Virus record (IMG/VR): IMGVR_UViG_3300042691_016420
Coordinates: 1 to 64,000 of that record
Length of the DNA stretch: 64,000 nt
Strand: one strand, 5' to 3'
DNA from: a virus
Part shown: one piece after another, positions 1 through 64,000 of the stretch
How positions within the stretch are numbered: the stretch's first letter is position 1
Layout: the number at the start of each line of letters is the position of its first letter
Notes under the pieces: model-generated
Told to the model about the DNA's origin: nothing
Database searches by the model: none
Seen by the model: the letters and a program-made list of their open reading frames with translations, nothing else
Made by a program: the position numbers and the translations under genes

Positions 1-2
1 CT

Positions 3-254
3 AGGAATCCATATGCAGATGCAGATGTAGTACTTGCTACTATGTCAGCTTTTAAGATGGATATGCCTACTTGTCTTGGATATGATATTAATAAGCTAAA
101 AGATAGCTTTATTATGTTGAAGGTAATTAAGAACAGACTTGGGAGAGACAATATTGCTGTTGGTTTATTAGCCAACCCCAAAGCAGGTAGCTTCTCAGAG
201 CTACCACCTGCAAAATCTGAGGATATGCAAATAGTTTATGATTCTTTAAATTAA
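3..254 (+). CDS. C-terminal fragment of a probable SF4/DnaB-like replicative helicase (runs off left edge)
   Basis: The reading frame is open from the window edge, so the 5' part lies outside and the first ATG (42) is internal. The visible part starts NPYADADVVLATM, followed by IKNRLGRDNIAVGLL and then FSELPP. This order resembles the C-terminus of DnaB/SF4 helicases, where an acidic 'DADVV' strand is followed by a basic 'K.R.G' arginine-finger/H4 segment and a final strand. The Walker motifs would be upstream and cannot be seen. It ends 4 bp before the Sak4-like gene and heads the replication block, which fits a helicase. A different RecA-fold ATPase is equally possible. Confidence 0.5.
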   Translation, partial: RNPYADADVVLATMSAFKMDMPTCLGYDINKLKDSFIMLKVIKNRLGRDNIAVGLLANPKAGSFSELPPAKSEDMQIVYDSLN

Positions 255-258
255 AAAG

Positions 259-570
259 ATGGAACTTCCAACAAGTAAAACAAAGGCCACTCTAACAGAT
301 CCTGGTAAGTTGATTATCTATAGCAAGCCTAAGACAGGTAAAACCAGTCTTCTTGCAGAATTGGATAACAATCTTATCATAGATTTAGAGAATGGCACTC
401 AATATTATGATGCACTTAAGGTTAGTATTAACTCTGTGCAAGAATTAATGGACCTTATTAAAGCTATCATAGCTGCTGGTAGGCCATATAAGTATATCAC
501 TCTAGATACTCTAACCAAGTTGGAAGATTTAGCATTGCCTTATGCCTTAACTCTTTATAAAAACACGCCT
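259..570 (+). CDS. Sak4-like RecA-fold ATPase, exon 1 (interrupted by group I intron)
   Basis: Exon 1 encodes the first 104 residues of a single-strand-annealing/recombination ATPase of the Sak4 (RecA-like AAA) type. Walker A is SKPKTGKTS at residues 22-30 and Walker B is YITLDTLTKL around Asp83. Unspliced translation runs six more codons and stops at 591 in the middle of the expected KNTP-MGKSYTGT motif. Joining 259-570 to 1349-1759 gives a continuous 240-residue protein that reads NTP|MGKSYTGT across the junction, as in intact relatives. The split reflects an intron and not a frameshift. Its neighbours (helicase-like gene, SSB, primase) fit a role in phage recombination and replication. Confidence 0.8.
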
Positions 571-1348
571 AGACAAACATGGGCCTTATAATAGTGATAT
601 TATAAGCAAATTCCTTTAATTTCTGGGACATCCTTCGTATATTTGTATATGGAAGGACAATCAGAAGCTAAGGTTTTGACTGACAAGCAATTAAAGTATC
701 TTGGAAAAACATTTGGTGCTATTACTGTAGTAGATTTACATGAAGTTAAAAAATACCGTGCCTATTTTAAAGGTATTTGCAATAGATGTAATTCTGAAAC
801 AGTAGTAAGAGCTGACCATTTGTTAAATAACCCAAAATCTTGTACAAATTGTGTGGATGATTTGCAAAAAGAAATTGCTCATGCAAAATATCCACCACAT
901 TTAACAAAGTATAATTCTAAATTATACATGTATAAATTAAATGCAAAACTTTCAGAAAGAGTTTTTGAACTTACTAAAGATGAGTTTACAAACATACTTA
1001 AGTCAGATTGTATTTATTGTGGAAAACAAGAAGCTTTTGGAGTTGATAGAATAGATAATTTAAAAGGTTATACATTAGAAAATTCTGTACCTTGTTGTAG
1101 AATGTGCAATCAAATGAAACATATTTTTCATAAAGATGCATTTTTAAAACAAGTAGAATTAATATATAACCATCAGTTAAAACAAAGTTCAACGACTATC
1201 TCGAAAGAGAGTACATCACAAGCTAATGGTGATGGAAAAGGGGAAAATCTTGTTATTCAAGATTGTGATATAGTCTAATCTGCATAGTAATATGCAGCAG
1301 TTCATAAGAGAACGTGGTAAACAGTTGCGTGTTTACTAGAATGTAATG
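571..1348 (+). ncRNA. Self-splicing group I intron (IA-like) carrying an HNH endonuclease gene
   Basis: The core can be read by eye. P1 pairs exon end GCCT (567-570) with GGGC (581-584), giving the required T-G wobble at the splice site. P10 pairs CAT (578-580) with exon 2 ATG. P2 is CTTATAATA/TATTATAAG (585-606) with a GTGA tetraloop. P3 is TTCCTTT (611-617) with AAAGGGG (1237-1243), and P4 is TTCTG (621-625) with CAGAA (662-666). The Q-like element AATCAGAAGCTAAGG is at 659-673. R, GTTCAACGACTA, is at 1187-1198; P7 is GACTA with TAGTC (1271-1275). A TCTC-GAAA-GAGA hairpin at 1199-1210 resembles P7.1. P8 is 1246-1264 and P9 is 1280-1297. The terminal G is 1348. The pairings were drawn by hand and not folded computationally. 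Confidence 0.88.
649..1278 (+). CDS. HNH homing endonuclease encoded within the intron
   Basis: A predicted intron-homing DNA endonuclease. The HNH core is in the C-terminal half: CIYCGKQEAFGVDRIDN then LENSVPCCRMCNQMKH, i.e. two CxxC zinc knuckles around a D-R-I-D-N strand. An N-terminal zinc-binding segment begins YLGKTFGAITVV and has CNRCN and CTNC pairs, as in many phage HNH enzymes. I chose ATG 649; a TTG at 643 extends it by two codons. The frame overlaps intron core elements: its start lies in P5 and it runs through Q, R, P7, P3, P8 and S, so coding and ribozyme sequence are superimposed. The sequence looks more A/T-rich than the exons. Confidence 0.87.
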   Translation: MEGQSEAKVLTDKQLKYLGKTFGAITVVDLHEVKKYRAYFKGICNRCNSETVVRADHLLNNPKSCTNCVDDLQKEIAHAKYPPHLTKYNSKLYMYKLNAKLSERVFELTKDEFTNILKSDCIYCGKQEAFGVDRIDNLKGYTLENSVPCCRMCNQMKHIFHKDAFLKQVELIYNHQLKQSSTTISKESTSQANGDGKGENLVIQDCDIV

Positions 1349-1759
1349 ATGGGCAAGTCTTATACAGGAACTAATGTGCTAGATCTTCCTAATGGTGCAG
1401 GTTACAAATATCTGAGAGATGCCATGACAAACCTACTGAATGCCATTTATAAGTGCGCAGATAGGGTAATTCTTCTTGGTCACCTAAAGACCACTAACAT
1501 AGAGAAGAATGGCAAAGAAGTATCTGCCAGAGAGTTAGATCTCACTGGCAAAATTAAGAGTATGGTCTCTGCTGATGTAGATGCAATTGGTTTGCTATAC
1601 AGAGGTGAAGACAACAAGAATATTTTGTCCTTTAAGACTACAGATGATGTTATCTGTGGTGCTAGGCCAACCCATCTTAAGGATCAAGAGATAGTTATCT
1701 CTGAGCTGGTAGATGGAAAATTTATTACCCATTGGGATAAAATTTATAATCAAAAGTAA
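1349..1759 (+). CDS. Sak4-like RecA-fold ATPase, exon 2
   Basis: Exon 2 supplies residues 105-240 of the spliced ATPase. It begins MGKSYTGTNVLDLPNGAGYK, the conserved loop that follows the Walker B segment in Sak4-like proteins, then has a core strand DRVILLGHLKTT and a C-terminal RecA-fold half ending in WDKIYNQK. The in-frame ATG at 1346 includes the intron's last three bases, so translation from there would give only a C-terminal fragment without the P-loop. It is 12 bp upstream of the next gene. The protein probably loads on single-stranded DNA together with the SSB encoded further downstream. Confidence 0.8.
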   Translation: MGKSYTGTNVLDLPNGAGYKYLRDAMTNLLNAIYKCADRVILLGHLKTTNIEKNGKEVSARELDLTGKIKSMVSADVDAIGLLYRGEDNKNILSFKTTDDVICGARPTHLKDQEIVISELVDGKFITHWDKIYNQK

Positions 1760-1771
1760 AATTAAAAACTT

Positions 1772-2209
1772 ATGTTTCAAGTAATTGCAACTACAACCAG
1801 AAAGTCTAGGAAGACTCAGAGCTGGGACCTTCGTGCTAAGAATGAGAGATTAGAGTTCTCTCAAACATTCTTTAGCCTAAATGAGTTACAGAACAATGAA
1901 CTTACCTTTGGTAAGAGCAATGATACTTATCTGCTTCTTATCTCCCCAAATGGTCAGTTCTATAAGAAGACTAAGAGAGGTGAGAATAAGAGTAGAACAT
2001 TCTCTAATCCTACTCTCTATCAGTATCTTATCTCTTTAGGATCTCTCTTCAAACTGGAAATATTCCAGAAAGATGAGACAGGTACTTATTGTAAATTTGT
2101 GGCTATTGAGCCAGAAGACGATGAGGAAGCTGTAGAAACTTCTGAAGAAGTAACAGTAGATGCTCCTATTGAAGATAGGAGAGATAATTTCCACAACTAT
2201 ATTCATTAA
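1772..2209 (+). CDS. Unknown protein between the recombinase and SSB genes
   Basis: A 145-residue protein I do not recognise. The N-terminal two thirds are rich in alternating beta-type sequence (FFSLNELQNNELTFG, TYLLLISPNGQFYKK). A short hydrophobic stretch, YLISLGSLFKLEIFQ, precedes an acidic tail with EPEDDEEAVETSEE, a composition reminiscent of protein-interaction tails on SSB-like factors. There is no catalytic motif and no signal peptide. Its position between the recombination ATPase and SSB suggests a DNA-transaction accessory role, inferred from context only. The ATG is preceded by an A-rich leader (AAATTAAAAACTT), typical of this phage. Confidence 0.75.
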   Translation: MFQVIATTTRKSRKTQSWDLRAKNERLEFSQTFFSLNELQNNELTFGKSNDTYLLLISPNGQFYKKTKRGENKSRTFSNPTLYQYLISLGSLFKLEIFQKDETGTYCKFVAIEPEDDEEAVETSEEVTVDAPIEDRRDNFHNYIH

Positions 2210-2236
2210 TCTTAAAACTAAAAACTCATAAATAAT

Positions 2237-2824
2237 ATGTTTAATACTAATAGTGTAAAAGCCCCAGCTGCTTCAGTTAAACCAGGTATCAATGTTAATG
2301 TTCCTGTAGAAGCTATTTTTGAACCTCTTAGAAAAGATGGTTCTGGTGATCCCGTCCTCTGTGTTAGAATCTCTGATACTAACATTAAGAAGATTATGTG
2401 GGAGCCAAAGCAACTTGGTAATAGCCAAGGCAGAGCTTGTCCTTTCAACTTTGAGTTCAATGGAATTAAAGGTCAGAAGGGTGTAGAGATGTCTGATGAG
2501 GTAGCTAATGCCCTAGAAATGATGGGCTTTATCAGGGATACCAAGACTGTCTTGACAGCAGTAGTAGGTGATGTTACTGTAGAAGGTAAAACTTATGCAG
2601 AGTTTGCTAAAAACTTTGTAGCTGCAGTAAACAATGACAAAACTGCTGATGTTAAGTTAGTCTATGGTAGAAGTGGATATCTTGAGTTTGCAAGTAAGGG
2701 TTATATTGCTGCTCCTAATAGCAACAAACTTATCCTTACTCCTGCTGATGTTATTGTAAAGCCAGAAGTTAATGCTGACTTTACTAGCATGCCAGCTTCT
2801 GTAGATCAAGAACTCCCCTTCTAA
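2237..2824 (+). CDS. ssb: Single-stranded DNA-binding protein
   Basis: A 195-residue protein that would coat ssDNA during replication and recombination. The diagnostic feature is the C-terminus, SVDQELPF, an acidic/hydrophobic tip of the DxxLPF type used by bacterial and phage SSBs to recruit partner proteins. The body is beta-rich (residues 25-75 and 110-150, e.g. GDPVLCVRISDTN and KLVYGRSGYLEF), compatible with an OB fold. It lies 4 bp upstream of the primase gene and downstream of the Sak4-like recombinase, the usual partner set. The OB fold is inferred from the tail and context; no fold search was run. Confidence 0.8.
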   Translation: MFNTNSVKAPAASVKPGINVNVPVEAIFEPLRKDGSGDPVLCVRISDTNIKKIMWEPKQLGNSQGRACPFNFEFNGIKGQKGVEMSDEVANALEMMGFIRDTKTVLTAVVGDVTVEGKTYAEFAKNFVAAVNNDKTADVKLVYGRSGYLEFASKGYIAAPNSNKLILTPADVIVKPEVNADFTSMPASVDQELPF

Positions 2825-2828
2825 ATAA

Positions 2829-3836
2829 ATGTATGTCTCTAATTTAAGTAGGGACTACATTTATAAAACCTTCTCACAGGAAGCCATCTTTGAAGCTTAT
2901 GGTATTCCAGTAGTCAGAGGTAACTTTGTAAGTCCCTTGAGGAGAGATAGGTCTCCAACATGTGCATTTCAATATTATGGTAATATCCTGCGCTATTATG
3001 ATAATAGACCAGGAGAATTCTGTGGTGATGCAGTAGCTATGGTTATGCATCTAAAACATCTTACCTACCAAGAAGCACTGTTGGATATCTATAAGACTAT
3101 GAAGAACTTAATACCATTATCTAAGGATTCTAACTTAAAAACAGAATTGGATGACACCTCTTCCTTAGGTAATGACTCTCTAAATGAATGTATAACAAGG
3201 AAAAGTATACGTAAATTTGATTTGGTAAAAAAAGAGAGTACTGAGATTAAAGTTAAATTCAAAGAGTTCTCTAACAAGGAACTAGAATACTGGAAACAAT
3301 ATGGAATAAGTTTAGAGACTTTACAGAGATTCAATATCCACTCATGCAGCCATTTATATCTTAAAACTAAAAGTGGAGACTTTGAAAACTGTGTGAGAGG
3401 CAGTGAGATGTGCTTTTTGTACATCTTTGCTGATAACTCTGTAAAGGCATACTTTCCTGAGAGAAAAGAATATAGGTTTCTATCTAATAGTAGATGGATA
3501 CAAGGCTTGGAATATTTAGATGATCCTAAACTCTTGATCATAACCAAGAGTTATAAGGATGTAGTATGTTTATCATTATTTGGTATACAAGCTGTTGCTA
3601 TGCAGGGGGAGAGTGTTCTCCCTCCAGCATGGCTTGTAAATAAGTACAATTGTGTGTATCTTGCAGACAATGATGCTCCTGGTAAGAGAGCTGCTGTACT
3701 TATAAGAAGAAAGTATAATATTCCAATAGCATTATTCCCTAAAGAATACAGAGAAATGGGGATTAAAGATTTCTCTGATGCCTATAAAATCCTCGGGCAT
3801 GAATATATGGAGGATTTATTAAATACAATTTTATAA
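2829..3836 (+). CDS. DnaG-family primase with degenerate zinc finger and TOPRIM domain
   Basis: A predicted RNA primase for phage replication, 335 residues. The N-terminal segment (about 25-95) has the DnaG zinc-domain layout: SPLRRDRSPTCAF, then LRYYDNRPGEFCGDAVAMVM and a helical end, but the usual CHC2 cysteines are not all present. The TOPRIM part is at about 235-300: LLIITKSYKDVVCL, where the usual catalytic Glu position reads Lys or Ser, followed by VYLADNDAPGKRA with Asp280 and Asp282 as metal ligands. It is shorter than cellular DnaG and has no helicase-interaction domain. A strong hairpin (3605-3624) lies inside the TOPRIM coding region. Confidence 0.8.
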   Translation: MYVSNLSRDYIYKTFSQEAIFEAYGIPVVRGNFVSPLRRDRSPTCAFQYYGNILRYYDNRPGEFCGDAVAMVMHLKHLTYQEALLDIYKTMKNLIPLSKDSNLKTELDDTSSLGNDSLNECITRKSIRKFDLVKKESTEIKVKFKEFSNKELEYWKQYGISLETLQRFNIHSCSHLYLKTKSGDFENCVRGSEMCFLYIFADNSVKAYFPERKEYRFLSNSRWIQGLEYLDDPKLLIITKSYKDVVCLSLFGIQAVAMQGESVLPPAWLVNKYNCVYLADNDAPGKRAAVLIRRKYNIPIALFPKEYREMGIKDFSDAYKILGHEYMEDLLNTIL

Positions 3837-3840
3837 AGTT

Positions 3841-4416
3841 ATGCGTAAAGTAACTGTTGTAACAACAAATAACTCTCAAGTTAATCAATTTGAGGTTGAA
3901 GCTGGAGTAAGCACCTTCTCTCAGCTAGTATCTGCTCTTCCTGCTGTTGATTTCTCTAACAAGACTGTCACTGTAGGTAAAGCTCTCTATTCTCTGGAGC
4001 ATCCTGATGCTGTTCTTCCAGAGGGTAACTTAAAAGTCTTCATCTCTCCTAAAGATATGAAGGCTGCTCTACCTGCTGAGTATTATGATCTTAGAGCTAA
4101 GCTCAAAGATTTCAGATATGATGCTGTAGAGAATGATGATGATGAGGTATTAGACATCATTGGTAATTATACTCATGACAGTGTTAATGTTATGAAGGCT
4201 AAAGTTGCTGATGTTGAAGCTCTTCTTGCTGATAGAGAAGAAGATGAGGAAGAATTGGTGGTAGAAACACCTCAACCTATTTCATGGGTAAACCTCTCCT
4301 CTACTGAGGATAGACTCTTTGAAATTGAGTGGCAGCTTGGCATTAGGAATGCTACTAATGCTCAACGCTTTAATCAAAGGGCTCTAGAGGAAGCTAAAAA
4401 TGCTACCAAGAAGTAA
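3841..4416 (+). CDS. Ubiquitin-like beta-grasp protein of a PRTRC-like conjugation set
   Basis: The first 75 residues have the beta-grasp pattern of PRTRC-associated ubiquitin-like proteins: an amphipathic start (KVTVVTT), FEVEAGVSTFSQLV, then YSLEHPDAVLPEGNLKVFIS followed by PKDMKA. After it come about 115 residues of acidic, helical sequence ending in NATKK. No diglycine is present at the end of the beta-grasp part or at the C-terminus, so canonical activation would need processing or another chemistry. The gene precedes E2-like, JAMM and ThiF-like genes and overlaps the E2-like gene by 17 bp, so the four are probably co-translated. The fold is inferred from pattern and neighbourhood. Confidence 0.7.
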   Translation: MRKVTVVTTNNSQVNQFEVEAGVSTFSQLVSALPAVDFSNKTVTVGKALYSLEHPDAVLPEGNLKVFISPKDMKAALPAEYYDLRAKLKDFRYDAVENDDDEVLDIIGNYTHDSVNVMKAKVADVEALLADREEDEEELVVETPQPISWVNLSSTEDRLFEIEWQLGIRNATNAQRFNQRALEEAKNATKK

Positions 4417-5548
4417 GAAGCATGCGGAGATTATGGGGTTTCTTAGGAGACCCCAACTTCTCCAACCTAAGTTTAGCTTAGATACTGATTTACAGGAATA
4501 TAAGAAATCTATTAAGAGACATAAGCTCTATGAATTTGTAGCTCAATATTATAGTTATAATGGTATAATTAAAGAGATACATTCTAATAGACATGATAAT
4601 TTCTTTTTAGATATACATAATGCTGTTAAGCATAGTGGTTATACTAATAGTACTCATGTAAAGATTCTTAAGATGTATAACATTCTTAAGCAATCTGAGA
4701 TGTATGATGAGAGTGTTTGCAAGATGGGTCTTGTAAGTGTTAATGCTCATGAGCAATATCTTGGTATACATTTCCCTGTAATATTTTTACAAGAGGTTAA
4801 TAGTAATAGAGAACCTATTGAGATTAGAGATATTTATTTCTATATAACTAATTCTTCTTTACATGTATTTAGAACTACATTAGATGTTGTTAATAAGGAT
4901 TTTATACATCCTCATGTTAGTGGCAACTTTGGTAGTTTTTGTACAGGTGATTCTCCACTAAAGATGTCTTTGAATAATTTGCATTATAATATAGATTCTA
5001 TTACTCAAGATGATGCTGATATTTTCTGGGTAAACTTGTATAGAACTATTACTCAGAAGACAGAGGTAGGTGATCATTATTATGCCTTAAGTAGATTAAA
5101 TCAAGGTATTACACTTGCTTACACAGAATTCTTAGATAGAGTTTATAATGATGAGGAGTTTCTAAGTAAAGTTACTAACTATATCTCTGTAACAATGTCT
5201 AATGAGGCTATAGAAGTAAGCTTTGATAAAGATGCTCTAAAGAAAGATTTCTTTCAACTTTTCTCTACAGAATCTTCTGAGCAGGCAAAAGAAGAAGCAC
5301 CTCTTGAGAGAGCTGTAACCTTTAATAATATTGCTCTTAAGAAGAAGAAATTTATTCCTCTTTATAAGAGACCAAGAACTATGATTAAGAATGTAGACCA
5401 ACTCCTAGATCAACTTCTAATGGATTGTGTCCCAACTTCATTTATTAATAATGTTTATGATGATTATAAAAAAACAACTGAAGAATCCAATAACTCTGGA
5501 GAACAGAGTACTGGACAAAATCAAGTATTTGAATTCCAGATGCTCTAA
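4400..5548 (+). CDS. E2-like (UBC-fold) conjugating protein, PRTRC protein B-like
   Basis: A 382-residue protein. The central region has a classical E2 active-site layout: a strand (IRDIYFYITNSSLHVF), then HPHV at residues 170-173 and GSFCTGDSP with Cys181. This mirrors the HPN(I/V)...G-x-(I/V)-C arrangement of ubiquitin-conjugating enzymes, where the Cys carries the thioester. An N-terminal helical domain of about 90 residues and a charged, disordered-looking C-terminus flank the core. It lies between the Ub-like and JAMM genes, the order expected of PRTRC/prokaryotic Ub clusters. The ATG at 4400 overlaps the upstream gene; ATG 4433 is an alternative. A hairpin spans 4435-4454. Function is inferred from motif and context. 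Confidence 0.72.
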   Translation: MLPRSKKHAEIMGFLRRPQLLQPKFSLDTDLQEYKKSIKRHKLYEFVAQYYSYNGIIKEIHSNRHDNFFLDIHNAVKHSGYTNSTHVKILKMYNILKQSEMYDESVCKMGLVSVNAHEQYLGIHFPVIFLQEVNSNREPIEIRDIYFYITNSSLHVFRTTLDVVNKDFIHPHVSGNFGSFCTGDSPLKMSLNNLHYNIDSITQDDADIFWVNLYRTITQKTEVGDHYYALSRLNQGITLAYTEFLDRVYNDEEFLSKVTNYISVTMSNEAIEVSFDKDALKKDFFQLFSTESSEQAKEEAPLERAVTFNNIALKKKKFIPLYKRPRTMIKNVDQLLDQLLMDCVPTSFINNVYDDYKKTTEESNNSGEQSTGQNQVFEFQML

Positions 5549-6527
5549 TATAGAGTGGAGTGGTGTTGGTGTAATGAAAGTAGAAGGAGATCTGCATGAT
5601 GATAGTCTAAAACTACATGTAATAGATTTGCTCCTTAAAGATGTAGGTACTGCCGGTTATACAGAATATGACTGGGGTACAACCTTAGCTGAGTATTTTG
5701 AGGAGAATGAGGATAAGTGGCCTGTAATGTTCTTCAGTATCCACTCTCATCACAATATGGGTGTCACACCATCTGGTGTAGATGATAAGCACTTATATGA
5801 TAATATAAGTAACTTCCCCTTCCATCTCTCTGTTATTGTCAATAACAAGTTAGACTTTAATGCTAGAATTGCTACTGATATGGTAATTGAGAGTGTCTCT
5901 GTTAGAGGCATGGACAGTGCCTACTTTAGTAAGCAAGTAAATGATGGAAGAATTATTGTAGAGTATTCTTTACCTGTAAATATCTCTAGTGCTGATAATG
6001 ATGAGTTTAAGGATGAATTTGATAGGGTTGTAGAGAACAAAAAGTTACTTGAGGAAGCTAAGAAACCTACTTATGGCATGCCTACTAAAAGAAATGGAGG
6101 TCTTCAACAATCCATTCCTTTTGTAAGTCCTAAAACTCAGTTTGGTATTACTCAATATACTCTTGGTACTCTTAACTATAAGTTTACTACTCTTAAGGAA
6201 GTACTAGCAGAACTTAAAACAGATGACCATGTAGATGTCTACCTTGATCAAGTAGAAAAGATTTGCATGGATGCTGTTGATGAGGGTAAGATTAAACAGG
6301 TACAAAGTTCTCTCTATCAGTTGATGACTACATTTGAAGATATTGCTCCTCACCATAAACTAATTAATAGTCTTGTTTATGGATTAGCTGCAATCCATTC
6401 TCTTGTAGAAACTGCAGATATGGAAGATGATTTTAAAGATGTTCCTTTTGGTAATAAAAAAGATAAGGATATCTCTAGAATGACTGATAAAGAGTGGAAT
6501 GAATATATCTCTGATAGAAGATACTAA
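5529..6527 (+). CDS. JAMM/MPN (JAB) metalloprotease, deubiquitinase-like, PRTRC protein A-like
   Basis: A predicted zinc-dependent isopeptidase that would process or remove the Ub-like protein. The complete JAMM signature is present: Glu (codon 5553, in NIEWSGVGV), then HSH at 5742-5750 and exactly ten residues later Asp (5781), i.e. E...HxHx10D with the expected Ser in between. The start is uncertain. The frame opens at GTG 5427 inside the E2 gene, but sequence before 5529 looks like a frame shadow, and the first ATG (5574) would delete the catalytic Glu. TTG 5529 keeps the domain with a 20-bp overlap. The C-terminal 150 residues are helical with no recognised domain. Confidence 0.85.
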   Translation: MNSRCSNIEWSGVGVMKVEGDLHDDSLKLHVIDLLLKDVGTAGYTEYDWGTTLAEYFEENEDKWPVMFFSIHSHHNMGVTPSGVDDKHLYDNISNFPFHLSVIVNNKLDFNARIATDMVIESVSVRGMDSAYFSKQVNDGRIIVEYSLPVNISSADNDEFKDEFDRVVENKKLLEEAKKPTYGMPTKRNGGLQQSIPFVSPKTQFGITQYTLGTLNYKFTTLKEVLAELKTDDHVDVYLDQVEKICMDAVDEGKIKQVQSSLYQLMTTFEDIAPHHKLINSLVYGLAAIHSLVETADMEDDFKDVPFGNKKDKDISRMTDKEWNEYISDRRY

Positions 6528-6532
6528 GAACT

Positions 6533-7213
6533 ATGAGTAGATATAATCGCTTAGAATATAGTAGATTCTCAGCAGCACCATTTGTAACAAAAAAACCCCT
6601 AGAAATTACTCTAGGGGGTTTAGGTGGTGTTGGTGCTTATGTAGCTTTCTTCTTATCCAGACTTAGACATGAGTTATTCTGTTATGAGATGGATACTGTA
6701 GAAGATGTAAATCTAGATTGTCAGTTCTTTAAGTATGAAGACTTAGGTAAACCCAAAGCTTCAGCAGTTTCTGATATGATTAGACAATACTCTAATGGTT
6801 ATCTTGACCATCTTGGCAAATATGAGGAAGGTTGTGATGTAACTCCTTATTGCTTTGCTATGTTTGACAATATGGAGGCTAGGAAACTTATGTTTGAGGA
6901 ATGGTGTAATAATAAAGATAGTCAAATCTTTATAGATACCAGACTTCAAGCAGAGGAATTCCAGATCTTCTGTGTACACAAAGAAAAGCACATTCAGATG
7001 TATCTAGATTCCTTGAGAAATGATGATGAGATACCTGATTTACCTTGTAGTTATAAGCAAACAGGTCACTATGCAGCTATGGTAGCAACTCAAGCTGTAG
7101 CACTATTCTGTAATTATCTTGCTAATCAAAAACATCTTGCTGATATTGGTGAGGAAATTAGAGAAGTTCCATTCTTTACAACTTTTAATGGTTTAACATG
7201 GCAGCAACAATAG
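6533..7213 (+). CDS. ThiF/E1-like adenylating enzyme (PRTRC ThiF type)
   Basis: A predicted activating enzyme that adenylates the C-terminus of a Ub-like protein. The nucleotide-binding loop GGLGGVG is at residues 28-34, followed by a Rossmann strand ending in Asp (YEMDTVEDVNLDCQFF), the E1 'D..D.V..VNL' motif, and LGKPKASAV, with FDNMEARKLM as the later 'DN..AR' motif. The position that is usually Arg in NL-x-R-Q is Cys. DLPCSYKQ carries the best candidate catalytic Cys, with no CxxC zinc pairs. At 226 residues it is a minimal E1 domain. It begins 5 bp after the JAMM gene; a 10-bp perfect hairpin lies in its 5' coding region. Confidence 0.85.
   Translation: MSRYNRLEYSRFSAAPFVTKKPLEITLGGLGGVGAYVAFFLSRLRHELFCYEMDTVEDVNLDCQFFKYEDLGKPKASAVSDMIRQYSNGYLDHLGKYEEGCDVTPYCFAMFDNMEARKLMFEEWCNNKDSQIFIDTRLQAEEFQIFCVHKEKHIQMYLDSLRNDDEIPDLPCSYKQTGHYAAMVATQAVALFCNYLANQKHLADIGEEIREVPFFTTFNGLTWQQQ
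6594..6620 (+). repeat. Strong hairpin in the 5' coding part of the ThiF-like gene
   Basis: The arms AACCCCTAGA (6594-6603) and TCTAGGGGGTT (6610-6620) pair over 10 bp with one extra G and a 6-nt loop, followed by TAGG. It lies 61 bp after the ATG, just before the codons for GGLGGVG. It could act as an attenuator or translational pause; it could also be codon chance. Confidence 0.6.
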
Positions 7214-7788
7214 CAGAGATTAGAGAGAAACTTAATAGGTATTCTGATAGTAATTCTAAGGTGCCTCATGTTTTTAGTCCTTATCAGAATTCTCATTATT
7301 GTAACTTTGAACCATTCTCTCAGAAGAAAACTAAGAATTCTCTTGAGGATATATTTATCAAGTTAATGAGGCAATATAAGAGTACTCATAATAGAAAGTA
7401 TCTTCAATCTTTCTTTCCATATTATGTATTCTTAGATTCTATCTTTGATATAGATGGTAAAATTGTACTTAAGATACATAAAGAAAGACCTCCTAATACT
7501 AATTATAATACCAGATATGTATTAGAAGTTACAAGAGATTTCTATGATAAATATTCTAATCAATTAATTAACTTTCTTCCTGCAATTGGAGGTGCTAATA
7601 TGAATGTTGATTATAGACCTAGGGTAGTTATTCATGATGGTATTGATGATATATTTTTCTTATACAATAAGGAATATACCTTCAAGAATATTGCTCAGAG
7701 AAAGGAGTTTAAGGAAATTCTTCTTAATAAAATAAATGGTAAATTTATTTATAAAAAAGAAGTACATTTGCAAGGGCTTCCTTTCTAG
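7198..7788 (+). CDS. Unknown protein coupled to the ThiF-like gene
   Basis: A 196-residue protein I do not recognise; it overlaps the ThiF-like gene by 16 bp and ends with TAG. It is rich in Tyr, Phe and Lys, with a beta-rich middle (KIVLKIHKERPP, YVLEVTRDFYDKY) and a C-terminus VHLQGLPF. The C-terminal aromatic/hydrophobic tip recalls peptide tails used to dock on other replication proteins, but that is speculation. By position it could be the fifth component of the Ub-like cluster (a substrate, ligase or adaptor) or merely the next replication gene. Confidence 0.75.
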   Translation: MAATIAEIREKLNRYSDSNSKVPHVFSPYQNSHYCNFEPFSQKKTKNSLEDIFIKLMRQYKSTHNRKYLQSFFPYYVFLDSIFDIDGKIVLKIHKERPPNTNYNTRYVLEVTRDFYDKYSNQLINFLPAIGGANMNVDYRPRVVIHDGIDDIFFLYNKEYTFKNIAQRKEFKEILLNKINGKFIYKKEVHLQGLPF

Positions 7789-7794
7789 AACAAC

Positions 7795-8340
7795 ATGAGA
7801 AAATATTATTCCACTAAGAAGGTTAAGTATAATAACTTAACCTTCGACAGTGGTCTAGAGCTTTATTTCTACAAGCTCTTGGAATCTAATAATCTACTGG
7901 AACACTTAAAGATGCAAGAACCATTTGAGTTACAAGCATCATTTAAGTATCAAGGAAGTACTATTAGAAAAATTGAATATGTATCTGATTTTTATCTAAC
8001 AGACAAGAAGATAGTTATAGAGACTAAGGGTTTACTAGAAGAGAAAGCTAAGATTAAGCATAAGATCTTCAAGTTTAAGTACCCAGATCATATCTTCTTT
8101 ATGCCTAGAAATCAGATGCAATGTAGAGAGGTACTAGAGGAAATTAAGAAAATTTATGCAGACCAATTATTACGAGAGGAGGGACATAGCCAACAGCAGC
8201 CTGTCCCTGATAAACCCAGAACAAGGGGGAAGTCCAAAGCTGTTTCTGTCTTATCTGGAGGGGACAATACAAAAGACACCTCCAAGTCCAAGTCTGGAAA
8301 ACGGAAGTCTGCTACATCTCTACGTGGAAAATCCAAGTGA
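7795..8340 (+). CDS. DUF1064-type PD-(D/E)XK endonuclease with an overprinted C-terminal tail
   Basis: Residues 1-120 match small phage nucleases of the DUF1064/T7 endonuclease I-like kind: FDSGLELYFYKLL (first acidic residue), then YVSDFYL and IVIETKG, the D...ExK active site, with a final helix. Such proteins usually end near residue 120. Here translation continues about 60 residues in a Lys/Ser/Arg-rich tail (GKSKAVS, KSKSGKRKS) that overlaps the start of the downstream nuclease by 185 bp. A perfect 10-bp inverted repeat (7819-7844) lies in codons 9-17. The likely role is Holliday-junction or branched-DNA cleavage. Confidence 0.75.
   Translation: MRKYYSTKKVKYNNLTFDSGLELYFYKLLESNNLLEHLKMQEPFELQASFKYQGSTIRKIEYVSDFYLTDKKIVIETKGLLEEKAKIKHKIFKFKYPDHIFFMPRNQMQCREVLEEIKKIYADQLLREEGHSQQQPVPDKPRTRGKSKAVSVLSGGDNTKDTSKSKSGKRKSATSLRGKSK
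7819..7844 (+). repeat. Perfect 10-bp inverted repeat in the 5' coding part of the DUF1064 gene
   Basis: AAGGTTAAGT (7819-7828) pairs with ACTTAACCTT (7835-7844) with a 6-nt loop, 24 bp after the ATG. Perfect complementarity inside a protein-coding sequence suggests a regulatory role in the mRNA or DNA. Confidence 0.6.
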
Positions 8341-9094
8341 GTTTGTAGTATCAGAAGTTGTTAAACCTAATGAGAGTATGTGTAATGTAGTTACACAGTA
8401 CTTCCTTATCAAGGATTCTCATTTAGTTGAGACACAAGACGAAGTTCTTCTTAAAGCTGCCAGACTTGCTAACTATTACAATAATTACAAAGATGAGACT
8501 CTCTTAAATACCTTAAAGAAGAGTACTATCTATGAGTATATTGCTGAGTTAGAGAAGAATCAAGGTAAGCAGTTTATGACTAAAGAGCAGAAAGATGTTA
8601 TTGAGGGGTGTATAGAAGCCTTAAATAGCCATGCTGCTTGTGCCAAATATCTTTTTCAGGAATGGCCTGGATGTGAGATATTTAATGAGTATGAGATTTA
8701 CTTTAAGTGTAGGGATCTTGATTGTAAAGCAAGATTAGATAGACTGATTGTAAATCATGATGAGAAATATGTTGTGCTTATAGACTTGAAGACAACTTCT
8801 AAGAGAGCACAGTTCTTCCCAGATAGCTTTGAGTTCTGGAAGTATTATAGACAGATGGCATTCTATAAATATGCTCTCTCTATACAGTTCCCAGGATATG
8901 AGTTCTCTTGCTACATGCCAGTAGTTGATACTCAATACTTTACTAGACATTGTTACAAAATCTCTGAAGCACAGATAGATAGAGGTACTATTGAGTATCT
9001 TAGTTTACTTGGTAGAATTAAGTGGCATATGGAGAATAATCAATGGAATTATACTGTTGAAGAGTTTAATAACAATCATCTTATAACTTTATAA
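8156..9094 (+). CDS. RecB-like/Exo VIII-type PD-(D/E)XK exonuclease
   Basis: A 312-residue predicted DNA exonuclease. The N-terminus has the family's opening pattern (DIANSSLSLI, then SPKLFLSYLEG and LENGSLLHLYVENPSEF). The active site is CKARLDRLIV, YVVLIDLKTT and YYRQMAFYKYAL, the RecB motif (D...DxK...Q..Y). It probably resects DNA for Sak4-type annealing encoded nearby. The start at 8156 lies deep inside the DUF1064 gene but is required, because the N-terminal family motifs are encoded within the overlap. The next gene starts 3 bp after its stop. Confidence 0.85.
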   Translation: MQTNYYERRDIANSSLSLINPEQGGSPKLFLSYLEGTIQKTPPSPSLENGSLLHLYVENPSEFVVSEVVKPNESMCNVVTQYFLIKDSHLVETQDEVLLKAARLANYYNNYKDETLLNTLKKSTIYEYIAELEKNQGKQFMTKEQKDVIEGCIEALNSHAACAKYLFQEWPGCEIFNEYEIYFKCRDLDCKARLDRLIVNHDEKYVVLIDLKTTSKRAQFFPDSFEFWKYYRQMAFYKYALSIQFPGYEFSCYMPVVDTQYFTRHCYKISEAQIDRGTIEYLSLLGRIKWHMENNQWNYTVEEFNNNHLITL

Positions 9095-9097
9095 AAC

Positions 9098-9565
9098 ATG
9101 GCTAGAAAAGTTAGTGAGATTGGGACAAAAGGTTGGCATAACCTTTCCCTCAACTTTCAGATTATAGAAACACAGGTCATCAATGAAGTAAGGATGGCTA
9201 AGTGCTTAGATGAGAGTGGTAAAGAGTTTTATCTAGAGATAGACAAAAGTATTCTTCCTTATGTAACTTCCTCAGATATTTATTATGATATAACTGGTGG
9301 AGTAAGTAGAGAAGATGTTGTTAGAGTTATGCAAAACTCTAAGACTATTTTTACTGTAAACTACTTAGGTAAAGATAGTAAATGGAAAGCTGTTACAGGC
9401 TACTTTCTTTCTTCTAATCTTCTTGGTTATAGTATTATTTCTTCCCTAAAGGATGGAGAGGAGGTTGTTATTGATAATAGGGATATAGTATCTTTGATAA
9501 TTAATGGTATAAGGTATTATGTATATGAGCAAGACAATGAAGGACAAGAAGAGGACAGTTTATAG
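9098..9565 (+). CDS. Unknown early protein (155 aa)
   Basis: A beta-rich protein without a recognised domain. It has alternating hydrophobic strands (FQIIETQVINEVRM, YDITGGVSREDVVRVM, IFTVNYLGKDSKW) and an acidic C-terminus, EQDNEGQEEDSL. It could be a small nuclease-associated or DNA-binding accessory protein given its position 3 bp downstream of the exonuclease, but nothing in the sequence assigns a function. A hairpin with arms AAAGGTT/AACCTTT (9128-9146) lies in the first codons. It overlaps the following small gene. Confidence 0.7.
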   Translation: MARKVSEIGTKGWHNLSLNFQIIETQVINEVRMAKCLDESGKEFYLEIDKSILPYVTSSDIYYDITGGVSREDVVRVMQNSKTIFTVNYLGKDSKWKAVTGYFLSSNLLGYSIISSLKDGEEVVIDNRDIVSLIINGIRYYVYEQDNEGQEEDSL

Positions 9566-9800
9566 GCATCCAGTAACTAATAAGTTTATCTCTAAAGCTG
9601 AGTGGGAATCTTTGCAAGAACCTAAAGGTGCAGACTTTGATGTAGAAGAAAATTATATCAAAGAGACTAAGGAGTTTATGAAAAATATTGAAGAAGACTT
9701 CAATAAACTTAGAGATAAGCTCGTAGAAACTAGTCCACCTCAGGAAGAAGAACCATCTACTTGGAAACTCTTCTTTAGTAAACTTAAGTTTTGGCAATGA
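9537..9800 (+). CDS. Small charged protein, unknown
   Basis: An 87-residue, Lys/Glu-rich, mostly helical protein (KFISKAEWESL, FMKNIEEDFNKLRDKL) with a compact hydrophobic end, WKLFFSKLKFWQ. The frame is open from ATG 9519, but ATG 9537 gives a smaller overlap with the preceding gene (29 bp) and a plausible start, KDKKRTVYRHPV. The amphipathic aromatic C-terminus could touch membranes or partner proteins. No family was recognised. Its stop overlaps the next small ORF as ATGA. Confidence 0.6.
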   Translation: MKDKKRTVYRHPVTNKFISKAEWESLQEPKGADFDVEENYIKETKEFMKNIEEDFNKLRDKLVETSPPQEEEPSTWKLFFSKLKFWQ

Positions 9801-9958
9801 GCAGCTCATGTTATAAGATAGACTTTAAAACTAAAGTTATAGAGATCTATAACAAAAAGGGAGTAGGGGAGTTATTAACTTCCCTACAAGCTTTTTTAAA
9901 GGACTGGAGTGATTTTAAAATAGTTATACATAACAATGAGAGCAAAGCTGATATTTGA
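9797..9958 (+). CDS. Small ORF (53 aa) with an embedded terminator-like hairpin
   Basis: A short frame beginning in an ATGA overlap with the preceding stop and ending inside the next gene, so the operon's tight spacing is maintained only if it is real. It translates to SSSCYKIDFKTKVIEIYN, then a helix with KKGVGELLTSLQAF. No family was recognised. Its middle codons form an 11-bp hairpin followed by T6 (see 9863-9896). The sequence therefore may be coding, regulatory or both. Confidence 0.45.
   Translation: MSSSCYKIDFKTKVIEIYNKKGVGELLTSLQAFLKDWSDFKIVIHNNESKADI
9863..9896 (+). terminator. Rho-independent-type hairpin within the early operon
   Basis: The arms GTAGGGGAGTT (9863-9873) and AACTTCCCTAC (9877-9887) pair over 11 bp with one G-T and a 3-nt loop ATT, followed by AAGCTTTTTT (9888-9897). 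This is the classical stem plus U-tract layout. It lies between the nuclease genes and the ribonucleotide reductase gene, where partial termination or 3'-end stabilisation would separate replication genes from nucleotide genes. It also sits in a small frame, so selection for coding cannot be excluded. Confidence 0.6.
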
Positions 9959-10163
9959 CTTGGATAATATGGATGATCTTGCAGCTTATGAGAGGTGCAA
10001 TAGGTCTTTAGATATGTCTCTTGCTTTATGGGATTTCTCTCAAAAGCTAAGGTCTATCTCTAAGTATGGTAGTGGGGAGGAAGATGATATAGAAAGTATC
10101 TCTAAGAGTTTCTATGAGATTCTTGAGGAGCACAACATTAATTTAGAAAAATTAATTCTTTAA
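9936..10163 (+). CDS. Small phage protein upstream of ribonucleotide reductase
   Basis: A 75-residue helical protein with an acidic start, LIFDLDNMDDLAAYERCNRS, then MSLALWDFSQKLRSI. This layout (F-D-L-D-N...R-C...D-M-x-L-x-L-W) recurs in small phage proteins of unknown function near replication and nucleotide genes, so it is probably a conserved family. No catalytic residues can be assigned. It overlaps the preceding small ORF by 23 bp and ends 6 bp before the reductase start. Confidence 0.7.
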   Translation: MRAKLIFDLDNMDDLAAYERCNRSLDMSLALWDFSQKLRSISKYGSGEEDDIESISKSFYEILEEHNINLEKLIL

Positions 10164-10169
10164 ATATAT

Positions 10170-12077
10170 ATGAGTAACAGTAATATTGGTCTGGAGATTC
10201 TCTCAGACATTGTAACATTTAATAAGTATGCTAAGTTTAAACCTCTCTTTAACAGGAGGGAAACTTACTCTGAGATTGTAGACAGGTATGTAGACATGAT
10301 GAAAGAGAAGTATCCTATGCTGTCTAAAGATATTGATGATAATGCAGTATACTTATATGAGAAGAAAGTTTTACCATCTATGAGAGCTATGCAGTTTGCT
10401 GGCGATGCTATCCTTAAAAATGAGGCTAGGATTTACAACTGCTGCTATCTTCCAGTAGATGATTATAGAGCTTTTGGAGAAATTATGTTTCTACTTCTTG
10501 GAGGCACTGGGGTTGGATACAGTGTACAGTATTCTCATATTGAGAAACTTCCAGAAATTAGAAAGCCTCTGAAGGAACAGAAGTTCTTAGTAGGAGATAG
10601 TATTGAGGGGTGGGCTGATGCTGTGAAACATCTTGTAGCTTCTTATCTTGGTGGTAGAAATACTAAACCTAGGTTTGATTTCTCAGATATCAGACCAAAA
10701 GGTACTAGATTGATTACTGCAGGTGGTAAAGCACCTGGTCCTGAGCCACTTAAAGATTGTCTATTTAGAATTGAGAAGATTTTGAATAGAAAGGAAGATG
10801 GTGAAAAACTTACTTCGCTAGAGGTACACGATATTGTATGTCATATTGCAGACTCAGTTTTAGCAGGTGGTATTAGAAGAGCAGCTCTAATCAGCCTATT
10901 CTCTGCTAATGATGAAGATATGCTTACCTGTAAGTTTGGAAGTTGGTGGGAACAAAATCCTCAGAGAGGTAGAGCTAACAACTCTGCAGTTCTTGTAAGA
11001 CATAAGATTACTAAGGAGTTTTTCCTAGATCTTTGGAAGAAGATTGAGCTCTCTGGTAGTGGAGAACCTGGATTTTACTTTACTAATAACTCTGACTGGG
11101 GTACTAATCCTTGCTGTGAGATTGCACTGAGACCCTATCAGTTCTGTAATCTCTGTGAGGTTAATGTATCTAACATTGATTCTCAGGATGATTTTCATAA
11201 CAGAGTTATTGTAGCTTCATTCTTTGGAACTTTGCAAGCAGGATTTACAGATTTTCATTATCTTCGTCCTATCTGGAAGAAGACTACTGAGAAGGATGCT
11301 CTGATTGGTGTAGGCATGACAGGCATTGCTAGTATGGAAGTTTTCAAGTATGATATTGAGGGGGCAGCAGAATTAGTTAGACAAACAAATGAATACATTG
11401 CAAAAATTATTGGTGTTAACAAAGCAGCAAGGACTACATGTGTTAAGCCGTCTGGGACAACTAGTTGCGTTCTTGGTACTAGCTCTGGTATCCATGCTTG
11501 GCATAATGATTACTACATCCGCAGAATGCAGTTGGGAAAACACGAAGAACTTTATAAGTACCTTCATGAGAACCATCCTGCCTTAGTTAAGGATCATCTC
11601 TTGATTCCTAACTCTGCTGTAGTTGAGATTCCTATTCAGGCTCCTGAGGGTGCTGTAACTAGGCATGAGAGTGCTCTAGAATTACTTGAGAGAGTTAAGA
11701 GTATTTCTGATAGATGGATTAAACCAGGACATGTTAAAGGTGATAATACTCACAATGTATCTGCTACTATCTCTATTGATAAAGCTAGGATGTATCCTAG
11801 AAGTATGAAGATGAGTGACTATGAGGAGATAGATGAGTGGGAAATGGTAGGAGAGTGGATGTGGAATAATAAAGAGTCTTTTAATGGTCTCTCTGTACTA
11901 CCATTCTTTGGAGGCACATATTCTCAAGCACCATTTGAGGATATTACTAAAGAGCAGTATGAGGAGATGGTATCTCATCTAGATTCTATAGACTTATCTA
12001 AAGTAGTAGAGTTTGATGATGTTACAGACCTAAAAGGTGAGGTAGCTTGTGGTGCCGATGGTTGTGAGATTAAATAA
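10170..12077 (+). CDS. nrdJ: Class II (adenosylcobalamin-dependent) ribonucleotide reductase, RTPR-like
   Basis: Converts ribonucleotides to deoxyribonucleotides using a B12-generated thiyl radical. Motifs match the monomeric L. leichmannii-type enzyme. The redox Cys pair is Cys91 in IYNCCYLPVDD and Cys326 in FCNLCEV; NPCCEIAL supplies Cys315, the likely thiyl radical site 11 residues before Cys326. RPKGTRLITAGGKAPG and CVKPSGTTSCVLGTSSG are substrate and phosphate-binding loops, and CGADGC (627-632) is the C-terminal CxxxxC shuttle. The 635 residues are about 100 shorter than the L. leichmannii enzyme. No class I or III subunit or activase is in the window. The enzyme needs host-derived cobalamin. 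Confidence 0.93.
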   Translation: MSNSNIGLEILSDIVTFNKYAKFKPLFNRRETYSEIVDRYVDMMKEKYPMLSKDIDDNAVYLYEKKVLPSMRAMQFAGDAILKNEARIYNCCYLPVDDYRAFGEIMFLLLGGTGVGYSVQYSHIEKLPEIRKPLKEQKFLVGDSIEGWADAVKHLVASYLGGRNTKPRFDFSDIRPKGTRLITAGGKAPGPEPLKDCLFRIEKILNRKEDGEKLTSLEVHDIVCHIADSVLAGGIRRAALISLFSANDEDMLTCKFGSWWEQNPQRGRANNSAVLVRHKITKEFFLDLWKKIELSGSGEPGFYFTNNSDWGTNPCCEIALRPYQFCNLCEVNVSNIDSQDDFHNRVIVASFFGTLQAGFTDFHYLRPIWKKTTEKDALIGVGMTGIASMEVFKYDIEGAAELVRQTNEYIAKIIGVNKAARTTCVKPSGTTSCVLGTSSGIHAWHNDYYIRRMQLGKHEELYKYLHENHPALVKDHLLIPNSAVVEIPIQAPEGAVTRHESALELLERVKSISDRWIKPGHVKGDNTHNVSATISIDKARMYPRSMKMSDYEEIDEWEMVGEWMWNNKESFNGLSVLPFFGGTYSQAPFEDITKEQYEEMVSHLDSIDLSKVVEFDDVTDLKGEVACGADGCEIK

Positions 12078-12084
12078 GAAGAAT

Positions 12085-12237
12085 ATGGAAAAAATAACCT
12101 TAACAGAGCAAGAAAGAGAAGCTCTTAGGGCCTACTTTGATGAGGTAACTATCAACCTCAGCTCATTAATCAAAAAGATAGGATTAGATAAAGTTAAATT
12201 GCTTTCAGCTACAATAGATAAGATTTATGGAAATTAA
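12085..12237 (+). CDS. Small protein (50 aa) between RNR and MazG-like genes
   Basis: A short helical protein beginning EKITLTEQEREALRAYF and ending LSATIDKIYGN. The frame extends upstream to GTG 12049 inside the reductase gene, but ATG 12085, after an A-rich leader, gives no overlap and is preferred. Its last 11 bp overlap the MazG-like gene. The pattern resembles a small helical dimer or regulator. No family was recognised. Confidence 0.6.
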   Translation: MEKITLTEQEREALRAYFDEVTINLSSLIKKIGLDKVKLLSATIDKIYGN

Positions 12238-12766
12238 TTATAACAACTATGAAGAACTTGCAAGTACAACTTGCAAAGACTTAGGAACAGAGGGTGCTAA
12301 TATTCTTCACATGAAGATGGGTATTATCACAGAAGCTGCAGAGGTAGTAGATATTCTTAAAAAGAAACATGCCTATGGTAAGGATATAGATATTCCTCAT
12401 CTAAAGGAAGAACTAGGTGATATCATGTGGTATGCTTCTAACTATTGCAAGTTTATGAATATGGACTTTGCTAATGTTATTGATAATATTACCTATGAAC
12501 CTCTATATGATAGGAGCACAGACTTCTCAATGTATGAGCTAATGGAGCTTATTGTCATCAATGCTACAGCATTAGATATTAACTCTGTCTATGATATTGT
12601 AGATCTTACTCTATATGCTATTGAGCAAGTAGATGGTACTCTTGATGAAGTTCTTACTACTAACATTAAGAAACTAGCAGCTAGGTATCCAGAAGGATTT
12701 TCTTCTTACTATGCTCTGAATAGAAACTTAGATAAAGAAAAGAATATTATTGATGGAAAAGAGTAA
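12227..12766 (+). CDS. MazG-like nucleotide pyrophosphohydrolase
   Basis: Predicted to hydrolyse a nucleoside triphosphate to the monophosphate and pyrophosphate. The MazG/all-alpha NTP-PPase metal site can be seen: MGIITEAAEVVDILKKK, then LKEELGDIMWYASNYC, i.e. E-x2-E and E-x2-D helices. The second half (residues 95-179) is helical and lacks a repeated active site, so it may form the dimer arm. It sits between the ribonucleotide reductase and ThyX genes and fits dNTP pool management, possibly removing dUTP or modified nucleotides. A small hairpin, TTGCAAGT/ACTTGCAA (12258-12276), lies in the 5' codons. Confidence 0.85.
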   Translation: MEINYNNYEELASTTCKDLGTEGANILHMKMGIITEAAEVVDILKKKHAYGKDIDIPHLKEELGDIMWYASNYCKFMNMDFANVIDNITYEPLYDRSTDFSMYELMELIVINATALDINSVYDIVDLTLYAIEQVDGTLDEVLTTNIKKLAARYPEGFSSYYALNRNLDKEKNIIDGKE

Positions 12767-13094
12767 GCAACTAGAGCTCTATCAAGAGATTGATGAGAAG
12801 ATTAGAAAAATTGCAAGCTCAAAAGCACATGATTATGCAACAGAGGATGTCTTAAATAACTTTAAGACTGTATCTGCTGCAGCTAAGGAGTTGGGTCTGA
12901 ATGTTACAGACCCAACAAATTATGCTCTCTTCATGGTACTGCTTAAGATTGCAAGAATTAGTAACCTTATTAATAATAATAAGTGGCCTAATAATGAGAG
13001 TATAGATGATAGCTTCTTAGATGGCATTAACTACTTTAAGCTAGCATACTGTAACTATAAGGACAGAAAGATAGAACTAGATTTAGATTGGTGA
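12753..13094 (+). CDS. Nucleotide-metabolism-associated protein, Nmad1/DUF1599-like
   Basis: A 113-residue helical protein with KAHDYATEDVLNNFKTV, then LLKIARISNLI and NESIDDSFLDGINYFKLAY. The 'K..DYA...vL.NF' plus 'DS..DgiNY' layout resembles phage nucleotide-associated proteins of the MazG-related Nmad1/DUF1599 kind. This is a resemblance, not a firm assignment. ATG 12753 is chosen over TTG 12750. A perfect 10-bp hairpin (12890-12916) lies mid-gene. The stop overlaps the ThyX start as TGATG, suggesting coupling. Confidence 0.6.
   Translation: MEKSKQLELYQEIDEKIRKIASSKAHDYATEDVLNNFKTVSAAAKELGLNVTDPTNYALFMVLLKIARISNLINNNKWPNNESIDDSFLDGINYFKLAYCNYKDRKIELDLDW
12890..12916 (+). repeat. Perfect 10-bp hairpin within the Nmad1-like gene
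   Basis: GTTGGGTCTG (12890-12899) pairs with CAGACCCAAC (12907-12916) around a 7-nt loop. It is mid-gene and G/C-rich relative to surroundings. No T-run follows. Confidence 0.6.
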
Positions 13095-13978
13095 TGAAAA
13101 TACAAGCAAAGATATTAGCAGATAGTATTAGTGAGAGAGGAGATAGGATAACAACCTATCTCCTAACTTTCCCTAGGATTATACTTGCAGAATTTAATAC
13201 ACACAGAGCATTCTCTAGAAACTCAGCAAGCAGTAGAGCTATCCCTTTCAAGAAGATGGTAGAGAGTGTACAGACTAATCCCTTTATTCCTATTGCTTGG
13301 CAGAAAGATCATAAGGGTATGCAGGGCACTGAGTACTTAAGTGATGCCCCAGCTGGAGTTAGTGATAAAGAATTTGCTATTGATATGTGGTTAGAAGCTA
13401 GAGATGCAGCTGTAATTAACTCTAAAATCTTGAATGATACTGGTGTTACTAAACAGCTATGCAATAGACTTCTAGAACCCTTTATGTGGCACACAGTTAT
13501 TTGTACTGCTACAGAGTATGAAAATTTCTTTAAACTTAGAGATCATGAAGCTGCAGAAATTCATATCCAGGAGTTAGCAAGAAGAATGAAAGAAGCTATG
13601 AGTAATAGTACTCCTAAGGTTTTGCAAACAGGAGAATGGCATATACCATTTGGTGATACTATAGATTTATCTGGAGAAAAATATGCTGAGGCAGCTATTA
13701 ATGAAGAGGGTAACTGGGAAGAAGTTGCTATGAAGATTGCTACTGCAAAATGTGCCAGAGTATCTTACACAACTGTAGGCTCAACAAGTAGTAACTCACA
13801 TACAGCTGATATAGAGTTGTATAACAGATTGTTAGAATCTGGGCACATGTCACCATTTGAGCACTGTGCACAAGTTATGGAGCCAGAGAGATACTTTGAG
13901 AGACCTTACAGTAGGAACTTCAGAGGATTTATGCAGTATAGAGAGTTGGTAGAGGATGTAGAGATTATTCCTCACTAA
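13094..13978 (+). CDS. thyX: Flavin-dependent thymidylate synthase
   Basis: Makes dTMP from dUMP using FAD and methylenetetrahydrofolate. The ThyX signature is present in variant form as THRAFSRNSASSR at about residues 36-48 (usual RHRxxSxNxxSxR), followed later by MSPFEHCAQVMEPERYF and RNFRGFMQYREL near the C-terminus, the substrate-binding arginine region. The length (294 aa) is within the phage range. ATG 13094 overlaps the preceding stop (TGATG); a TTG at 13088 is a weaker alternative. A 9-bp perfect hairpin (13139-13163) is in its 5' coding part. It is the last plus-strand gene, and its 3' end overlaps the first convergent gene by 14 bp. Confidence 0.9.
   Translation: MKIQAKILADSISERGDRITTYLLTFPRIILAEFNTHRAFSRNSASSRAIPFKKMVESVQTNPFIPIAWQKDHKGMQGTEYLSDAPAGVSDKEFAIDMWLEARDAAVINSKILNDTGVTKQLCNRLLEPFMWHTVICTATEYENFFKLRDHEAAEIHIQELARRMKEAMSNSTPKVLQTGEWHIPFGDTIDLSGEKYAEAAINEEGNWEEVAMKIATAKCARVSYTTVGSTSSNSHTADIELYNRLLESGHMSPFEHCAQVMEPERYFERPYSRNFRGFMQYRELVEDVEIIPH
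13139..13163 (+). repeat. Perfect 9-bp hairpin in the 5' coding part of thyX
   Basis: GGAGATAGG (13139-13147) pairs with CCTATCTCC (13155-13163) around a 7-nt loop, about 45 bp after the ATG. It belongs to the set of hairpins embedded near early-gene starts. Confidence 0.6.
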
Positions 13979-14276
13979 CTCCATTCTTCCTCTTAAAAAC
14001 TATCTTCTCAAGATACTCATTCTTGAGCCTTAGAAGAAGATTATCTGTCTCAGATTTAGAATAGCTATCCTTAGTCTTACTGTCTAAGATATCTATTTTA
14101 TTCTTTAGAGAAGTAATCTCTGAAGCAAAATTAACCTTAAAACCTTGAAACTCTTTCTGTACTTCTCTGGAATTGTTTCTAATATCCCAAAGGAATCTAA
14201 TTACAGTTGTAATTCCTATTACAGTAATAGGAACAATGATTTTCATAATCATTATAAGAGTTTCAATGCCAGTCAT
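13965..14276 (-). CDS. Small membrane-anchored coiled-coil protein
   Basis: A 103-residue protein with one N-terminal transmembrane segment (LIMIMKIIVPITVIGITTVI) followed by a charged helix with heptad-like spacing (VNFASEITSLKNKIDILDSK, LLLRLKNEYLEKI). This is the layout of small phage lysis accessory or spanin-like proteins, but no family can be assigned. Its 3' end overlaps thyX by 14 bp on the opposite strand, so it is at the far end of the late transcript. Its ATG overlaps the preceding gene's last base. Confidence 0.6.
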   Translation of the reverse strand: MTGIETLIMIMKIIVPITVIGITTVIRFLWDIRNNSREVQKEFQGFKVNFASEITSLKNKIDILDSKTKDSYSKSETDNLLLRLKNEYLEKIVFKRKNGVSEE

Positions 14277-14704
14277 TATTCAAAGAAGCGTTTAAAATTA
14301 AAAATAGGTTTAGGGATTGGTTTAGGCTTTAGTTGAAGTATCCTAGATTTTGTTTGAATCTTAGGATACTTCTCTTCTAAAGTTCTGATTTTTACTATAC
14401 TATATCCCTCTTCAAGCTTCAAATCTACATAATCATCTGGAGCTAAGTATAGGACATCATATGGTGCAAGTGTTGTTCCCCTAAATAAAGCTATTCTAAT
14501 TGGGCTTACTGAACTGTCGGCTTTATAATACCATCTACTTTCTTCTGTGTAAATAGTATCAGTATCCACTTCTAGTTTAGAATTAATACAGACTTTCTGC
14601 CCAACAGGTCCCATAAGGACTACTGCTAGTAATAATGTAACAAATAGGATTCCTAATCCTACATATGCTACACTATTGCTGTAATCTATATTATCCTGTT
14701 CCAT
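14276..14704 (-). CDS. Single-pass membrane protein, unknown
   Basis: A 142-residue protein with a 20-residue hydrophobic segment (about 14-33, GLGILFVTLLLAVVLMGPVG) after an acidic N-terminus. An extracytoplasmic-type domain follows, with a possible beta fold (DTIYTEESRWYYKADS, YDVLYLAPDDYVDLKLEEG) and a basic Pro-rich tail, LKPKPIPKPIFNFK. It may serve lysis or superinfection immunity. The start is just downstream of an eight-T run in the plus-strand sequence (eight A's in the mRNA leader). Confidence 0.55.
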   Translation of the reverse strand: MEQDNIDYSNSVAYVGLGILFVTLLLAVVLMGPVGQKVCINSKLEVDTDTIYTEESRWYYKADSSVSPIRIALFRGTTLAPYDVLYLAPDDYVDLKLEEGYSIVKIRTLEEKYPKIQTKSRILQLKPKPIPKPIFNFKRFFE

Positions 14705-14718
14705 CCGTGGAGTTTTTT

Positions 14719-15027
14719 TTAACTGACTAGTTTCTCAAATGCTTCAAGCTCATCTGGCCCTTTGATGATGATTCTCATCTCATCTTCAGAGAATGTAGGA
14801 AGCTCATATTCTGTAGTAGTCTTATCAGCAAATACTTCCTGAACAGTAACCTTGGCTTCTTCCAGAGCATCCATAGTAATTTGTAAAGACTTCTTAATAG
14901 AGAGGAGTTTTACACTCAAATCATAATTTAGAAATTGCTCTTGTTTGTTCCTAGCAGAAATTCCCATTACTGCTGTAAACAGGATGTAAGCATCACCCTT
15001 ACTCAGATCAAATGTCTTTTTTGTCAT
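14719..15027 (-). CDS. Small conserved-looking phage protein, unknown
   Basis: A 102-residue, helical, mildly acidic protein: FDLSKGDAYILFTAVM, then SVKLLSIKKSLQITMDALEE and an acidic C-terminus with TFSEDEMRIIIKGPDELEAF. No membrane segment or active site was seen. It overlaps the upstream hydrolase gene by 20 bp, so the two may be coupled. A CGTATAA sequence occurs about 30 bp upstream, inside that gene. Confidence 0.6.
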   Translation of the reverse strand: MTKKTFDLSKGDAYILFTAVMGISARNKQEQFLNYDLSVKLLSIKKSLQITMDALEEAKVTVQEVFADKTTTEYELPTFSEDEMRIIIKGPDELEAFEKLVS

Positions 15028-15487
15028 GTTGTACTATTATTTTGTTTTTACCTACACTTTTATACGAGGATAATAGGGTATTAGCTGTAGCTAACCAGTA
15101 ATCTTTTAATCTAAAGATATATGCAATGCTTTGAAAACAGTTAGAAGTCTTCATATCTGAGAATTTTTTTGTAAGATATGTCCAATATCCTGCATCATAT
15201 TTATTCCCTAGTATCTCATCAAACCTTTTTCTTGAGTATGTAGGAATATCTATAACAATAAAGTCTCTTTCTCTTTCTTCCTGCTCCATCCACCACTTAT
15301 CCAAAGTTTTAGTTACTCTAAACCCTGTTGTTCCACTCTCGCAAATATAAAGCTTTCCATTAAAATCTCTAACTAATTGGGCATGGTTATAGTTACTTTT
15401 TGTAAAGTATCTAATAAGCCACCAATATACTCTTTGAAAAATATTACCTTTGGTATTTTTCACTAGTATGATATCCCAATCTTTCAT
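15008..15487 (-). CDS. Permuted papain-fold (YiiX/NlpC-P60-like) cysteine hydrolase
   Basis: The N-terminus reads DWDIILVKNTKGN, and SNYNHAQLVRDFNGKLYICE contains a His in the position used by permuted NlpC/P60 (YiiX/YebB, DUF830) enzymes. The candidate catalytic Cys is in SNCFQSIAYIF near residue 120. The family usually cleaves amide bonds in cell-wall peptides or lipids. It is therefore the best candidate endolysin, or tail-associated wall hydrolase, in this window. There is no signal peptide and no wall-binding domain. At 159 residues it is close to the minimal fold. Lipid-acting relatives also exist, so the substrate is open. Confidence 0.65.
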   Translation of the reverse strand: MKDWDIILVKNTKGNIFQRVYWWLIRYFTKSNYNHAQLVRDFNGKLYICESGTTGFRVTKTLDKWWMEQEERERDFIVIDIPTYSRKRFDEILGNKYDAGYWTYLTKKFSDMKTSNCFQSIAYIFRLKDYWLATANTLLSSYKSVGKNKIIVQHDKKDI

Positions 15488-15488
15488 C

Positions 15489-15848
15489 TTAGTTAAAGCG
15501 TCCTAGGCTATCTGCCCAAGCTACCTTAGCTTCTACGATATCAGAGATAACTACTGGTACATCCATCATAGCCATGAAGAACTCATACTCAGTCATTACT
15601 GCAGTAGGGTCTCCTTCTGGAACTATATTACCATTCTGATCTACCCAAGTAGTATTATCTGCTCTTAGAGTAACCCATTTAAATGGTATAAGTCTCATTG
15701 GTGTAACACCATCATTCTCATAATACTTTACTAAAAGTTTTAGGTTTACACATTGACCAGAAACTTCTTCTATCTCAATGTAGATAGAACCTAATTCTAC
15801 CTTTCTTTTAAAGCCATATTTAGGCTCATCACTTATATTGTATATCAT
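15489..15848 (-). CDS. Unknown protein at the end of the fibre genes
   Basis: A 119-residue, beta-rich acidic protein (IYIEIEEVSGQCVNLKLLVK, FKWVTLRADNTTWVDQNG) ending in WADSLGRFN. It lies between a fibre gene and a cell-wall hydrolase-like gene, so a tail-tip or fibre-assembly role is plausible. No motif assigns function. It starts 10 bp downstream of the fibre gene's stop. Confidence 0.55.
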   Translation of the reverse strand: MIYNISDEPKYGFKRKVELGSIYIEIEEVSGQCVNLKLLVKYYENDGVTPMRLIPFKWVTLRADNTTWVDQNGNIVPEGDPTAVMTEYEFFMAMMDVPVVISDIVEAKVAWADSLGRFN

Positions 15849-15858
15849 AATTTTATTT

Positions 15859-18528
15859 TTATGTCAATCCTATTAAACCATGACCAGCTGTTGCATGTAA
15901 ATCATCTATAAGAGCTTTCATTCTTTGAGATAATATTACTACATGATCAGATATTGTTTGAACTTGAGCTTGAGTAGGCGGGTTTGAAATTGTTTGTGGT
16001 GTAAAAGTAGCAAAAGTTCCTCTATTAGCTGTTCCAGTTGCTACTGTCCATCCTGTTTTTCTAGGACCAATTACTTGTTGTAATGTTCCTGAACCATTAT
16101 TAACTAATATTGTATTATTAGTAAGTCTAATATTTTCAGTAAATTGAGTCCAAAACTCAAAAGATCCATTAGCAGCAAATAATAAATTATTAATACTTGT
16201 AGCTCTACCTATATATGTAGCATAAGATGAACCATATTGTCTAAATATCAATCTTGCACCATTAGGTAATGGAGGACTTAGAATTCCTCCAGTTACACCT
16301 TCAGTATGAACCCAAGTACCACCACCATCTAATCCTTGTAAGTTTATATACATAGGGGTATTACTTGCCTGACTTATAGATAATATACTACTAAATGATT
16401 GTACTCCAGTACTCATTAAAAAGTTGGAGGTAGTTCCAACATTTGGAATAGTATAAGTTTTAGCACCACCAGCATTAGGTGCATTAATAGTTGTAGAATT
16501 AGTAGCTCCTAAAGTTAATTGATTAGTTAGTTGAGAAATAGTTAAGGCTAATGTAAATGTTTTAGAACCTCCTATACTTTGATCTCCACTATTCATCACA
16601 AATGTACTTCCTGTTCCTACATCAGGTACAGTATATATTCTAGCAGCTGCACTAGTTCCGCTATTAATTGTTAATTGATTAATACCACTGCTTAAAATAA
16701 GTTGATTACTTGCAGTACTAATTGTAACTGCTGAAGAAAATGTTTTAGCTCCTCCAAATGTTTGAAGACCTGCTGTAACTACTCCACCAAAAGAAATACC
16801 GGCAGGTTGAAGAGTTAATGTACTTCCAGATATTGTAGCTCCATCGGCATTAGGAGTTGCTCCAATATTTGCCATTGTAGTAACACCAGTAACGGTGCCA
16901 TTAACCCAACTACCTATTCCTGCTGAAGTAAATTGCATATATTGACCATTTTGAGGTGCTGCAGTTGGAAAAACTATATTATATCCACCAGCTGCAGATG
17001 TAGCTCCAGTTCTTAAAGTTATGGTGTTAGTATTACTACTATTTCTAAATATTATTTCTCCAGTATTTCCTCCTGCTCCACTTGTACCTAAAGTTAAAGA
17101 TCCAGCAGATGTTAAGGTAAGTGTACTTAATGAGGGATTGGCACTCCATGCAGGAGCAGTATTTGTTCCAGCAGAAACTAAAACTTGTCCAAAAGCTACT
17201 GCTGAAAGTTTATCAAAAGAGCTTGTACCATTAGCATATAAGAGATCTCCTACCGCATAAGTAGAAAAACCAGTACCTCCTTTACCTACTGCAATAGTAT
17301 TTCCTTGCCAAGATCCACTATTCTTCCATAAACCAGGAGCAGTTGAATCATAATATAGATAGTGTCCAGTTAAAGGATTTAGAATTTGTACATCATGTAT
17401 CTCATCTAACTCATAACCATTCTGTATCTTAACATACATACTACCTGCATTTCCAGCATTAGCTCTTGTAATAGTAGCTACATATACCAAGTGGTTGGGT
17501 GCAGATGGTTTATCTTTAGTAAAACTACCATTAGTAGCACCTAAGTATAAAGATTGCCCATCAGCAAAACCATCAACAGGTTTTAAAATATTAAGTCCGG
17601 TTAAGAGACCTTGTATAATTATTACACCAGAGTTTCCTGCAGGTATATCAGCATAAACAACACCTATAGTTTTAGCAGAAGTAGAGTCTTGAGTATTATT
17701 TGCTAATCTAACTTCCATTCTATCTCCAGTACCACTATGGGCATATACTACTTGCCCCTTAGTTATAGTAACACCTTCACCATTAGTTACATAAGCAAAG
17801 AGAGAATTAGGTGAGGTGCCTATACACTGAAAACCATCTAAACTTGAATTAAAAATGCAAAGCATTTCTCCTCCTGCCCAAATATCCCCGCCTATTAAAG
17901 GTCCATCATTATTTTTATATAAGGTTTTAGTAGTTAAACCATTTATACTAAGATTAGAAGATCCAGTATTACCATTAGTAAATCTAACTAAGTATGTATC
18001 TCCATCAGTATATGCGGATACACCAGGGACTCCAGTTGCTGTATAAGTATTTGTACCACCAGCTGTAAACTTAGTTATTCCACCACCAGTTCCCCCTAAA
18101 ACAGTTACTAGCTGAAAGTTAGTACCATCGTAAGTAATAAGATATATTTTATTTTGCAGTATATCTCCTGCTGCAACAGTATCTGCAGCATTTTTTACAA
18201 TAGTCTTAGCACCAGCACCTGTAATATCAATAGTAGGTGCATTTCCAGTATTAGTTAAATGGAATTTAATAAGATAAGAGTCTCCTGCAGTGTAAGAACT
18301 TACTCCTGAGACAGTAGCTGTATAAGCAGTTGCAGTTCCTGAGGTAGTAGCATAATCTAATCCTCCACCACCTCCACCTACTTCAACACCACCTAAAGTT
18401 ATTCCATCACCTTTATAAATCTTTTTATTATCTGTGTCAAATAATAGTTCTCCTTCATCTGGAGTAATACCTCCACCAGTTGTAAGTCTTTGAGCTGTTG
18501 TAATCCTAGGTATCTTAAGTATTCCCAT
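15859..18528 (-). CDS. Tail fibre/receptor-binding protein with repeats (889 aa)
   Basis: The N-terminus reads TPDEGELLFDTDNKKIYKG, the standard adaptor motif of phage fibres. Two copies of an 80-residue module follow, each with YTAGDSYLIKF-type strands and a YDGTNFQLV-like end. Further down, at least two repeats carry YTIPNVG/YTVPDVG and AKTF or SKTF plus NQLTLG/NQLTIN, and the gene ends with HVVILSQRMKALIDDLHAT, a short helical C-terminus. Gly/Thr/Ser/Asn-rich beta repeats suit a trimeric fibre that reads a host surface glycan. The modules are shared with the upstream gene's C-terminus, suggesting local duplication. No S74 chaperone triad was seen. Confidence 0.8.
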   Translation of the reverse strand: MGILKIPRITTAQRLTTGGGITPDEGELLFDTDNKKIYKGDGITLGGVEVGGGGGGLDYATTSGTATAYTATVSGVSSYTAGDSYLIKFHLTNTGNAPTIDITGAGAKTIVKNAADTVAAGDILQNKIYLITYDGTNFQLVTVLGGTGGGITKFTAGGTNTYTATGVPGVSAYTDGDTYLVRFTNGNTGSSNLSINGLTTKTLYKNNDGPLIGGDIWAGGEMLCIFNSSLDGFQCIGTSPNSLFAYVTNGEGVTITKGQVVYAHSGTGDRMEVRLANNTQDSTSAKTIGVVYADIPAGNSGVIIIQGLLTGLNILKPVDGFADGQSLYLGATNGSFTKDKPSAPNHLVYVATITRANAGNAGSMYVKIQNGYELDEIHDVQILNPLTGHYLYYDSTAPGLWKNSGSWQGNTIAVGKGGTGFSTYAVGDLLYANGTSSFDKLSAVAFGQVLVSAGTNTAPAWSANPSLSTLTLTSAGSLTLGTSGAGGNTGEIIFRNSSNTNTITLRTGATSAAGGYNIVFPTAAPQNGQYMQFTSAGIGSWVNGTVTGVTTMANIGATPNADGATISGSTLTLQPAGISFGGVVTAGLQTFGGAKTFSSAVTISTASNQLILSSGINQLTINSGTSAAARIYTVPDVGTGSTFVMNSGDQSIGGSKTFTLALTISQLTNQLTLGATNSTTINAPNAGGAKTYTIPNVGTTSNFLMSTGVQSFSSILSISQASNTPMYINLQGLDGGGTWVHTEGVTGGILSPPLPNGARLIFRQYGSSYATYIGRATSINNLLFAANGSFEFWTQFTENIRLTNNTILVNNGSGTLQQVIGPRKTGWTVATGTANRGTFATFTPQTISNPPTQAQVQTISDHVVILSQRMKALIDDLHATAGHGLIGLT

Positions 18529-18544
18529 TTTGTATTATTCTTTT

Positions 18545-20722
18545 TTATATTCTGCTACCCATATCTACTAATTCTAATCCATCCATTCTATATCCCATAT
18601 CTACTATAGCCCCACTTCCTCCTCCACTTCCTCCTCCAGGATTCAGTGAAGAGTTAGGACCTATGGTTAATACTTGGAAAACAGAACCATCATAAACTAC
18701 TAGATGTGTCTCATTTGTACGAATATCACCTGAAACTAAATTGCTTTGGGTTTTACTATTTACTAAGGTTTGACCATCTAATGTTGAAGCACCAGTATTA
18801 GGGTTTGTAAAATTAATAAGATATGTATCTCCTGTATTAAAGGTAGTTATAATACCTGTAATATATGTATCACTTCCTGAAGCTGTGTAATATGAGATAC
18901 CTCCGCCTATTACTTCAAGTGTCCATGTAGCAATACCTGTAGTAGCATCTGTACATATATAAGTATCTCCATTATCTAATATCCATCTACTTCCAACTAC
19001 AAATCCTTTAGTATTATCATCATCAGTAGTTGGGGTAGCTGTAAGAGTATATCTAACTTCACGAATCTCAAAACCATCTTGCTGCATGATATATAATCTA
19101 CCAGCTTCCCACTTCAACTCATACTCTACAGAACACTTTAAAGCTATACCTCCTAATGCTCCTGCATCTACAGTTCCTTTCTGAAGTTTAGCACCATTAT
19201 CAAATGTTACCTTAGCAGTATCTAAGAGAGCAATATCATTATCAGTAGTATTACCCACATCAGTTACTCCTTGTAAATTTTGAGCACCTGCTCCTCCAGG
19301 ACCTTCTGGACCAGTAACAAGAACTGTTCTAAAATCTATACTTGCATCAGGAATAATTAAAGTATCTTCACTAAAATCATTACTAGCTGAAATTGTATTA
19401 CCAGAAACATTTAATACTGTAAAGTAACCTACTCCATCAATAAAAATAATAGCTCCCTCAAGTACTCTACCTCCATTAGCTACATCAAATATCTCAGATG
19501 TTCCTGGGGCAATTGAGACAGGTCCAGTAATATTATCTGTAATAGTAATAAGTAATACACCTGCAGCACCCTGAGGGCCTTGTGGTCCTTGGGGTCCTAT
19601 TTCTCCTTGAGGTCCAGCAGGACCTTGTATACCCTGCGCTCCTATGTTAGCAAGTAGAGCCCAGTTTACTGTATCTACAGTAGGATCATTAGGAGATGGT
19701 CCTACAGGGTTTACACAGAAATAAGAAGCTCCTCCAAAACCTACAGCATCATTAGCATCATAAACTACATCAGGGCTCCACTCTCCTCTCCATATTAAAC
19801 CTGCTGGTCCAATAGCTCCAGGAACTCCTTGTGGACCAGGAGGTCCTTGTGCTCCATCAGGACCAATAGGACCCTGATCACCTTGAGCACCTTTAGAGGT
19901 TAATAGTCCCCAGTTAGGACTTATATCTGGAGTAGGACTACCTACATCATCAGTTCCTGCAAATATTCTCACATAAGAAGAACCTTGATAATATACTACA
20001 TCCCCTTCAGCATAAGTATAAGGTAAACCTAAGACTTCCCAATCTCCTACATAGTTAAGACCATTAATAGTAATACCGTCTCCAGGATCTCCTTTTAAGG
20101 AATCTATAAAGTCTTGTTCAGTACCTACATTACCTAAATCTAACCATATCTCATAAGCAGATTTACCTTGGTTACCAGTTAGTTTTATATAACCTCCAGC
20201 ACCAGCATTAGCAGTAGGATCCCAGTAATATGAGAAATCAGTATCATTAGCTATATATATAACATTCTCTACTCCTATAAGTGGAAAGTAATCTACTCCA
20301 GGAACATCTGAAGGTCCTCCAGAAAGATACTTAGGATAAATTTCTACAGAACCTGCACCACTTCCAGTTGGAACATAAGCTGGTGGATCAAGACTTGTAT
20401 CCCAATAATAAGATGTACTAGTAGATTTGTCTACATATATAACATCTAAATCTCCTGTAGGTGGAAAATCTGCAAAAGTATTAAGTACTACAACACTATT
20501 GTTTCCTGTAAATGGTACTAAATCTGTAGTATTATTTTTATACCAATATAATCTAGCTCCTAATGGAGAATTAGGATCAGCAATTATAGCAAATAAACCT
20601 TGTGCCCTATAGTTTTCTCCTACAAAATCTTTAGCAGCTTGAGTAGTTGGAAAAGGACCTTCTCTAGTATCTAGTAGAAAGGGGGTATTTGGTTCTAGAT
20701 TTTCGGTTAAAGGTATTGCCAT
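18545..20722 (-). CDS. Collagen-like tail fibre with carbohydrate-binding-like modules
   Basis: A 725-residue predicted fibre. Two GXY collagen-like runs are present, near residues 278-304 (GPIGPDGAQGPPGPQGVPGA) and 358-388 (GPAGPQGEIGPQGPQGPQGA). Two related W-x-n-Y-x-x-G-D-V modules of CBM5/12 character flank the first run (YVGDWEVLGLPYTYAEGD; IWRGEWSPDVVYDANDAV). Earlier repeats of the form NVIYIANDTDFSYYWDP resemble fibre adaptor repeats. The C-terminal part carries one copy of the module duplicated in the next gene. Collagen triplets imply a trimeric shaft, and the CBM-like units imply glycan contact. Confidence 0.8.
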   Translation of the reverse strand: MAIPLTENLEPNTPFLLDTREGPFPTTQAAKDFVGENYRAQGLFAIIADPNSPLGARLYWYKNNTTDLVPFTGNNSVVVLNTFADFPPTGDLDVIYVDKSTSTSYYWDTSLDPPAYVPTGSGAGSVEIYPKYLSGGPSDVPGVDYFPLIGVENVIYIANDTDFSYYWDPTANAGAGGYIKLTGNQGKSAYEIWLDLGNVGTEQDFIDSLKGDPGDGITINGLNYVGDWEVLGLPYTYAEGDVVYYQGSSYVRIFAGTDDVGSPTPDISPNWGLLTSKGAQGDQGPIGPDGAQGPPGPQGVPGAIGPAGLIWRGEWSPDVVYDANDAVGFGGASYFCVNPVGPSPNDPTVDTVNWALLANIGAQGIQGPAGPQGEIGPQGPQGPQGAAGVLLITITDNITGPVSIAPGTSEIFDVANGGRVLEGAIIFIDGVGYFTVLNVSGNTISASNDFSEDTLIIPDASIDFRTVLVTGPEGPGGAGAQNLQGVTDVGNTTDNDIALLDTAKVTFDNGAKLQKGTVDAGALGGIALKCSVEYELKWEAGRLYIMQQDGFEIREVRYTLTATPTTDDDNTKGFVVGSRWILDNGDTYICTDATTGIATWTLEVIGGGISYYTASGSDTYITGIITTFNTGDTYLINFTNPNTGASTLDGQTLVNSKTQSNLVSGDIRTNETHLVVYDGSVFQVLTIGPNSSLNPGGGSGGGSGAIVDMGYRMDGLELVDMGSRI

Positions 20723-20731
20723 AATATTTAT

Positions 20732-21898
20732 TTACGAAAACTTAAGCCAAAATGAATTATTTAAAGAATCAATAGTTGTTGTAGCAAAATTTCCTATATA
20801 AACTTTAAATTCAACATTTGGCCAATTAGTTGTACTAAAGTTTTGAGTTGCAATTGTAGGAAATAATGCTGAAGGAGAACCTGTTCCAATTGGTGCAGGA
20901 TTAGAAAAATTTTGAGTTATATATGAAACTTTATTAGAACCTGTATGTGCAAACCATAACCACTTTCCAACTCTTGGAGAATTAAAATATACCTCCTCAC
21001 TTGAGGTAAATTTTCTTAATACTTTATTTATAGATGGTCCATCAGCAGTATAATTATTAACCAGTGTAGCTATATCTGCAGCAGTAGGTTTAGTATCTAA
21101 GTATCCATAATAATATGGATATATACCTTCTACAGTTAGAGAATTAGATTCAAAATTACTATCTCCTGCTTGAGGATTAGTAGTTATTCTTTTTAAGAAA
21201 GGTCTTGGATCATCAACACCCTCACTATTCTTCTTAGGTAATCCAGGATCATAATTTCCTTTACCTATCCAAGTAATTACTCCAGGAGTTATTTGAAAAG
21301 TATTAGTATAAGTTAGTACATACTTTTGGTTAGGAATATTAGGATTAGGATAATCAGAACCTTGTGGTTGATTTGCTTGTGGAGATCCTGTAGGATTATT
21401 TACTGTTGAGATTTGTATATTATCCTTAAATAAACTTAAGCTAGTATAAGGTCCAGCATCATTCTTTATACCTGTTAAGGTAAGATTATTAGTTTGAGTA
21501 GTACCAACTTCATATATAGGACCAGGAAGAGTTCCTGCTAATGATAATGTTGGAATAGTATATGTTGCATCAGATGGAGGAAATAGTATATCATCAAGTA
21601 CTTGTACTATTGTCTTAGTCTTCCATATGGAAGCATCTTTACTATTTAATTTATTAATTTGCTGAGACTTAAGGCCATCAGGAATTAAGGTGTTATACTT
21701 AGTTCTTAATTCATTTATAAGATTAAATTCCAAACCTGCATTAGGTTCTAATGCAATAGTAGTAAATACAGAACCTTCCTTAAATAAGTCACTAAATATC
21801 TGATAGAGAGTTTTACCCTCAAAATTATATCCTGCAGGTATACCTCCTAAGGCATTCTGTGCTATAAGATTCTCAAAAAATAACTGCTTACTCTTCAT
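20732..21898 (-). CDS. Tail/appendage structural protein
   Basis: A 388-residue protein with repeated adaptor-like segments: GYNFEGKTLYQIFSDLF and KTIVQVLDDILFPPSDATYT, i.e. 'G-x-T-x-x-x-I-L/F' followed by a Pro/Thr/Ile-rich Ig-like part (PTLSLAGTLPGPIYEVGT). The rest is Asn/Pro/Thr-rich with many predicted strands. There is no catalytic motif. It overlaps the upstream gene by 11 bp and is followed by the collagen-like fibre gene, so it probably anchors or extends the fibre. The Crassvirales head/tail assignment is based on position only. Confidence 0.65.
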   Translation of the reverse strand: MKSKQLFFENLIAQNALGGIPAGYNFEGKTLYQIFSDLFKEGSVFTTIALEPNAGLEFNLINELRTKYNTLIPDGLKSQQINKLNSKDASIWKTKTIVQVLDDILFPPSDATYTIPTLSLAGTLPGPIYEVGTTQTNNLTLTGIKNDAGPYTSLSLFKDNIQISTVNNPTGSPQANQPQGSDYPNPNIPNQKYVLTYTNTFQITPGVITWIGKGNYDPGLPKKNSEGVDDPRPFLKRITTNPQAGDSNFESNSLTVEGIYPYYYGYLDTKPTAADIATLVNNYTADGPSINKVLRKFTSSEEVYFNSPRVGKWLWFAHTGSNKVSYITQNFSNPAPIGTGSPSALFPTIATQNFSTTNWPNVEFKVYIGNFATTTIDSLNNSFWLKFS

Positions 21899-22790
21899 AC
21901 CAATATGTGATTATTACAGTGTCATTATCCTCAATATTATATCCAAATAGCTGAGAAGGTGAGTATGTTACTGAGTTAGCATTGTAATCAGTATATCCTG
22001 TATAATCTACACCATTGATAGTAAAAGCAGAGAAGTACTTAATAATCTTAGTTGGTAAAAATGAAGTTTGAGAAGAAGAAAGAGGTTTGATAGATTGATT
22101 TCTATCAGGAGTAACTGGTTGCAATGTATAAATATCTGTCCACTGTTTCATCTCTTTCTGCTTATCTTCATCAGGAGGATTGATTACTTTATCCATCATA
22201 AAGTAATTAGGCCACTCATCATCTATAACAGTATACGAATTAAGGTTAAATAGGGCTACTATAGGTTTGATATTCAGATTACACTCTCTAAAGTTAGAGA
22301 TAACATCATATATCTGATAGGTTGTCCAGTAGTAATCTGCAGTTCTAGCTAATCCTGAACGAGAATCATAATCCTTCTGGAGCCAAATAGATGAGAGATA
22401 ATCTATAAGTATCCTCATCATTCCAGTCTTAATATATCCTCCTTGAGATACTTTACCATAACTCTCACTGTATATAGAACTTTTTAAGAGCTCCTCAATC
22501 TCTTTGTGATATAGTTTAACAGCTAAGTCTCTTATATAATCTAACTGAGTAGGATATCTACATGTCTGCTCTAGAGGATCAATTTTATCATAATCCTCTG
22601 TAAATAAATACTTACTTAGAAGTGATGAGGTAAGGACATAAGCAGCTTTCTTCTTAAAATCCTCAGTAATTATATAACCTTCTTTATATTTAAAAGTAAA
22701 GAAATAGGCATGTATCTTCTTAAAATCTTCTGTCTTAAGATAGAGATTATAACTTTTAGGTGTTATAAGATATACACTAGAAAGAGACAT
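21888..22790 (-). CDS. Tail-region structural protein with N-terminal short repeats
   Basis: A 300-residue protein whose first 70 residues contain three degenerate repeats of the form Y-L-x-T-E-D-F/Y-x-K (YLKTEDFKKI, YIITEDFKKK, YLFTEDYDKI). A mixed helical part follows, then a C-terminal beta module with INGVDYTGYTDYNANSVTYS, which resembles adaptor folds in tail assemblies. No enzyme motif was seen. It is in the same transcription unit as the fibre genes and overlaps the next gene by 11 bp. Confidence 0.65.
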   Translation of the reverse strand: MSLSSVYLITPKSYNLYLKTEDFKKIHAYFFTFKYKEGYIITEDFKKKAAYVLTSSLLSKYLFTEDYDKIDPLEQTCRYPTQLDYIRDLAVKLYHKEIEELLKSSIYSESYGKVSQGGYIKTGMMRILIDYLSSIWLQKDYDSRSGLARTADYYWTTYQIYDVISNFRECNLNIKPIVALFNLNSYTVIDDEWPNYFMMDKVINPPDEDKQKEMKQWTDIYTLQPVTPDRNQSIKPLSSSQTSFLPTKIIKYFSAFTINGVDYTGYTDYNANSVTYSPSQLFGYNIEDNDTVIITYWYEE

Positions 22791-22808
22791 GTACTTCTAT
22801 TCTTTTAT

Positions 22809-24098
22809 TTAAATAAATCCAGTTGAAGCCCAAGTATAAAGTTGAGTATTATTTGCTGCAGGAATACTAGTTACAGATGGAAGTCTCTCACTAATCTCAA
22901 TTACATAAGTAGTATTCTTATCAAGTTTTGTAGGATCTTCAGAATAAGGGTTTACAAAATAAGCTATCCAGTAAGGAGCTTGCTGATTATTTGAAAAGAA
23001 AGAGTTTGGTAACTGAGAGCTATTAGCACTTCTATTATAGTAGAAAGTATTAGTTCTCTTGATTGAGCATGGGATAAGTTCTTCCTCATCCTGAGTAGTC
23101 TCATCAGATTTAAAACGGTTAGAGATTCTCTTTACTCTAAGCAAATCATTGAATGCAAAACCTGTATTCTTATTTACAATTTTATCATCAGAGGTTCCAT
23201 TACTTGTAGGATCTAAGCAAGGATAAACTGATCTTGTATTAGTAGGATCTCTCTCAACACCAATCAGAATATAAAACCCTTCATTAATATCTGTTTTTAA
23301 ACCCTTACCATTCCAAGAGTTTCTATAGTAATAGATGTCTTGAGGAATTGGAAATGTATCAGTAGATGTTGCAGTTCCAGTTCCAGTAGATGCAACTTCA
23401 TCAAGAGTATTTAAGATTGTAAAAGATCCAGGAGCTACACTATCTATAATTCCAGTAATATTATAACCAGATGGTGTTAGTCCTGCAACAGTTATTTCAG
23501 TTCCTGCAACAAAAGAATGACCTGCCGCTGTGTACTCAATAGTAGTTCCATCAGAAGTTGCAGCTGTTACAGTTGCTGTTAAAGCACTCTCATCAAAAGC
23601 AACTACAATATTTTTCTCAAACTGATAGAGAGCACCAGTAAGAAATTCTGGATCTGCACCAGTATAAACTTTCTTAATTTTTCCACCAAGACCTAAGTTA
23701 TTAGGATCTTCTCCCCAGAAAATATAATCTCCTACTGCTAAAGGAGTACTAGGTTCTTCATATGTAGTAGTAACAGCATATTCAGTTCCTGTTACATATA
23801 GTTTATCACCGTAAATAATTGCTGTACCTGAAGATTCTGGAGACCTGTTATATCCCAAAGAATTACTTTCATCTACACCCATAGCATGTAAAAGGTTTCT
23901 CTTAAGTATTGCAGAGTTACCAGTATCAGCATTCCATCCTGAGTTAGTTAAGAGATTTTCTGGTGGATATGTATCTTTAAACTCCTTACCTCTAGACACT
24001 ATTTCTGGTGTAGGTATAGAAGGATCCCCAAAAAGATTTCTGGTTTCTTCAGTATTCTTGAAAATAAGAATCTTAGTAAATTCTTTTAATTCTGACAT
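22809..24098 (-). CDS. Tail-region protein, paralogue with an inserted Ig-like domain
   Basis: The N-terminus (LKEFTKILIFKNTEETRNLF) and C-terminus (APYWIAYFVNPYSEDPTKLD) match the neighbouring 299-residue protein (KNFTDIRFFLKTPETTAAF; FPIWSVYEVNPFGNTSNQFN), so the two genes are paralogues. This copy is 130 residues longer. Much of the difference is an insertion at about residues 168-246 with AAGHSFVAGTEITVAGLTPS and GYNITGIIDSV, a small domain I have seen in many unrelated phage structural proteins. A CGTATAT variant of the late motif lies upstream of the start. It is probably a tail or appendage component. Confidence 0.65.
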   Translation of the reverse strand: MSELKEFTKILIFKNTEETRNLFGDPSIPTPEIVSRGKEFKDTYPPENLLTNSGWNADTGNSAILKRNLLHAMGVDESNSLGYNRSPESSGTAIIYGDKLYVTGTEYAVTTTYEEPSTPLAVGDYIFWGEDPNNLGLGGKIKKVYTGADPEFLTGALYQFEKNIVVAFDESALTATVTAATSDGTTIEYTAAGHSFVAGTEITVAGLTPSGYNITGIIDSVAPGSFTILNTLDEVASTGTGTATSTDTFPIPQDIYYYRNSWNGKGLKTDINEGFYILIGVERDPTNTRSVYPCLDPTSNGTSDDKIVNKNTGFAFNDLLRVKRISNRFKSDETTQDEEELIPCSIKRTNTFYYNRSANSSQLPNSFFSNNQQAPYWIAYFVNPYSEDPTKLDKNTTYVIEISERLPSVTSIPAANNTQLYTWASTGFI

Positions 24099-24137
24099 TT
24101 TATTTTATTTAAGTTATACTTATATACGATTTTAATA

Positions 24138-25037
24138 TTATGGTTCCCCACCTCCTTCAGTGGCTATTGGAAACTTTTGAGCAGGCATTTCCTCAAGAGG
24201 AATATCTACTCTATAAAAAGTATTTTTATTAAATTGATTACTAGTATTTCCAAAAGGATTAACCTCATATACTGACCAAATAGGAAATTTATCAGCATTA
24301 AGTTCTGTAAGAGGAAATAATGAAGTTTCACTATAAGTAGATACACCTTTTATAGTACATGTAAGATCTTCTACAGTATCAGGTTCATCACCAACATTTA
24401 CTTTAGATATTCTTTGTAGCTTAAAGTATGTAGGGTTAGCAGTTCTATTAGGCCCATATGCAAATACATTAGATGTTGGAGTAGTTACTGTTGTATCAAT
24501 ATTTAATACTCCATTATAGTTACCATCATCATCATAGTCTGCATTTTTTACAACCATGTAAAAATTAGCATTTATTGGAAATCCAATACTAACTGAAGAT
24601 TTAGGAAAACGATAAACAGTTTTTACACTAAATGCAGTTACTGATATAGGAGAGTTTTTATATAAAGTTAAACTATCACCATCTAATCCAACTGAATCAA
24701 CAATACCTAATAGTTTAAGATCTCCTATATCTTCTGTAGTTTCTCTATACAAAATGTAGTCTCCATTTTGTACATCTCCAAATATTTCTAAAGCAGAACT
24801 TATAGTCTTTGATGTAGTACTAGCACTATTTATATTACCAAGAGAAGTAGGTGTAAAAATCTCATAATTATTAGATAAGGTATTAAGATTAATAGGAGTA
24901 ATATTATCAAAATCTTGATTAGGATATTGATTTACTCCACTAAAAGATCCTGTAAATGGTGTAGTTACAAAGGCTGCTGTAGTCTCAGGAGTTTTTAAAA
25001 AAAACCTTATATCAGTAAAGTTTTTGATTGCAGGCAT
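24138..25037 (-). CDS. Tail-region protein, shorter paralogue
   Basis: A 299-residue protein, homologous end to end (outside the insertion) with the following gene: an FTD(I/V)RFF start, a DYILYRETTEDIG strand, VEDLTCTIKGVSTYSE matching the partner's LIPCSIKRTNTFYYN, and VNPFGNTSNQFNKNTFYRVD. A heteromeric ring or pair of appendage subunits is a reasonable inference. There is a short intergenic gap (39 bp) to its paralogue. It overlaps the upstream glycosyltransferase-like gene by 31 bp. Confidence 0.65.
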   Translation of the reverse strand: MPAIKNFTDIRFFLKTPETTAAFVTTPFTGSFSGVNQYPNQDFDNITPINLNTLSNNYEIFTPTSLGNINSASTTSKTISSALEIFGDVQNGDYILYRETTEDIGDLKLLGIVDSVGLDGDSLTLYKNSPISVTAFSVKTVYRFPKSSVSIGFPINANFYMVVKNADYDDDGNYNGVLNIDTTVTTPTSNVFAYGPNRTANPTYFKLQRISKVNVGDEPDTVEDLTCTIKGVSTYSETSLFPLTELNADKFPIWSVYEVNPFGNTSNQFNKNTFYRVDIPLEEMPAQKFPIATEGGGEP

Positions 25038-25801
25038 AAGTTTCTTATTCTATTATTTAGTAATGCAATATTTATAAGAGTATCTTTCTTAGAAAGAATT
25101 TTTTTAGTAGGTCCTAAATGATAGTAATCACAAGAATCAACTAGAAACTTATACGAGTAATTATAGTATTCGCAGATTTGTTTAAGAGAAGCTTGTTCTA
25201 TGAAGACCATATACTCCCAGTTATTCTTACTAATACCAGAATTATTCCTCATAAAGTTTAAAGCATTCTTACAATATATATCCTTAAGTTCTTGAGAATT
25301 AAAGAGTAAGGTACTAGCATTCAATCCATGTAAACTAAATTTAGTAAAGTTTGGAAACTTATAATTATCTGGTATTTCTATAACAGGAAACTGATATCTT
25401 TTCTTATCTTTATCTAAGGGGATATCATCATGAGCAGCAATCAAATCTACATCCTCATGAAGGATAGGAGTTCCCTTAAATACTGCATCTACATCCAGAT
25501 GCCACTCTCCTATAGGTTGTTTATCATATACCTTAATCTTGTGGTAAGCCCAAAAAGTTTTAAAGTTAATAGAGGGTTCTTCCTCAAGAGGTATAAACTT
25601 ATCAGGGATTATTCCTATACTACAACAGAGATCTTTAAATCTCTCATTGCAATGTATATTTACCTTAAAACCATGCTTTATGGTAGAAGATAGAAAGGAA
25701 TACTTAAATACAAGTTTCTCTAATTTAGAGAACTCTCTATCCTCTGCCAGATAATAAGTATAATTAACAGTTACATTTTTTGGTAGTGTCTCCACAATCA
25801 T
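25007..25801 (-). CDS. Glycosyltransferase-like (GT-A) protein inside the tail cluster
   Basis: A 264-residue protein with FWAYHKIKVYDKQPIGEWHL followed by DVDAVF, a DxD metal/nucleotide-sugar motif in the expected position. Later come SLHGLNASTLLFNSQELKDI and EYMVFIEQASLKQICEYYN, a 'F-E-Q/ L' arrangement typical of small bacterial GT-A-like proteins. ATG 25801 is preferred over GTG 25804. It overlaps both flanking structural genes. It may glycosylate tail fibres or host surface; the family is not certain. Lys- and Tyr-rich composition differs slightly from the Thr/Asn/Gly-rich neighbours. Confidence 0.55.
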   Translation of the reverse strand: MIVETLPKNVTVNYTYYLAEDREFSKLEKLVFKYSFLSSTIKHGFKVNIHCNERFKDLCCSIGIIPDKFIPLEEEPSINFKTFWAYHKIKVYDKQPIGEWHLDVDAVFKGTPILHEDVDLIAAHDDIPLDKDKKRYQFPVIEIPDNYKFPNFTKFSLHGLNASTLLFNSQELKDIYCKNALNFMRNNSGISKNNWEYMVFIEQASLKQICEYYNYSYKFLVDSCDYYHLGPTKKILSKKDTLINIALLNNRIRNLCLQSKTLLI

Positions 25802-28202
25802 CACACAGATTTTTTAATTCCAAATATAACTCATCTGCATCATATAGAGCAGTTAAGTTTTGGTCTATATCTGTACTTTGATATTGAATCTCATATACCC
25901 AATCTTTATCAAGTAACTTTTTCCAGGTCTCATATATTGAGATAAAGCGAAGAGCTTTCTGATAGAGAACCTTATCTAATTTGCAAGCATCACATAGAGT
26001 ATCATCAAGAAGTACTTTCTTCTGTAATTCTAACATACAATTCTCAATCTCACAGAAGTTTATAATATACTTAATTAAACCATCAGAAGTTACTTTGTAA
26101 ATACCGTCTTTATCAAATGTAATTTCTTGAAAAGCAAGAGGAGGTATCTCAACACTCTTAAGAATTCCTGTAGAGTTATAATTTGAAATCTCAAAAGTTA
26201 ATACGCTATTCTTGTAGTTATATATTCTATACTTACCACAAGACATTCTTCTAATCTTCCAAGTTCCACAAATTGGGAATACAACCTCCTTAGTTACAGT
26301 AACACTATAATTAGTTACAGCTACTACAAGCTTAACCATAGTAAGTTTCTCAGGTGCCCATAATCCTTTCTCAGTATCTAATGAACCATAGTAATACTTA
26401 GTTCTAAGATACTCACTTACAAATAAATCTGATTCTGCAGCATTTTCATCAGCAAAATTAATAGCATCCTCAAATAAAGTTGGTGTATCAGAAGCTGTAC
26501 CTTGTAACTCCCATACATATGTATTGGGATTCAGATAGTATAATGAGTATCTTATATTAGGAGTATTTGTTGCATCAAGTTGTGGTTCTGTAGGAACAAT
26601 GTGTAACTCCTCATCAGCATTAAAACAATTAAAGTTCAAATTCTGTAAGAAGATACTTGCATTCTGATTAATTTGTACACAAGAGATAGTTGGTAAATCA
26701 AAAGTAGGTTTATACTCTTGTACAACAAAAGGAACTTCTAAATCCTCAACTAAGGGAAGATCTGGATTAATTGCTTTGTAAACTACTTTATACTCAGCAT
26801 TTGGAGAACTTGCTTCTGAGAATGTATATGCATAAAATAATCCAGGAAGTACATTTTCATAGATAAAAATAATCTCATTATTCTTATAGATATAAGCCTC
26901 AGCTCTTGCATTATTCTCAGGAGTAATAATCAAATTAGGCTCTAATGGATCAAGATACTGAAAAGCAAATCTTATTGTATAAGATCCTGGATCTTGAGAT
27001 TCTGAGTGTAATGTCTCAGCATCAGATAATGTAAGAAGACCTGGACTAGTAAGAGTACTATGAGTAACTTCATTATTACAATTCCTTACTATAGTTTCAA
27101 TCTTAATTGGATTTCCATTTGGAGTAAAGGGTAAAGAGAAATTAGTAAAGTCTGGGTCATTATCATCCCAACCTGAACCTATTCCTAAAGAATAAGTTAT
27201 TGGAGAAAGAGATGCCCATACACCATTTACAAGTTCTGAGAGTGTGTATGTAATTGAGGGTTCAAAACCACCCTCTAGTGGACATACATTATTATTTAAT
27301 ACTAATAGAGATGGAGAGTAAGTATAATTAGCAGTTGGATTTAAGACTGTAGAAATACTAGTAACCTCAAATCCACCTTCATAGCCACTTATATAATCAT
27401 ACCCTTGACCTCCTTCATTGTCATCTAATGTATCATCTATAAGAACCCATCCTGTTAAAGGAAACTCATTAGGATTAGTGCTTGGGTTAGTAAAGTAACA
27501 AAAAGGATCATCTGCTCCAACCATTAACCTCCAGAAATTAACTGAAGGTTCTACATAAGGGTTTTCAGGATCTGAAAAATAACCACTAGTATTTCCAGGA
27601 GCTAAGAAATAAGCAATACCATTAAAAGCAGGATCTGGTGTTTTTAAGTAGTAATTGTATGTTCCAGCAACAGGAGTATTCATTCCTAAGTTACCATTAT
27701 CATATCCTAAAGGTCTAACAGCAACATCAGTCTTAATATAAGTTCCATTCAAATCACTCCACTTAGTACCACCTGTTCCCCAACCTGTTACATTATTAAT
27801 AAATCCATCTCCAGCATTGGTAATACCGCTAACTAAGATATTTGCATTATCAACATCTCCACTACTCCATACCCACTCTACCTGTATCTCATGTTCAAAA
27901 ACAACAACATTTAATTCCTCAACAAGAGTTTCATTAGGATTCTCAAGCTCATCAACATTTTCTGGATCAGGTATAGCAGTTACTGTTAAGTTTGAGTAAG
28001 CTTTGTTTAACTCAAGTATATAAACATCTCCAGATTTATAAACTTCTGGATCCCATGTTCCATTAAGCTCAAGGATTAATTCTTCAGCTACTTCATCATA
28101 TACTTCAATGTTAATACCTAAAGCGGTATATGTATCTGAGGTAGCTACAATCTCAAGATTATAACTATTAATCTGCTGTTCTACTTGTAAACTCAGTGCC
28201 AT
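25764..28202 (-). CDS. Large tail-appendage protein with Ig-like repeats and Cys-rich C-terminus
   Basis: An 812-residue protein. Residues 1-600 are a string of beta-type domains rich in Asn, Pro and aromatic residues (INIEVYDEVAEELILELNG, YTYSPSLLVLNNNVCPLEGG, YTIRFAFQYLDPLEPNLIIT). The last 100 residues are different: helical with Cys pairs, e.g. MLELQKKVLLDDTLCDACKL, and the final CDDCGDTTKKCNC. This could be a small zinc- or disulfide-stabilised knob. It starts inside the holin-like gene (35-bp overlap) and ends in the glycosyltransferase gene (38 bp). Confidence 0.65.
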   Translation of the reverse strand: MALSLQVEQQINSYNLEIVATSDTYTALGINIEVYDEVAEELILELNGTWDPEVYKSGDVYILELNKAYSNLTVTAIPDPENVDELENPNETLVEELNVVVFEHEIQVEWVWSSGDVDNANILVSGITNAGDGFINNVTGWGTGGTKWSDLNGTYIKTDVAVRPLGYDNGNLGMNTPVAGTYNYYLKTPDPAFNGIAYFLAPGNTSGYFSDPENPYVEPSVNFWRLMVGADDPFCYFTNPSTNPNEFPLTGWVLIDDTLDDNEGGQGYDYISGYEGGFEVTSISTVLNPTANYTYSPSLLVLNNNVCPLEGGFEPSITYTLSELVNGVWASLSPITYSLGIGSGWDDNDPDFTNFSLPFTPNGNPIKIETIVRNCNNEVTHSTLTSPGLLTLSDAETLHSESQDPGSYTIRFAFQYLDPLEPNLIITPENNARAEAYIYKNNEIIFIYENVLPGLFYAYTFSEASSPNAEYKVVYKAINPDLPLVEDLEVPFVVQEYKPTFDLPTISCVQINQNASIFLQNLNFNCFNADEELHIVPTEPQLDATNTPNIRYSLYYLNPNTYVWELQGTASDTPTLFEDAINFADENAAESDLFVSEYLRTKYYYGSLDTEKGLWAPEKLTMVKLVVAVTNYSVTVTKEVVFPICGTWKIRRMSCGKYRIYNYKNSVLTFEISNYNSTGILKSVEIPPLAFQEITFDKDGIYKVTSDGLIKYIINFCEIENCMLELQKKVLLDDTLCDACKLDKVLYQKALRFISIYETWKKLLDKDWVYEIQYQSTDIDQNLTALYDADELYLELKNLCDDCGDTTKKCNC

Positions 28203-28458
28203 TATCTTCTATATTAAGTTCTTTATCTTTAGTAAATCTTCTTACACCAATTAGTGTACCACTAGCAGTAGTAAGGATAGCTGCTTGAGTAAAGAGGTCT
28301 GCATAACCATTAATCCCTTTTAAGAGGCAGAATAATCCAAAAGCATATAATACTAGTGCTGCAATCCCATATAAAAATCCAAACAGAAGACCTAGTGAGG
28401 ATTTACCCTTACTGTTATTAAGTGCTTCTATAAGTTTGAAAGCTTTATAAGTTGGCAT
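28168..28458 (-). CDS. Holin candidate (two transmembrane segments)
   Basis: A 96-residue protein with two hydrophobic segments, LGLLFGFLYGIAALVLYAFG and LFTQAAILTTASGTLIGV, separated by a short loop, and a charged C-terminal tail: a class II holin layout. It immediately precedes the tail-appendage gene (35-bp overlap) and follows the u-spanin-like gene, which supports a lysis cassette. The CGTATAA element lies 5 bp upstream of its ATG, within an inverted repeat. An unrelated small membrane protein is possible because holins are not conserved in sequence. Confidence 0.6.
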   Translation of the reverse strand: MPTYKAFKLIEALNNSKGKSSLGLLFGFLYGIAALVLYAFGLFCLLKGINGYADLFTQAAILTTASGTLIGVRRFTKDKELNIEDNGTEFTSRTAD

Positions 28459-28500
28459 ACACCTTATACGAGGTTATCTTTGTAACCTAAGGTGTATAAG
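28459..28500 (-). promoter_or_regulatory. Nested inverted repeat between spanin and holin genes with CGTATAA
   Basis: In plus-strand order ACACCT...AGGTTA-TCTTTG-TAACCT-A-AGGTGT forms nested arms (28459-28464 with 28490-28495; 28471-28476 with 28483-28488), and CTTATAC/GTATAAG arms overlap them. It spans the stop of the spanin-like gene and the start of the holin-like gene. The minus-strand reading includes CGTATAA 5 bp before the ATG. It may be a promoter operator, a translational switch or a weak terminator. Confidence 0.5.
28464..28470 (-). promoter_or_regulatory. CGTATAA late element before the holin-like gene
   Basis: The minus strand reads CCTCGTATAAGGTGTATG, with 5 bp spacing to ATG 28458. 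It is part of the nested inverted repeat at 28459-28500. Confidence 0.5.
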
Positions 28501-29046
28501 TATTCCTGAGATTGTTAGCAATAAGAGTATGCTTACAAACCAGAATTCCTGATGAGAGTAATACTTGTCAGGAGGAAGTACTGTCTGAGGACAAGGTACT
28601 TTATACTTAAGGGATAGTGTACTATCAATAGGGTAAACATTTACATGAATACCTAAACTATCTTGTCTTACTACAGCTTTATAGAAGGTATCTTTAACTA
28701 CAATACTATCCTTAATACATTTGTACTTAGAGACTTTCTTAGCTACTTTCTTAGCTAGAGATGTATCCCTGCAACTTCTTATAATAGTATTATATACATC
28801 CTCTATAATAATAGTATCCTGATAGAAAACTACTGTATCTATTTGCTTAATAGGATTATCAATAGTAACTATAGTCTCAACAGTATCTACTCTTCTAAAT
28901 TGTGGATACTGTATATAAATCTTATCAAGCTTCTTCTGAAACTTATCTATATCATGTATAGCATTTTGTTCAGGGCTTCTAAATAATCTACAGGAAGCAA
29001 GTAGAAGAAGTATGAGAAGACGTGTAGTTTTTTTTACCAGACTCAT
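28474..29046 (-). CDS. Unimolecular spanin (u-spanin) candidate: lipoprotein plus C-terminal TM
   Basis: The N-terminus KKTTRLLILLLLASCRLFRS is a type II signal with lipobox LASC. The body (about 30-165) is strand-rich and polar, and the C-terminus has one membrane helix, EFWFVSILLLLTISGILI, followed by a short basic tail. Outer-membrane lipid anchor plus inner-membrane helix in one protein is the u-spanin (T1 gp11-type) architecture, used to fuse membranes in Gram-negative lysis. The holin-like gene follows directly. An N-terminal lipoprotein of another kind with a chance C-terminal helix is the alternative. A CGTATAA lies 5 bp before the ATG. Confidence 0.7.
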   Translation of the reverse strand: MSLVKKTTRLLILLLLASCRLFRSPEQNAIHDIDKFQKKLDKIYIQYPQFRRVDTVETIVTIDNPIKQIDTVVFYQDTIIIEDVYNTIIRSCRDTSLAKKVAKKVSKYKCIKDSIVVKDTFYKAVVRQDSLGIHVNVYPIDSTLSLKYKVPCPQTVLPPDKYYSHQEFWFVSILLLLTISGILIHLRLQR

Positions 29047-29051
29047 ACTTA

Positions 29052-29058
29052 TTATACG
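29052..29058 (-). promoter_or_regulatory. CGTATAA late element before the spanin-like gene
   Basis: The minus strand reads GAGCGTATAATAAGTATG, with 5 bp spacing to ATG 29046. The element occupies the short gap after the polyvalent gene's stop. Confidence 0.5.
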
Positions 29059-29061
29059 CTC

Positions 29062-32000
29062 TTACCTACTTGCAGCCTTAAAGTCATTATACTGTATATG
29101 AGGGAATAAGTCCTCATAAGGATTATCAAGAGGATTAAGTTTAGAGATAGGTTGTAGAATCTTCAAATCTCCTTTCTCATATCTACCATAATCCCTCTCA
29201 TACTGTTTCCAAATAGAGATATTACCCTCATCATCCTCCTCAAAATCAAATGTTATTCTCATTATCTTAGCAAGTTGAGTAAGTGTACTTAAAGCAGCAA
29301 AAGGTTGGTTTACAAGTCTACTTTGATCAGAAAAACCAAATCCTGGAATGTATGTACCAATATCACCTCTTAATCTTGCAAGCTGGTAGATGGTTTCCCA
29401 GTGAATAAGATTCTCAAAATTACTATGTTCATCACTATCCCAATCATCATCATCTGCTCCAGCAAGAGGTAGGAACATAAAGCTTATAGTACCAAAAGCT
29501 ACTGCATCTACAAGACCTCTCCAAAAACCTTCCTTCTCAATCTCATTTAAGTTTTTCCAATTCTCACCAATCTTGGGAAGATTCCATATTTTAATTATAT
29601 TATCATATACAAATTCTCCAAATGCTCTATAGTAACCTAACTCTACTGAGCCAGCCTCAAAGTCCATTCTATACTTGTTATTACCCTTTTGAGTCATACC
29701 AGAGTATTTACTCCTAAAGGTAGGAACAATGTATTTTCTAAATTGCATAAACAATCTAAAGAGAGCCTCATCCTGGTGGTATAATCTATCAGATTCTGAG
29801 TATACACCATTGTTAGCCTTATTCAACTCATGCAATGTTCCTAAGAAATTCTCTGGCAATTTATCTACCTCAAATACACCATCTTCTGGGATCTCTACAC
29901 CCCACTTATCTAAAAGAGCTAACATAGATACAACTTGTATCTGATGTTCAGCCAAATTATTTAAAGCAAATGCTGAATTAAGTCCAAAAGTATCTTTAGC
30001 TGTTTGAAAATCAGCACCAATCTCATCTTTAAATCTACCTTGAACTGCATCAAGAGTCAGTATCATGTTGTTAAGTTTTTTCTTATCATTAACAATCATG
30101 CTTGTATATTTAGAGTGTGCTCTACCCAACTCTTTAAGAGTAAAGTTTCTACCTCCAATAGCTTCAGAAAGAGTTGCGTAATTACCTATAATTAAGTTAT
30201 TTAATGCAGAAGCAGGTTTAATAAACATTCTTGTTATTGCAGTAAATTTACCCATATAATCAAATACTCTATCCCACCATTGATTACCTGCTCTGGTCTC
30301 ACCATACAGTACTTGGTTAGTATATTTCTTAATTACCTCAGCTCTTCTATTTATTCTACTTCTATATGTCTCTCCTTCTTCTAATGGTTTAGTATTCTCA
30401 AGAGTTTTAGTTAATACCTCAACACTGCTAATAACATCACTCTTAGCTCTATACATCTGGACATCATTAGCCCAGTATAGGAATGATTGCATAATATTAT
30501 CAGAGCTCTCACTAACATCTAGAATTCTTGTATAACCTAGAGGTACATTTTGATAAGGCTCACCATTAAGTTTAGTAGTAGTTTTCTTTTCTTTCTTTCT
30601 TAGTTCTTGAGCATCATTATACTTATTTCTATTCTTAAGAGTTTTAGAAACATCTCTTAAGATACTTTGCTCATAAACTACAGGAACTACACCATTTAAT
30701 CTTAGGTGCTCAGGAAGCATATTATTCTTCTCATCATAAATTCTCTTCATCTCATTATAGAGATCAATAGTTTCCTGAGGTTCCTTCATAAGATTCTCAT
30801 ACTCTGGAGTCAAGAATATCTTATTACCAGTTTGTGGATCTACAGCTTCCTGATTGGGTTTATAGAAATTACCTTGGTAATTGTAATAAATTACACTATC
30901 CTTAGTAACTACCTTAAATGAGTTCTCACTCTCAGGTCCTATTTTATAGAAGTACTTAAGATTATCAAGAAACTTAGGAACATTACTTTTTCTAAGTTTC
31001 TCCATCATCTCATTCATCTCAGTAGCAGAGTAATTAAATGCAGTTGCTTTCTGATAGGCATTAAGTTTTGCAGATGCTTTCTTTCTCTGAGAGATTAAGG
31101 CATTTCTCTCATTAGTAGAGGTACTTGCATCTATCTTCTCATTCAAGGCCCTTATCTCTGCTTTATAATCTCTTACAGTATCATAATACTTCTGTAAATC
31201 ATACTTCTCAATAAATACCCTAACATTCTTCTTAACTGGTTGTACCTTAAGAACTCCATCCACATCTACCTCCTCCTCAGTCTCCATTTCCTTAATAGTG
31301 TAGAACTTCTTATATACCTCTACCATATTGGCACCAGTATCTTGTACTTTCTTAAAGTATGGAAGAAGATCTCTCTCAAGTTTAAGATGTAACTCTTTAG
31401 CATACTGTAGCATTCTTTTAACAGCTTTACTAAAGAGACCAGTAATCATATCATTAGCATTAGCTACAGGTACTCCATATGAGTTAAAGAAATCTAAATC
31501 TTTTCTAGGCTGCATAAGTTCCTTGATAAGATCTTCTTTAGTAAGTTCTTTCTCACCAACTAAAGCAAGTTGAGAATTAAGTTTCTTAGGAAAAGACATC
31601 CATAACCAATCTGCAAGATTGGGTATAGCTACCTCATAGAATGTATCAGTAGCATACTTTATCTCTAGTCCTAATACTGCAGCTTTCTCCTTAAGTTCTT
31701 GTGAGCTATCAGACTCATAAATATCATAAGACATCTGATGGAATACCATCATACTATCTACATAATCCTTTAAGAAAGATATCATAGAAAGTCTTCTATT
31801 AATCTCTGTAATCTTCTCATTCTCACTTTCAGGCAGTTCCTTAGATTCTGAGAGATCTTTCATTAAGGTTCTACTCTTAAGTACAGCAGTCTGCATAATC
31901 TTCATAAACTCTAAAAGATCAGCAGTACCTCTATAAGTATCTAAGTGTGTAAGAGCTTGTTGTAAGAGAGCAATCCTCTCAATTTGAAATTCAGATTTAG

Positions 32001-33222
32001 CAGTCTTAGAGAATCTTTCTATCTGTTCCTCAAGGAGTTTCTTCATCTCAGAAGCTCTTTGGAATATTTTTCTCTGATAGTTTTCCTTATCTAAGTCTTC
32101 ATATCTTATAGTATATCTATCCCCAGCAGCATCAATAATAGAGAAGTCCTCATTACCTATATCTACTATAGTTCCAGAATACATTAACCCATTAGAGTTA
32201 AAATCAACAGTCTTACCTACTTCCAAGTTACTCTTAAAGTAAGCTTGCTCATGCATCTCATACTTCCCAGGAACAGCCTTACTAATCATATTCTTGTATC
32301 TGAAGACTCTCTCCTCACCAGTAGGATATCTACCAGTAAAGCTATTATCATCAATACTTAATACCTCAATGCTCTTCTCAGATATTTGCTCAGATGTACT
32401 CTCACTCCAGTAATTAAAGTTTACAGTACCTCCCATTTGTAGAGAAGTTTCTAGAGCAGCTCTAAACTGTTCTACCTCTAAATCACTAAGAGTATTAGCA
32501 GGTTTAGGTTTAAACTTAGGTAAACTCTCAGGACTACTAACAAACTGTTTAAACCCCTCTACATCTTTTTGAGAACCTAATATGTGAATTTGTTCTGGTT
32601 CAAATACTATATATTTTCCATTATTGTTATAATCTAACCTTGCGTAAGCATCATTTATGTTTTCTAAATTTCCACCTAAGTTTTTATCTATAAATGGATT
32701 AGTAGTATTTAAAATAGCTGACTGAAGTTTTTTATCTTCAACCATCTTTTTAATATTAAAATTTCCATTTTCAAAATAATCAGTAATACCTTTAATTCCG
32801 TATTGTAGTAAAGTTTTTATAGAAGTAGCAAATTGAAATCCTTTTTTGTTTATACCACTATCAACTTGTGCTAAATTTTTATCAAAAGTATTATTTTGCA
32901 CAGTTCCAAAATGATAAACAATATCTTTTACTTTACTATTAGGAAATATACTATCAAGATATTGAGAATATTGTTCAGGTGTGCCTATAGAAGCAATTTC
33001 TGGATTCTCATTAAAAATATCTTCTACTCCTGGTTTAATAGGTTTATAAGAGATAGTAGGTGTAACATCTTGAGGAGTTACATAACTTGCAATTTCCTCA
33101 TCGGTGATATCTTCAATATCACCGTCTCTTAAGAAAAAGATATTGTAGGCAATGCTTTCATTGCCTACTCTTCTTACTAAATCTTTCCAAGTCTTACTTC
33201 TCTTATTTGGGCAAATTCTCAT
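29062..33222 (-). CDS. Polyvalent internal/ejected protein with ART-like N-terminal domain
   Basis: A 1386-residue protein in the position of crAss-phage internal proteins next to the RNA polymerase. Residues about 80-220 look like an ADP-ribosyltransferase domain of polyvalent proteins: SQYLDSIFPNSKVKDIVYHF followed by GTVQNNTFDK, then FQFATS and VFEPEQIHILGSQKDVEGF. The rest is a long alpha-helical/coiled-coil region (many KKL, EEL heptads at 380-760) and a C-terminal part with SFMFLPLAGADDDDWDSDEH. It overlaps the ferritin gene by ATGA. Two strong hairpins lie in codons about 19-41. It is probably packaged and injected; no ATPase or RNAP motif was seen. Confidence 0.7.
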   Translation of the reverse strand: MRICPNKRSKTWKDLVRRVGNESIAYNIFFLRDGDIEDITDEEIASYVTPQDVTPTISYKPIKPGVEDIFNENPEIASIGTPEQYSQYLDSIFPNSKVKDIVYHFGTVQNNTFDKNLAQVDSGINKKGFQFATSIKTLLQYGIKGITDYFENGNFNIKKMVEDKKLQSAILNTTNPFIDKNLGGNLENINDAYARLDYNNNGKYIVFEPEQIHILGSQKDVEGFKQFVSSPESLPKFKPKPANTLSDLEVEQFRAALETSLQMGGTVNFNYWSESTSEQISEKSIEVLSIDDNSFTGRYPTGEERVFRYKNMISKAVPGKYEMHEQAYFKSNLEVGKTVDFNSNGLMYSGTIVDIGNEDFSIIDAAGDRYTIRYEDLDKENYQRKIFQRASEMKKLLEEQIERFSKTAKSEFQIERIALLQQALTHLDTYRGTADLLEFMKIMQTAVLKSRTLMKDLSESKELPESENEKITEINRRLSMISFLKDYVDSMMVFHQMSYDIYESDSSQELKEKAAVLGLEIKYATDTFYEVAIPNLADWLWMSFPKKLNSQLALVGEKELTKEDLIKELMQPRKDLDFFNSYGVPVANANDMITGLFSKAVKRMLQYAKELHLKLERDLLPYFKKVQDTGANMVEVYKKFYTIKEMETEEEVDVDGVLKVQPVKKNVRVFIEKYDLQKYYDTVRDYKAEIRALNEKIDASTSTNERNALISQRKKASAKLNAYQKATAFNYSATEMNEMMEKLRKSNVPKFLDNLKYFYKIGPESENSFKVVTKDSVIYYNYQGNFYKPNQEAVDPQTGNKIFLTPEYENLMKEPQETIDLYNEMKRIYDEKNNMLPEHLRLNGVVPVVYEQSILRDVSKTLKNRNKYNDAQELRKKEKKTTTKLNGEPYQNVPLGYTRILDVSESSDNIMQSFLYWANDVQMYRAKSDVISSVEVLTKTLENTKPLEEGETYRSRINRRAEVIKKYTNQVLYGETRAGNQWWDRVFDYMGKFTAITRMFIKPASALNNLIIGNYATLSEAIGGRNFTLKELGRAHSKYTSMIVNDKKKLNNMILTLDAVQGRFKDEIGADFQTAKDTFGLNSAFALNNLAEHQIQVVSMLALLDKWGVEIPEDGVFEVDKLPENFLGTLHELNKANNGVYSESDRLYHQDEALFRLFMQFRKYIVPTFRSKYSGMTQKGNNKYRMDFEAGSVELGYYRAFGEFVYDNIIKIWNLPKIGENWKNLNEIEKEGFWRGLVDAVAFGTISFMFLPLAGADDDDWDSDEHSNFENLIHWETIYQLARLRGDIGTYIPGFGFSDQSRLVNQPFAALSTLTQLAKIMRITFDFEEDDEGNISIWKQYERDYGRYEKGDLKILQPISKLNPLDNPYEDLFPHIQYNDFKAASR
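33102..33168 (-). repeat. Two tandem perfect hairpins in the 5' coding part of the polyvalent gene
   Basis: The first has arms CGGTGATAT (33102-33110) and ATATCACCG (33116-33124) with a 5-nt loop. The second has arms GTAGGCAATG (33145-33154) and CATTGCCTAC (33159-33168) with a 4-nt loop. Both are uninterrupted stems, 9 and 10 bp, 20 bp apart. In the mRNA they lie 54 to 120 nt after the start codon, where they could slow ribosomes or protect the transcript. Confidence 0.7.
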
Positions 33223-33710
33223 AGCATATCTTTTACGTTGTGCTCAAGAGTAATCATTACTTCTTTAGAGTCACCAAAGGTATTTATTTGATCTACAAAG
33301 GTTTGTGCCTTATCAAGTTCTTCTACTTGCTCAGCACAATACTTCATGCCCAAGGTCATAGTTGGAAAATCATCTAGAGCAGCTGCAGTCTTAGTAAGCT
33401 CATTACACTGTCTGGTAATCTCTTGCTCATGCTCAAGAGTCAACTCTAGAATATCCTTTAGAGAATTAAACTCATAATCAGGAGCAGGTAACTTAGTAAG
33501 CTCTGGCTGTACACCAAATGCAAGAAGATGATCTTTAGCAAACTTAGCATGAGCAAGTTCTTCATGAGCATACTTGTAATACAATGCTGCAAAGTTCTTA
33601 AATCCTTTATCATCAAGCCATAGAGCAAACTGCTCATAGATTCTGGAGGAAGCTTCTTCTTGTTGAATTCTGTAATTCAGAAGGTCTATAATTTTCTTAT
33701 CTAGTTTCAT
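33219..33710 (-). CDS. Ferritin (non-haem, with ferroxidase site)
   Basis: A 163-residue protein of bacterial FtnA length that would form a shell oxidising and storing Fe(II). All ferroxidase ligands can be placed: Glu18 in NYRIQQEEAS, Glu51-x-x-His54 in YAHEELAHAKFAK, Glu95 or Glu97 in TLEHEQEI, and Glu127/Glu130 in CAEQVEELDKAQ. The four-helix pattern and the crossover LTKLPAPDYEF are as in FtnA. It sits between the giant polymerase protein (5 bp) and the polyvalent protein (ATGA overlap), so it is transcribed late. In hosts with transient oxygen exposure it could protect from iron-driven damage, or be a virion component. Confidence 0.9.
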   Translation of the reverse strand: MKLDKKIIDLLNYRIQQEEASSRIYEQFALWLDDKGFKNFAALYYKYAHEELAHAKFAKDHLLAFGVQPELTKLPAPDYEFNSLKDILELTLEHEQEITRQCNELTKTAAALDDFPTMTLGMKYCAEQVEELDKAQTFVDQINTFGDSKEVMITLEHNVKDML

Positions 33711-33715
33711 ATTTT

Positions 33716-36700
33716 TTATCCTTTACAAATATCCATTATTAGTGTTGATTTTCTCTCAGGAGAAAGGTCCATAAGTTCTTCTACGGAATTAATACCTATA
33801 TTTCCTAAGAGATCTTTATACTGTTCAAAGTTACTTGAAATTTCATTAATAACATCATTTTCTAAGTTAGTCTCAACTATAGGTTTAAATTTACCAAATT
33901 TTTTCTCCATATCTTTAGCTATTGCCTTTAACTCCTCATCCTCTTCAGCTTGCTTTCTAGCTTCCTGAGCTTTAATTAAAGCATCAGCATCTGCTTCTGG
34001 ATTATTAAAGGTTTCTTCAGCAGATACTACAGGAGGCTCATTTAATTGTACAGGAGGATTAGAGACAGCATTATCTTCTTTTTCATTCTCTACTCCAGAA
34101 TATGGGGCATCATTAAAGTCACCAAATTCTCCATAAGGATCATATCTTTCTGGAATATTATTATATGCTCCTTGTCTATACTCAGGTTCTTCAGGAAGAA
34201 TGTCTGAGTAAGATGCTCCTGTAAATCCTCTAGATTCCTCCTTAGGCAAAGTTTTAATAGCATTTTCTGCTTTCTCCTTAAATACATTATAAGGATATTG
34301 TCTCATCATTGCACTAGGAAGATAACCATTATTAATTACCTTAAGTCTTTTATAAACTATTCTATTAACAGGTATCTTATTCTCAGTTAAAGATTCTACC
34401 TTACTTTCATACACCTCCTTAACAAAGATAGCTTTCTTATCATTTATAACAGTACTAAATACTAAAGGAGAAATAATCTCATAAGGATTAACAGAAGGAT
34501 CTACCTCAACTACATAAGTATCCTTATCACTAGCAAAAGGAGTTAGCTCTACAAAATCTTGTTCCTGAGGTTTATAAAGAAACTTACTATTCTCAAGATC
34601 TTTAATATGTCTTGCATTTCTATTATCACTGAAGAAGTACTTAGCAAAGTTTCCAATTAAGGAAGTATAGTTATCATAGTTTGTATGATAGACAAGTTTC
34701 TGTCTTACAGTCTTAGGTTCAGGAACATTGATGCCTCTTTGCTTAAGATATTGTATATCCCTCAGTTCTTCAATACTTAAATCAGATTCTTTAAGCTCTC
34801 TGATAATGGGCTCAACATACTCAGTGTACATTGAGTTATATGTTCCAAAATACTCAGCTCTAATCTTACTTACTACTGAGCCCTGCAGGTATCTATAATT
34901 ATCATGTACAGCAATATGAGCAAGAACCTGATAGGCAAAGTTTTTAATATCAGCATCTTCTGAGTAGACCATCATATCAAAGCTATCTACAATACTTTGT
35001 TCTTGAGCAGGAGATAAGTTCTCAAATGTATCTATACCAATTCTTTTAAATGGATACTTAGGTGTTTGTGGTTTTTCCTCAAACATTTTACCTATTGTAA
35101 AGGCTCCTAGTCTATTCTTAACTTTCTCATAAGCCTCAGTAAGAGCTTTACCAGTAACTATATCATCACTGTATAAATCTATTCCCCCAAGTACATTTCT
35201 CTCCTTATGTTTGCTAAAGAAGATATTAATACCCAAGAAATCTATAAACTCCTTATTAAGGGAGGCTTGGAACTTCTTACTTAGGTAATCATTTCCTTCC
35301 TTATCTGTACTCCTAAGAATAGAGCTAGTTAAGGAACTTGTATTTTTATGATAGGAGATAAGTTTATTACCAATCTTATTACTCAATTTTGTAGAGATAT
35401 CATTAACTCCCTCAATAAAGACATTGCTGGTAATATTGCTAGAATTAAATGAGAAAGTTTTTATTGTATTACCATCACTATCAGTTTCTTCATATGCAAT
35501 ATTCTCATATGCAGAAAGAAGCTTATCTATCTCAAACCCTTCTTTACCAATATTCTTATTAAAGTTAAGAAGAGTATTTATCTGATAGGCATCTTTAGTA
35601 ATCTTACTAACCTCATTATAAAGAGAAGCTACTGTATACTGAACATTCATTCTATGCTTATCTTCATCTGAGAGATTACTGAAATCTTTCTCTCCCATTA
35701 AGTTCTCAATCCTCTTATTATCATCCCATGTAGAGATACTATCAACAAGATCAGCATCTGTAAGAGTAATTTCCTCAGCACCTTTAGCTGCAAGAGATTG
35801 CATAAACTCCTCAATAACTTTAGGATTATCTCTGAACTCCTGGTACTCATATATGCTCTTGCTAGGTACACTTAAGAGAGAGGCTATCTTTCTGGCAGCT
35901 GGAGTTTGTAGGATACCTGAGATTCTATTTATACCCATACCTAACATTGCCATAGTAGATATCTCAGAGATATTACTATCAGTGATATTAAAGAGAACTA
36001 GAGTTTGATCTTTAGCATTATCCACAGTAATGGATACCATGTTAGAGAGAGTATTAAATTTGAGGACATTCTCAGTCTTAGTTATAAAACCAATCTTGCC
36101 ATCTTGCATTATAAAATCAAAATCTTGCTCTAGTTCTGAGGAAGTATCATACTCTAAGTTTGCATACAAACTCTTCAGTCTTGCAACTAATCCACTATTA
36201 AGAGAAACACCATTCTTCTGCAAGAAAGCTGCTACCTTATTTATATTAGCTGCGCCTCCAATAGCCTTACTACCTGTAGAGATCTTTCTATACTCATTAA
36301 GCATAGTATCTTGTCCAGAGTATACAACATATTTCTGAGCTTCTTTTTTAGAGTTTGGATAACCAGCTTCTAAGAAATAAGCAGGTTTATTTTCTTTTTT
36401 ATCCCCACTATAAATTTCCTTCATGAAATCTTTAGCAGGAGTATTAATAAGCCTTACACCCTCTGGAGAAGTAAGGAGTTGCATTCTAAGTTCCAGCAAT
36501 CTATTAAAGTTACTTTCTGGAATTATAGAATTAACTGTTTTGCTTCCATCAGGATTCTTGTAATCCTTTAGATAACCTGTAAGAATTGCTCTTCTATCTG
36601 GGTTATCCTTATCTCTAATTAGAGTAATAGCCTCAGTAGTAGATCTTCTATTTACTTCTTCTAAAAGATCTTTTTGATATTGTATATCATTGTTTATAGC

Positions 36701-39700
36701 TTCTAGTTCCTTAAGCAAGGAATCTTTTTCAGCATAAAACTTATCTTTCTCAGCAGGAGAAGCTTCTTTAATATTAGCATTTGCACTCCTTAAATCTGAG
36801 AGTTGTTTACTAAATGAGTATTTACCTTTTCTTAAGTTTACTATTTGAGCAGAGATTCTTTCCCTCTCCTCAACATTTAAGTTAGAGGCTATCTCCTTAA
36901 CTATTTTATTAGTGCCAATAGATTTCTCAAAAGAGTAAGGATCTTCACCAAATAATTTAAACTTCTTTTTACCATTCTCAACAGTATGGAATACACTAGG
37001 CTTATGGATATATAAACTATCCACGTCATAGTCAGCACCTGAGATTTTAGTAATTTCTGCAGGAGCTATAATTGTACTACCATAACTAGCAGGAAGTACA
37101 TCTACAATCTTAATAGCAATCATAGAGTGTTGAGCCTGTGTAGGAATCCTGTAACCTACTGCTGTAGATAACTTCTCAAACAAGGCAGGATCATCTTTCT
37201 TGAGAGCATTCCACTCAGAAATTTTGAATCCCATCTGATTGATGTATTCCTCAGAGACAATAACCTCAGCATAAGGCTTCTCCTCTGTAGGCCAAGCAAG
37301 TCTTCTGGTAGAACACTTTTGCTTTTCTTCCTTAGAAAGCTCATTATACTCATAAGTACTAATAGGCTCATTGTTATACATTATAACTCCCTTAGTTAAG
37401 GAAGTTAAGAGAGTACACTTATTACCAGGAACTTTATGAGAAGCAATGTTGTTGTTATAGTAAGACATAACATACTGCTCAAACTTGTTCTTAATCATAG
37501 GCATATTAGGAGATACTTTCATAGTTCCTGTAATAGGATCTGTCTCAAAGAACTCCATTATTCTATCACTAAGAGCAGAACTTTGCATAGCAGCTTTAAC
37601 ATACTCCATGAAAGGATCATGTGTAACTCCATCAACAGTTGCTACTAACTCCTTACCAAAGAACTCATAACCATACTGCTTAATCTCAGAAACTAAGACA
37701 TCCATTTCTCTGGTAATATCCTTAGATAAATTTCCAGAGAAGTAAGCATCAATAAGTTGTAGTAACTGAGTACCATCTTTAATTTTCTCTTTACCAGATG
37801 GGTTTTCTTGCTGAAGTCTGTAATCCTTATAATCAAAGGATAAAGTCTTTCCTGCAAAACTCTCAGCAGTTACATCTACTATACTATTAACATTCTTCTT
37901 AATTGCAGACTCTGCAAAGATAGCTTGTGGACCATCTGGTTGCTGCATCTCATTAAGCATCTTCCAGCTATCAACAGAGGAAGGTAGAGGGAGGTAATAT
38001 TTACCATTAACCTCATCCTTTACTGCAGTATAAGATTTATCATTGATGGTAATAGTATCTCCTTTTTCTGCAAGCTGTGAGGTAGCATATCTTGTAAGAG
38101 TTGCTACAGCAGTCTTAATGTAATACTCTTCTCCATAACCAACAGTCTTATCAATCTTAAGAAGAGCATCATCATCCTGATGAGCATCTATATAATCTCT
38201 ATCATCCTCCAAGTAAGCTTTGAGTAAAAGATAGTTCTCATACTTTCTATCACTAACCCCACTGGTAGATTTATCTGTTGGAGATATTACTCCTTGTCTA
38301 ATATATCTATTAATTCTCTCAGAGATACTCTCAAATCCAGCAGCATCTGTAGAGTTAGCTCCCTCAATATCAATATCCTTAATTACACCAAACTTAAAGG
38401 TTCCTTCTCCATGATTAGGACCAGAAGCAAGTAGACCTGCACCCCTCTTAGTAATATCTACATACCCCTTAAATTGTGCAAGATTAGGACTAACCTGTGA
38501 TAGAATTCTACTCCTATTCATATACTGATTAATCAGGAAGTTTCTAAGGAACTTATCTGCCTCTACTTGTTTAAGATCTTTATTGTTAGTAATTTCCTTT
38601 AAAAACTTCATCTTATCAAGATTAAAATCCTTAAAGTACTCATTCATATTCTCAGTTTGCTTTGAGAGCATTCTCTCAAAATCTTCTTCAGTAATAGGAT
38701 TCTGAGATATAGTCTTCTCATTAGCATATGGAAGATTAGTATACTGGAAACCTCTTGGAAGTTGATCTCTTGTAATATCATCTTTTCTAAATCTCTCAAC
38801 AAGTGAGAGAGTATATTCTTTTGGAGATAATTTTTCCTCAGGATCTTCAACAGTATGATACCCATCAATTAATTGAGATTCTGCAGCTTTCTTAAGAGTT
38901 TCAAATGTCTCATCAATTCTAACAGCCTGTCTATCTACCTCAGCATTTAAGTACTTAAGAGTATCCTCTATAGGGTTAGCTGCATAATTATATCCTTGGA
39001 AAATAAAGTTAGTACTCTTACTCTCAAACTGTTGAATGAAGAAGTATGGAGTAAATTCTTTAGTACCATCACTCTTAGTATAAGAGTTATTGTATATATT
39101 AAAGGTTGTATATAGTAAACTTCTAGGATCTAATTTAGAGTAAGTATAAGCATTATCTCCAAACTCAGAACCTGAGAATGTACCAAACCTTAAGTTTGGA
39201 GGATTACCTTTATCCTCTGCCTTCTTCTTCTCACTTCTAGTATCTAACTCTGGAAGATAAATCTTAGAAAGTTTTTCTAGTAAGAATGAGTTACTGATAA
39301 TAGAGTACTGAGTTTTATCTTCAGCATTCTTATAATTAAGTTCTCCTATATCCAGTCTCTTAGTAAGATTTATAGCAGCAAGTTCCTCAAGTACAGATCT
39401 AGTCTTTTCTGTAGAGAAAACTTTATTAAAGTCTTTATCCTCAAGACTGCCCTTAATAATCTTATAAAGTTTATCAAAGACAGGTTGAGCTTCAGGATCT
39501 GTATAAACATCATCTTGGATAGTAATACCAAGAGCTTTACCCATATCTCTATTCTCCTTAATACTCTGATCAATTTGTTTACCAAACCCCTCATTTTTCC
39601 AGAGGTCCATTTGGTTTTTAACATGATCTTTCTTATTAACTTGAATTACCTTAGCCCCCTTAGTTCTTGTATTAAGGGTGTCAACCATTTGGAAGGATAA

Positions 39701-42700
39701 AGTAAATCTCTTATCAAATGCTGTATTAAAGATATTTTTAAAAGTCTCATTAGTAGTGTACATATTATACACTTGCTCCATAGACTTGGCAAAGTGAGAT
39801 TTATCTACACTCTCACTCTCAACTCTAGCAAGCTTAGCTAAGATAGCCTCATAGTTCTCAGGATCCTGATTACTCAAGGTAAAGAGCAAGTTGTTAATAA
39901 TACCTCTCTCATCTAAGAATACTGGTCTATCTAAATCAAAGTAGTATAGTCCAGATATCATATTAGCCAAATCTCTTGTAGAAGTTTCAGTAATTGGATT
40001 TCTAGATTGCACACTCTCATTGTGCATAGTATCCTTCTCATTCTCAGGATCTACTTCCTCATAAGTTTCCTTAAAGTTTCCTACTCTAATTACTTCCTCA
40101 GTAATCATCTTAATGTTTGAGGTAGCAAATATTGCAGGGAATACTAAGCCATTCTCTTTTACAAAAGTTCTCTCTATAAGAGATCTAAAGTTATTATATT
40201 GTTCTTGAGCTATAACTTTATTTTCATCAGTAGTTAAAGGGCTCTCAAGAATTTCTTTTAATCTTCTGGCCTCAACTATAGCTCCCTGATTAGCATACTT
40301 TCTAAGTATATTAATGTAATATCTTACAAAACCTTGTAGAGTGTTTCCTGCATCTTTAAGTTCTTGGAAATTTTCTAAGAGTACAGGATTATGCCTATCA
40401 GCATACATATGGATAAGTTCCTTAACAAGCTGTGTAGATTCTGATTCTGTCCTACTTCCAGGAATAACTTTATACTTAGCATCTACAACCTTAGGTTGAG
40501 TACCAACAATAGTCTTCTTCTTAAATTTGCCCTTAGTAGCATCTCTAAAGAAAGCCTCAAAAGAAGGCTCTTCTACAATACCACCCATAAGATTTACAAG
40601 TCTTTTAGCTTTAGTAAAGAACCCTTCAAGTATTACAGGCTTCTTACCCTCTACCATGAACTCTTGGAAGTGATCTGCAATCTTCTCCTCAAGGATAGTT
40701 TTTACAATCCAATCCTTACCTACAGTCTTTAAGAAGTTAGCATGACCCCTATCCTCATAAATCTTAATGAGTTCCATAAACTCCTCATTAGTAACACCCC
40801 ACTTATTACCAGCAATTCTAAGCAATCTATCCTGCTCAGCTTGTGGAAGTAAGGAAAAAATACCATGGAAAGCTTCATGCCACTGAGTACCCTTAGGAAC
40901 AAATCTATTTAAGTAGATAATACCATCTCTGAATTCTCCATAGTTTTGAGTATTACCTTCCTTATAAAACTCTACCTTAATTCCTGTAAAATTCTCAATC
41001 TCTCTAGCAACCTCATCTGAGATTTCTTCTAGATTAGAGTTATCCATTATAGGTTTAAAAGTAGGCTTCTTAGTAGTAGGATCTGCAAGACCGTCTGGAA
41101 TATCAAAATCATCTAAAGAAGGATCTACATCTGGTATATTATCCCCAAGTCCAAAATCAGAAAGAGTAGCATTGCTTGTACTACCAAACATTGCTAACTC
41201 ATCAATAGCTGCTTTATTCTCATTATAGAACTTTAACTCTTCTCCAGTTAAACCATAACTTGTATCTAAAGGGTGTGATTTAGAGTTAAGTATTTTATTA
41301 AGTATATATTCTTCTTTTTGAGTTCTATTTAAGGAAGCAAAGTTAGATGCAGGAGCAACTTGTTTTAATTCTTTAAGAGCTCTGTAGTTAATGATGTTTT
41401 CATATTCACCTATAGTATTTGCACCAGAATCTTCAAAAGATAATAAGCTATGTTGAAACTCATGCTCAATTACAAAATTTTCCCATTCCTCATATGTTTT
41501 AAAGGAGTCTTCAGGAAGAGCTTGAGCATAATATCCATCTTTTTGTTTACGAGGTTTAGTCCAAGCTTTCTCATCAAATTTCTTCTTAAGAAGTTCTCTA
41601 TTTATTAGTATCTTATTCTCAGCACGATTATACTGAGCAGCACCAGGTTCTCCTGTAGCTGTTGTAATAGAGGAACTATCAATAATTTGAATACCCTTAT
41701 AAGTTTTAGAAGGTGTTTCTACAGGAGCAGCAGTTTTCTTGCTAGGAGTTAATTGGTTAGCAGGAAAAAGTCTATCTTGATTTTTAGATTTTACAATATT
41801 TCCATTAGCATCTGCTAAGGTATAAAATGGAATTCCTCCAGGAACTACTTTAGCAATAGTATGTGGAGCACCATTCCAAATAACAGGATCTCCTACATTA
41901 TATACATTCTCAGAGTTAGCTGGAAATTCTTGCTCACCGGCAGTATATTTCTCAGAAACTTGATTGGTATTCTCATCTAAGAAATCTCTATGCTCAAATC
42001 TAAAGTATGTTTTCCATATAGCAGGACTAACATTAGTTACAAGATAATCCTTTAAGAAATCTTCATCTTGTGCTTCCTCAGAAGCTTTATATATTCTTCT
42101 CTTAGCAAGAGAAGAGATAGCATTCTCTGGTGAAGTAAATGTTCCAAAAGCAGTCTTTAAATCAAATGTAACTCCAATAGGTTTACCATCTAATCCAAGT
42201 TTAGGAGCTGCAATTACTGCAATCTTATTAGTCTTAGTATGATAGAATCTAATGTGGATAGGAATATCTTCTTGTCCTACTTTAACAGTTTTATTAGTAG
42301 CAAGGAAAATATTTTTATTTAAGGTATTAACTAACTCTGCAACTTCAGTTCTATCAAAAGCTTTAGGGTCAGCATTAATTTTAGTTACCTGCTCAATATA
42401 CTTTTGTTTCTCAGATGTAGGTAAATCTGCCCCCTTTAATCCAATAAATTGATAATTATTACTATCAGGTCTCTTAACAAGGATAGCATACTGTGTACCA
42501 AGAGATGCAGCTACATTAGGTTTACTTAAAGCTTCTTGTATTAAATCAATATTTGCTCTATTATTAACACTATCAATAGCAGCATAATTACCATTATCAT
42601 TCTGTACAATAACATACTCTCCATTAATTTGCCATCTCTTGGAGTAAGGAGAATTCATAATCTCTGCAAGAGATACTGGTGCATCTCCAGAGATAATTTC

Positions 42701-45427
42701 TGAACGTAACTTAAGATGTTTAGTAATATCAGTATCTCCCTTTCTATCAATAAGTTTTCTCCAACCATTAATAACATCCATGAAAACATTCCTACCTTCT
42801 TTATTAGGAATTTGTTTTCTTTGACCTTGCTCAGTTTGAGAATATGAATCTATAAACTTATCAATAGTTCCATGATTAACTTTAGATTGCTTACTGTCAT
42901 TTCCAGGTTTAGTATTCCTGTTTAAGAAGTAACCTATATGAGTTTCTTTACCTCCAGTTTTCTCTATAGCATAGAGATTTTTCTGTCCCCTCTCATCTCT
43001 TACTACAAACCTATGAGTTTCCCCAATCCTTTTCATATTGTCAATGAGAGCATCAACAACTTCTCTGGATTTATCAGCATTAGCTTTCTCTAAGGGAGTA
43101 GTTTCTTTACCCTTCTCAACTTTATAATCAAAGAGATCTCTATTAAGCTTAGGTTGAAAATCAGTCCAGTTACCATACTCAGAGTTAGGGTCTGTTGGAT
43201 CATATACAAAAGATTGTCCTCTAAAGTTTCCTGCAGCAGGTCTATCTAATGCATCTCTACCTAGAGATACTTTCTCAGGGTCTGGATCTTGAAATTCTTC
43301 ATCATAATGTTCAGTCTTCTCAATACCTATAGCACCGGCATCTCTCTCATCTGGATCAAAGATTACAGGACCTTGTGGAGTAGCACCTCTTACAGTACCA
43401 TCAGGAAGTTCTCCTTCTACTACTACTTTCTTACCATCAACAATAACTACACTACCTTTCTCAGTAGGATTATTAGTTGGGTTAGTTTCTGCCTTAACTT
43501 CTGGTTTCTCCTTATCAGCCTTCTCTACTTCCTTCTCAGCTTTCTCATTCTTCTTCTTATCCTCAAGTTTTTCTTGAGTGGCAGCTATAGAAGTAAGTGC
43601 TCTTAATTTCTCATTAGCTTTTTCTCTATCCTTAATAAGAAACCCTAAATCACTCATTAGAATTTCCCTCTCAAGAGGATTCTCCTCAGCAGCTAACTTA
43701 GTTTGTAATTCTCTTATTCTTTTATCATAAGTAGCGGCATCAGATACTGTCTTAATAATTTCCGCCCTAAATGGATTCTTTCCATAAACAGCATCTGTCT
43801 TATCAGTAATATCCTGAATTCTTTTAGCAGAATCTATTAGCTCCTGTACAGTCTTATCTTTCTTAACTCTATTATAAGATGTAGCAAATAACTCATTAAA
43901 GGTTCCCTCATCCATTCTCTTAAAATCATCAAGATCATCCATAAGATCTCCAAATCTTCCAGACTGTATTCTACTATTTACATAGTTATAGAAAGCCTCA
44001 TCCTGTGCACTTCTAAAGAGATACTTGGAAGAAGATTCTGCAACCCTCTCACTCAAGTCCCCCTTATTAGTTTGAATGGCATCATTAGTATGCTGAATGA
44101 TGGGGGCAATAGATTCTTTAGCCATATACTTATTAAGCAACTCTATACCCATCTTATTGAGTTTACCTTGCTCAATACCACTAGCTACTGAAGATGGCCC
44201 ACCTAGCATAGCACCAATTACCATACTTTCCTGACCTTCCTTACTACCAAAAGTTTCTTCTAAACCTTTAATGGTAGCTTGTATATAATCTCCAAATCCT
44301 CTTTGAGAAGATTGTAATTCTCTATCTGTTAAAGTTTTCTCAGTAAGAAACTGTCCAGCTTCCTGGAATGATTCTGCAAAAGCATTACCTCCATAATTCT
44401 TAACTAAGGATATACCTTTACTAATTCCAGTAAGAGGTTTATACATTCCTGTAGCAGTATCTCTTGTAGCATCAATAGCTCTTCTAGTTTCCTTATAACC
44501 TTTAAAGAATCTGCTATATCCAATACCGTCAATATTTAAGAGAGCCATGTTAATACCAAAAGCAGTATTAGCATACTTATTAGCTTCTTTCTCCCACTCA
44601 AGTTTAGTAACCTCATCAGCTACAGCATTTTCACCATACTGTAACTTAAAGTCTTTCTCCATGTTAGCAATATATTCTTCCCTAACACCTCTGGCTTCTA
44701 CACCAGCCTCATACATATTACTAACTGCTCTCTGAGTTTGAAATTGAGCAGCATTTTTAAATTTAGTACTAGTAAGAACACTCTTTACTTTATTAGCAAA
44801 GTTAGCATCCTTACCTACCTCAGCAGCAAGACCTGCCAGTTGTTCAGCCTCAGTAGCTGCAGTTACAGCTTTAGAGAGTCTTGTTGCAGTTAAGGCAGTT
44901 CTACCAAGTGCTCCTAAACCTTTTAAGAAAAGTCCTGTACCCATACCTCCAAGCATTGCACCTGCTACAAATCCTCCCCCTTCACCTAAGGCATTGCCCC
45001 AGAAACCTGCACTACCTAATACAGTACCAATATCAGAAGAGAAAAACTTAGCTTTTTTCTCAGACTCAGTATCATAGAATGGAGTACTGCTAACTAAAGC
45101 CTCATCTGCTTTCTTAAATATTTTACTTAAGTCATTCTCATATAAACTTGAGAAACTTCTATTCTTAATAGCAGCAATACTACCATAGCTAAGCATGCCA
45201 AAAGTTTCTGCTGCAGATAATGTTGCTCTACCAAGAAACCTACCTAGGATATTACCAGTAACATCCATCATTCCTTGCTCTTGAGCAAGTACATTCTCAA
45301 CAGATTCACCAGGAGCTATTGGTCTCTCATATTGAGAACCCTCAAATCCTGTGTAAACTCCTGTTGGTGTATGTGGTACTACTGGAAATCCTCCAGAGCT
45401 AAAAGTAGGTGATATTTTTTTTGCCAT
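33716..45427 (-). CDS. Giant virion RNA polymerase-type protein with zincin metallopeptidase motifs
   Basis: A 3903-residue protein. The RNA polymerase signature is at about 2755-2810: YRIPTQAQHSMIAIKIVDVL and then GADYDVDSLYI, where Asp2799, 2801 and 2803 form the DxDxD metal site of two-barrel polymerases (crAss phage RNAP, YonO, QDE-1 kin). Two HExxH motifs, HEFQH (1322) and HEAFH (1517), mark zinc metallopeptidase-like parts. The N-terminus has a Gly-rich hydrophobic stretch (about 150-178) and a Lys/Glu-rich linker (about 615-650). It is probably carried in the head and injected, then transcribes early genes. The frame is uninterrupted; its start follows a leader without CGTATAA. Confidence 0.88.
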   Translation of the reverse strand: MAKKISPTFSSGGFPVVPHTPTGVYTGFEGSQYERPIAPGESVENVLAQEQGMMDVTGNILGRFLGRATLSAAETFGMLSYGSIAAIKNRSFSSLYENDLSKIFKKADEALVSSTPFYDTESEKKAKFFSSDIGTVLGSAGFWGNALGEGGGFVAGAMLGGMGTGLFLKGLGALGRTALTATRLSKAVTAATEAEQLAGLAAEVGKDANFANKVKSVLTSTKFKNAAQFQTQRAVSNMYEAGVEARGVREEYIANMEKDFKLQYGENAVADEVTKLEWEKEANKYANTAFGINMALLNIDGIGYSRFFKGYKETRRAIDATRDTATGMYKPLTGISKGISLVKNYGGNAFAESFQEAGQFLTEKTLTDRELQSSQRGFGDYIQATIKGLEETFGSKEGQESMVIGAMLGGPSSVASGIEQGKLNKMGIELLNKYMAKESIAPIIQHTNDAIQTNKGDLSERVAESSSKYLFRSAQDEAFYNYVNSRIQSGRFGDLMDDLDDFKRMDEGTFNELFATSYNRVKKDKTVQELIDSAKRIQDITDKTDAVYGKNPFRAEIIKTVSDAATYDKRIRELQTKLAAEENPLEREILMSDLGFLIKDREKANEKLRALTSIAATQEKLEDKKKNEKAEKEVEKADKEKPEVKAETNPTNNPTEKGSVVIVDGKKVVVEGELPDGTVRGATPQGPVIFDPDERDAGAIGIEKTEHYDEEFQDPDPEKVSLGRDALDRPAAGNFRGQSFVYDPTDPNSEYGNWTDFQPKLNRDLFDYKVEKGKETTPLEKANADKSREVVDALIDNMKRIGETHRFVVRDERGQKNLYAIEKTGGKETHIGYFLNRNTKPGNDSKQSKVNHGTIDKFIDSYSQTEQGQRKQIPNKEGRNVFMDVINGWRKLIDRKGDTDITKHLKLRSEIISGDAPVSLAEIMNSPYSKRWQINGEYVIVQNDNGNYAAIDSVNNRANIDLIQEALSKPNVAASLGTQYAILVKRPDSNNYQFIGLKGADLPTSEKQKYIEQVTKINADPKAFDRTEVAELVNTLNKNIFLATNKTVKVGQEDIPIHIRFYHTKTNKIAVIAAPKLGLDGKPIGVTFDLKTAFGTFTSPENAISSLAKRRIYKASEEAQDEDFLKDYLVTNVSPAIWKTYFRFEHRDFLDENTNQVSEKYTAGEQEFPANSENVYNVGDPVIWNGAPHTIAKVVPGGIPFYTLADANGNIVKSKNQDRLFPANQLTPSKKTAAPVETPSKTYKGIQIIDSSSITTATGEPGAAQYNRAENKILINRELLKKKFDEKAWTKPRKQKDGYYAQALPEDSFKTYEEWENFVIEHEFQHSLLSFEDSGANTIGEYENIINYRALKELKQVAPASNFASLNRTQKEEYILNKILNSKSHPLDTSYGLTGEELKFYNENKAAIDELAMFGSTSNATLSDFGLGDNIPDVDPSLDDFDIPDGLADPTTKKPTFKPIMDNSNLEEISDEVAREIENFTGIKVEFYKEGNTQNYGEFRDGIIYLNRFVPKGTQWHEAFHGIFSLLPQAEQDRLLRIAGNKWGVTNEEFMELIKIYEDRGHANFLKTVGKDWIVKTILEEKIADHFQEFMVEGKKPVILEGFFTKAKRLVNLMGGIVEEPSFEAFFRDATKGKFKKKTIVGTQPKVVDAKYKVIPGSRTESESTQLVKELIHMYADRHNPVLLENFQELKDAGNTLQGFVRYYINILRKYANQGAIVEARRLKEILESPLTTDENKVIAQEQYNNFRSLIERTFVKENGLVFPAIFATSNIKMITEEVIRVGNFKETYEEVDPENEKDTMHNESVQSRNPITETSTRDLANMISGLYYFDLDRPVFLDERGIINNLLFTLSNQDPENYEAILAKLARVESESVDKSHFAKSMEQVYNMYTTNETFKNIFNTAFDKRFTLSFQMVDTLNTRTKGAKVIQVNKKDHVKNQMDLWKNEGFGKQIDQSIKENRDMGKALGITIQDDVYTDPEAQPVFDKLYKIIKGSLEDKDFNKVFSTEKTRSVLEELAAINLTKRLDIGELNYKNAEDKTQYSIISNSFLLEKLSKIYLPELDTRSEKKKAEDKGNPPNLRFGTFSGSEFGDNAYTYSKLDPRSLLYTTFNIYNNSYTKSDGTKEFTPYFFIQQFESKSTNFIFQGYNYAANPIEDTLKYLNAEVDRQAVRIDETFETLKKAAESQLIDGYHTVEDPEEKLSPKEYTLSLVERFRKDDITRDQLPRGFQYTNLPYANEKTISQNPITEEDFERMLSKQTENMNEYFKDFNLDKMKFLKEITNNKDLKQVEADKFLRNFLINQYMNRSRILSQVSPNLAQFKGYVDITKRGAGLLASGPNHGEGTFKFGVIKDIDIEGANSTDAAGFESISERINRYIRQGVISPTDKSTSGVSDRKYENYLLLKAYLEDDRDYIDAHQDDDALLKIDKTVGYGEEYYIKTAVATLTRYATSQLAEKGDTITINDKSYTAVKDEVNGKYYLPLPSSVDSWKMLNEMQQPDGPQAIFAESAIKKNVNSIVDVTAESFAGKTLSFDYKDYRLQQENPSGKEKIKDGTQLLQLIDAYFSGNLSKDITREMDVLVSEIKQYGYEFFGKELVATVDGVTHDPFMEYVKAAMQSSALSDRIMEFFETDPITGTMKVSPNMPMIKNKFEQYVMSYYNNNIASHKVPGNKCTLLTSLTKGVIMYNNEPISTYEYNELSKEEKQKCSTRRLAWPTEEKPYAEVIVSEEYINQMGFKISEWNALKKDDPALFEKLSTAVGYRIPTQAQHSMIAIKIVDVLPASYGSTIIAPAEITKISGADYDVDSLYIHKPSVFHTVENGKKKFKLFGEDPYSFEKSIGTNKIVKEIASNLNVEERERISAQIVNLRKGKYSFSKQLSDLRSANANIKEASPAEKDKFYAEKDSLLKELEAINNDIQYQKDLLEEVNRRSTTEAITLIRDKDNPDRRAILTGYLKDYKNPDGSKTVNSIIPESNFNRLLELRMQLLTSPEGVRLINTPAKDFMKEIYSGDKKENKPAYFLEAGYPNSKKEAQKYVVYSGQDTMLNEYRKISTGSKAIGGAANINKVAAFLQKNGVSLNSGLVARLKSLYANLEYDTSSELEQDFDFIMQDGKIGFITKTENVLKFNTLSNMVSITVDNAKDQTLVLFNITDSNISEISTMAMLGMGINRISGILQTPAARKIASLLSVPSKSIYEYQEFRDNPKVIEEFMQSLAAKGAEEITLTDADLVDSISTWDDNKRIENLMGEKDFSNLSDEDKHRMNVQYTVASLYNEVSKITKDAYQINTLLNFNKNIGKEGFEIDKLLSAYENIAYEETDSDGNTIKTFSFNSSNITSNVFIEGVNDISTKLSNKIGNKLISYHKNTSSLTSSILRSTDKEGNDYLSKKFQASLNKEFIDFLGINIFFSKHKERNVLGGIDLYSDDIVTGKALTEAYEKVKNRLGAFTIGKMFEEKPQTPKYPFKRIGIDTFENLSPAQEQSIVDSFDMMVYSEDADIKNFAYQVLAHIAVHDNYRYLQGSVVSKIRAEYFGTYNSMYTEYVEPIIRELKESDLSIEELRDIQYLKQRGINVPEPKTVRQKLVYHTNYDNYTSLIGNFAKYFFSDNRNARHIKDLENSKFLYKPQEQDFVELTPFASDKDTYVVEVDPSVNPYEIISPLVFSTVINDKKAIFVKEVYESKVESLTENKIPVNRIVYKRLKVINNGYLPSAMMRQYPYNVFKEKAENAIKTLPKEESRGFTGASYSDILPEEPEYRQGAYNNIPERYDPYGEFGDFNDAPYSGVENEKEDNAVSNPPVQLNEPPVVSAEETFNNPEADADALIKAQEARKQAEEDEELKAIAKDMEKKFGKFKPIVETNLENDVINEISSNFEQYKDLLGNIGINSVEELMDLSPERKSTLIMDICKG

Positions 45428-45438
45428 AAGTTTTATTT

Positions 45439-47133
45439 CTATTTACCACTTATATCATCTCCGCAAACCTGGTATTGTCCATTGGAGAGACGAGTTAAGT
45501 AAACTTTCATTTTTGCTACTCTCTTATTACCCAACTCTGGATAATTCAGAGGATCAGGTTCAAAGTTATGAATAATTGCAGTCTTACCAAGATTTTCTAC
45601 CTCATATAATGATTGAGCTTGTTCATCTCTTGGATTTAAGGTACCAAGTGTTGCTACATAAGGTTTACCATTAAGATTAACAGTATAACTTTGTAAAGGT
45701 AATCCTGAGTTTTTATCTCTACCATAAGGAGAGGCTGTTAGTTTAGCACCAACAATAAGCTTAGGATCATCTTTACTAGCACCAATTACATTAGCCATTG
45801 CTACAGGTTCTTTAGGATCTTTAGGATCTAAGCTATATAACATAACACTAGTAGGGTTACCTAACATAGCATTAATAATATTAACCCTTTGGTCCTTATC
45901 ATCTATAGTAGTTCCATAGATAGGAGTACCTTCTTTTTGTTCTTGTATATAAGCAATAGTATCTTTAAGAGCTAACTCTTTTGCATTAGGACTTCTTCTT
46001 CTAGCATGCAAGAAGTTCTCATACACATCAGCATGCTTCTCTCTAATTAACCTCTCAACTTGAGAAATTGAACGAGAAATTTTTTCTTCTTTAGAGGCAA
46101 GTCCTGATTGTTTTCCAACATTAGAGTATCTACTAAAATCTCCTCCAGTTCCCATAATACTAGGTCCACCTAAAATCATAGGATTTTCTTGAGCAGGTTT
46201 AATATTACCCTTATCATCAATATACTGCTTAAGCTCTTCTTTAGTTTCTCTAAAATCTGTTTTAGGAATTGTACTAAGTGGTACTGCTAATTGTGCAGCA
46301 GCCTCTTCAGCAGCTCTCTTCTCATCAAAGTATCTAGCAGTAGAAGCATCAAATTTATCCTCAGAAACAGTTTCTCTCTTCTGATTGTAGGCAGCAAAAG
46401 TATTTATGAATTTCTGTATACCCTTAGAATCTAATCCTAGCTCTGTAGACATTTCTCCAATAGCATCAGGATTCATAGCTAGTGCAGTATTAATGCCACC
46501 TAGAATTGCATCCTTAGATTTAATGGAAATCTTTCTTCTTGATACTTTACCATTACTAAGAGCAACTGTAACATCCTGGCTTTGCTCAGGAGTATTCTTA
46601 GCAACATCCTCAAATATTTTATTATAATCTACTCTAGGTTTAAGACCTATAAAGTTATATCTCTGAAGAGCTCCTGTAGCAGGATCTACACCATTAAAGT
46701 TTAAATTATATCTATCTTGATAGGTAGAGTATTTACCATCAGCCATAAGTTTAGCAGCAGTTTCTCTACCCTTAATCCATTCTTGTGCAGAACTATTAAT
46801 TAAGTTTATATTAGGATCAGATACAAAACCATCAACAATATCTTGCAGTTTTCTCTTATACTCAGCAGAACCTTTATCAGGCATACTGTTATGTAATTTC
46901 ATAGCTTGAGATAAGTAATCTTGTTTCTTTTTCTCAAGATATTCACTGTGCCCTTTAATAGGAGTAGAGAGTGCAGAAACACTTCTCTTAGCTTCTCTCT
47001 CCATAGCATCAGCAGCATCATACCTTTTCTGCTTTTCCTGCATAGCAGCATACATCTCCTCAAAAGGTAGAGGTACATAAGTATTTCTACTTTCCCTTAT
47101 AGGGACATTAACTGAGTATGCGTTTATAGCCAT
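45439..47133 (-). CDS. Internal virion (cargo) protein, crAss-type
   Basis: A 564-residue protein starting INAYSVNVPIRESRNTYV, with PFEEMYAAMQEKQKRYDAAD and a long helical first half, then mixed sequence and a C-terminus YQVCGDDISGK. The layout, size and position just before the giant polymerase fit the cargo proteins of crAss-like virions. No enzyme motif was found. The start is preceded by CGTATAA at 13 bp, and the stop lies 11 bp before the polymerase start. Confidence 0.7.
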   Translation of the reverse strand: MAINAYSVNVPIRESRNTYVPLPFEEMYAAMQEKQKRYDAADAMEREAKRSVSALSTPIKGHSEYLEKKKQDYLSQAMKLHNSMPDKGSAEYKRKLQDIVDGFVSDPNINLINSSAQEWIKGRETAAKLMADGKYSTYQDRYNLNFNGVDPATGALQRYNFIGLKPRVDYNKIFEDVAKNTPEQSQDVTVALSNGKVSRRKISIKSKDAILGGINTALAMNPDAIGEMSTELGLDSKGIQKFINTFAAYNQKRETVSEDKFDASTARYFDEKRAAEEAAAQLAVPLSTIPKTDFRETKEELKQYIDDKGNIKPAQENPMILGGPSIMGTGGDFSRYSNVGKQSGLASKEEKISRSISQVERLIREKHADVYENFLHARRRSPNAKELALKDTIAYIQEQKEGTPIYGTTIDDKDQRVNIINAMLGNPTSVMLYSLDPKDPKEPVAMANVIGASKDDPKLIVGAKLTASPYGRDKNSGLPLQSYTVNLNGKPYVATLGTLNPRDEQAQSLYEVENLGKTAIIHNFEPDPLNYPELGNKRVAKMKVYLTRLSNGQYQVCGDDISGK

Positions 47134-47136
47134 GTT

Positions 47137-49134
47137 TTATTTTCTCTTATACGCTTTAGCTTTCTTTAAACCTTTAGCTGCAGTTTTGCTAGCAGTTTTG
47201 GGCACTAATTTAAGCAATCCATCAATATCTTTAATATCATAATTTATACCTAGATCTCTTAGAGTTTGTAGTCTCTGCTCATCAGCAGCTCTTTGTCCTG
47301 CCATTTCCTGAGCAACTTCAGTAGCACTATCAATCTTTTGACCTAACCCAATAAGTTGTTGATCATAAGCAGCTCTACCCATAGCTCTTTGTTGAGCATA
47401 TTGATTTCTAAGACCAAGATTTGCTTGAGCTTCAACATTGCCTAAGTCTATATTCTTATTAGCAATATCCTGTCTAGCAAGAGTATCTTGGATTACAGCA
47501 TCATTAGCTGCCTTCATTCTAGCAGCAGATAAGTTTCCTGCTTGTGCAAGATATCTGCCAGCATCTCCTCCTACAATATCTCTAGCACCTTCTCTGCCTG
47601 CTTGTTCAGCAAGTTGTATTTCTCTAAGAGTCTTAGGTAATTGAGAAGCATAATTATATCTACCTAACTTTAAGTAGTTTTCAGGAACACCTTCTATACC
47701 TTTACCAAGAATAGAAGTTCTTGCAGCAATCTCAGCCATAGCTGGCATATTAGCTAAGAAGTTACCCTTTCTCTTATTTCCTGCAAAAGTATCATTCTTA
47801 TCCTCAGGTTCTGGTGGAAGAGTAGGAGTAATATCATCTTTAGGTTTTTCTTTTTCTCCACCTACTGGTTTTACATCTTCCTCAAGTCCAGAAAGATAAG
47901 ATTTACCTTTATAATCAAATTTAGTTAAACCTTTATTTACAGCTTCTCTTCTTGCTGTTTCTAACTCAGCAGTAACTTTAGGAATCTTTCCACTATTAAC
48001 AGCTGCTATATAATCAGATAGAGAAAGGTTATACATTTTCTTAGCAGCTTCCTCACTCATCTCTCTACCATATCCTCCACCATAACCAAGTGCAGACTGT
48101 TCAGTAAAAGTTTTATTAGAACCAATTACTGGTCTTTTCTTAACAATGCCCTCAATTGTTTTACCTTTAGTAGATTTTTTACCAGCCTGAGCTTTATCAA
48201 CATTATCCTCAGGCATCTGTTCTATAATATTATTTAAGAGTTTATAGTTACCTTTCTTATAAGCAGCAATAGCTTGTTTATTCTTACCACCATTAGCAGT
48301 AACAATAGCAGAACCTTCTGGAATAGTTAACGCTCCAGTGCCATATTTATATGGGCTCTTACCTTCTACAGCAGAGGTAATTCTTTTAACATTAGCTCTT
48401 ATTTCATTAAGCTCCTTTGTCTCTTGCCCTTTGAGAAAAGTTTTAATACTTTCTCCTTCAGTAGCTTTACGATACTTATTACTAGCATTCATAACATCTA
48501 TTTCTCTTTGTAAAATATCTCTTCTCTGTTGTTTATAAAGATTAGTTACTTTATCTTTTTCAGCATTAGAGAGATCTTCCCAATCATAACCAAGATTTTT
48601 CTTACCAAATCTTTCTCTTTTAGTAATAACCATTTTACCATCTACTGTTTGGTATCTCTTATTACCAGGAAATACAGATTCTCCATCATAGTTATTAAAG
48701 TATTCTGTAGCTCTATCAGTAGACTTAGGAACAACTCTAGTTTTAGTTACCGGAGCTTTCTCAATATAAACTTTCTTTTCTCCAGATACAGTAGGGTAAG
48801 TTTTCTTTTTTACAGGAGTAGTGTCTTTTTTAATAGTAGTTCTAGCAGGAACAGTATCTTTCTTAATAGAGACTGCTTTAGCAGTTTTAACTTTTGCTTT
48901 AGGTAATGGAAAATCATATGGAACATCAGGAAGCTCATCAAACTCATTTGGAGGATTCATTATGTTCTCAAATTCTAACTCATTAACATCAATATCTTTT
49001 CCACCAGGTTGATACTTATATTTTTTCTTAGGATGTTTACAGCCGCAATTCTTCATGCCTTTTTTAGCTTCAGGAAGATTCTCATCTCCTCTATATTGTT
49101 TTACGGCTTTAGCCCCAGATAAAAGTTTATACAT
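47137..49134 (-). CDS. Basic internal virion (cargo) protein
   Basis: A 665-residue protein. The N-terminus carries a Cys/His-rich patch (KKGMKNCGCKHPKKKYKYQP) and a Lys/Thr/Pro-rich segment with KKDTVPARTTIKKDTTPVKK. The C-terminal 200 residues are an Ala/Gln-rich helix (SAARMKAANDAVIQDTLARQ and RAMGRAAYDQQLIGLGQKID), then a basic end, KAKAYKRK. Such proteins fill crAss virions and thread DNA. It overlaps the upstream gene by 1 bp. The repeated Lys-Pro-Thr part may bind DNA. Confidence 0.68.
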   Translation of the reverse strand: MYKLLSGAKAVKQYRGDENLPEAKKGMKNCGCKHPKKKYKYQPGGKDIDVNELEFENIMNPPNEFDELPDVPYDFPLPKAKVKTAKAVSIKKDTVPARTTIKKDTTPVKKKTYPTVSGEKKVYIEKAPVTKTRVVPKSTDRATEYFNNYDGESVFPGNKRYQTVDGKMVITKRERFGKKNLGYDWEDLSNAEKDKVTNLYKQQRRDILQREIDVMNASNKYRKATEGESIKTFLKGQETKELNEIRANVKRITSAVEGKSPYKYGTGALTIPEGSAIVTANGGKNKQAIAAYKKGNYKLLNNIIEQMPEDNVDKAQAGKKSTKGKTIEGIVKKRPVIGSNKTFTEQSALGYGGGYGREMSEEAAKKMYNLSLSDYIAAVNSGKIPKVTAELETARREAVNKGLTKFDYKGKSYLSGLEEDVKPVGGEKEKPKDDITPTLPPEPEDKNDTFAGNKRKGNFLANMPAMAEIAARTSILGKGIEGVPENYLKLGRYNYASQLPKTLREIQLAEQAGREGARDIVGGDAGRYLAQAGNLSAARMKAANDAVIQDTLARQDIANKNIDLGNVEAQANLGLRNQYAQQRAMGRAAYDQQLIGLGQKIDSATEVAQEMAGQRAADEQRLQTLRDLGINYDIKDIDGLLKLVPKTASKTAAKGLKKAKAYKRK
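47147..47153 (-). promoter_or_regulatory. CGTATAA late element before cargo gene at 47133
   Basis: The minus strand reads AAAGCGTATAAGAGAAAATA, then AAAC and ATG, with 13 bp spacing. It lies in the last codons of the preceding cargo gene (KAYKRK). Confidence 0.45.
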
Positions 49135-49652
49135 TATTTACCAGCTTTAATTTTCTTTTCTTGCTTAAGCATCTCAGGAGTAGGTTTTTTACCAGAACCT
49201 TTATTAGCTCTGATATTATCCCAAAGACCTCTCTGAGAAGTAGAACCATCAGCTCTCTTAATCATCTCCTTCTTCTTAAACTTAATGCTCTTAGTTCCCT
49301 CAGCATATTTCATACCTTTAGAACCACACATTTTAGAATCAGTTTTCATAGACTTGCTACCATTCTTAATTACACCTCTGCCTTTAAGAATATCAGCTCT
49401 TGTAACTTGTCCATCACCAGTTAAGTCTGGAAAAGAACCTTTTTTAGCACCAACAGATTTAGAACCATCCTCATGTTTCCACTTGGCTGCATTCTGTGCA
49501 AAGATAGCTCTCTTCTTAGTAATAGGATTCTTACTATGAGTAAGTTCTTCTGTAGTCTTACCAGTAGCTTTTTTGGTAGCTGTAAACTTACCTCTGTTCT
49601 CTGGTTTAATGTAAATACCAGAGTTTCCTTTTTTGTTCATCTTGAATTTCAT
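49134..49652 (-). CDS. Small basic virion protein with EF-hand/dockerin-like loop
   Basis: A 172-residue, Lys-rich protein. In the middle, FPDLTGDGQVTRADILKGRG matches a dockerin/EF-hand calcium loop (D-x-T-G-D-G-x-V-x-x-x-D). Flanking sequences are strongly basic (FTATKKATGKTTEELTHSKN and KKEMIKRADGSTSQRG). It lies in a run of internal virion genes. A DNA-binding head protein whose fold is fixed by calcium is the most economical reading. A CGTAAAA variant precedes the start. Confidence 0.62.
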   Translation of the reverse strand: MKFKMNKKGNSGIYIKPENRGKFTATKKATGKTTEELTHSKNPITKKRAIFAQNAAKWKHEDGSKSVGAKKGSFPDLTGDGQVTRADILKGRGVIKNGSKSMKTDSKMCGSKGMKYAEGTKSIKFKKKEMIKRADGSTSQRGLWDNIRANKGSGKKPTPEMLKQEKKIKAGK

Positions 49653-49669
49653 AACTTTATTTTACGTTT

Positions 49670-50815
49670 TTAACAGTTCCACTTTCTAAGAGCAAGAGCT
49701 TTTCTTGTAGGCTTACCATTCTTTTCCATAGGTCCCTTAACACCAGACATTCTAGCACAAAAGGATTTTCTTCTATTAGCTGCTTTAGAACCTGGCTTAA
49801 GTTTAGATGGTGGAGTAGTAACAGCCATCTTTAGATTACCTCCAGTAGCCCTATTATACTTATCTACACCTTTTTGAGTCAAGCCTCCCTTAGGATCTTT
49901 CTCTTTTCTACTAAAGGATAGAGAAACACTCTTGCTCCCATCCTTATACTTAATTAATGGTTTCATATCTTTACTACCTTGTTTCTTTTTATTTAATGGT
50001 TTTCCTGTTTTAGGATCATAATATACTCTATCATATATCTCATAGGGTTTGCCTATTTTATCTGAGTAAGGAACATCAAAATCATATGTATCATAGATTG
50101 AGTAATAGTTTCCTTTTTTATCTTTACCTTTAGAATAAGTTACATTTTGTAAAGGTCTAAAAGAAGATTCTACACCTGTTCTCTTAGTTGGAGTATCTTT
50201 ATTTCCAAAAATTTTATCAGAAGCTTTTTGTAAAAAGTCTTTTTCTCTAACAAAAGCTTTTGATGCATTACTTATTACTGAATCCTCAAAAGCAGGATAT
50301 GCATTTCTTACAGTATAATATTTAGTATTTTTTGTTTTATTTTCTGTAGGAGTATATTTAGATCTAGTTACTGTTTTTTCTTTCTGAGGAATTCCCATAT
50401 AAAAAGCCCATGCATCTTTATCTGCTTGAGTTACATTCTTACTTTCTTCATCAGTTACTTTTCTTCCTGAAGTAAATCTTCCAATAGCAGGTATAGTTTC
50501 TAAAAGAGGATACTCATCAGGATTTACACTATCATATATTCTTCTTCTAAGACCTTCTGATAAACCAAAAGTTCTTCCGTTATTATAATCAGCTTTAGCT
50601 TTCTTAGTTCCTTTCTGTTTAAGAGGAGTCTCTACAACATAAGGAGTGTTAAACTTGTACTGACCAGTATTAGGATATAAAGTTTTACCATTAGCTTTAA
50701 TAGGAAAAGCCATACCTTGAGTAGTAATAAGGTTAGATGGGATTACATTGACTGGATTCTTAGCAGTCTTAGCTCCCTTTAAATATCCTGTCTTATTTAC
50801 TGGTAAATTTCTCAT
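49670..50815 (-). CDS. Basic virion protein with DUF6321-like C-terminal module
   Basis: A 381-residue protein. The first 280 residues are Lys/Tyr/Thr-rich with many short repeats. The last 75 residues have a compact signature, GLTQKGVDKYNRATGGNLKM, then SFCARMSGVKG and NGKPTRKALALRKWNC, which I recall as the DUF6321-type module in phage virion proteins of Bacteroidetes phages. It carries a conserved Cys and many Arg/Lys, suggesting nucleic acid contact. It overlaps the next gene by 4 bp. Confidence 0.65.
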   Translation of the reverse strand: MRNLPVNKTGYLKGAKTAKNPVNVIPSNLITTQGMAFPIKANGKTLYPNTGQYKFNTPYVVETPLKQKGTKKAKADYNNGRTFGLSEGLRRRIYDSVNPDEYPLLETIPAIGRFTSGRKVTDEESKNVTQADKDAWAFYMGIPQKEKTVTRSKYTPTENKTKNTKYYTVRNAYPAFEDSVISNASKAFVREKDFLQKASDKIFGNKDTPTKRTGVESSFRPLQNVTYSKGKDKKGNYYSIYDTYDFDVPYSDKIGKPYEIYDRVYYDPKTGKPLNKKKQGSKDMKPLIKYKDGSKSVSLSFSRKEKDPKGGLTQKGVDKYNRATGGNLKMAVTTPPSKLKPGSKAANRRKSFCARMSGVKGPMEKNGKPTRKALALRKWNC

Positions 50816-52317
50816 CTATATACCTTAACTCTTTTAGAACCTTTATTAAAATCATTCTTAGTATTGAAGGTACTCCTTGGTGGAGGTGGCTTCATCTCAT
50901 ATAACATAGGAGGATCTATAATCCTATTAGTGTCAGGATTTTCCTTTTTATGCGACCTAGGAGTCCTGATTTTCTCCTTTCTTCTCTCATCAGGAATCTG
51001 TCTTGCAACTTGATGAAGCCCAGCTCTGGGCTGAATAAATTTATTAGCAGCATTGGCAGGAGTACTACCAGTAAGATTCTGAGAAAAGGCAGCAGTATTG
51101 AGATCATCAACTTTAATTTGTTTAGCACCAACAGCCATTTTACCAGAACCTAAGAGAGATACCTTACTTCTTTTAGGCATTAAGTTATTAGTACCTTGTT
51201 TAAAAGCAGGAGCTCCCATTCCTACAGTTTCTTTATTATAATATTGAGGTAGTATATTTCTTCCTTTATAAGTTCCCTTTATCTTATTATAACCTTCATC
51301 ACTTAAAGTTCCTCCAAGAATATCAGTTATAACACCCTTTCCTCTTCCTGCAAATTTTCCTGCTTCAAAACTTCTTTTTAATTTGCCAATAAGTTTTGCC
51401 TTTTTTACTAAAGGAAGTGCTCCAGCACTTTCAAGAGCTGCATCAATAGTTGCTTCTGTACTAGGATTATTTTTTACATTTTTAATAGATCTATATGCAT
51501 CATCTGAAGATGTTACTCCAAAAGGATCAATTATTTCTACAAAATTTTCAAACCAACTATCTTTATCTTCAGTATTTTCTGATTTAGTTTTAGATTTAAC
51601 AGATTGTTTACCAGCTTGTGCTCTAGGCATAACTACAGCCTTAACTCCACCTTCCTCATGAGTAGGATCATTAGGATTATAGTATAAGAGATCTCTACTA
51701 CCATCTTTCTTCTTAGGAGAGAAGATAGGTTCTCTACCCTCTGTCTCAATAAGACGAGGTTGTTTAGTTTTAACTTTATACTTACCCTTCTTAGCTAAAG
51801 CTGCTTGTACATCTGTAGAAGAACCCTCAGTATATCTTTTATTTATATTAGCAATCCTAGTAGCTTCTTCAGCTTTCTGAGCTTCTTCCTTAACTTTCTC
51901 TTGAGTAGTTTTACCAAATGGATTCTTCATACCAAGAGCTTGTAATCCTGCAGTAATTGGAACTTTGCTAAATAAATCTGCAGCAGCTGTTTTATCACCT
52001 GTAAGTGCAGAAAGTGCTTGACCAGCTGTTTCCATAGGATTAAGTCCCGTAGAAAGAATTTCAGAAAATTTATTTTTATAATTTCCTTTAGAATCTTTAA
52101 GTGCTGCATTAGAGATTGCACTTACTCCTTGCAATGCACTACCCAAACCTGGCATAGCTATATTAGCAGCAGTAGCTGCAATATTTCCTCCTACTTGGTT
52201 TTTAGCATCTTGTTCTTGTCTTAGTTTATAAGCAGTATGATAGGGAGGAGTATCTTCCTCTATTCTTTGAACCCCTCCTTGGAATTTATATTTATTTCTT
52301 AATATTTTTCTTTTCAT
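50812..52317 (-). CDS. Internal virion (cargo) protein
   Basis: A 501-residue protein, helical and Ala/Gly-rich at 40-150 (GGNIAATAANIAMPGLGSAL, STGLNPMETAGQALSALTGD), where a membrane-active segment is possible. A Lys-rich middle follows, then a helical module (ATIDAALESAGALPLVKKAK) and a basic C-terminus. It starts 3 bp downstream of the muzzle gene and ends in an ATGA-type overlap with the DUF6321-like gene. It is typical of proteins ejected ahead of DNA; no catalytic residues were seen. Confidence 0.65.
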   Translation of the reverse strand: MKRKILRNKYKFQGGVQRIEEDTPPYHTAYKLRQEQDAKNQVGGNIAATAANIAMPGLGSALQGVSAISNAALKDSKGNYKNKFSEILSTGLNPMETAGQALSALTGDKTAAADLFSKVPITAGLQALGMKNPFGKTTQEKVKEEAQKAEEATRIANINKRYTEGSSTDVQAALAKKGKYKVKTKQPRLIETEGREPIFSPKKKDGSRDLLYYNPNDPTHEEGGVKAVVMPRAQAGKQSVKSKTKSENTEDKDSWFENFVEIIDPFGVTSSDDAYRSIKNVKNNPSTEATIDAALESAGALPLVKKAKLIGKLKRSFEAGKFAGRGKGVITDILGGTLSDEGYNKIKGTYKGRNILPQYYNKETVGMGAPAFKQGTNNLMPKRSKVSLLGSGKMAVGAKQIKVDDLNTAAFSQNLTGSTPANAANKFIQPRAGLHQVARQIPDERRKEKIRTPRSHKKENPDTNRIIDPPMLYEMKPPPPRSTFNTKNDFNKGSKRVKVYR

Positions 52318-52319
52318 GT

Positions 52320-55300
52320 TTATGCTACAGAAGGTTTGAAGAAAGTCTTAACGTAATTTAAAACTAAGGGTTTATCCTGATTATACGAGAGCTTAGTGTA
52401 CAGAAACTTACCTTTCATATGTGCTCTAAAGTCTGCATTAATATCTAGATTACTGCTCTCAAAAATATTTACATAAGGATCTACTACAGCATCTAGTGGT
52501 AATTCTGCATGGAAAGAACTTCTATAATAATTTGTAGGTACTTTAGTAGCATCATAATTATTTAAGAAGTTATTCTCAAAATCATCAGAATATGCAAAAG
52601 GAAGTTCTGTACTATTTTGTCTATCTGTCCAACAATGAATAGTTGAGAAAGATTCATCATTAAAGATATAACTGTTAGGTTCTACAAATCCTGGAGAATT
52701 TATTCCTTGATTTCCACCTGACATGGTATTCATCTCTATCCTATCAAATCTCTTAAATGCATCAGGTTGAGTATTCTCTACAAAAGTTATATAAGAGTTC
52801 TTTCTAATTCCATTTGGATTATCCATGTTATAAAAACTATTCTCATTATTTCTCCAAGCATATGAGGAACCATTTATTGTAAAGTAAGCATTGGGAGAAA
52901 AGTCATGAAGGGATGTCCATGTTTGAGTCTTAGGATAGAAAGAGATGGCTTTTTCCTGAGTAATATTATTAATTAAGAGTCTCTTATTAGCCCAATCATA
53001 TCCCATAGTATACTTATCATTAGTATTTACAAATCCTCTAAAGAATGAGAAAAGTCCTAAATCTGATATTTCTACAGGGGCATCTCCAGCAAATAAGAAT
53101 ACCTTACCTTGTTTATGGTCTAAGAACACTCTACCAAATGGAGTATTGGTTCCACTCTTATCAAGTGTGCCCATATAACCTCCTTTAATATCAAGGATAA
53201 GTTTAGATGGAAGTTGGAATACTCCAGCATTACCAAGTATTACTTGACCTTGAGATGTAGCTTGAGTAGTATTAGGATTAAAGTAAGAAAGCCATAATCC
53301 ATATTCTGTATGATGAAAGAAGTTATTATTGAATACAAAAGTATCTGTAATTTCTCCTCTATGTCTAGGTACATCATGAAAACTATTAGGAGAAAAATAT
53401 CTATACTGATCTACCAACTCACTCTCAAAAGATTGTGAGGAATATATACTTCTATTTTTATACTCTTGTATCTCATTAAAGAATAAAGGTTTAGGAAAAC
53501 TTAACTTTAATCCTGTAAGAGAAGAATATTGTTTATTATAACCAGTACTTACTTTCCACCATTCAAAATTAAATAGTCCAAAATTAGTTTCCTGATCATT
53601 TACAATATACTTGTAATTAGGGTAGAATGGAACTTTACCATCTTCTGTGTGTCTAAGAGAATAGTTATTCTTAGACTCTACATAAACTCCCATCATACAA
53701 TGTCCTTCTACTGTCTCATTAGTAGTTTTTCCAACAAGTTTATCATAAAAATTAAAGAAGTATTTACTTATATAAATATCCCCCTCAAGTTCTGCTGTTG
53801 TTGGTAAATTATTACCATCACCTATTACAACAACTGCCGGAGTATATTCTGCATTTTCTAACTTACCATATTGAAACTCATTATCATTAATGATTCTAGA
53901 TAAATTGATGCTTAATCTTTGAGTCTCATCTAAATCTTCATAATGATAACCAGGATTAAACATTGAAAAATCATCTTCCTCTTCAAAATCTTCTATTTGA
54001 TTAACAATAAATTGAGGGTCTAAGTAATATTTACTTTCAGCATTAGAGTTGTCATCAAAAAAATGTGAGTCTGAAGTTTTTAAGTGTATATATTGAGATG
54101 AAAATTTAATTGTAATTTTACTATCAATAACTATATTATTCTCAGAACCAATATTTGTAATATATTCTGCATCTTGTATATTTACTAAATTGCCTTTATT
54201 AGAGATAAACTCATTAAACTCAAAGAATAAGTTGGCATACAAAAGAGTATCAGTTCTTTGAGCATTTCTATCTGTACAAATAGGAATTGTTAATTTAACA
54301 TAGAAAGGATCAGGGCCATAAGTTAAATACCATGCAAAATAAGGCCCATCAACTTCAGGATTTCCTGAATGAATTATAAGATTATTACCATACCCTACTC
54401 TTTGTATTTTATATCCTGCCTTTACTTTACTAGCATCTAATAGTGTATCTGGAGAATGATACATTGCATAGGTTCTATTAGTAAACCATCTAGGGGCCCA
54501 TGTATAAGCTTGCACACTATCTTCACCCTCACCGCTTCCAACACTTTCTCTGTGGAATACACTGCCTGTCCAAAGGTTGCCTATATACTTATCATTGTTA
54601 TACTCATTCTGAAGATAAGGTCTTGAGAAACCATTATCAATTATTCTAGTATTAGTATCATTATTTCTAGGTTGAAAGCCAATTACATATCCTTGAATAT
54701 TAGCTTTCTGTTCATCAGTAAAGTTTATATTCTCAGCTCTAACCCTAAGTATATTTATATAATCCTCATCACCAATATATCCAGTTTGATCATAGTCTGG
54801 CATTTGATGATGTCTAATTCTTCCTGTTAAACCAACCTCTTGATATTTTTCTGTATACTCTTCTTTTGAGTACCAAACTGCTAGTGTAGGAATATTTACA
54901 TTAGGAGTAAGATTTCCTGGAATATGATATGCAAATCCTAAACTACCATCTTTATAAATTGGTGTAATTGAGAATGAGTAAATTTCTTCTCTCTGAAAAC
55001 CTTTTAATACTGAAGGGTCAGCATAAACATTAGTTTTCTGAAAGTTTTGATCTCTAGAAATATTTACAGTTTGATTGGTTGTAGTATTTATAAGTGAGTA
55101 TATTCTATCACTTCCTGGAAAAAAACTCCCTATTATTTCATTTGGCCAATTTAATCCTCCATTTGATTTTCTAACAGATAAAAAGTTTCTTCTTGTATCT
55201 ACAGATTTTTCATCTATAAACCAATATAACTTAATATTGTTAGCAACTTCTTGAAAACCAGCATCATATTTCTTACTAGTAATATTAGATAGTACAAGAA

Positions 55301-56264
55301 TATTATCTTTCTGTTCTATACATTTTGCACTATTAACATTTACAGGTATTTCTAATAATGCACTCTCACTAACATCCTGCAAATATTGAGATTCATTGCT
55401 AAATGATATTTCTAAGTTTTCCCTTATCTCAAATAAACCTAAACTTTTTATAGAGAGAACATTTGTTAAACCTATATATGTAATTACAACAGGTTCAATG
55501 TATTGATAGTTTTCATCAAGATTTTGTAAACTTATTAATATTCTTTGATTACTATTACTTTGAGGTGGAGCTCCAGTTACTTTATCATTATATATTTGAG
55601 TACCATTAGATACATCGGGTACACCAGGAACAATATTTATAAATCTAGAAGGTATGTTAAAAGCAGTTTTATTATTCTCACTTGTAGCATATCTAAATGC
55701 AAATGAGTATGTCCCTGTTGGAAGAGTTCCTCCTTGTTGAACTGAGTAATTAGCATATGGCATTTTATAACTCAGTTGTAAATCCCAATCTTCAAGAGTA
55801 TTATATATATCTGAGTTGTATTCTAAATCTTGAAATTGAGTAACATTAAATCTTCTAGGTTTATTACCCTCCTCAACAAAATATACTACAATTTCATTTT
55901 TAGAATTTATTCTAGCTACAGAATCTATCTCTTTTTCAAAATTTAATTTATAAGGAGTAAAAAAGTCATTAAAGATTCTCTCATAAACTCCATTCTGAAA
56001 TAAACCTATCTCAGAATATTTATTACCATCATTACCTAATTGTTGAAAGAAAATAATAAATAAGTCTTGTACAGGACAAGAACCTAAATATGTATAGGAA
56101 GCAGCATCTTCTAAGGTTTTAGTAATACTCTCTAACTCCTCATTAGTAAGTCTACCACTATCATTCCTAATCCAGTTATAGGCATCAACATAACTACCCT
56201 CTGGTTGCATCTGAGGGCTATTGCTTCTGTGCAATCCTTTCTCAAAACTATTAGTACCTTCCAT
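52320..56264 (-). CDS. Tail muzzle protein (P22 gp10-like, crAss type)
   Basis: A 1314-residue structural protein. The N-terminus GTNSFEKGLHRSNSPQMQPE, then GSYVDAYNWIRN, is the conserved start of crAss muzzle/'stabilisation' proteins, whose fold is related to P22 gp10. The rest is long, beta-rich and Asn/Tyr-rich (FNIPSRFINIVPGVPDVSNG, YVIGFQPRNNDTNTRIID). It would form the central tail tube below the ring proteins, through which cargo and DNA exit. It is flanked by ring genes upstream and internal protein genes downstream, the order seen in described crAss genomes. Assignment is by signature and order. Confidence 0.8.
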   Translation of the reverse strand: MEGTNSFEKGLHRSNSPQMQPEGSYVDAYNWIRNDSGRLTNEELESITKTLEDAASYTYLGSCPVQDLFIIFFQQLGNDGNKYSEIGLFQNGVYERIFNDFFTPYKLNFEKEIDSVARINSKNEIVVYFVEEGNKPRRFNVTQFQDLEYNSDIYNTLEDWDLQLSYKMPYANYSVQQGGTLPTGTYSFAFRYATSENNKTAFNIPSRFINIVPGVPDVSNGTQIYNDKVTGAPPQSNSNQRILISLQNLDENYQYIEPVVITYIGLTNVLSIKSLGLFEIRENLEISFSNESQYLQDVSESALLEIPVNVNSAKCIEQKDNILVLSNITSKKYDAGFQEVANNIKLYWFIDEKSVDTRRNFLSVRKSNGGLNWPNEIIGSFFPGSDRIYSLINTTTNQTVNISRDQNFQKTNVYADPSVLKGFQREEIYSFSITPIYKDGSLGFAYHIPGNLTPNVNIPTLAVWYSKEEYTEKYQEVGLTGRIRHHQMPDYDQTGYIGDEDYINILRVRAENINFTDEQKANIQGYVIGFQPRNNDTNTRIIDNGFSRPYLQNEYNNDKYIGNLWTGSVFHRESVGSGEGEDSVQAYTWAPRWFTNRTYAMYHSPDTLLDASKVKAGYKIQRVGYGNNLIIHSGNPEVDGPYFAWYLTYGPDPFYVKLTIPICTDRNAQRTDTLLYANLFFEFNEFISNKGNLVNIQDAEYITNIGSENNIVIDSKITIKFSSQYIHLKTSDSHFFDDNSNAESKYYLDPQFIVNQIEDFEEEDDFSMFNPGYHYEDLDETQRLSINLSRIINDNEFQYGKLENAEYTPAVVVIGDGNNLPTTAELEGDIYISKYFFNFYDKLVGKTTNETVEGHCMMGVYVESKNNYSLRHTEDGKVPFYPNYKYIVNDQETNFGLFNFEWWKVSTGYNKQYSSLTGLKLSFPKPLFFNEIQEYKNRSIYSSQSFESELVDQYRYFSPNSFHDVPRHRGEITDTFVFNNNFFHHTEYGLWLSYFNPNTTQATSQGQVILGNAGVFQLPSKLILDIKGGYMGTLDKSGTNTPFGRVFLDHKQGKVFLFAGDAPVEISDLGLFSFFRGFVNTNDKYTMGYDWANKRLLINNITQEKAISFYPKTQTWTSLHDFSPNAYFTINGSSYAWRNNENSFYNMDNPNGIRKNSYITFVENTQPDAFKRFDRIEMNTMSGGNQGINSPGFVEPNSYIFNDESFSTIHCWTDRQNSTELPFAYSDDFENNFLNNYDATKVPTNYYRSSFHAELPLDAVVDPYVNIFESSNLDINADFRAHMKGKFLYTKLSYNQDKPLVLNYVKTFFKPSVA

Positions 56265-56269
56265 AAATT

Positions 56270-57079
56270 CTATCTAAATCTTCCGTGTCTATTTTGTTGT
56301 TGCATAATACCCAAGTACCTGAATGAGGTATAGTAATGATTGGTAATTGGAAGAAGCCTCATATTCTCATTAGAGAGTCTTTGCATCATATGAATATCTG
56401 GCATTCTACCCTCTGTTCTAGCTTGCAGACAGTATCTGTTCCACTTCTGCTCAAAGAACATCATCTTAAATTCTGGATTCTTAAACTTGTATCCCTGATA
56501 GGAGAGTTGCTTACAGCAATACCATTGTAAAGCTTCTATAAAAGCTTCCAAGTCTGGGATAAGTGGTAACTCATTCTCATCTGTAGGAACTGCCCAGTAT
56601 TGCATAGTAATAGTTCCTTTCTCAAGATTAAAGAGGAAGCAGTTATTCTCAATTCTATAATCTAAAACTGAGTTCCAAGTCAAATCATTCTCAGGAGTTA
56701 GCCAGTTATTTACAGAATGTCTAATGGAGTTATTAAAGGGGTTATACTGTTGTGTAGGATCATAAAAGTTTACTCTCCTATTAGCATAGATGTAGGAAGT
56801 CTCAAGATAATTAGGAAGTCTAGTCTCCTCTACAAAAGTTTCTTGAGTACCATCAGGAGTTTCAACTTTTAACCATCTCAAGAAGTTAACCATATCACAA
56901 GGAATCTCTGCCCTGTAATCAGATATCTCAAGAACTTTTTCCTTTAGTACTTGTGGATAATCTCCACCAATATGCTGCAATGCAGCAGCTATCCATTCAT
57001 AACAATCAGCTATTGGGAGTGGTTCCACCACCAGTTGTTCTAGCCTGTATATTACTGTATTTATGCTTGCTAACTTCAT
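56270..57079 (-). CDS. Head-tail ring protein, crAss type
   Basis: A 269-residue protein. The first part has EPLPIADCYEWIAAALQHIG followed by GDYPQVL, then beta stretches (AEIPCDMVNFLRWLKVET) and a helical module ALQWYCCKQLSYQGYKFKNP with aromatic residues, matching tail-tube/ring adaptor proteins. I chose ATG 57079, because the ATG at 57097 would include CGTATAA in coding sequence; from 57079 that motif is 8 bp upstream. The gene overlaps the upstream gene by 74 bp. It ends 5 bp before the muzzle start. Confidence 0.7.
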   Translation of the reverse strand: MKLASINTVIYRLEQLVVEPLPIADCYEWIAAALQHIGGDYPQVLKEKVLEISDYRAEIPCDMVNFLRWLKVETPDGTQETFVEETRLPNYLETSYIYANRRVNFYDPTQQYNPFNNSIRHSVNNWLTPENDLTWNSVLDYRIENNCFLFNLEKGTITMQYWAVPTDENELPLIPDLEAFIEALQWYCCKQLSYQGYKFKNPEFKMMFFEQKWNRYCLQARTEGRMPDIHMMQRLSNENMRLLPITNHYYTSFRYLGIMQQQNRHGRFR

Positions 57080-57473
57080 AATATAATTTATACGCATCTA
57101 TATTCTGAAGTATATAAGCAGCTAGAGATCTAGCTAAGACTCTGACTGTCTTAAACTTGTATCTATTAAAGATACCTTTGGGAGTAAAGTTTACCATACA
57201 AGCATAACCATTAGTATGCTCATTTAAGTGTCTAATAGTATAACCCTCTTCTCTGGTAGCTTTAAAGTCTATAGGTTTTTTCTTAAACTCTCTAGTAGGT
57301 TTAAAGCGTATTACCTCAAAGGTTCCTAGAGGTGTTTCTATTGTTTTACCTTTAAATAGGTGAGAATAGAATACCTTCTGAAACTCTCTAAGAATTTCAT
57401 CATAAGGTAAGTGTTTTAAGTTTGGGTTTTCAATAAGGAAATTTCCCTTATTGTTGACTTCCATCATTTTCAT
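57006..57473 (-). CDS. Small protein between ring genes (IHF-like by position, unproven)
   Basis: A 155-residue protein. ATG 57473 is used, since the upstream extension starts at TTG inside the previous gene. It has LPYDEILREFQKVFYSHLFK, then GKTIETPLGTFEVIRFKPTR and a helical end, RVLARSLAAYILQ. The basic beta-hairpin followed by helices is loosely like HU/IHF arms, and crAss genomes encode IHF-like proteins in this block, but I cannot confirm that. The C-terminal 25 residues are encoded in sequence shared with the next gene. Confidence 0.5.
   Translation of the reverse strand: MKMMEVNNKGNFLIENPNLKHLPYDEILREFQKVFYSHLFKGKTIETPLGTFEVIRFKPTREFKKKPIDFKATREEGYTIRHLNEHTNGYACMVNFTPKGIFNRYKFKTVRVLARSLAAYILQNIDAYKLYYEVSKHKYSNIQARTTGGGTTPNS
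57088..57094 (-). promoter_or_regulatory. CGTATAA late element before ring gene at 57079
   Basis: The minus strand reads ATGCGTATAAATTATATT before ATG 57079, with 8 bp spacing. The element helps to choose this start over the ATG at 57097, which it directly follows. Confidence 0.45.
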
Positions 57474-58104
57474 GGTCTTTAGGAATAGCAAAGGTAAACT
57501 TAAACTCTGATTCCTCAAGCATTCTAATGATGGTAGATAGCATATTATTAGAGATAGGATAATCCCACTCTTGTCCTTGAAATGGAGCAATCTTACCAGC
57601 TAATTTTGCAACTAACTCTGGTTCCTCAAATACTCCTCTAACAAGTATTTTCTTAACTGTACAAGTAGGAGGAAACTTTAAGTATATCTTATTTTCTCTA
57701 GCAAACCATCTAGGAAATCTACCTGCATGTCTGGTATAAGCTACTGATTTAAGGGACTGTAAATCTAATTGTGTCCATCTATCCTCAAAGTCTGCTCTAC
57801 CTACATAAGTTAAGTAATCATGCATATGGCCTTCTATAGGTTTAGGTATCTCAATAGTAGTTCTAAGAATTCTATCCTTAGTATCAAAACCAATACCTTT
57901 ATCTACTTTCTCAAGATCTAAAGTTAGCTCTTGTATAATAAATGGAGATAAAGGTCTACCTTTCTCCATATCCTGTCTAATAAGAAAAGACCTATAGTAA
58001 TTCAAGATAAAGAGTACTTGTCTATCAGATAGTGGGTTATCATCTGACTGGGAGAACTTACTCCTTAGTTCTTGAATGGTATATATTATCTTAGATAGCA
58101 ACAT
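57448..58104 (-). CDS. Head-tail ring protein, crAss type
   Basis: A 218-residue protein with a helical start (IIYTIQELRSKFSQSDDNPL, then SDRQVLFILNYYRSFLIRQD) and a second half made of strands (GHMHDYLTYVGRADF; NKIYLKFPPTCTVKKILVRG). That is the N-helix plus beta fold seen in crAss ring proteins between portal and muzzle. There are no enzyme motifs. It starts 7 bp downstream of CGTATAA and downstream of a terminator hairpin, suggesting it heads a separate transcript. It overlaps the next gene by 26 bp. Confidence 0.7.
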   Translation of the reverse strand: MLLSKIIYTIQELRSKFSQSDDNPLSDRQVLFILNYYRSFLIRQDMEKGRPLSPFIIQELTLDLEKVDKGIGFDTKDRILRTTIEIPKPIEGHMHDYLTYVGRADFEDRWTQLDLQSLKSVAYTRHAGRFPRWFARENKIYLKFPPTCTVKKILVRGVFEEPELVAKLAGKIAPFQGQEWDYPISNNMLSTIIRMLEESEFKFTFAIPKDHENDGSQQ

Positions 58105-58111
58105 ATATTTT

Positions 58112-58118
58112 TTATACG
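58112..58118 (-). promoter_or_regulatory. CGTATAA late element before ring gene
   Basis: On the minus strand TATCGTATAAAAAATAT precedes ATG 58104, with 7 bp between element and ATG. It lies directly downstream of a hairpin terminator, so a new transcript probably starts here. This is one of six exact copies found immediately upstream of late genes. Confidence 0.5.
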
Positions 58119-58120
58119 AT

Positions 58121-58154
58121 ATAAAAAGAAAGAGGGAAGATTTCTCTTCCCCCT
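58121..58154 (-). terminator. Hairpin plus U-rich tail after the capsid-block gene
   Basis: On the minus strand GGGAAGA (58145-58151) and TCTTCCC (58134-58140) form a 7-bp stem with GAAA loop (with outer A-T and G-C pairs beyond a mismatch), followed by TCTTTCTTTTT. It lies 24 bp after the end of the 440-residue gene's coding region. The stem-T layout is that of an intrinsic terminator for leftward transcripts. Confidence 0.7.
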
Positions 58155-58178
58155 AACTGTGAGTCTCCGATTTATATC

Positions 58179-59501
58179 TTAGGCATTAAGGAAAGTAAAT
58201 GAACCCCAACCTGAAACAGTATATGTTCCAAGCCAAGCATCTAAAATATCAAGGAAGTGGCCTACTGAACCAGTTGGAGTAGGTGTTACATCAAATTGAC
58301 CAGTATCAGCAATAAAAGGAGCAGCAATTACAACAGTTTGTAAAAACTCACTTTGATTAGATTGCATCACATTATACCCCCAATTTGAAACATATGATAA
58401 CGCAACTGTACAATAGAAAGTTCCAGGAGTTGCATTCAAAGGGAATGTTTCAAATGGGAACTCTCTGTAGTTAATCAAAGGATTAGAGTTAGTGTAAGCT
58501 TTTTCTTCAAGATCTCTAATTTGACGATAAGAACCAATTGGATAAACAGGAGCAGTTGCAGAAATAGTAATAAGACCAGCATCATTACCTTTAGGAGTAA
58601 TTACTACAAAGTCTACCATTCTAAACTGATCATATCTATTTTTCTGAGTTTGAGCAACAGCATCAAATTCAAAAGTAAATGAAGTAGGAAAACTAGCAAC
58701 AGGTACAACATATGCTTGAGTAGCACCAGTACCAGTAGCTATTGTAGCAGTTGTTTCTTGGAAAGCAGTATCAAGAGTAATTTTACCAGTTTCTACTTTT
58801 TCAATAAGATACCAGCTAGTTCCAAGATTAAGGAGAACTCCAGCAACAACTGCAGCATTAAGAGCTCCTGTAAAAGTTACAACTCTAGAACCTCTAGTAG
58901 CTGTAAGAGCTTGACCAGCAGCAACAAAACCAGTAAATGAAGTAGATGGAGATTTTCTATAAACATTTACCAACTGATAAGGAGAACCTGCAGAGGTAAG
59001 AGGATTAGCAGCAAAACCTTTAGCAATAGTGCTAGCCATTTCCATTTTAACAAAACCATCTGAAGGAATGCTAGCAGGAGTAGTATAAGAACCAATAATT
59101 TCAGTGTTCTTATTATAAGTACCCATCCTCAAATCTTCCTTAATCTGTACTCCAATTGAGTAAGTAGTAGAAGCAGCAAGTGCAGTAGCTCCTACAGTAG
59201 CAGTAGCAGAGGCTTCAGCAACTGCAGCTAGTGCTGGTGAAGCTATAGCATTTTCATTATCTTGAGAAGCAGCAATATACTTAACATTACTTCTTGTAAT
59301 TGGTGTAGAAAACACAGGAGTGTTTACACCATTCTTGTTGATACAAGAAACAATCTTAATTGTTTTACCTGCAACATTACTGATTGTAAGAGCAGTATGA
59401 GTATCTGCATCTACAATAAGAAGATCTCCAGGGATCATTGTATCAACAGTTGTTCCACTAGCTGTAGATCCATCACCTACGAAAACTTTTAAAAGTTCCA
59501 T
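58179..59501 (-). CDS. Virion structural protein (capsid-associated), unknown fold
   Basis: A 440-residue, Ala/Thr/Val-rich beta protein: VFVGDGSTASGTTVDTMIPG, then a serine/alanine-rich strand region (AVAEASATATVGATALAAST) and FPTSFTFEFDAVAQ. Low charge, no catalytic site and a C-terminus with VSGWGSFTFL are typical of abundant capsid or auxiliary head proteins. It sits three genes after the major capsid gene and before the ring genes, and is followed by a terminator, which suggests a high-dose product. It could be a head fibre base, a decoration protein or a tail component. Confidence 0.6.
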   Translation of the reverse strand: MELLKVFVGDGSTASGTTVDTMIPGDLLIVDADTHTALTISNVAGKTIKIVSCINKNGVNTPVFSTPITRSNVKYIAASQDNENAIASPALAAVAEASATATVGATALAASTTYSIGVQIKEDLRMGTYNKNTEIIGSYTTPASIPSDGFVKMEMASTIAKGFAANPLTSAGSPYQLVNVYRKSPSTSFTGFVAAGQALTATRGSRVVTFTGALNAAVVAGVLLNLGTSWYLIEKVETGKITLDTAFQETTATIATGTGATQAYVVPVASFPTSFTFEFDAVAQTQKNRYDQFRMVDFVVITPKGNDAGLITISATAPVYPIGSYRQIRDLEEKAYTNSNPLINYREFPFETFPLNATPGTFYCTVALSYVSNWGYNVMQSNQSEFLQTVVIAAPFIADTGQFDVTPTPTGSVGHFLDILDAWLGTYTVSGWGSFTFLNA

Positions 59502-59535
59502 TTTTTTAAATTTGTTTTTTAGTTATAAAATTTAT

Positions 59536-60171
59536 TTAAGTTACATCTTTAATTTGCACCTTAGACGGAGTCCTTTCAGACCCATATGTCTCAAGTGCAT
59601 ATATAACAGCTAGATTTATTATCTGCTCATGTAAAGCAGGATGTAAATCAGATGTTATATTCTGTTTATACGAGACTTGAATTGGTTTCTTTAAATAAAC
59701 CATATCAAACTTCTTAAGAATACTTCCTTTTGGAATATATGCTAAGATTTGAGATACTTTAAAGAATATTGCAATCTCAGTATCATCACTTCTTTCAAAG
59801 GGATTAGAGATTACTTTAGTCTCTGTATCAAGAATATGTCTTACTGTTCTTACTTTGCCCTCTATACCATTTATCTCAAGAGTAGCATTAGATTGTAGGT
59901 GAAAATAATAATCTGCAGGTAGAGTTACTGCATACACATCATCATCAAAAGTATCTAACTGAAATGGACAAGAAGTACGAAGAGTTTGAGTAGAGAGTAC
60001 ATCAGAGAGTTTCTGTGTAGCCTCAAACCCTTCATAAGCATCTTGTACAATCTTATTGATAGCTTTATTAAAGAAGACATCAACCACTTCAGGTTGTAGA
60101 CGTAGAGCACTCTCAGTATCAAGAGTATCTAGTTGAACCTTAAATGCTTGATGCCATTCTTTAATATTCAT
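59536..60171 (-). CDS. Head-completion/ring protein, crAss type
   Basis: A 211-residue protein with a helical start (WHQAFKVQLDTLDTESALRL; VVDVFFNKAINKIVQDAYEG), a strand-rich middle (YAVTLPADYYFHL, KFDMVYLKKPIQVS) and a final helix, LHEQIINLAVIYALETYG. The shape resembles ring or connector proteins in the crAss structural block. The start is preceded by the variant CGTATGA. There is a 34-bp A/T-rich gap to the next gene and only 3 bp to the previous one. Confidence 0.6.
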   Translation of the reverse strand: MNIKEWHQAFKVQLDTLDTESALRLQPEVVDVFFNKAINKIVQDAYEGFEATQKLSDVLSTQTLRTSCPFQLDTFDDDVYAVTLPADYYFHLQSNATLEINGIEGKVRTVRHILDTETKVISNPFERSDDTEIAIFFKVSQILAYIPKGSILKKFDMVYLKKPIQVSYKQNITSDLHPALHEQIINLAVIYALETYGSERTPSKVQIKDVT

Positions 60172-60174
60172 ATC

Positions 60175-61038
60175 TTATGCAGTTAACATCTTATCATACG
60201 CTTTCTCAACAAGATCTTTAAGCTCCTGATTCTTTTTATCTTTCAGGAATTTATAAATCTCATCAAAAGTAAAGCCTAGTTGGATACCATTAAACTTGTA
60301 TCCATTATTATCTTTAATAATAGCTCCAGAGAGATATAGTTGGTTATACTTATACTTCTCATCTACTGAAGGATCATTCATCAGAGCTACAAAAGTATCT
60401 GCCTGTTTAGGGGAACCCTCAATGTAGTCTGTAAGTCTCTCATCAATAGCGGCATCTAGAAGATTAGCTGCACTCTTACCAGTAATAACTGTAAAGTACT
60501 TTCTCTTATCTTCTGGAGTAAGAGTGAGATACTTAGCATAAGCCTCAGCTTTATGTCTTCTATTCTCAACCTTCTGCTTAGAAACTTCTGCAAGAGAAGT
60601 AAGCTCTAGCATAGCAGCTGAGGATGGGTTAGGGTTATTATAAGCAATAGAGGGGTTAGCAATCAGAAACTTAATCTTTAAGTTGTTCCATACTTCCTCA
60701 ATATCAGCTTCTCCTGTCTCAATAGTAAGACCAGTATCTTTACCCTCAGTATCTAGGTTAACTTCATAGTCTACCCAGAAACCATTATGCATTTCACCAA
60801 AACACTCAATTGGACTATCATACCAAAAGTTGCTTCTAGGAGAAAAGTAACCCATTGGTTTACCTAATTTCTCCTCAAAATATTTTTCATCTTCTTTAGT
60901 AAGACCAGTAATAAAGTTATTAGACATATCCTTGTATGCCACAATCCTATATTTAGTCTTATCAAATTGGGTAAACTTTTTACCACCTTTTGTAAATCCC
61001 CAAGAACTCTTAGGAATACTTCTTAATCTATACTTCAT
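60175..61038 (-). CDS. Virion protein downstream of the major capsid gene
   Basis: A 287-residue protein starting KYRLRSIPKSSWGFTKGGKK. It has a beta-rich first half (FWYDSPIECFGEMHNGFWVD) and a helical second half (RRHKAEAYAKYLTLTPEDKR; AANLLDAAIDERLTDYIEG). ATG 61038, after an A/T-rich leader, is preferred; the open frame up to TTG 61068 crosses the hairpin region. No enzyme motif was seen. Its place next to the capsid gene suggests an auxiliary head or connector role. Confidence 0.65.
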   Translation of the reverse strand: MKYRLRSIPKSSWGFTKGGKKFTQFDKTKYRIVAYKDMSNNFITGLTKEDEKYFEEKLGKPMGYFSPRSNFWYDSPIECFGEMHNGFWVDYEVNLDTEGKDTGLTIETGEADIEEVWNNLKIKFLIANPSIAYNNPNPSSAAMLELTSLAEVSKQKVENRRHKAEAYAKYLTLTPEDKRKYFTVITGKSAANLLDAAIDERLTDYIEGSPKQADTFVALMNDPSVDEKYKYNQLYLSGAIIKDNNGYKFNGIQLGFTFDEIYKFLKDKKNQELKDLVEKAYDKMLTA

Positions 61039-61056
61039 AATTTTTAATTTTAATTC

Positions 61057-61127
61057 TTGTTGTTGCAAATATATGTTGAAATAGGATAGGAAGACAGGAA
61101 AAATTCCTGCTCCTATCCTACAACAAC
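61057..61127 (-). terminator. Long hairpin after the major capsid gene
   Basis: A 10-bp perfect stem TAGGATAGGA (61082-61091) with TCCTATCCTA (61111-61120) encloses a second hairpin, CAGGAA-AAA-TTCCTG (61095-61109), and GTTGTTG (61059-61065) with CAACAAC (61121-61127) could pair outside. It begins 11 bp after the capsid gene's stop (capsid CDS ends at 61138 on the minus strand). The T-tract is weak, so it may stabilise the 3' end or attenuate read-through. Confidence 0.6.
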
Positions 61128-61137
61128 ATGAGAAAAA

Positions 61138-62592
61138 TTAGACGAATCTACCAATCTTAGCAGGAATCAGTTCACCAGCTGAAAGGGGATCTTTCAACAG
61201 GATACCAGACCTTCTAATCATGTGGATTTGAGCACCATCAAGGGCAGAACTAGAAGGAGCAAATCCTTGCTTATAGTTACCATTGATATCAGTCATACCT
61301 TCAATCTGGATTGAACCCATCTGAGCACCCTTAAGGGTTACTTTTACAAGGTTAGCACCATTAGCATTGTTACCAATATTGAAGATAGTGAAACGAGAGG
61401 ACTCCAGAGGATATCCAGTAGCAGGGTCAAGTTGTCTGTTAAGTACAATATCATCATACAGAGGACAATGTACTACAGTTACCTCAAGACCATTAGGGAA
61501 CATACAAGTTTTGAACTGAGAACCAAAGCTCATATTCATTCCAGTGCCAGATACAAACTGTCCACCTTCATAAACTTTAATAGAGAGGTTCTTAACTTTT
61601 TCCTGAATTGCTCTATCAAACTCAATCATACCCTGTCTTCCAGTCATCATAACAAACTTGAAGTCACCACCAGATTGACCATTAGCAATCCAAGAGAGGT
61701 TCATCAGGTAATCCTGAAGCATATCATAAGACAGTCTGTTATAAGTCTGCTTGTTTCTGTTAGAGATTTGTTGTCTCAGACCAGCACCTTCAATGATAGG
61801 TCTACCATTAGGTCCAAGGACATTACCTTTAGACATAGTACCATACATCAGAGCAATTTCTTCTCTCTTTAAGAGTTGAGCCATAGCTTCCCACTTAGCC
61901 TTCTCAATCCAAGAGAAAGTCTTAGATCCATCAGACTTGGTCAGCTCAATAGCAATCTTTTGCTTCATAGCTTCAGCAGAGATAGCATGCTCAATTCTGT
62001 GAGTAGTGAAGTAGTTCTCAAACTTAGCAGGAGAGAAGAAATCTACCCAACCACCTCTGTCCGACATCTCAGATACAGGAGAGTAAGCTCTACTAAGTTT
62101 AGCACCAGCAACTACATCATTAGGATCAAAATACTGAGCAGGGTCAGAGAATTGGAAAGTATATAACCAACCATTACCAGTCTGAATAGGATCAGCAATA
62201 ATGTTTACAAGAGCACCACTATCAGTTCTTACTTTATCAATACCAGAGAACCACTTCTCTTCCAAGGTCATTTGTACAGGAGCACAGTTAAGACCAAGGT
62301 TGGTACCAGTAGCACCAGCAGTAATCTTGATAGTTCTATCATTCATGTAAGCTACATCCCACTGATAGATATTGCTATCAATTTCCTTTTCCTCAATTCT
62401 ACCAAGAGCCTCAGTGAGACACTGGAGAGAGTGACCATATTGCTTACCAAGAAGGTAAGATACTACCTGTCCAAATTGGAAAGGTTTGCGAAGCAGTAAC
62501 TGATCAAGCTTGTTGCTATCAGTTAAAGCACCTGAGACTGCCCTGGCATCAATGAGCCTGGGGAGACTACTGGAATTTACGTTAACATCCAT
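61138..62592 (-). CDS. Major capsid protein, crAss-type HK97 fold
   Basis: A 484-residue protein. The N-terminus DVNVNSSSLPRLIDARAVSG and KPFQFGQVVSYLLGKQYGHS match the crAss capsid family in my recollection. WIEKAKWEAMAQLLKREEIA gives the long spine helix of the HK97 fold, and the C-terminal part has RSGILLKDPLSAGELIPAKI. It lies between the acidic scaffold-like gene and head-completion genes and is followed by a strong hairpin. The length is in the usual range (about 490 aa). Order and signature make this the most reliable family marker in the window. Confidence 0.88.
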   Translation of the reverse strand: MDVNVNSSSLPRLIDARAVSGALTDSNKLDQLLLRKPFQFGQVVSYLLGKQYGHSLQCLTEALGRIEEKEIDSNIYQWDVAYMNDRTIKITAGATGTNLGLNCAPVQMTLEEKWFSGIDKVRTDSGALVNIIADPIQTGNGWLYTFQFSDPAQYFDPNDVVAGAKLSRAYSPVSEMSDRGGWVDFFSPAKFENYFTTHRIEHAISAEAMKQKIAIELTKSDGSKTFSWIEKAKWEAMAQLLKREEIALMYGTMSKGNVLGPNGRPIIEGAGLRQQISNRNKQTYNRLSYDMLQDYLMNLSWIANGQSGGDFKFVMMTGRQGMIEFDRAIQEKVKNLSIKVYEGGQFVSGTGMNMSFGSQFKTCMFPNGLEVTVVHCPLYDDIVLNRQLDPATGYPLESSRFTIFNIGNNANGANLVKVTLKGAQMGSIQIEGMTDINGNYKQGFAPSSSALDGAQIHMIRRSGILLKDPLSAGELIPAKIGRFV

Positions 62593-62633
62593 TTTACTTT
62601 ATTTTGTTTTTAAGGTTTTACAATTTATTTTAC

Positions 62634-63608
62634 TTATATGATAATATCATCAAAGTCATCTATATTACTATTTCTCTTACTACCAGAAGAACCTGAACGG
62701 ATATTATTATCCTTTTGGCTCTTCAAAGCTTTAGAGAGTTTATCAGCAACATTAGTAGTAGCTCTTTTCTGTAAGTCCTCACTATTAAAGTTAGTATAGT
62801 ACATAAAGGCCATTACTAATTGTTTCTCATAATCCTGAGAATCTTCCTGTAACCTAGTTAAGCCACTCTTAGTAGGCTGTGTCATATAGTTAAAGAAATC
62901 ATCTCTGGTTCTTTTATCCATCTTAAATCCCTGTATCTCCTCAATACTGTTGATTGTTTGTCTAAGAGTTACCATTTGTTCTCTGGCATACTCTTCTTCC
63001 TCAATCTTCCTTTGTTCTAAGGAATTAAGATATTCTTGCATTTGAGCTCTTTGTGAGTTTACAAGAGCACTATGTGCTTCTTCTACCTCATTACCAAAAG
63101 TTCCATCATCTTTAGAACTCTCAATAAGACGAGCTATTCTATCTTCAGAAAGACCCTTAGCAGTATAGTAATCTATTACTACTTGCTCTTGAGTTCCTGC
63201 ATCAGACATATCTAACTCACTGTAATTTACTTCTCCATAAATCTGCATTACATCTTGGATTGAACCTCCATTCTGTACTACATCATAGAGCATTGCTAAC
63301 TCCTCATTCTCTTGGAATGCAGCAGCTAGTCTAGCATTTACAGTATCCTCAAGGAGTTCTTGAATACCATCTTCACTGACATCATACTCCTTGTCCTCAT
63401 CTGCAAATAAAACTCCCTTTTCTACCAAATCCTCCATGAGAATCTGATAAGGGGTTTTATCCTCTTCATTAATCTCCTCCTCATAATCTTGTTCTTTAGA
63501 TTCTTCATAAGAATCTTCAGTATCCTCAAGATTTTCCTCCTCTACATCTGTCTCTTCAGGTGTAGGTTTTACATTTTCTAATTCTTCTTCTACAAAATCA
63601 CCAAACAT
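62634..63608 (-). CDS. Acidic scaffolding-like protein
   Basis: A 324-residue protein. The first 60 residues are extremely acidic (EEELENVKPTPEETDVEEEN; EESKEQDYEEEINEEDKTPY), followed by long amphipathic helices with heptads (RAQMQEYLNSLEQRKIEEEE) and a basic/serine patch and IDDFDDIII end. This is the standard profile of capsid scaffolds, and it is immediately before the capsid gene (41-bp A/T-rich gap). Phage scaffolds diverge too much for recognition by sequence. It carries CGTATAA 20 bp upstream. Confidence 0.65.
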   Translation of the reverse strand: MFGDFVEEELENVKPTPEETDVEEENLEDTEDSYEESKEQDYEEEINEEDKTPYQILMEDLVEKGVLFADEDKEYDVSEDGIQELLEDTVNARLAAAFQENEELAMLYDVVQNGGSIQDVMQIYGEVNYSELDMSDAGTQEQVVIDYYTAKGLSEDRIARLIESSKDDGTFGNEVEEAHSALVNSQRAQMQEYLNSLEQRKIEEEEYAREQMVTLRQTINSIEEIQGFKMDKRTRDDFFNYMTQPTKSGLTRLQEDSQDYEKQLVMAFMYYTNFNSEDLQKRATTNVADKLSKALKSQKDNNIRSGSSGSKRNSNIDDFDDIII

Positions 63609-63628
63609 GTTGTTCTAATTTTAAATTG

Positions 63629-63635
63629 TTATACG
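63629..63635 (-). promoter_or_regulatory. CGTATAA late element before scaffold-like gene
   Basis: The minus strand reads CCGTATAACAATTTAAAATT ahead of ATG 63608, with 20 bp between element and ATG. A hairpin with arms ATCTAATA/TATTAGAT (63650-63670) lies just upstream. Confidence 0.45.
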
Positions 63636-63649
63636 GAAATTATTATACT

Positions 63650-63670
63650 ATCTAATATTTATTATTAGAT
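63650..63670. terminator. A/T-rich hairpin after the edge gene
   Basis: The perfect 8-bp arms ATCTAATA (63650-63657) and TATTAGAT (63663-63670) with a 5-nt loop lie in the 65-bp gap between the edge gene and the scaffold-like gene. In plus orientation a run of T follows (63671-63675); in minus orientation it is followed by AGTATAATAATTT, a weak terminator tail. Confidence 0.4.
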
Positions 63671-63673
63671 TTT

Positions 63674-64000
63674 TTATTTCATAAACTTTTTATATAGTGT
63701 TCTAGGAAGCATTTCATATGCTGAAGGTGCTGCTTTAGAAGCCATATACATAATATTTAACTTTTGTCCTAAACTAAAATCTTTTGTTTTTCCTTTAGTA
63801 TTTTTAGTTGTAGGATTTACCTTTTTTTCACCAGAATCTGTAGTTACAGGTTTTTGTTTTTCTTTATTAATTGAGGGTTGTTTACTAGGTTGATTAAAAG
63901 GTATATTAAATCCTGCCATAGCATATGGATTATTTTTCATTCTAACCAATTCTTGTCCTTGAATAGGATTATTTCTTTTTTTATAAAAATCTTTCCATTG
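63674..64000 (-). CDS. C-terminal part of an unknown virion-region protein (runs off right edge)
   Basis: The frame is open to the window edge (QWKDFYKKRNNPIQGQE precedes a TTG at 63949), so the start lies outside. The visible end is Lys/Asn/Pro-rich: ELVRMKNNPYAMAGFNIPFN, then QPSKQPS, with a basic helical C-terminus (LGQKLNIMYMASKAAPSAYE) ending RTLYKKFMK. It cannot be identified. It lies upstream of the scaffold and capsid genes and is the C-terminus of something probably head-related. Confidence 0.55.
   Translation of the reverse strand, partial: QWKDFYKKRNNPIQGQELVRMKNNPYAMAGFNIPFNQPSKQPSINKEKQKPVTTDSGEKKVNPTTKNTKGKTKDFSLGQKLNIMYMASKAAPSAYEMLPRTLYKKFMK

Follow-up and report, generated by a model that had tools for sequence, protein, structure and literature searches.

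A strongly conserved cassette of four real genes, encoding a ubiquitin (Ub)-like modifier, an E2-like protein, a JAMM metallopeptidase and an E1-like activating enzyme, sits inside the DNA-replication gene block of a gut-type, crAss-like phage and its relatives. The cassette probably amounts to a reversible system of Ub-like conjugation that the phage encodes in its replication module. It was analyzed in a window of 64,000 nucleotides (the whole stretch of viral DNA under study) and in related phages. The core of the sequence-only reading is well supported, namely that a replication module of crAss-like type contains a phage Ub-like/E2-like/JAMM/E1 operon resembling that of PRTRC plasmids.

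Gene set, order and distribution

Four adjacent genes had been proposed at 3841-7213, and all four open reading frames are found there. The features of the region are the following:

2829..3836, + strand: DNA primase, upstream neighbor (PHROG DNA primase, E=2.1e-32)
3841..4416, + strand: Ub-like modifier precursor, 191 aa (AF2 model, Foldseek)
3841..4068, + strand: Ub-like domain, residues 1-76 (alignment of 76 homologues; dN/dS)
4069..4413, + strand: C-terminal helical extension (absent in about ten phages)
4400..5548, + strand: E2-like protein, 382 aa, with H170 and H172 (4907-4915), Cys181 (4940-4942) and G183 (conservation, AF2)
5451..6527, + strand: JAMM/MPN+ metallopeptidase, with E at 5553, HSH at 5742-5750, S at 5772 and D at 5781 (signature, profiles)
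6533..7213, + strand: E1-like (ThiF-fold) activating enzyme, 226 aa, with P-loop at 6617-6634, K75 at 6755 and Cys172 at 7046-7048 (ThiF, profiles)
7198..7788, + strand: gene X, 196 aa, a conserved fifth gene with a 16-bp overlap with the E1 end
7795..8340, + strand: DUF1064/Holliday-junction resolvase-like endonuclease, downstream neighbor (PF06356, E=9.7e-18; PHROG Holliday junction resolvase)

The 17-bp overlap between the Ub-like and E2-like genes and the 5-bp gap between the JAMM and E1 genes are as first described. The 20-bp overlap proposed between the E2-like and JAMM genes was wrong and had assumed a TTG start at 5529; JAMM homologues align upstream of this codon, and the start is therefore an ATG at 5451-5460, which brings the overlap to 89-98 nt. 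Overlaps of these two genes recur in relatives (75/84 loci).

Homologues were collected through the E1 and synteny. The order Ub-like, E2-like, JAMM and E1 is kept in 84 of the 84 loci holding all four genes, a set that comprises crAss-like and other Bacteroidota-type phages, including the cultured crAss001, DAC15 and Fpv3. Annotated genomes with the cassette are those of crAss001, cr128_1, Fpv3, bajarodcaudo, Dulem41, cr126, DAC15 and cr106; in crAss001 the Ub-like, E2-like, JAMM and E1 genes are gp79, gp78, gp77 and gp76. Synteny in related phages, on which the first reading had staked its case, is near-universal among loci with an E1. Chance is excluded because the order is kept throughout and dN/dS is 0.14-0.55. 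Across the cassette, the catalytic residues of JAMM, E1 and the E2-like protein are intact.

In 79 of 80 loci a primase gene precedes the cassette at a distance of no more than 4 kb. An open reading frame adjoins E1 at the position of gene X in 82 of 86 loci and is homologous in 70 of these 82 by iterative HMM. Gene X, which has no Pfam match, belongs to the cassette and was overlooked by the earlier four-gene description. The window has no Rfam match. A scan of genome contigs with the E1 profile returned only three contigs, all from metagenome bins (L091, L092 and L093). In L092 and L093 the complete four-gene set is accompanied by a primase of crAss type, whereas the short L091 has E1, UDG and an endonuclease. 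The bins were rejected as evidence of cellular copies.

Activating enzyme, peptidase and E2-like protein

The ThiF-like enzyme carries the GGLGGVG motif first noticed in it and matches the ThiF family with E=2.6e-6; its profile also reaches UBA5, MoeB, Cap2 and BubCD. Residues typical of E1 enzymes of the ThiF/UBA superfamily are conserved (G29, G31, D54, N60, Q64, K75, D112, R117 and C172), and Cys172, present in 80 of 81 sequences, is the sole near-invariant Cys. Most or all members of the family lack the Arg of NxxRQ, which is replaced by Gly in 72/81 sequences and by Cys in the window clade. Comparison with PRTRC ThiF by hhalign gives 98.4% with Cys172 aligned, which establishes homology at the profile level. 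The same holds for JAMM and PRTRC protein A (95%), whose signatures align; the match of JAMM to Prok-JAB has E=0.038. The E...HxHx10D motif reported for the peptidase is present as EWSG...HSH x7 S x2 D, the canonical JAMM signature, in which E, H, S, H, S, G and D are invariant (alignment A4).

An E1 of this type could instead thiocarboxylate the Gly tail of a ThiS/MoaD-like carrier for sulfur transfer, for example in nucleotide or tRNA thiolation. Such a role would fit the resemblance to ThiF/MoeB, with which the adenylating fold is shared, the crAss annotations that read thiamine biosynthesis, and the occurrence of JAMM alongside sulfur carriers as well (Iyer 2006, PMC1779556). It is nevertheless very improbable: the E1 is always accompanied by its own E2-like protein, whose Cys is invariant, most E1 members lack the CxxC zinc pair, no rhodanese or sulfur-metabolism gene occurs among the annotated neighbors, and operons combining E1, JAB and E2 are associated with conjugation-type chemistry (Iyer 2006, PMC1779556). 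Unlike ThiS-ThiF and MoaD-MoeB, the phage system includes E2-like and JAMM components. The thiamine-biosynthesis annotation of crAss001 gp76 was rejected as a function because E2-like and JAMM genes accompany gp76; annotated cassette neighbors include no thiamine-pathway gene apart from the ThiF label itself.

The E2-like protein of the window contains the HPHV motif and Cys181, as first read. H172, C181 and G183 are invariant among complete sequences, and the pair H172 and C181 provides the catalytic-type Cys with nearby His expected of an E2 (UBC). The motif is H-x-H...C-x-G, mostly HSH outside the window clade, and not the classical HPN. The AF2 model (pLDDT 84) has the order alpha-4beta-HxH-C-alpha-alpha, in which the Cys follows strand four, and this predicted strand and helix order is consistent with a UBC fold. 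The best PRTRC partner is E2 protein B, a weak profile match that aligns Cys with Cys and whose score is reached by 0 of 400 permutations. A UBC fold is consistent with the order of the elements and this weak match but is not confirmed by Foldseek, where the full model has no significant match to known folds in PDB and in BFVD finds just members of its own family. Pfam E2 families match 0 of 60 members. Weak or no matches are returned for both the Ub-like and E2-like proteins by Pfam, NCBIfam, PHROG and PADLOC.

From the lack of a UBC match in Foldseek and Pfam, and from an HxH...C arrangement that could equally be a metal site, it might be argued that the second protein is a Cys/His protein of a different kind, be it a metal-site protein, an E3-like protein or a peptidase, and that either the targets or this protein receive the modifier straight from E1. 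This is unlikely given the UBC-like order with Cys after the fourth strand, the alignment of CxG with the Cys of PRTRC-B, and an operon position equal to that of the PRTRC E2.

The modifier, its tail and the window clade

The beta-grasp call for the first gene is borne out by structure prediction. The AF2 model is a beta-beta-alpha-beta-beta beta-grasp (residues 1-70) followed by a helical extension, and Ub-like domains dominate its Foldseek matches (best E 1.6e-3, probability up to 1.00). Outside the window clade, the tail K-[S/A]-G is invariant in the alignment. In about ten phages the stop codon falls 1-5 residues past the tail Gly; in the others a fast-evolving extension follows, with lengths of 1 to about 250 aa overall. 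Judged from sequence, tail and extension have the anatomy of a pro-ubiquitin, and the extension is probably a pro-peptide or a second product. A step in selection marks the domain end, with dN/dS of 0.07 in the Ub-like domain versus 0.45 in the extension.

The window domain ends in DMK-A75-A76, at the K-[S/A]-G position of relatives. The tail residue is Gly in 68/68 sequences elsewhere versus Ala in 8/8 of the window clade (the window and seven distinct members), so that no exposed or exposable C-terminal Gly occurs in this clade. The substitution had been overlooked by the sequence-only reading. Further near-invariant positions are altered in the E1, E2 and JAMM of the window clade.

Together with the long extensions carried by all eight clade modifiers, the Ala tail and the altered enzyme positions could mean that this clade has lost canonical conjugation, the modifier acting as a non-covalent adaptor or as a fixed fusion to its extension and the enzymes having another or residual role. 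This too is improbable, as the catalytic Cys, His and JAMM residues remain intact in the clade, purifying selection on its Ub domain is strong as far as the AA tail, and domain and extension still have their boundary.

Related systems and proposed pathway

PRTRC plasmids (TIGR03735-TIGR03742; Prok_Ub, Prok-E2_D, JAB, PRTRC_ThiF) have the order C(Ub)-F-B(E2)-A(JAMM)-ThiF(E1) in most plasmid loci fetched, and the phage order is alike. PRTRC B and the phage E2-like protein share CxG at the Cys, but HxH precedes this Cys in the phage protein, whereas PRTRC-B has N before and His after it. The PRTRC Ub tail is often K-T-K-G versus K-x-K-S-G in phages, and most phage modifiers, unlike those of PRTRC, have C-terminal extensions; by profile comparison the phage Ub-like protein is not alignable to PRTRC_C. 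Membership in PRTRC was rejected because no ParB-related, E or F genes are annotated beside the phage cassettes and family cut-offs failed: the window E1 scores 24.6 bits against PRTRC_ThiF, far below the cut-off of 144.75 bits, and the window protein has no NCBIfam match to E2 protein B (TIGR03737/PF14460).

The logic of E1, E2 and JAMM is also that of the bacterial antiviral systems Bil, Bub and CBASS Cap2/Cap3. In contrast to these, the phage components are separate proteins encoded in a phage replication block rather than a host defense island, and no CD-NTase or effector is found among annotated cassette neighbors. The class 6d operon (Ub-like, JAB, E1, E2 and an alpha-helical protein) likewise has the four components as separate genes, but its tabulated systems are bacterial, not phage, its E2 has no His before the Cys and one after it, unlike the phage HxH, and its JAB carries an Arg/Trp N-terminal domain (Iyer et al. 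2006, PMC1779556).

In the conjugation pathway favored here, the Ub-like protein would be produced as a precursor, from which JAMM would trim the extension to leave K-[S/A]-G, or K-A-A in the window clade, as the tail. The exposed tail would be adenylated by E1, form a thioester on Cys172, and pass to Cys181 of the E2-like protein and then to lysines of target proteins. Targets would probably be proteins of the host or of phage replication that are present during early infection, and JAMM would also remove the modifier from them. Replication or host-defense proteins might conceivably be tagged in this way, as first suggested. A fuller version is more tentative, and possible rather than probable: crAss-like and related Bacteroidota phages would run a dedicated, reversible Ub-like pathway on replication or early-infection proteins, and the window clade would have adopted a modifier ending in Ala, its E1, E2 and JAMM having changed to match.

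Bacterial Ub-like conjugation is best known from anti-phage defense and plasmids. The open-access papers searched contain no description of this phage system. The clade-specific change from Gly to Ala offers a natural experiment on the required tail residue, and the presence of the cassette in cultured phages (crAss001 gp79-76, DAC15 and Fpv3) makes conjugation, processing and substrates directly testable. If the proposal is true, a complete, near-invariant cassette in the crAss-like replication module would mean that phages, too, put this chemistry to their own use.

Organization and distribution of the cassette

The window is the 64 kb at the start of an IMG/VR virus record of 88,668 bp. Judging from protein matches, it belongs to a distant crAss-like phage, since crAss001 proteins match its major capsid protein (E 7e-33) and also its tail tubular protein, gp45 homologue, primase, helicase, ThyX, RNR and exonuclease.

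Cassette genes and their neighbours in the window
2829-3836, +, primase
3841-4416, +, Ub-like (modifier)
4400-5548, +, E2-like
5451-6527, +, JAMM
6533-7213, +, E1/ThiF
7198-7788, +, gene X (fifth gene, after E1)
7795-8340, +, DUF1064/resolvase-like nuclease

The 20-bp E2/JAMM overlap of the sequence-only reading rests on a TTG start; JAMM homologues open at ATGs equivalent to 5451-5460, and the overlap is therefore 89-98 nt. Elsewhere in the window, an AAA-type ATPase gene (259-1759), undivided at locus L001 (240 aa), is in two pieces (259-591 and 1346-1759) separated by ~790 bp in which an HNH-endonuclease ORF (643-1278) lies. This stretch resembles an intron or homing insertion, with no Rfam match at the gathering threshold.

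A search with an E1 profile yielded 80 viral loci in addition to annotated phages, and HMMs of all four proteins located the cassette genes in them. The order Ub-E2-JAMM-E1 recurs in 84/84 loci containing all four genes, so that the synteny proposed as a check is present in related phages. Of the loci, 79/80 have a primase no more than 4 kb upstream, and 64/68 have a downstream nuclease or UDG. Cultured or complete genomes bearing the cassette include crAss001 (gp79-76), DAC15, cr128_1, cr126_1, cr106_1, Fpv3, bajarodcaudo virus 1 and Dulem virus 41; in crAss001 (L008 / MH675552), gp76-gp79 are labelled thiamine biosynthesis, metalloprotease and hypothetical proteins. Within the window's own clade (the window clade), dN/dS of the cassette genes is 0.14-0.55.

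E1 is found by tblastn in 78 phage records, against 138 with a crAss001-type primase, and other Crassvirales records with that primase, e.g. crAss002, are absent among the E1 matches listed, so that the cassette appears patchy within Crassvirales. In 84,980 species genomes of bacteria and archaea, just three contigs matched: two clearly come from crAss-like phages, and the third is a short piece of this gene block. In the Xanthomonas jumbo phage PhiXhv-12 (L012 4196-7570), a related E1 is preceded by an 892-aa protein with HPHM...SLCLGS, resembling the E2-like motif; no Ub-like or JAMM gene is detectable in that neighbourhood.

An ORF in the gene X position (at least 110 aa, starting -80 to +150 nt from the E1 stop) occurs in 82/86 loci, 70 of the 82 being united by an iterative HMM. 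Gene X of the window (7198-7788) ends LQGLPF and the SSB-like protein (2237-2824) QELPF; other gene X products end EDLPF (Fpv3) and VELPF (locus L017). Such an SSB-type C-terminal tip may let the gene X product share binding partners with the SSB-like protein.

The modifier and its tail

The modifier model comprises a beta-grasp (residues 1-70), as the sequence-only reading had called it, and a separate helical extension. Ub-like domains make up most of the top Foldseek matches (UBX, SUMO, ISG15, TtuB, a bacterial Ubl-DUB complex; lowest E 1.6e-3), which are individually moderate yet mutually consistent. Few columns of the alignment of 76 homologues are conserved; K74 and the tail Gly belong to these. 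Outside the window clade this Gly is present in 68/68 modifiers, almost always in K/R-[S/A]-G. In ~10 phages the protein stops 1-5 residues later (e.g. KVKSGK*, KVKSGF*, MKAGA*), while others carry extensions of up to ~250 aa. The tail with its variable extension is built like a ubiquitin-type precursor, from which a peptidase cuts off the extension; the JAMM peptidase gene lies in the same operon. In cr106_1 (L016 2557-3832), an HNH endonuclease ORF breaks the Ub-like gene immediately behind the KSG codons, and the resulting product ends KSGKF*.

In the window clade, represented by 8 distinct sequences, the tail reads D-M-K-A-A, with Gly to Ala fixed in 8/8. This AA tail is maintained and not decaying, because dN/dS is 0.07 for the domain including AA versus 0.45 for the extension. 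Changes at near-invariant positions in the same clade (E1 G63C, G136T and F162R; E2 S171P, S221T and P226H; JAMM F115P) could be coordinated change or plain long-branch divergence.

E1, JAMM and E2-like proteins

In E1, the G-loop, D54, N60, Q64, K75, D112, R117 and Cys172, its sole near-invariant Cys, are conserved; the Arg of NxxRQ is substituted: 72/81 have Gly at this position, and the window clade has Cys. A PDB-wide profile search matches UBA5, MccB, UBA1, ThiF, MoeB, Cap2 and BubCD. With hhalign, E1 aligns to plasmid PRTRC ThiF over its full length (98.4% probability), the PRTRC Cys facing Cys172, and JAMM aligns to PRTRC A at 95%. Alignment A4 shows no variation at the E, HSH, S and D of JAMM. 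The annotated start of DAC15_89 JAMM (L015 5443-6690) is probably wrong, because the deposited start, 5593, leaves out the catalytic Glu and the frame is open upstream to 5443.

N134, R158, H172, C181, G183 and G224 of the E2-like protein are almost invariant; C181 or H172 is missing from contig-edge fragments only, and the conservation of Cys181 thus holds. As to the proposed UBC fold, the AlphaFold2 model (60 sequences, pLDDT 84) has a helix, four strands, the HxH loop, the Cys and two helices, a predicted order that is that of UBC, but Foldseek found no significant match in PDB and, in BFVD, matches confined to the protein's own phage family. Against six PRTRC proteins, the E2-like profile scores best with E2 protein B, FCxG being aligned so that Cys faces Cys (local score 21.5 versus 11.2 +/- 1.9 in 400 column permutations, maximum 19.2), a short, motif-level likeness that is suggestive only.

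Known systems and proposed pathway

The nearest known systems are plasmid PRTRC, whose sequences were compared directly, and the class 6d described by Iyer et al. 2006 (PMC1779556). In several PRTRC C proteins the C-terminus is K-T-K-G*, the same kind of tail as in the phage modifier. Membership of PRTRC itself was rejected, as family cut-offs failed and the ParB/E/F genes are absent. No description of the crAss cassette was found in the open-access papers searched, and an earlier one in subscription papers or preprints, outside this search, is possible; the texts consulted on crAss001 structure and on Crassvirales make no mention of ubiquitin, nor the reviews among them of ThiF.

The analysis shows the cassette parts, their order and residues, a predicted Ub-like fold for the modifier and the homology of E1 and JAMM; beyond these, we infer a thioester relay with E2 activity, ending in conjugation to substrates. 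JAMM would trim the Ub-like precursor, and E1 would activate the modifier tail and form a thioester on Cys172; Cys181 of the E2-like protein would then take the modifier over and pass it to lysines, a modification that JAMM would reverse. The position of the cassette in the replication block hints at replication or host proteins of early infection as possible targets.
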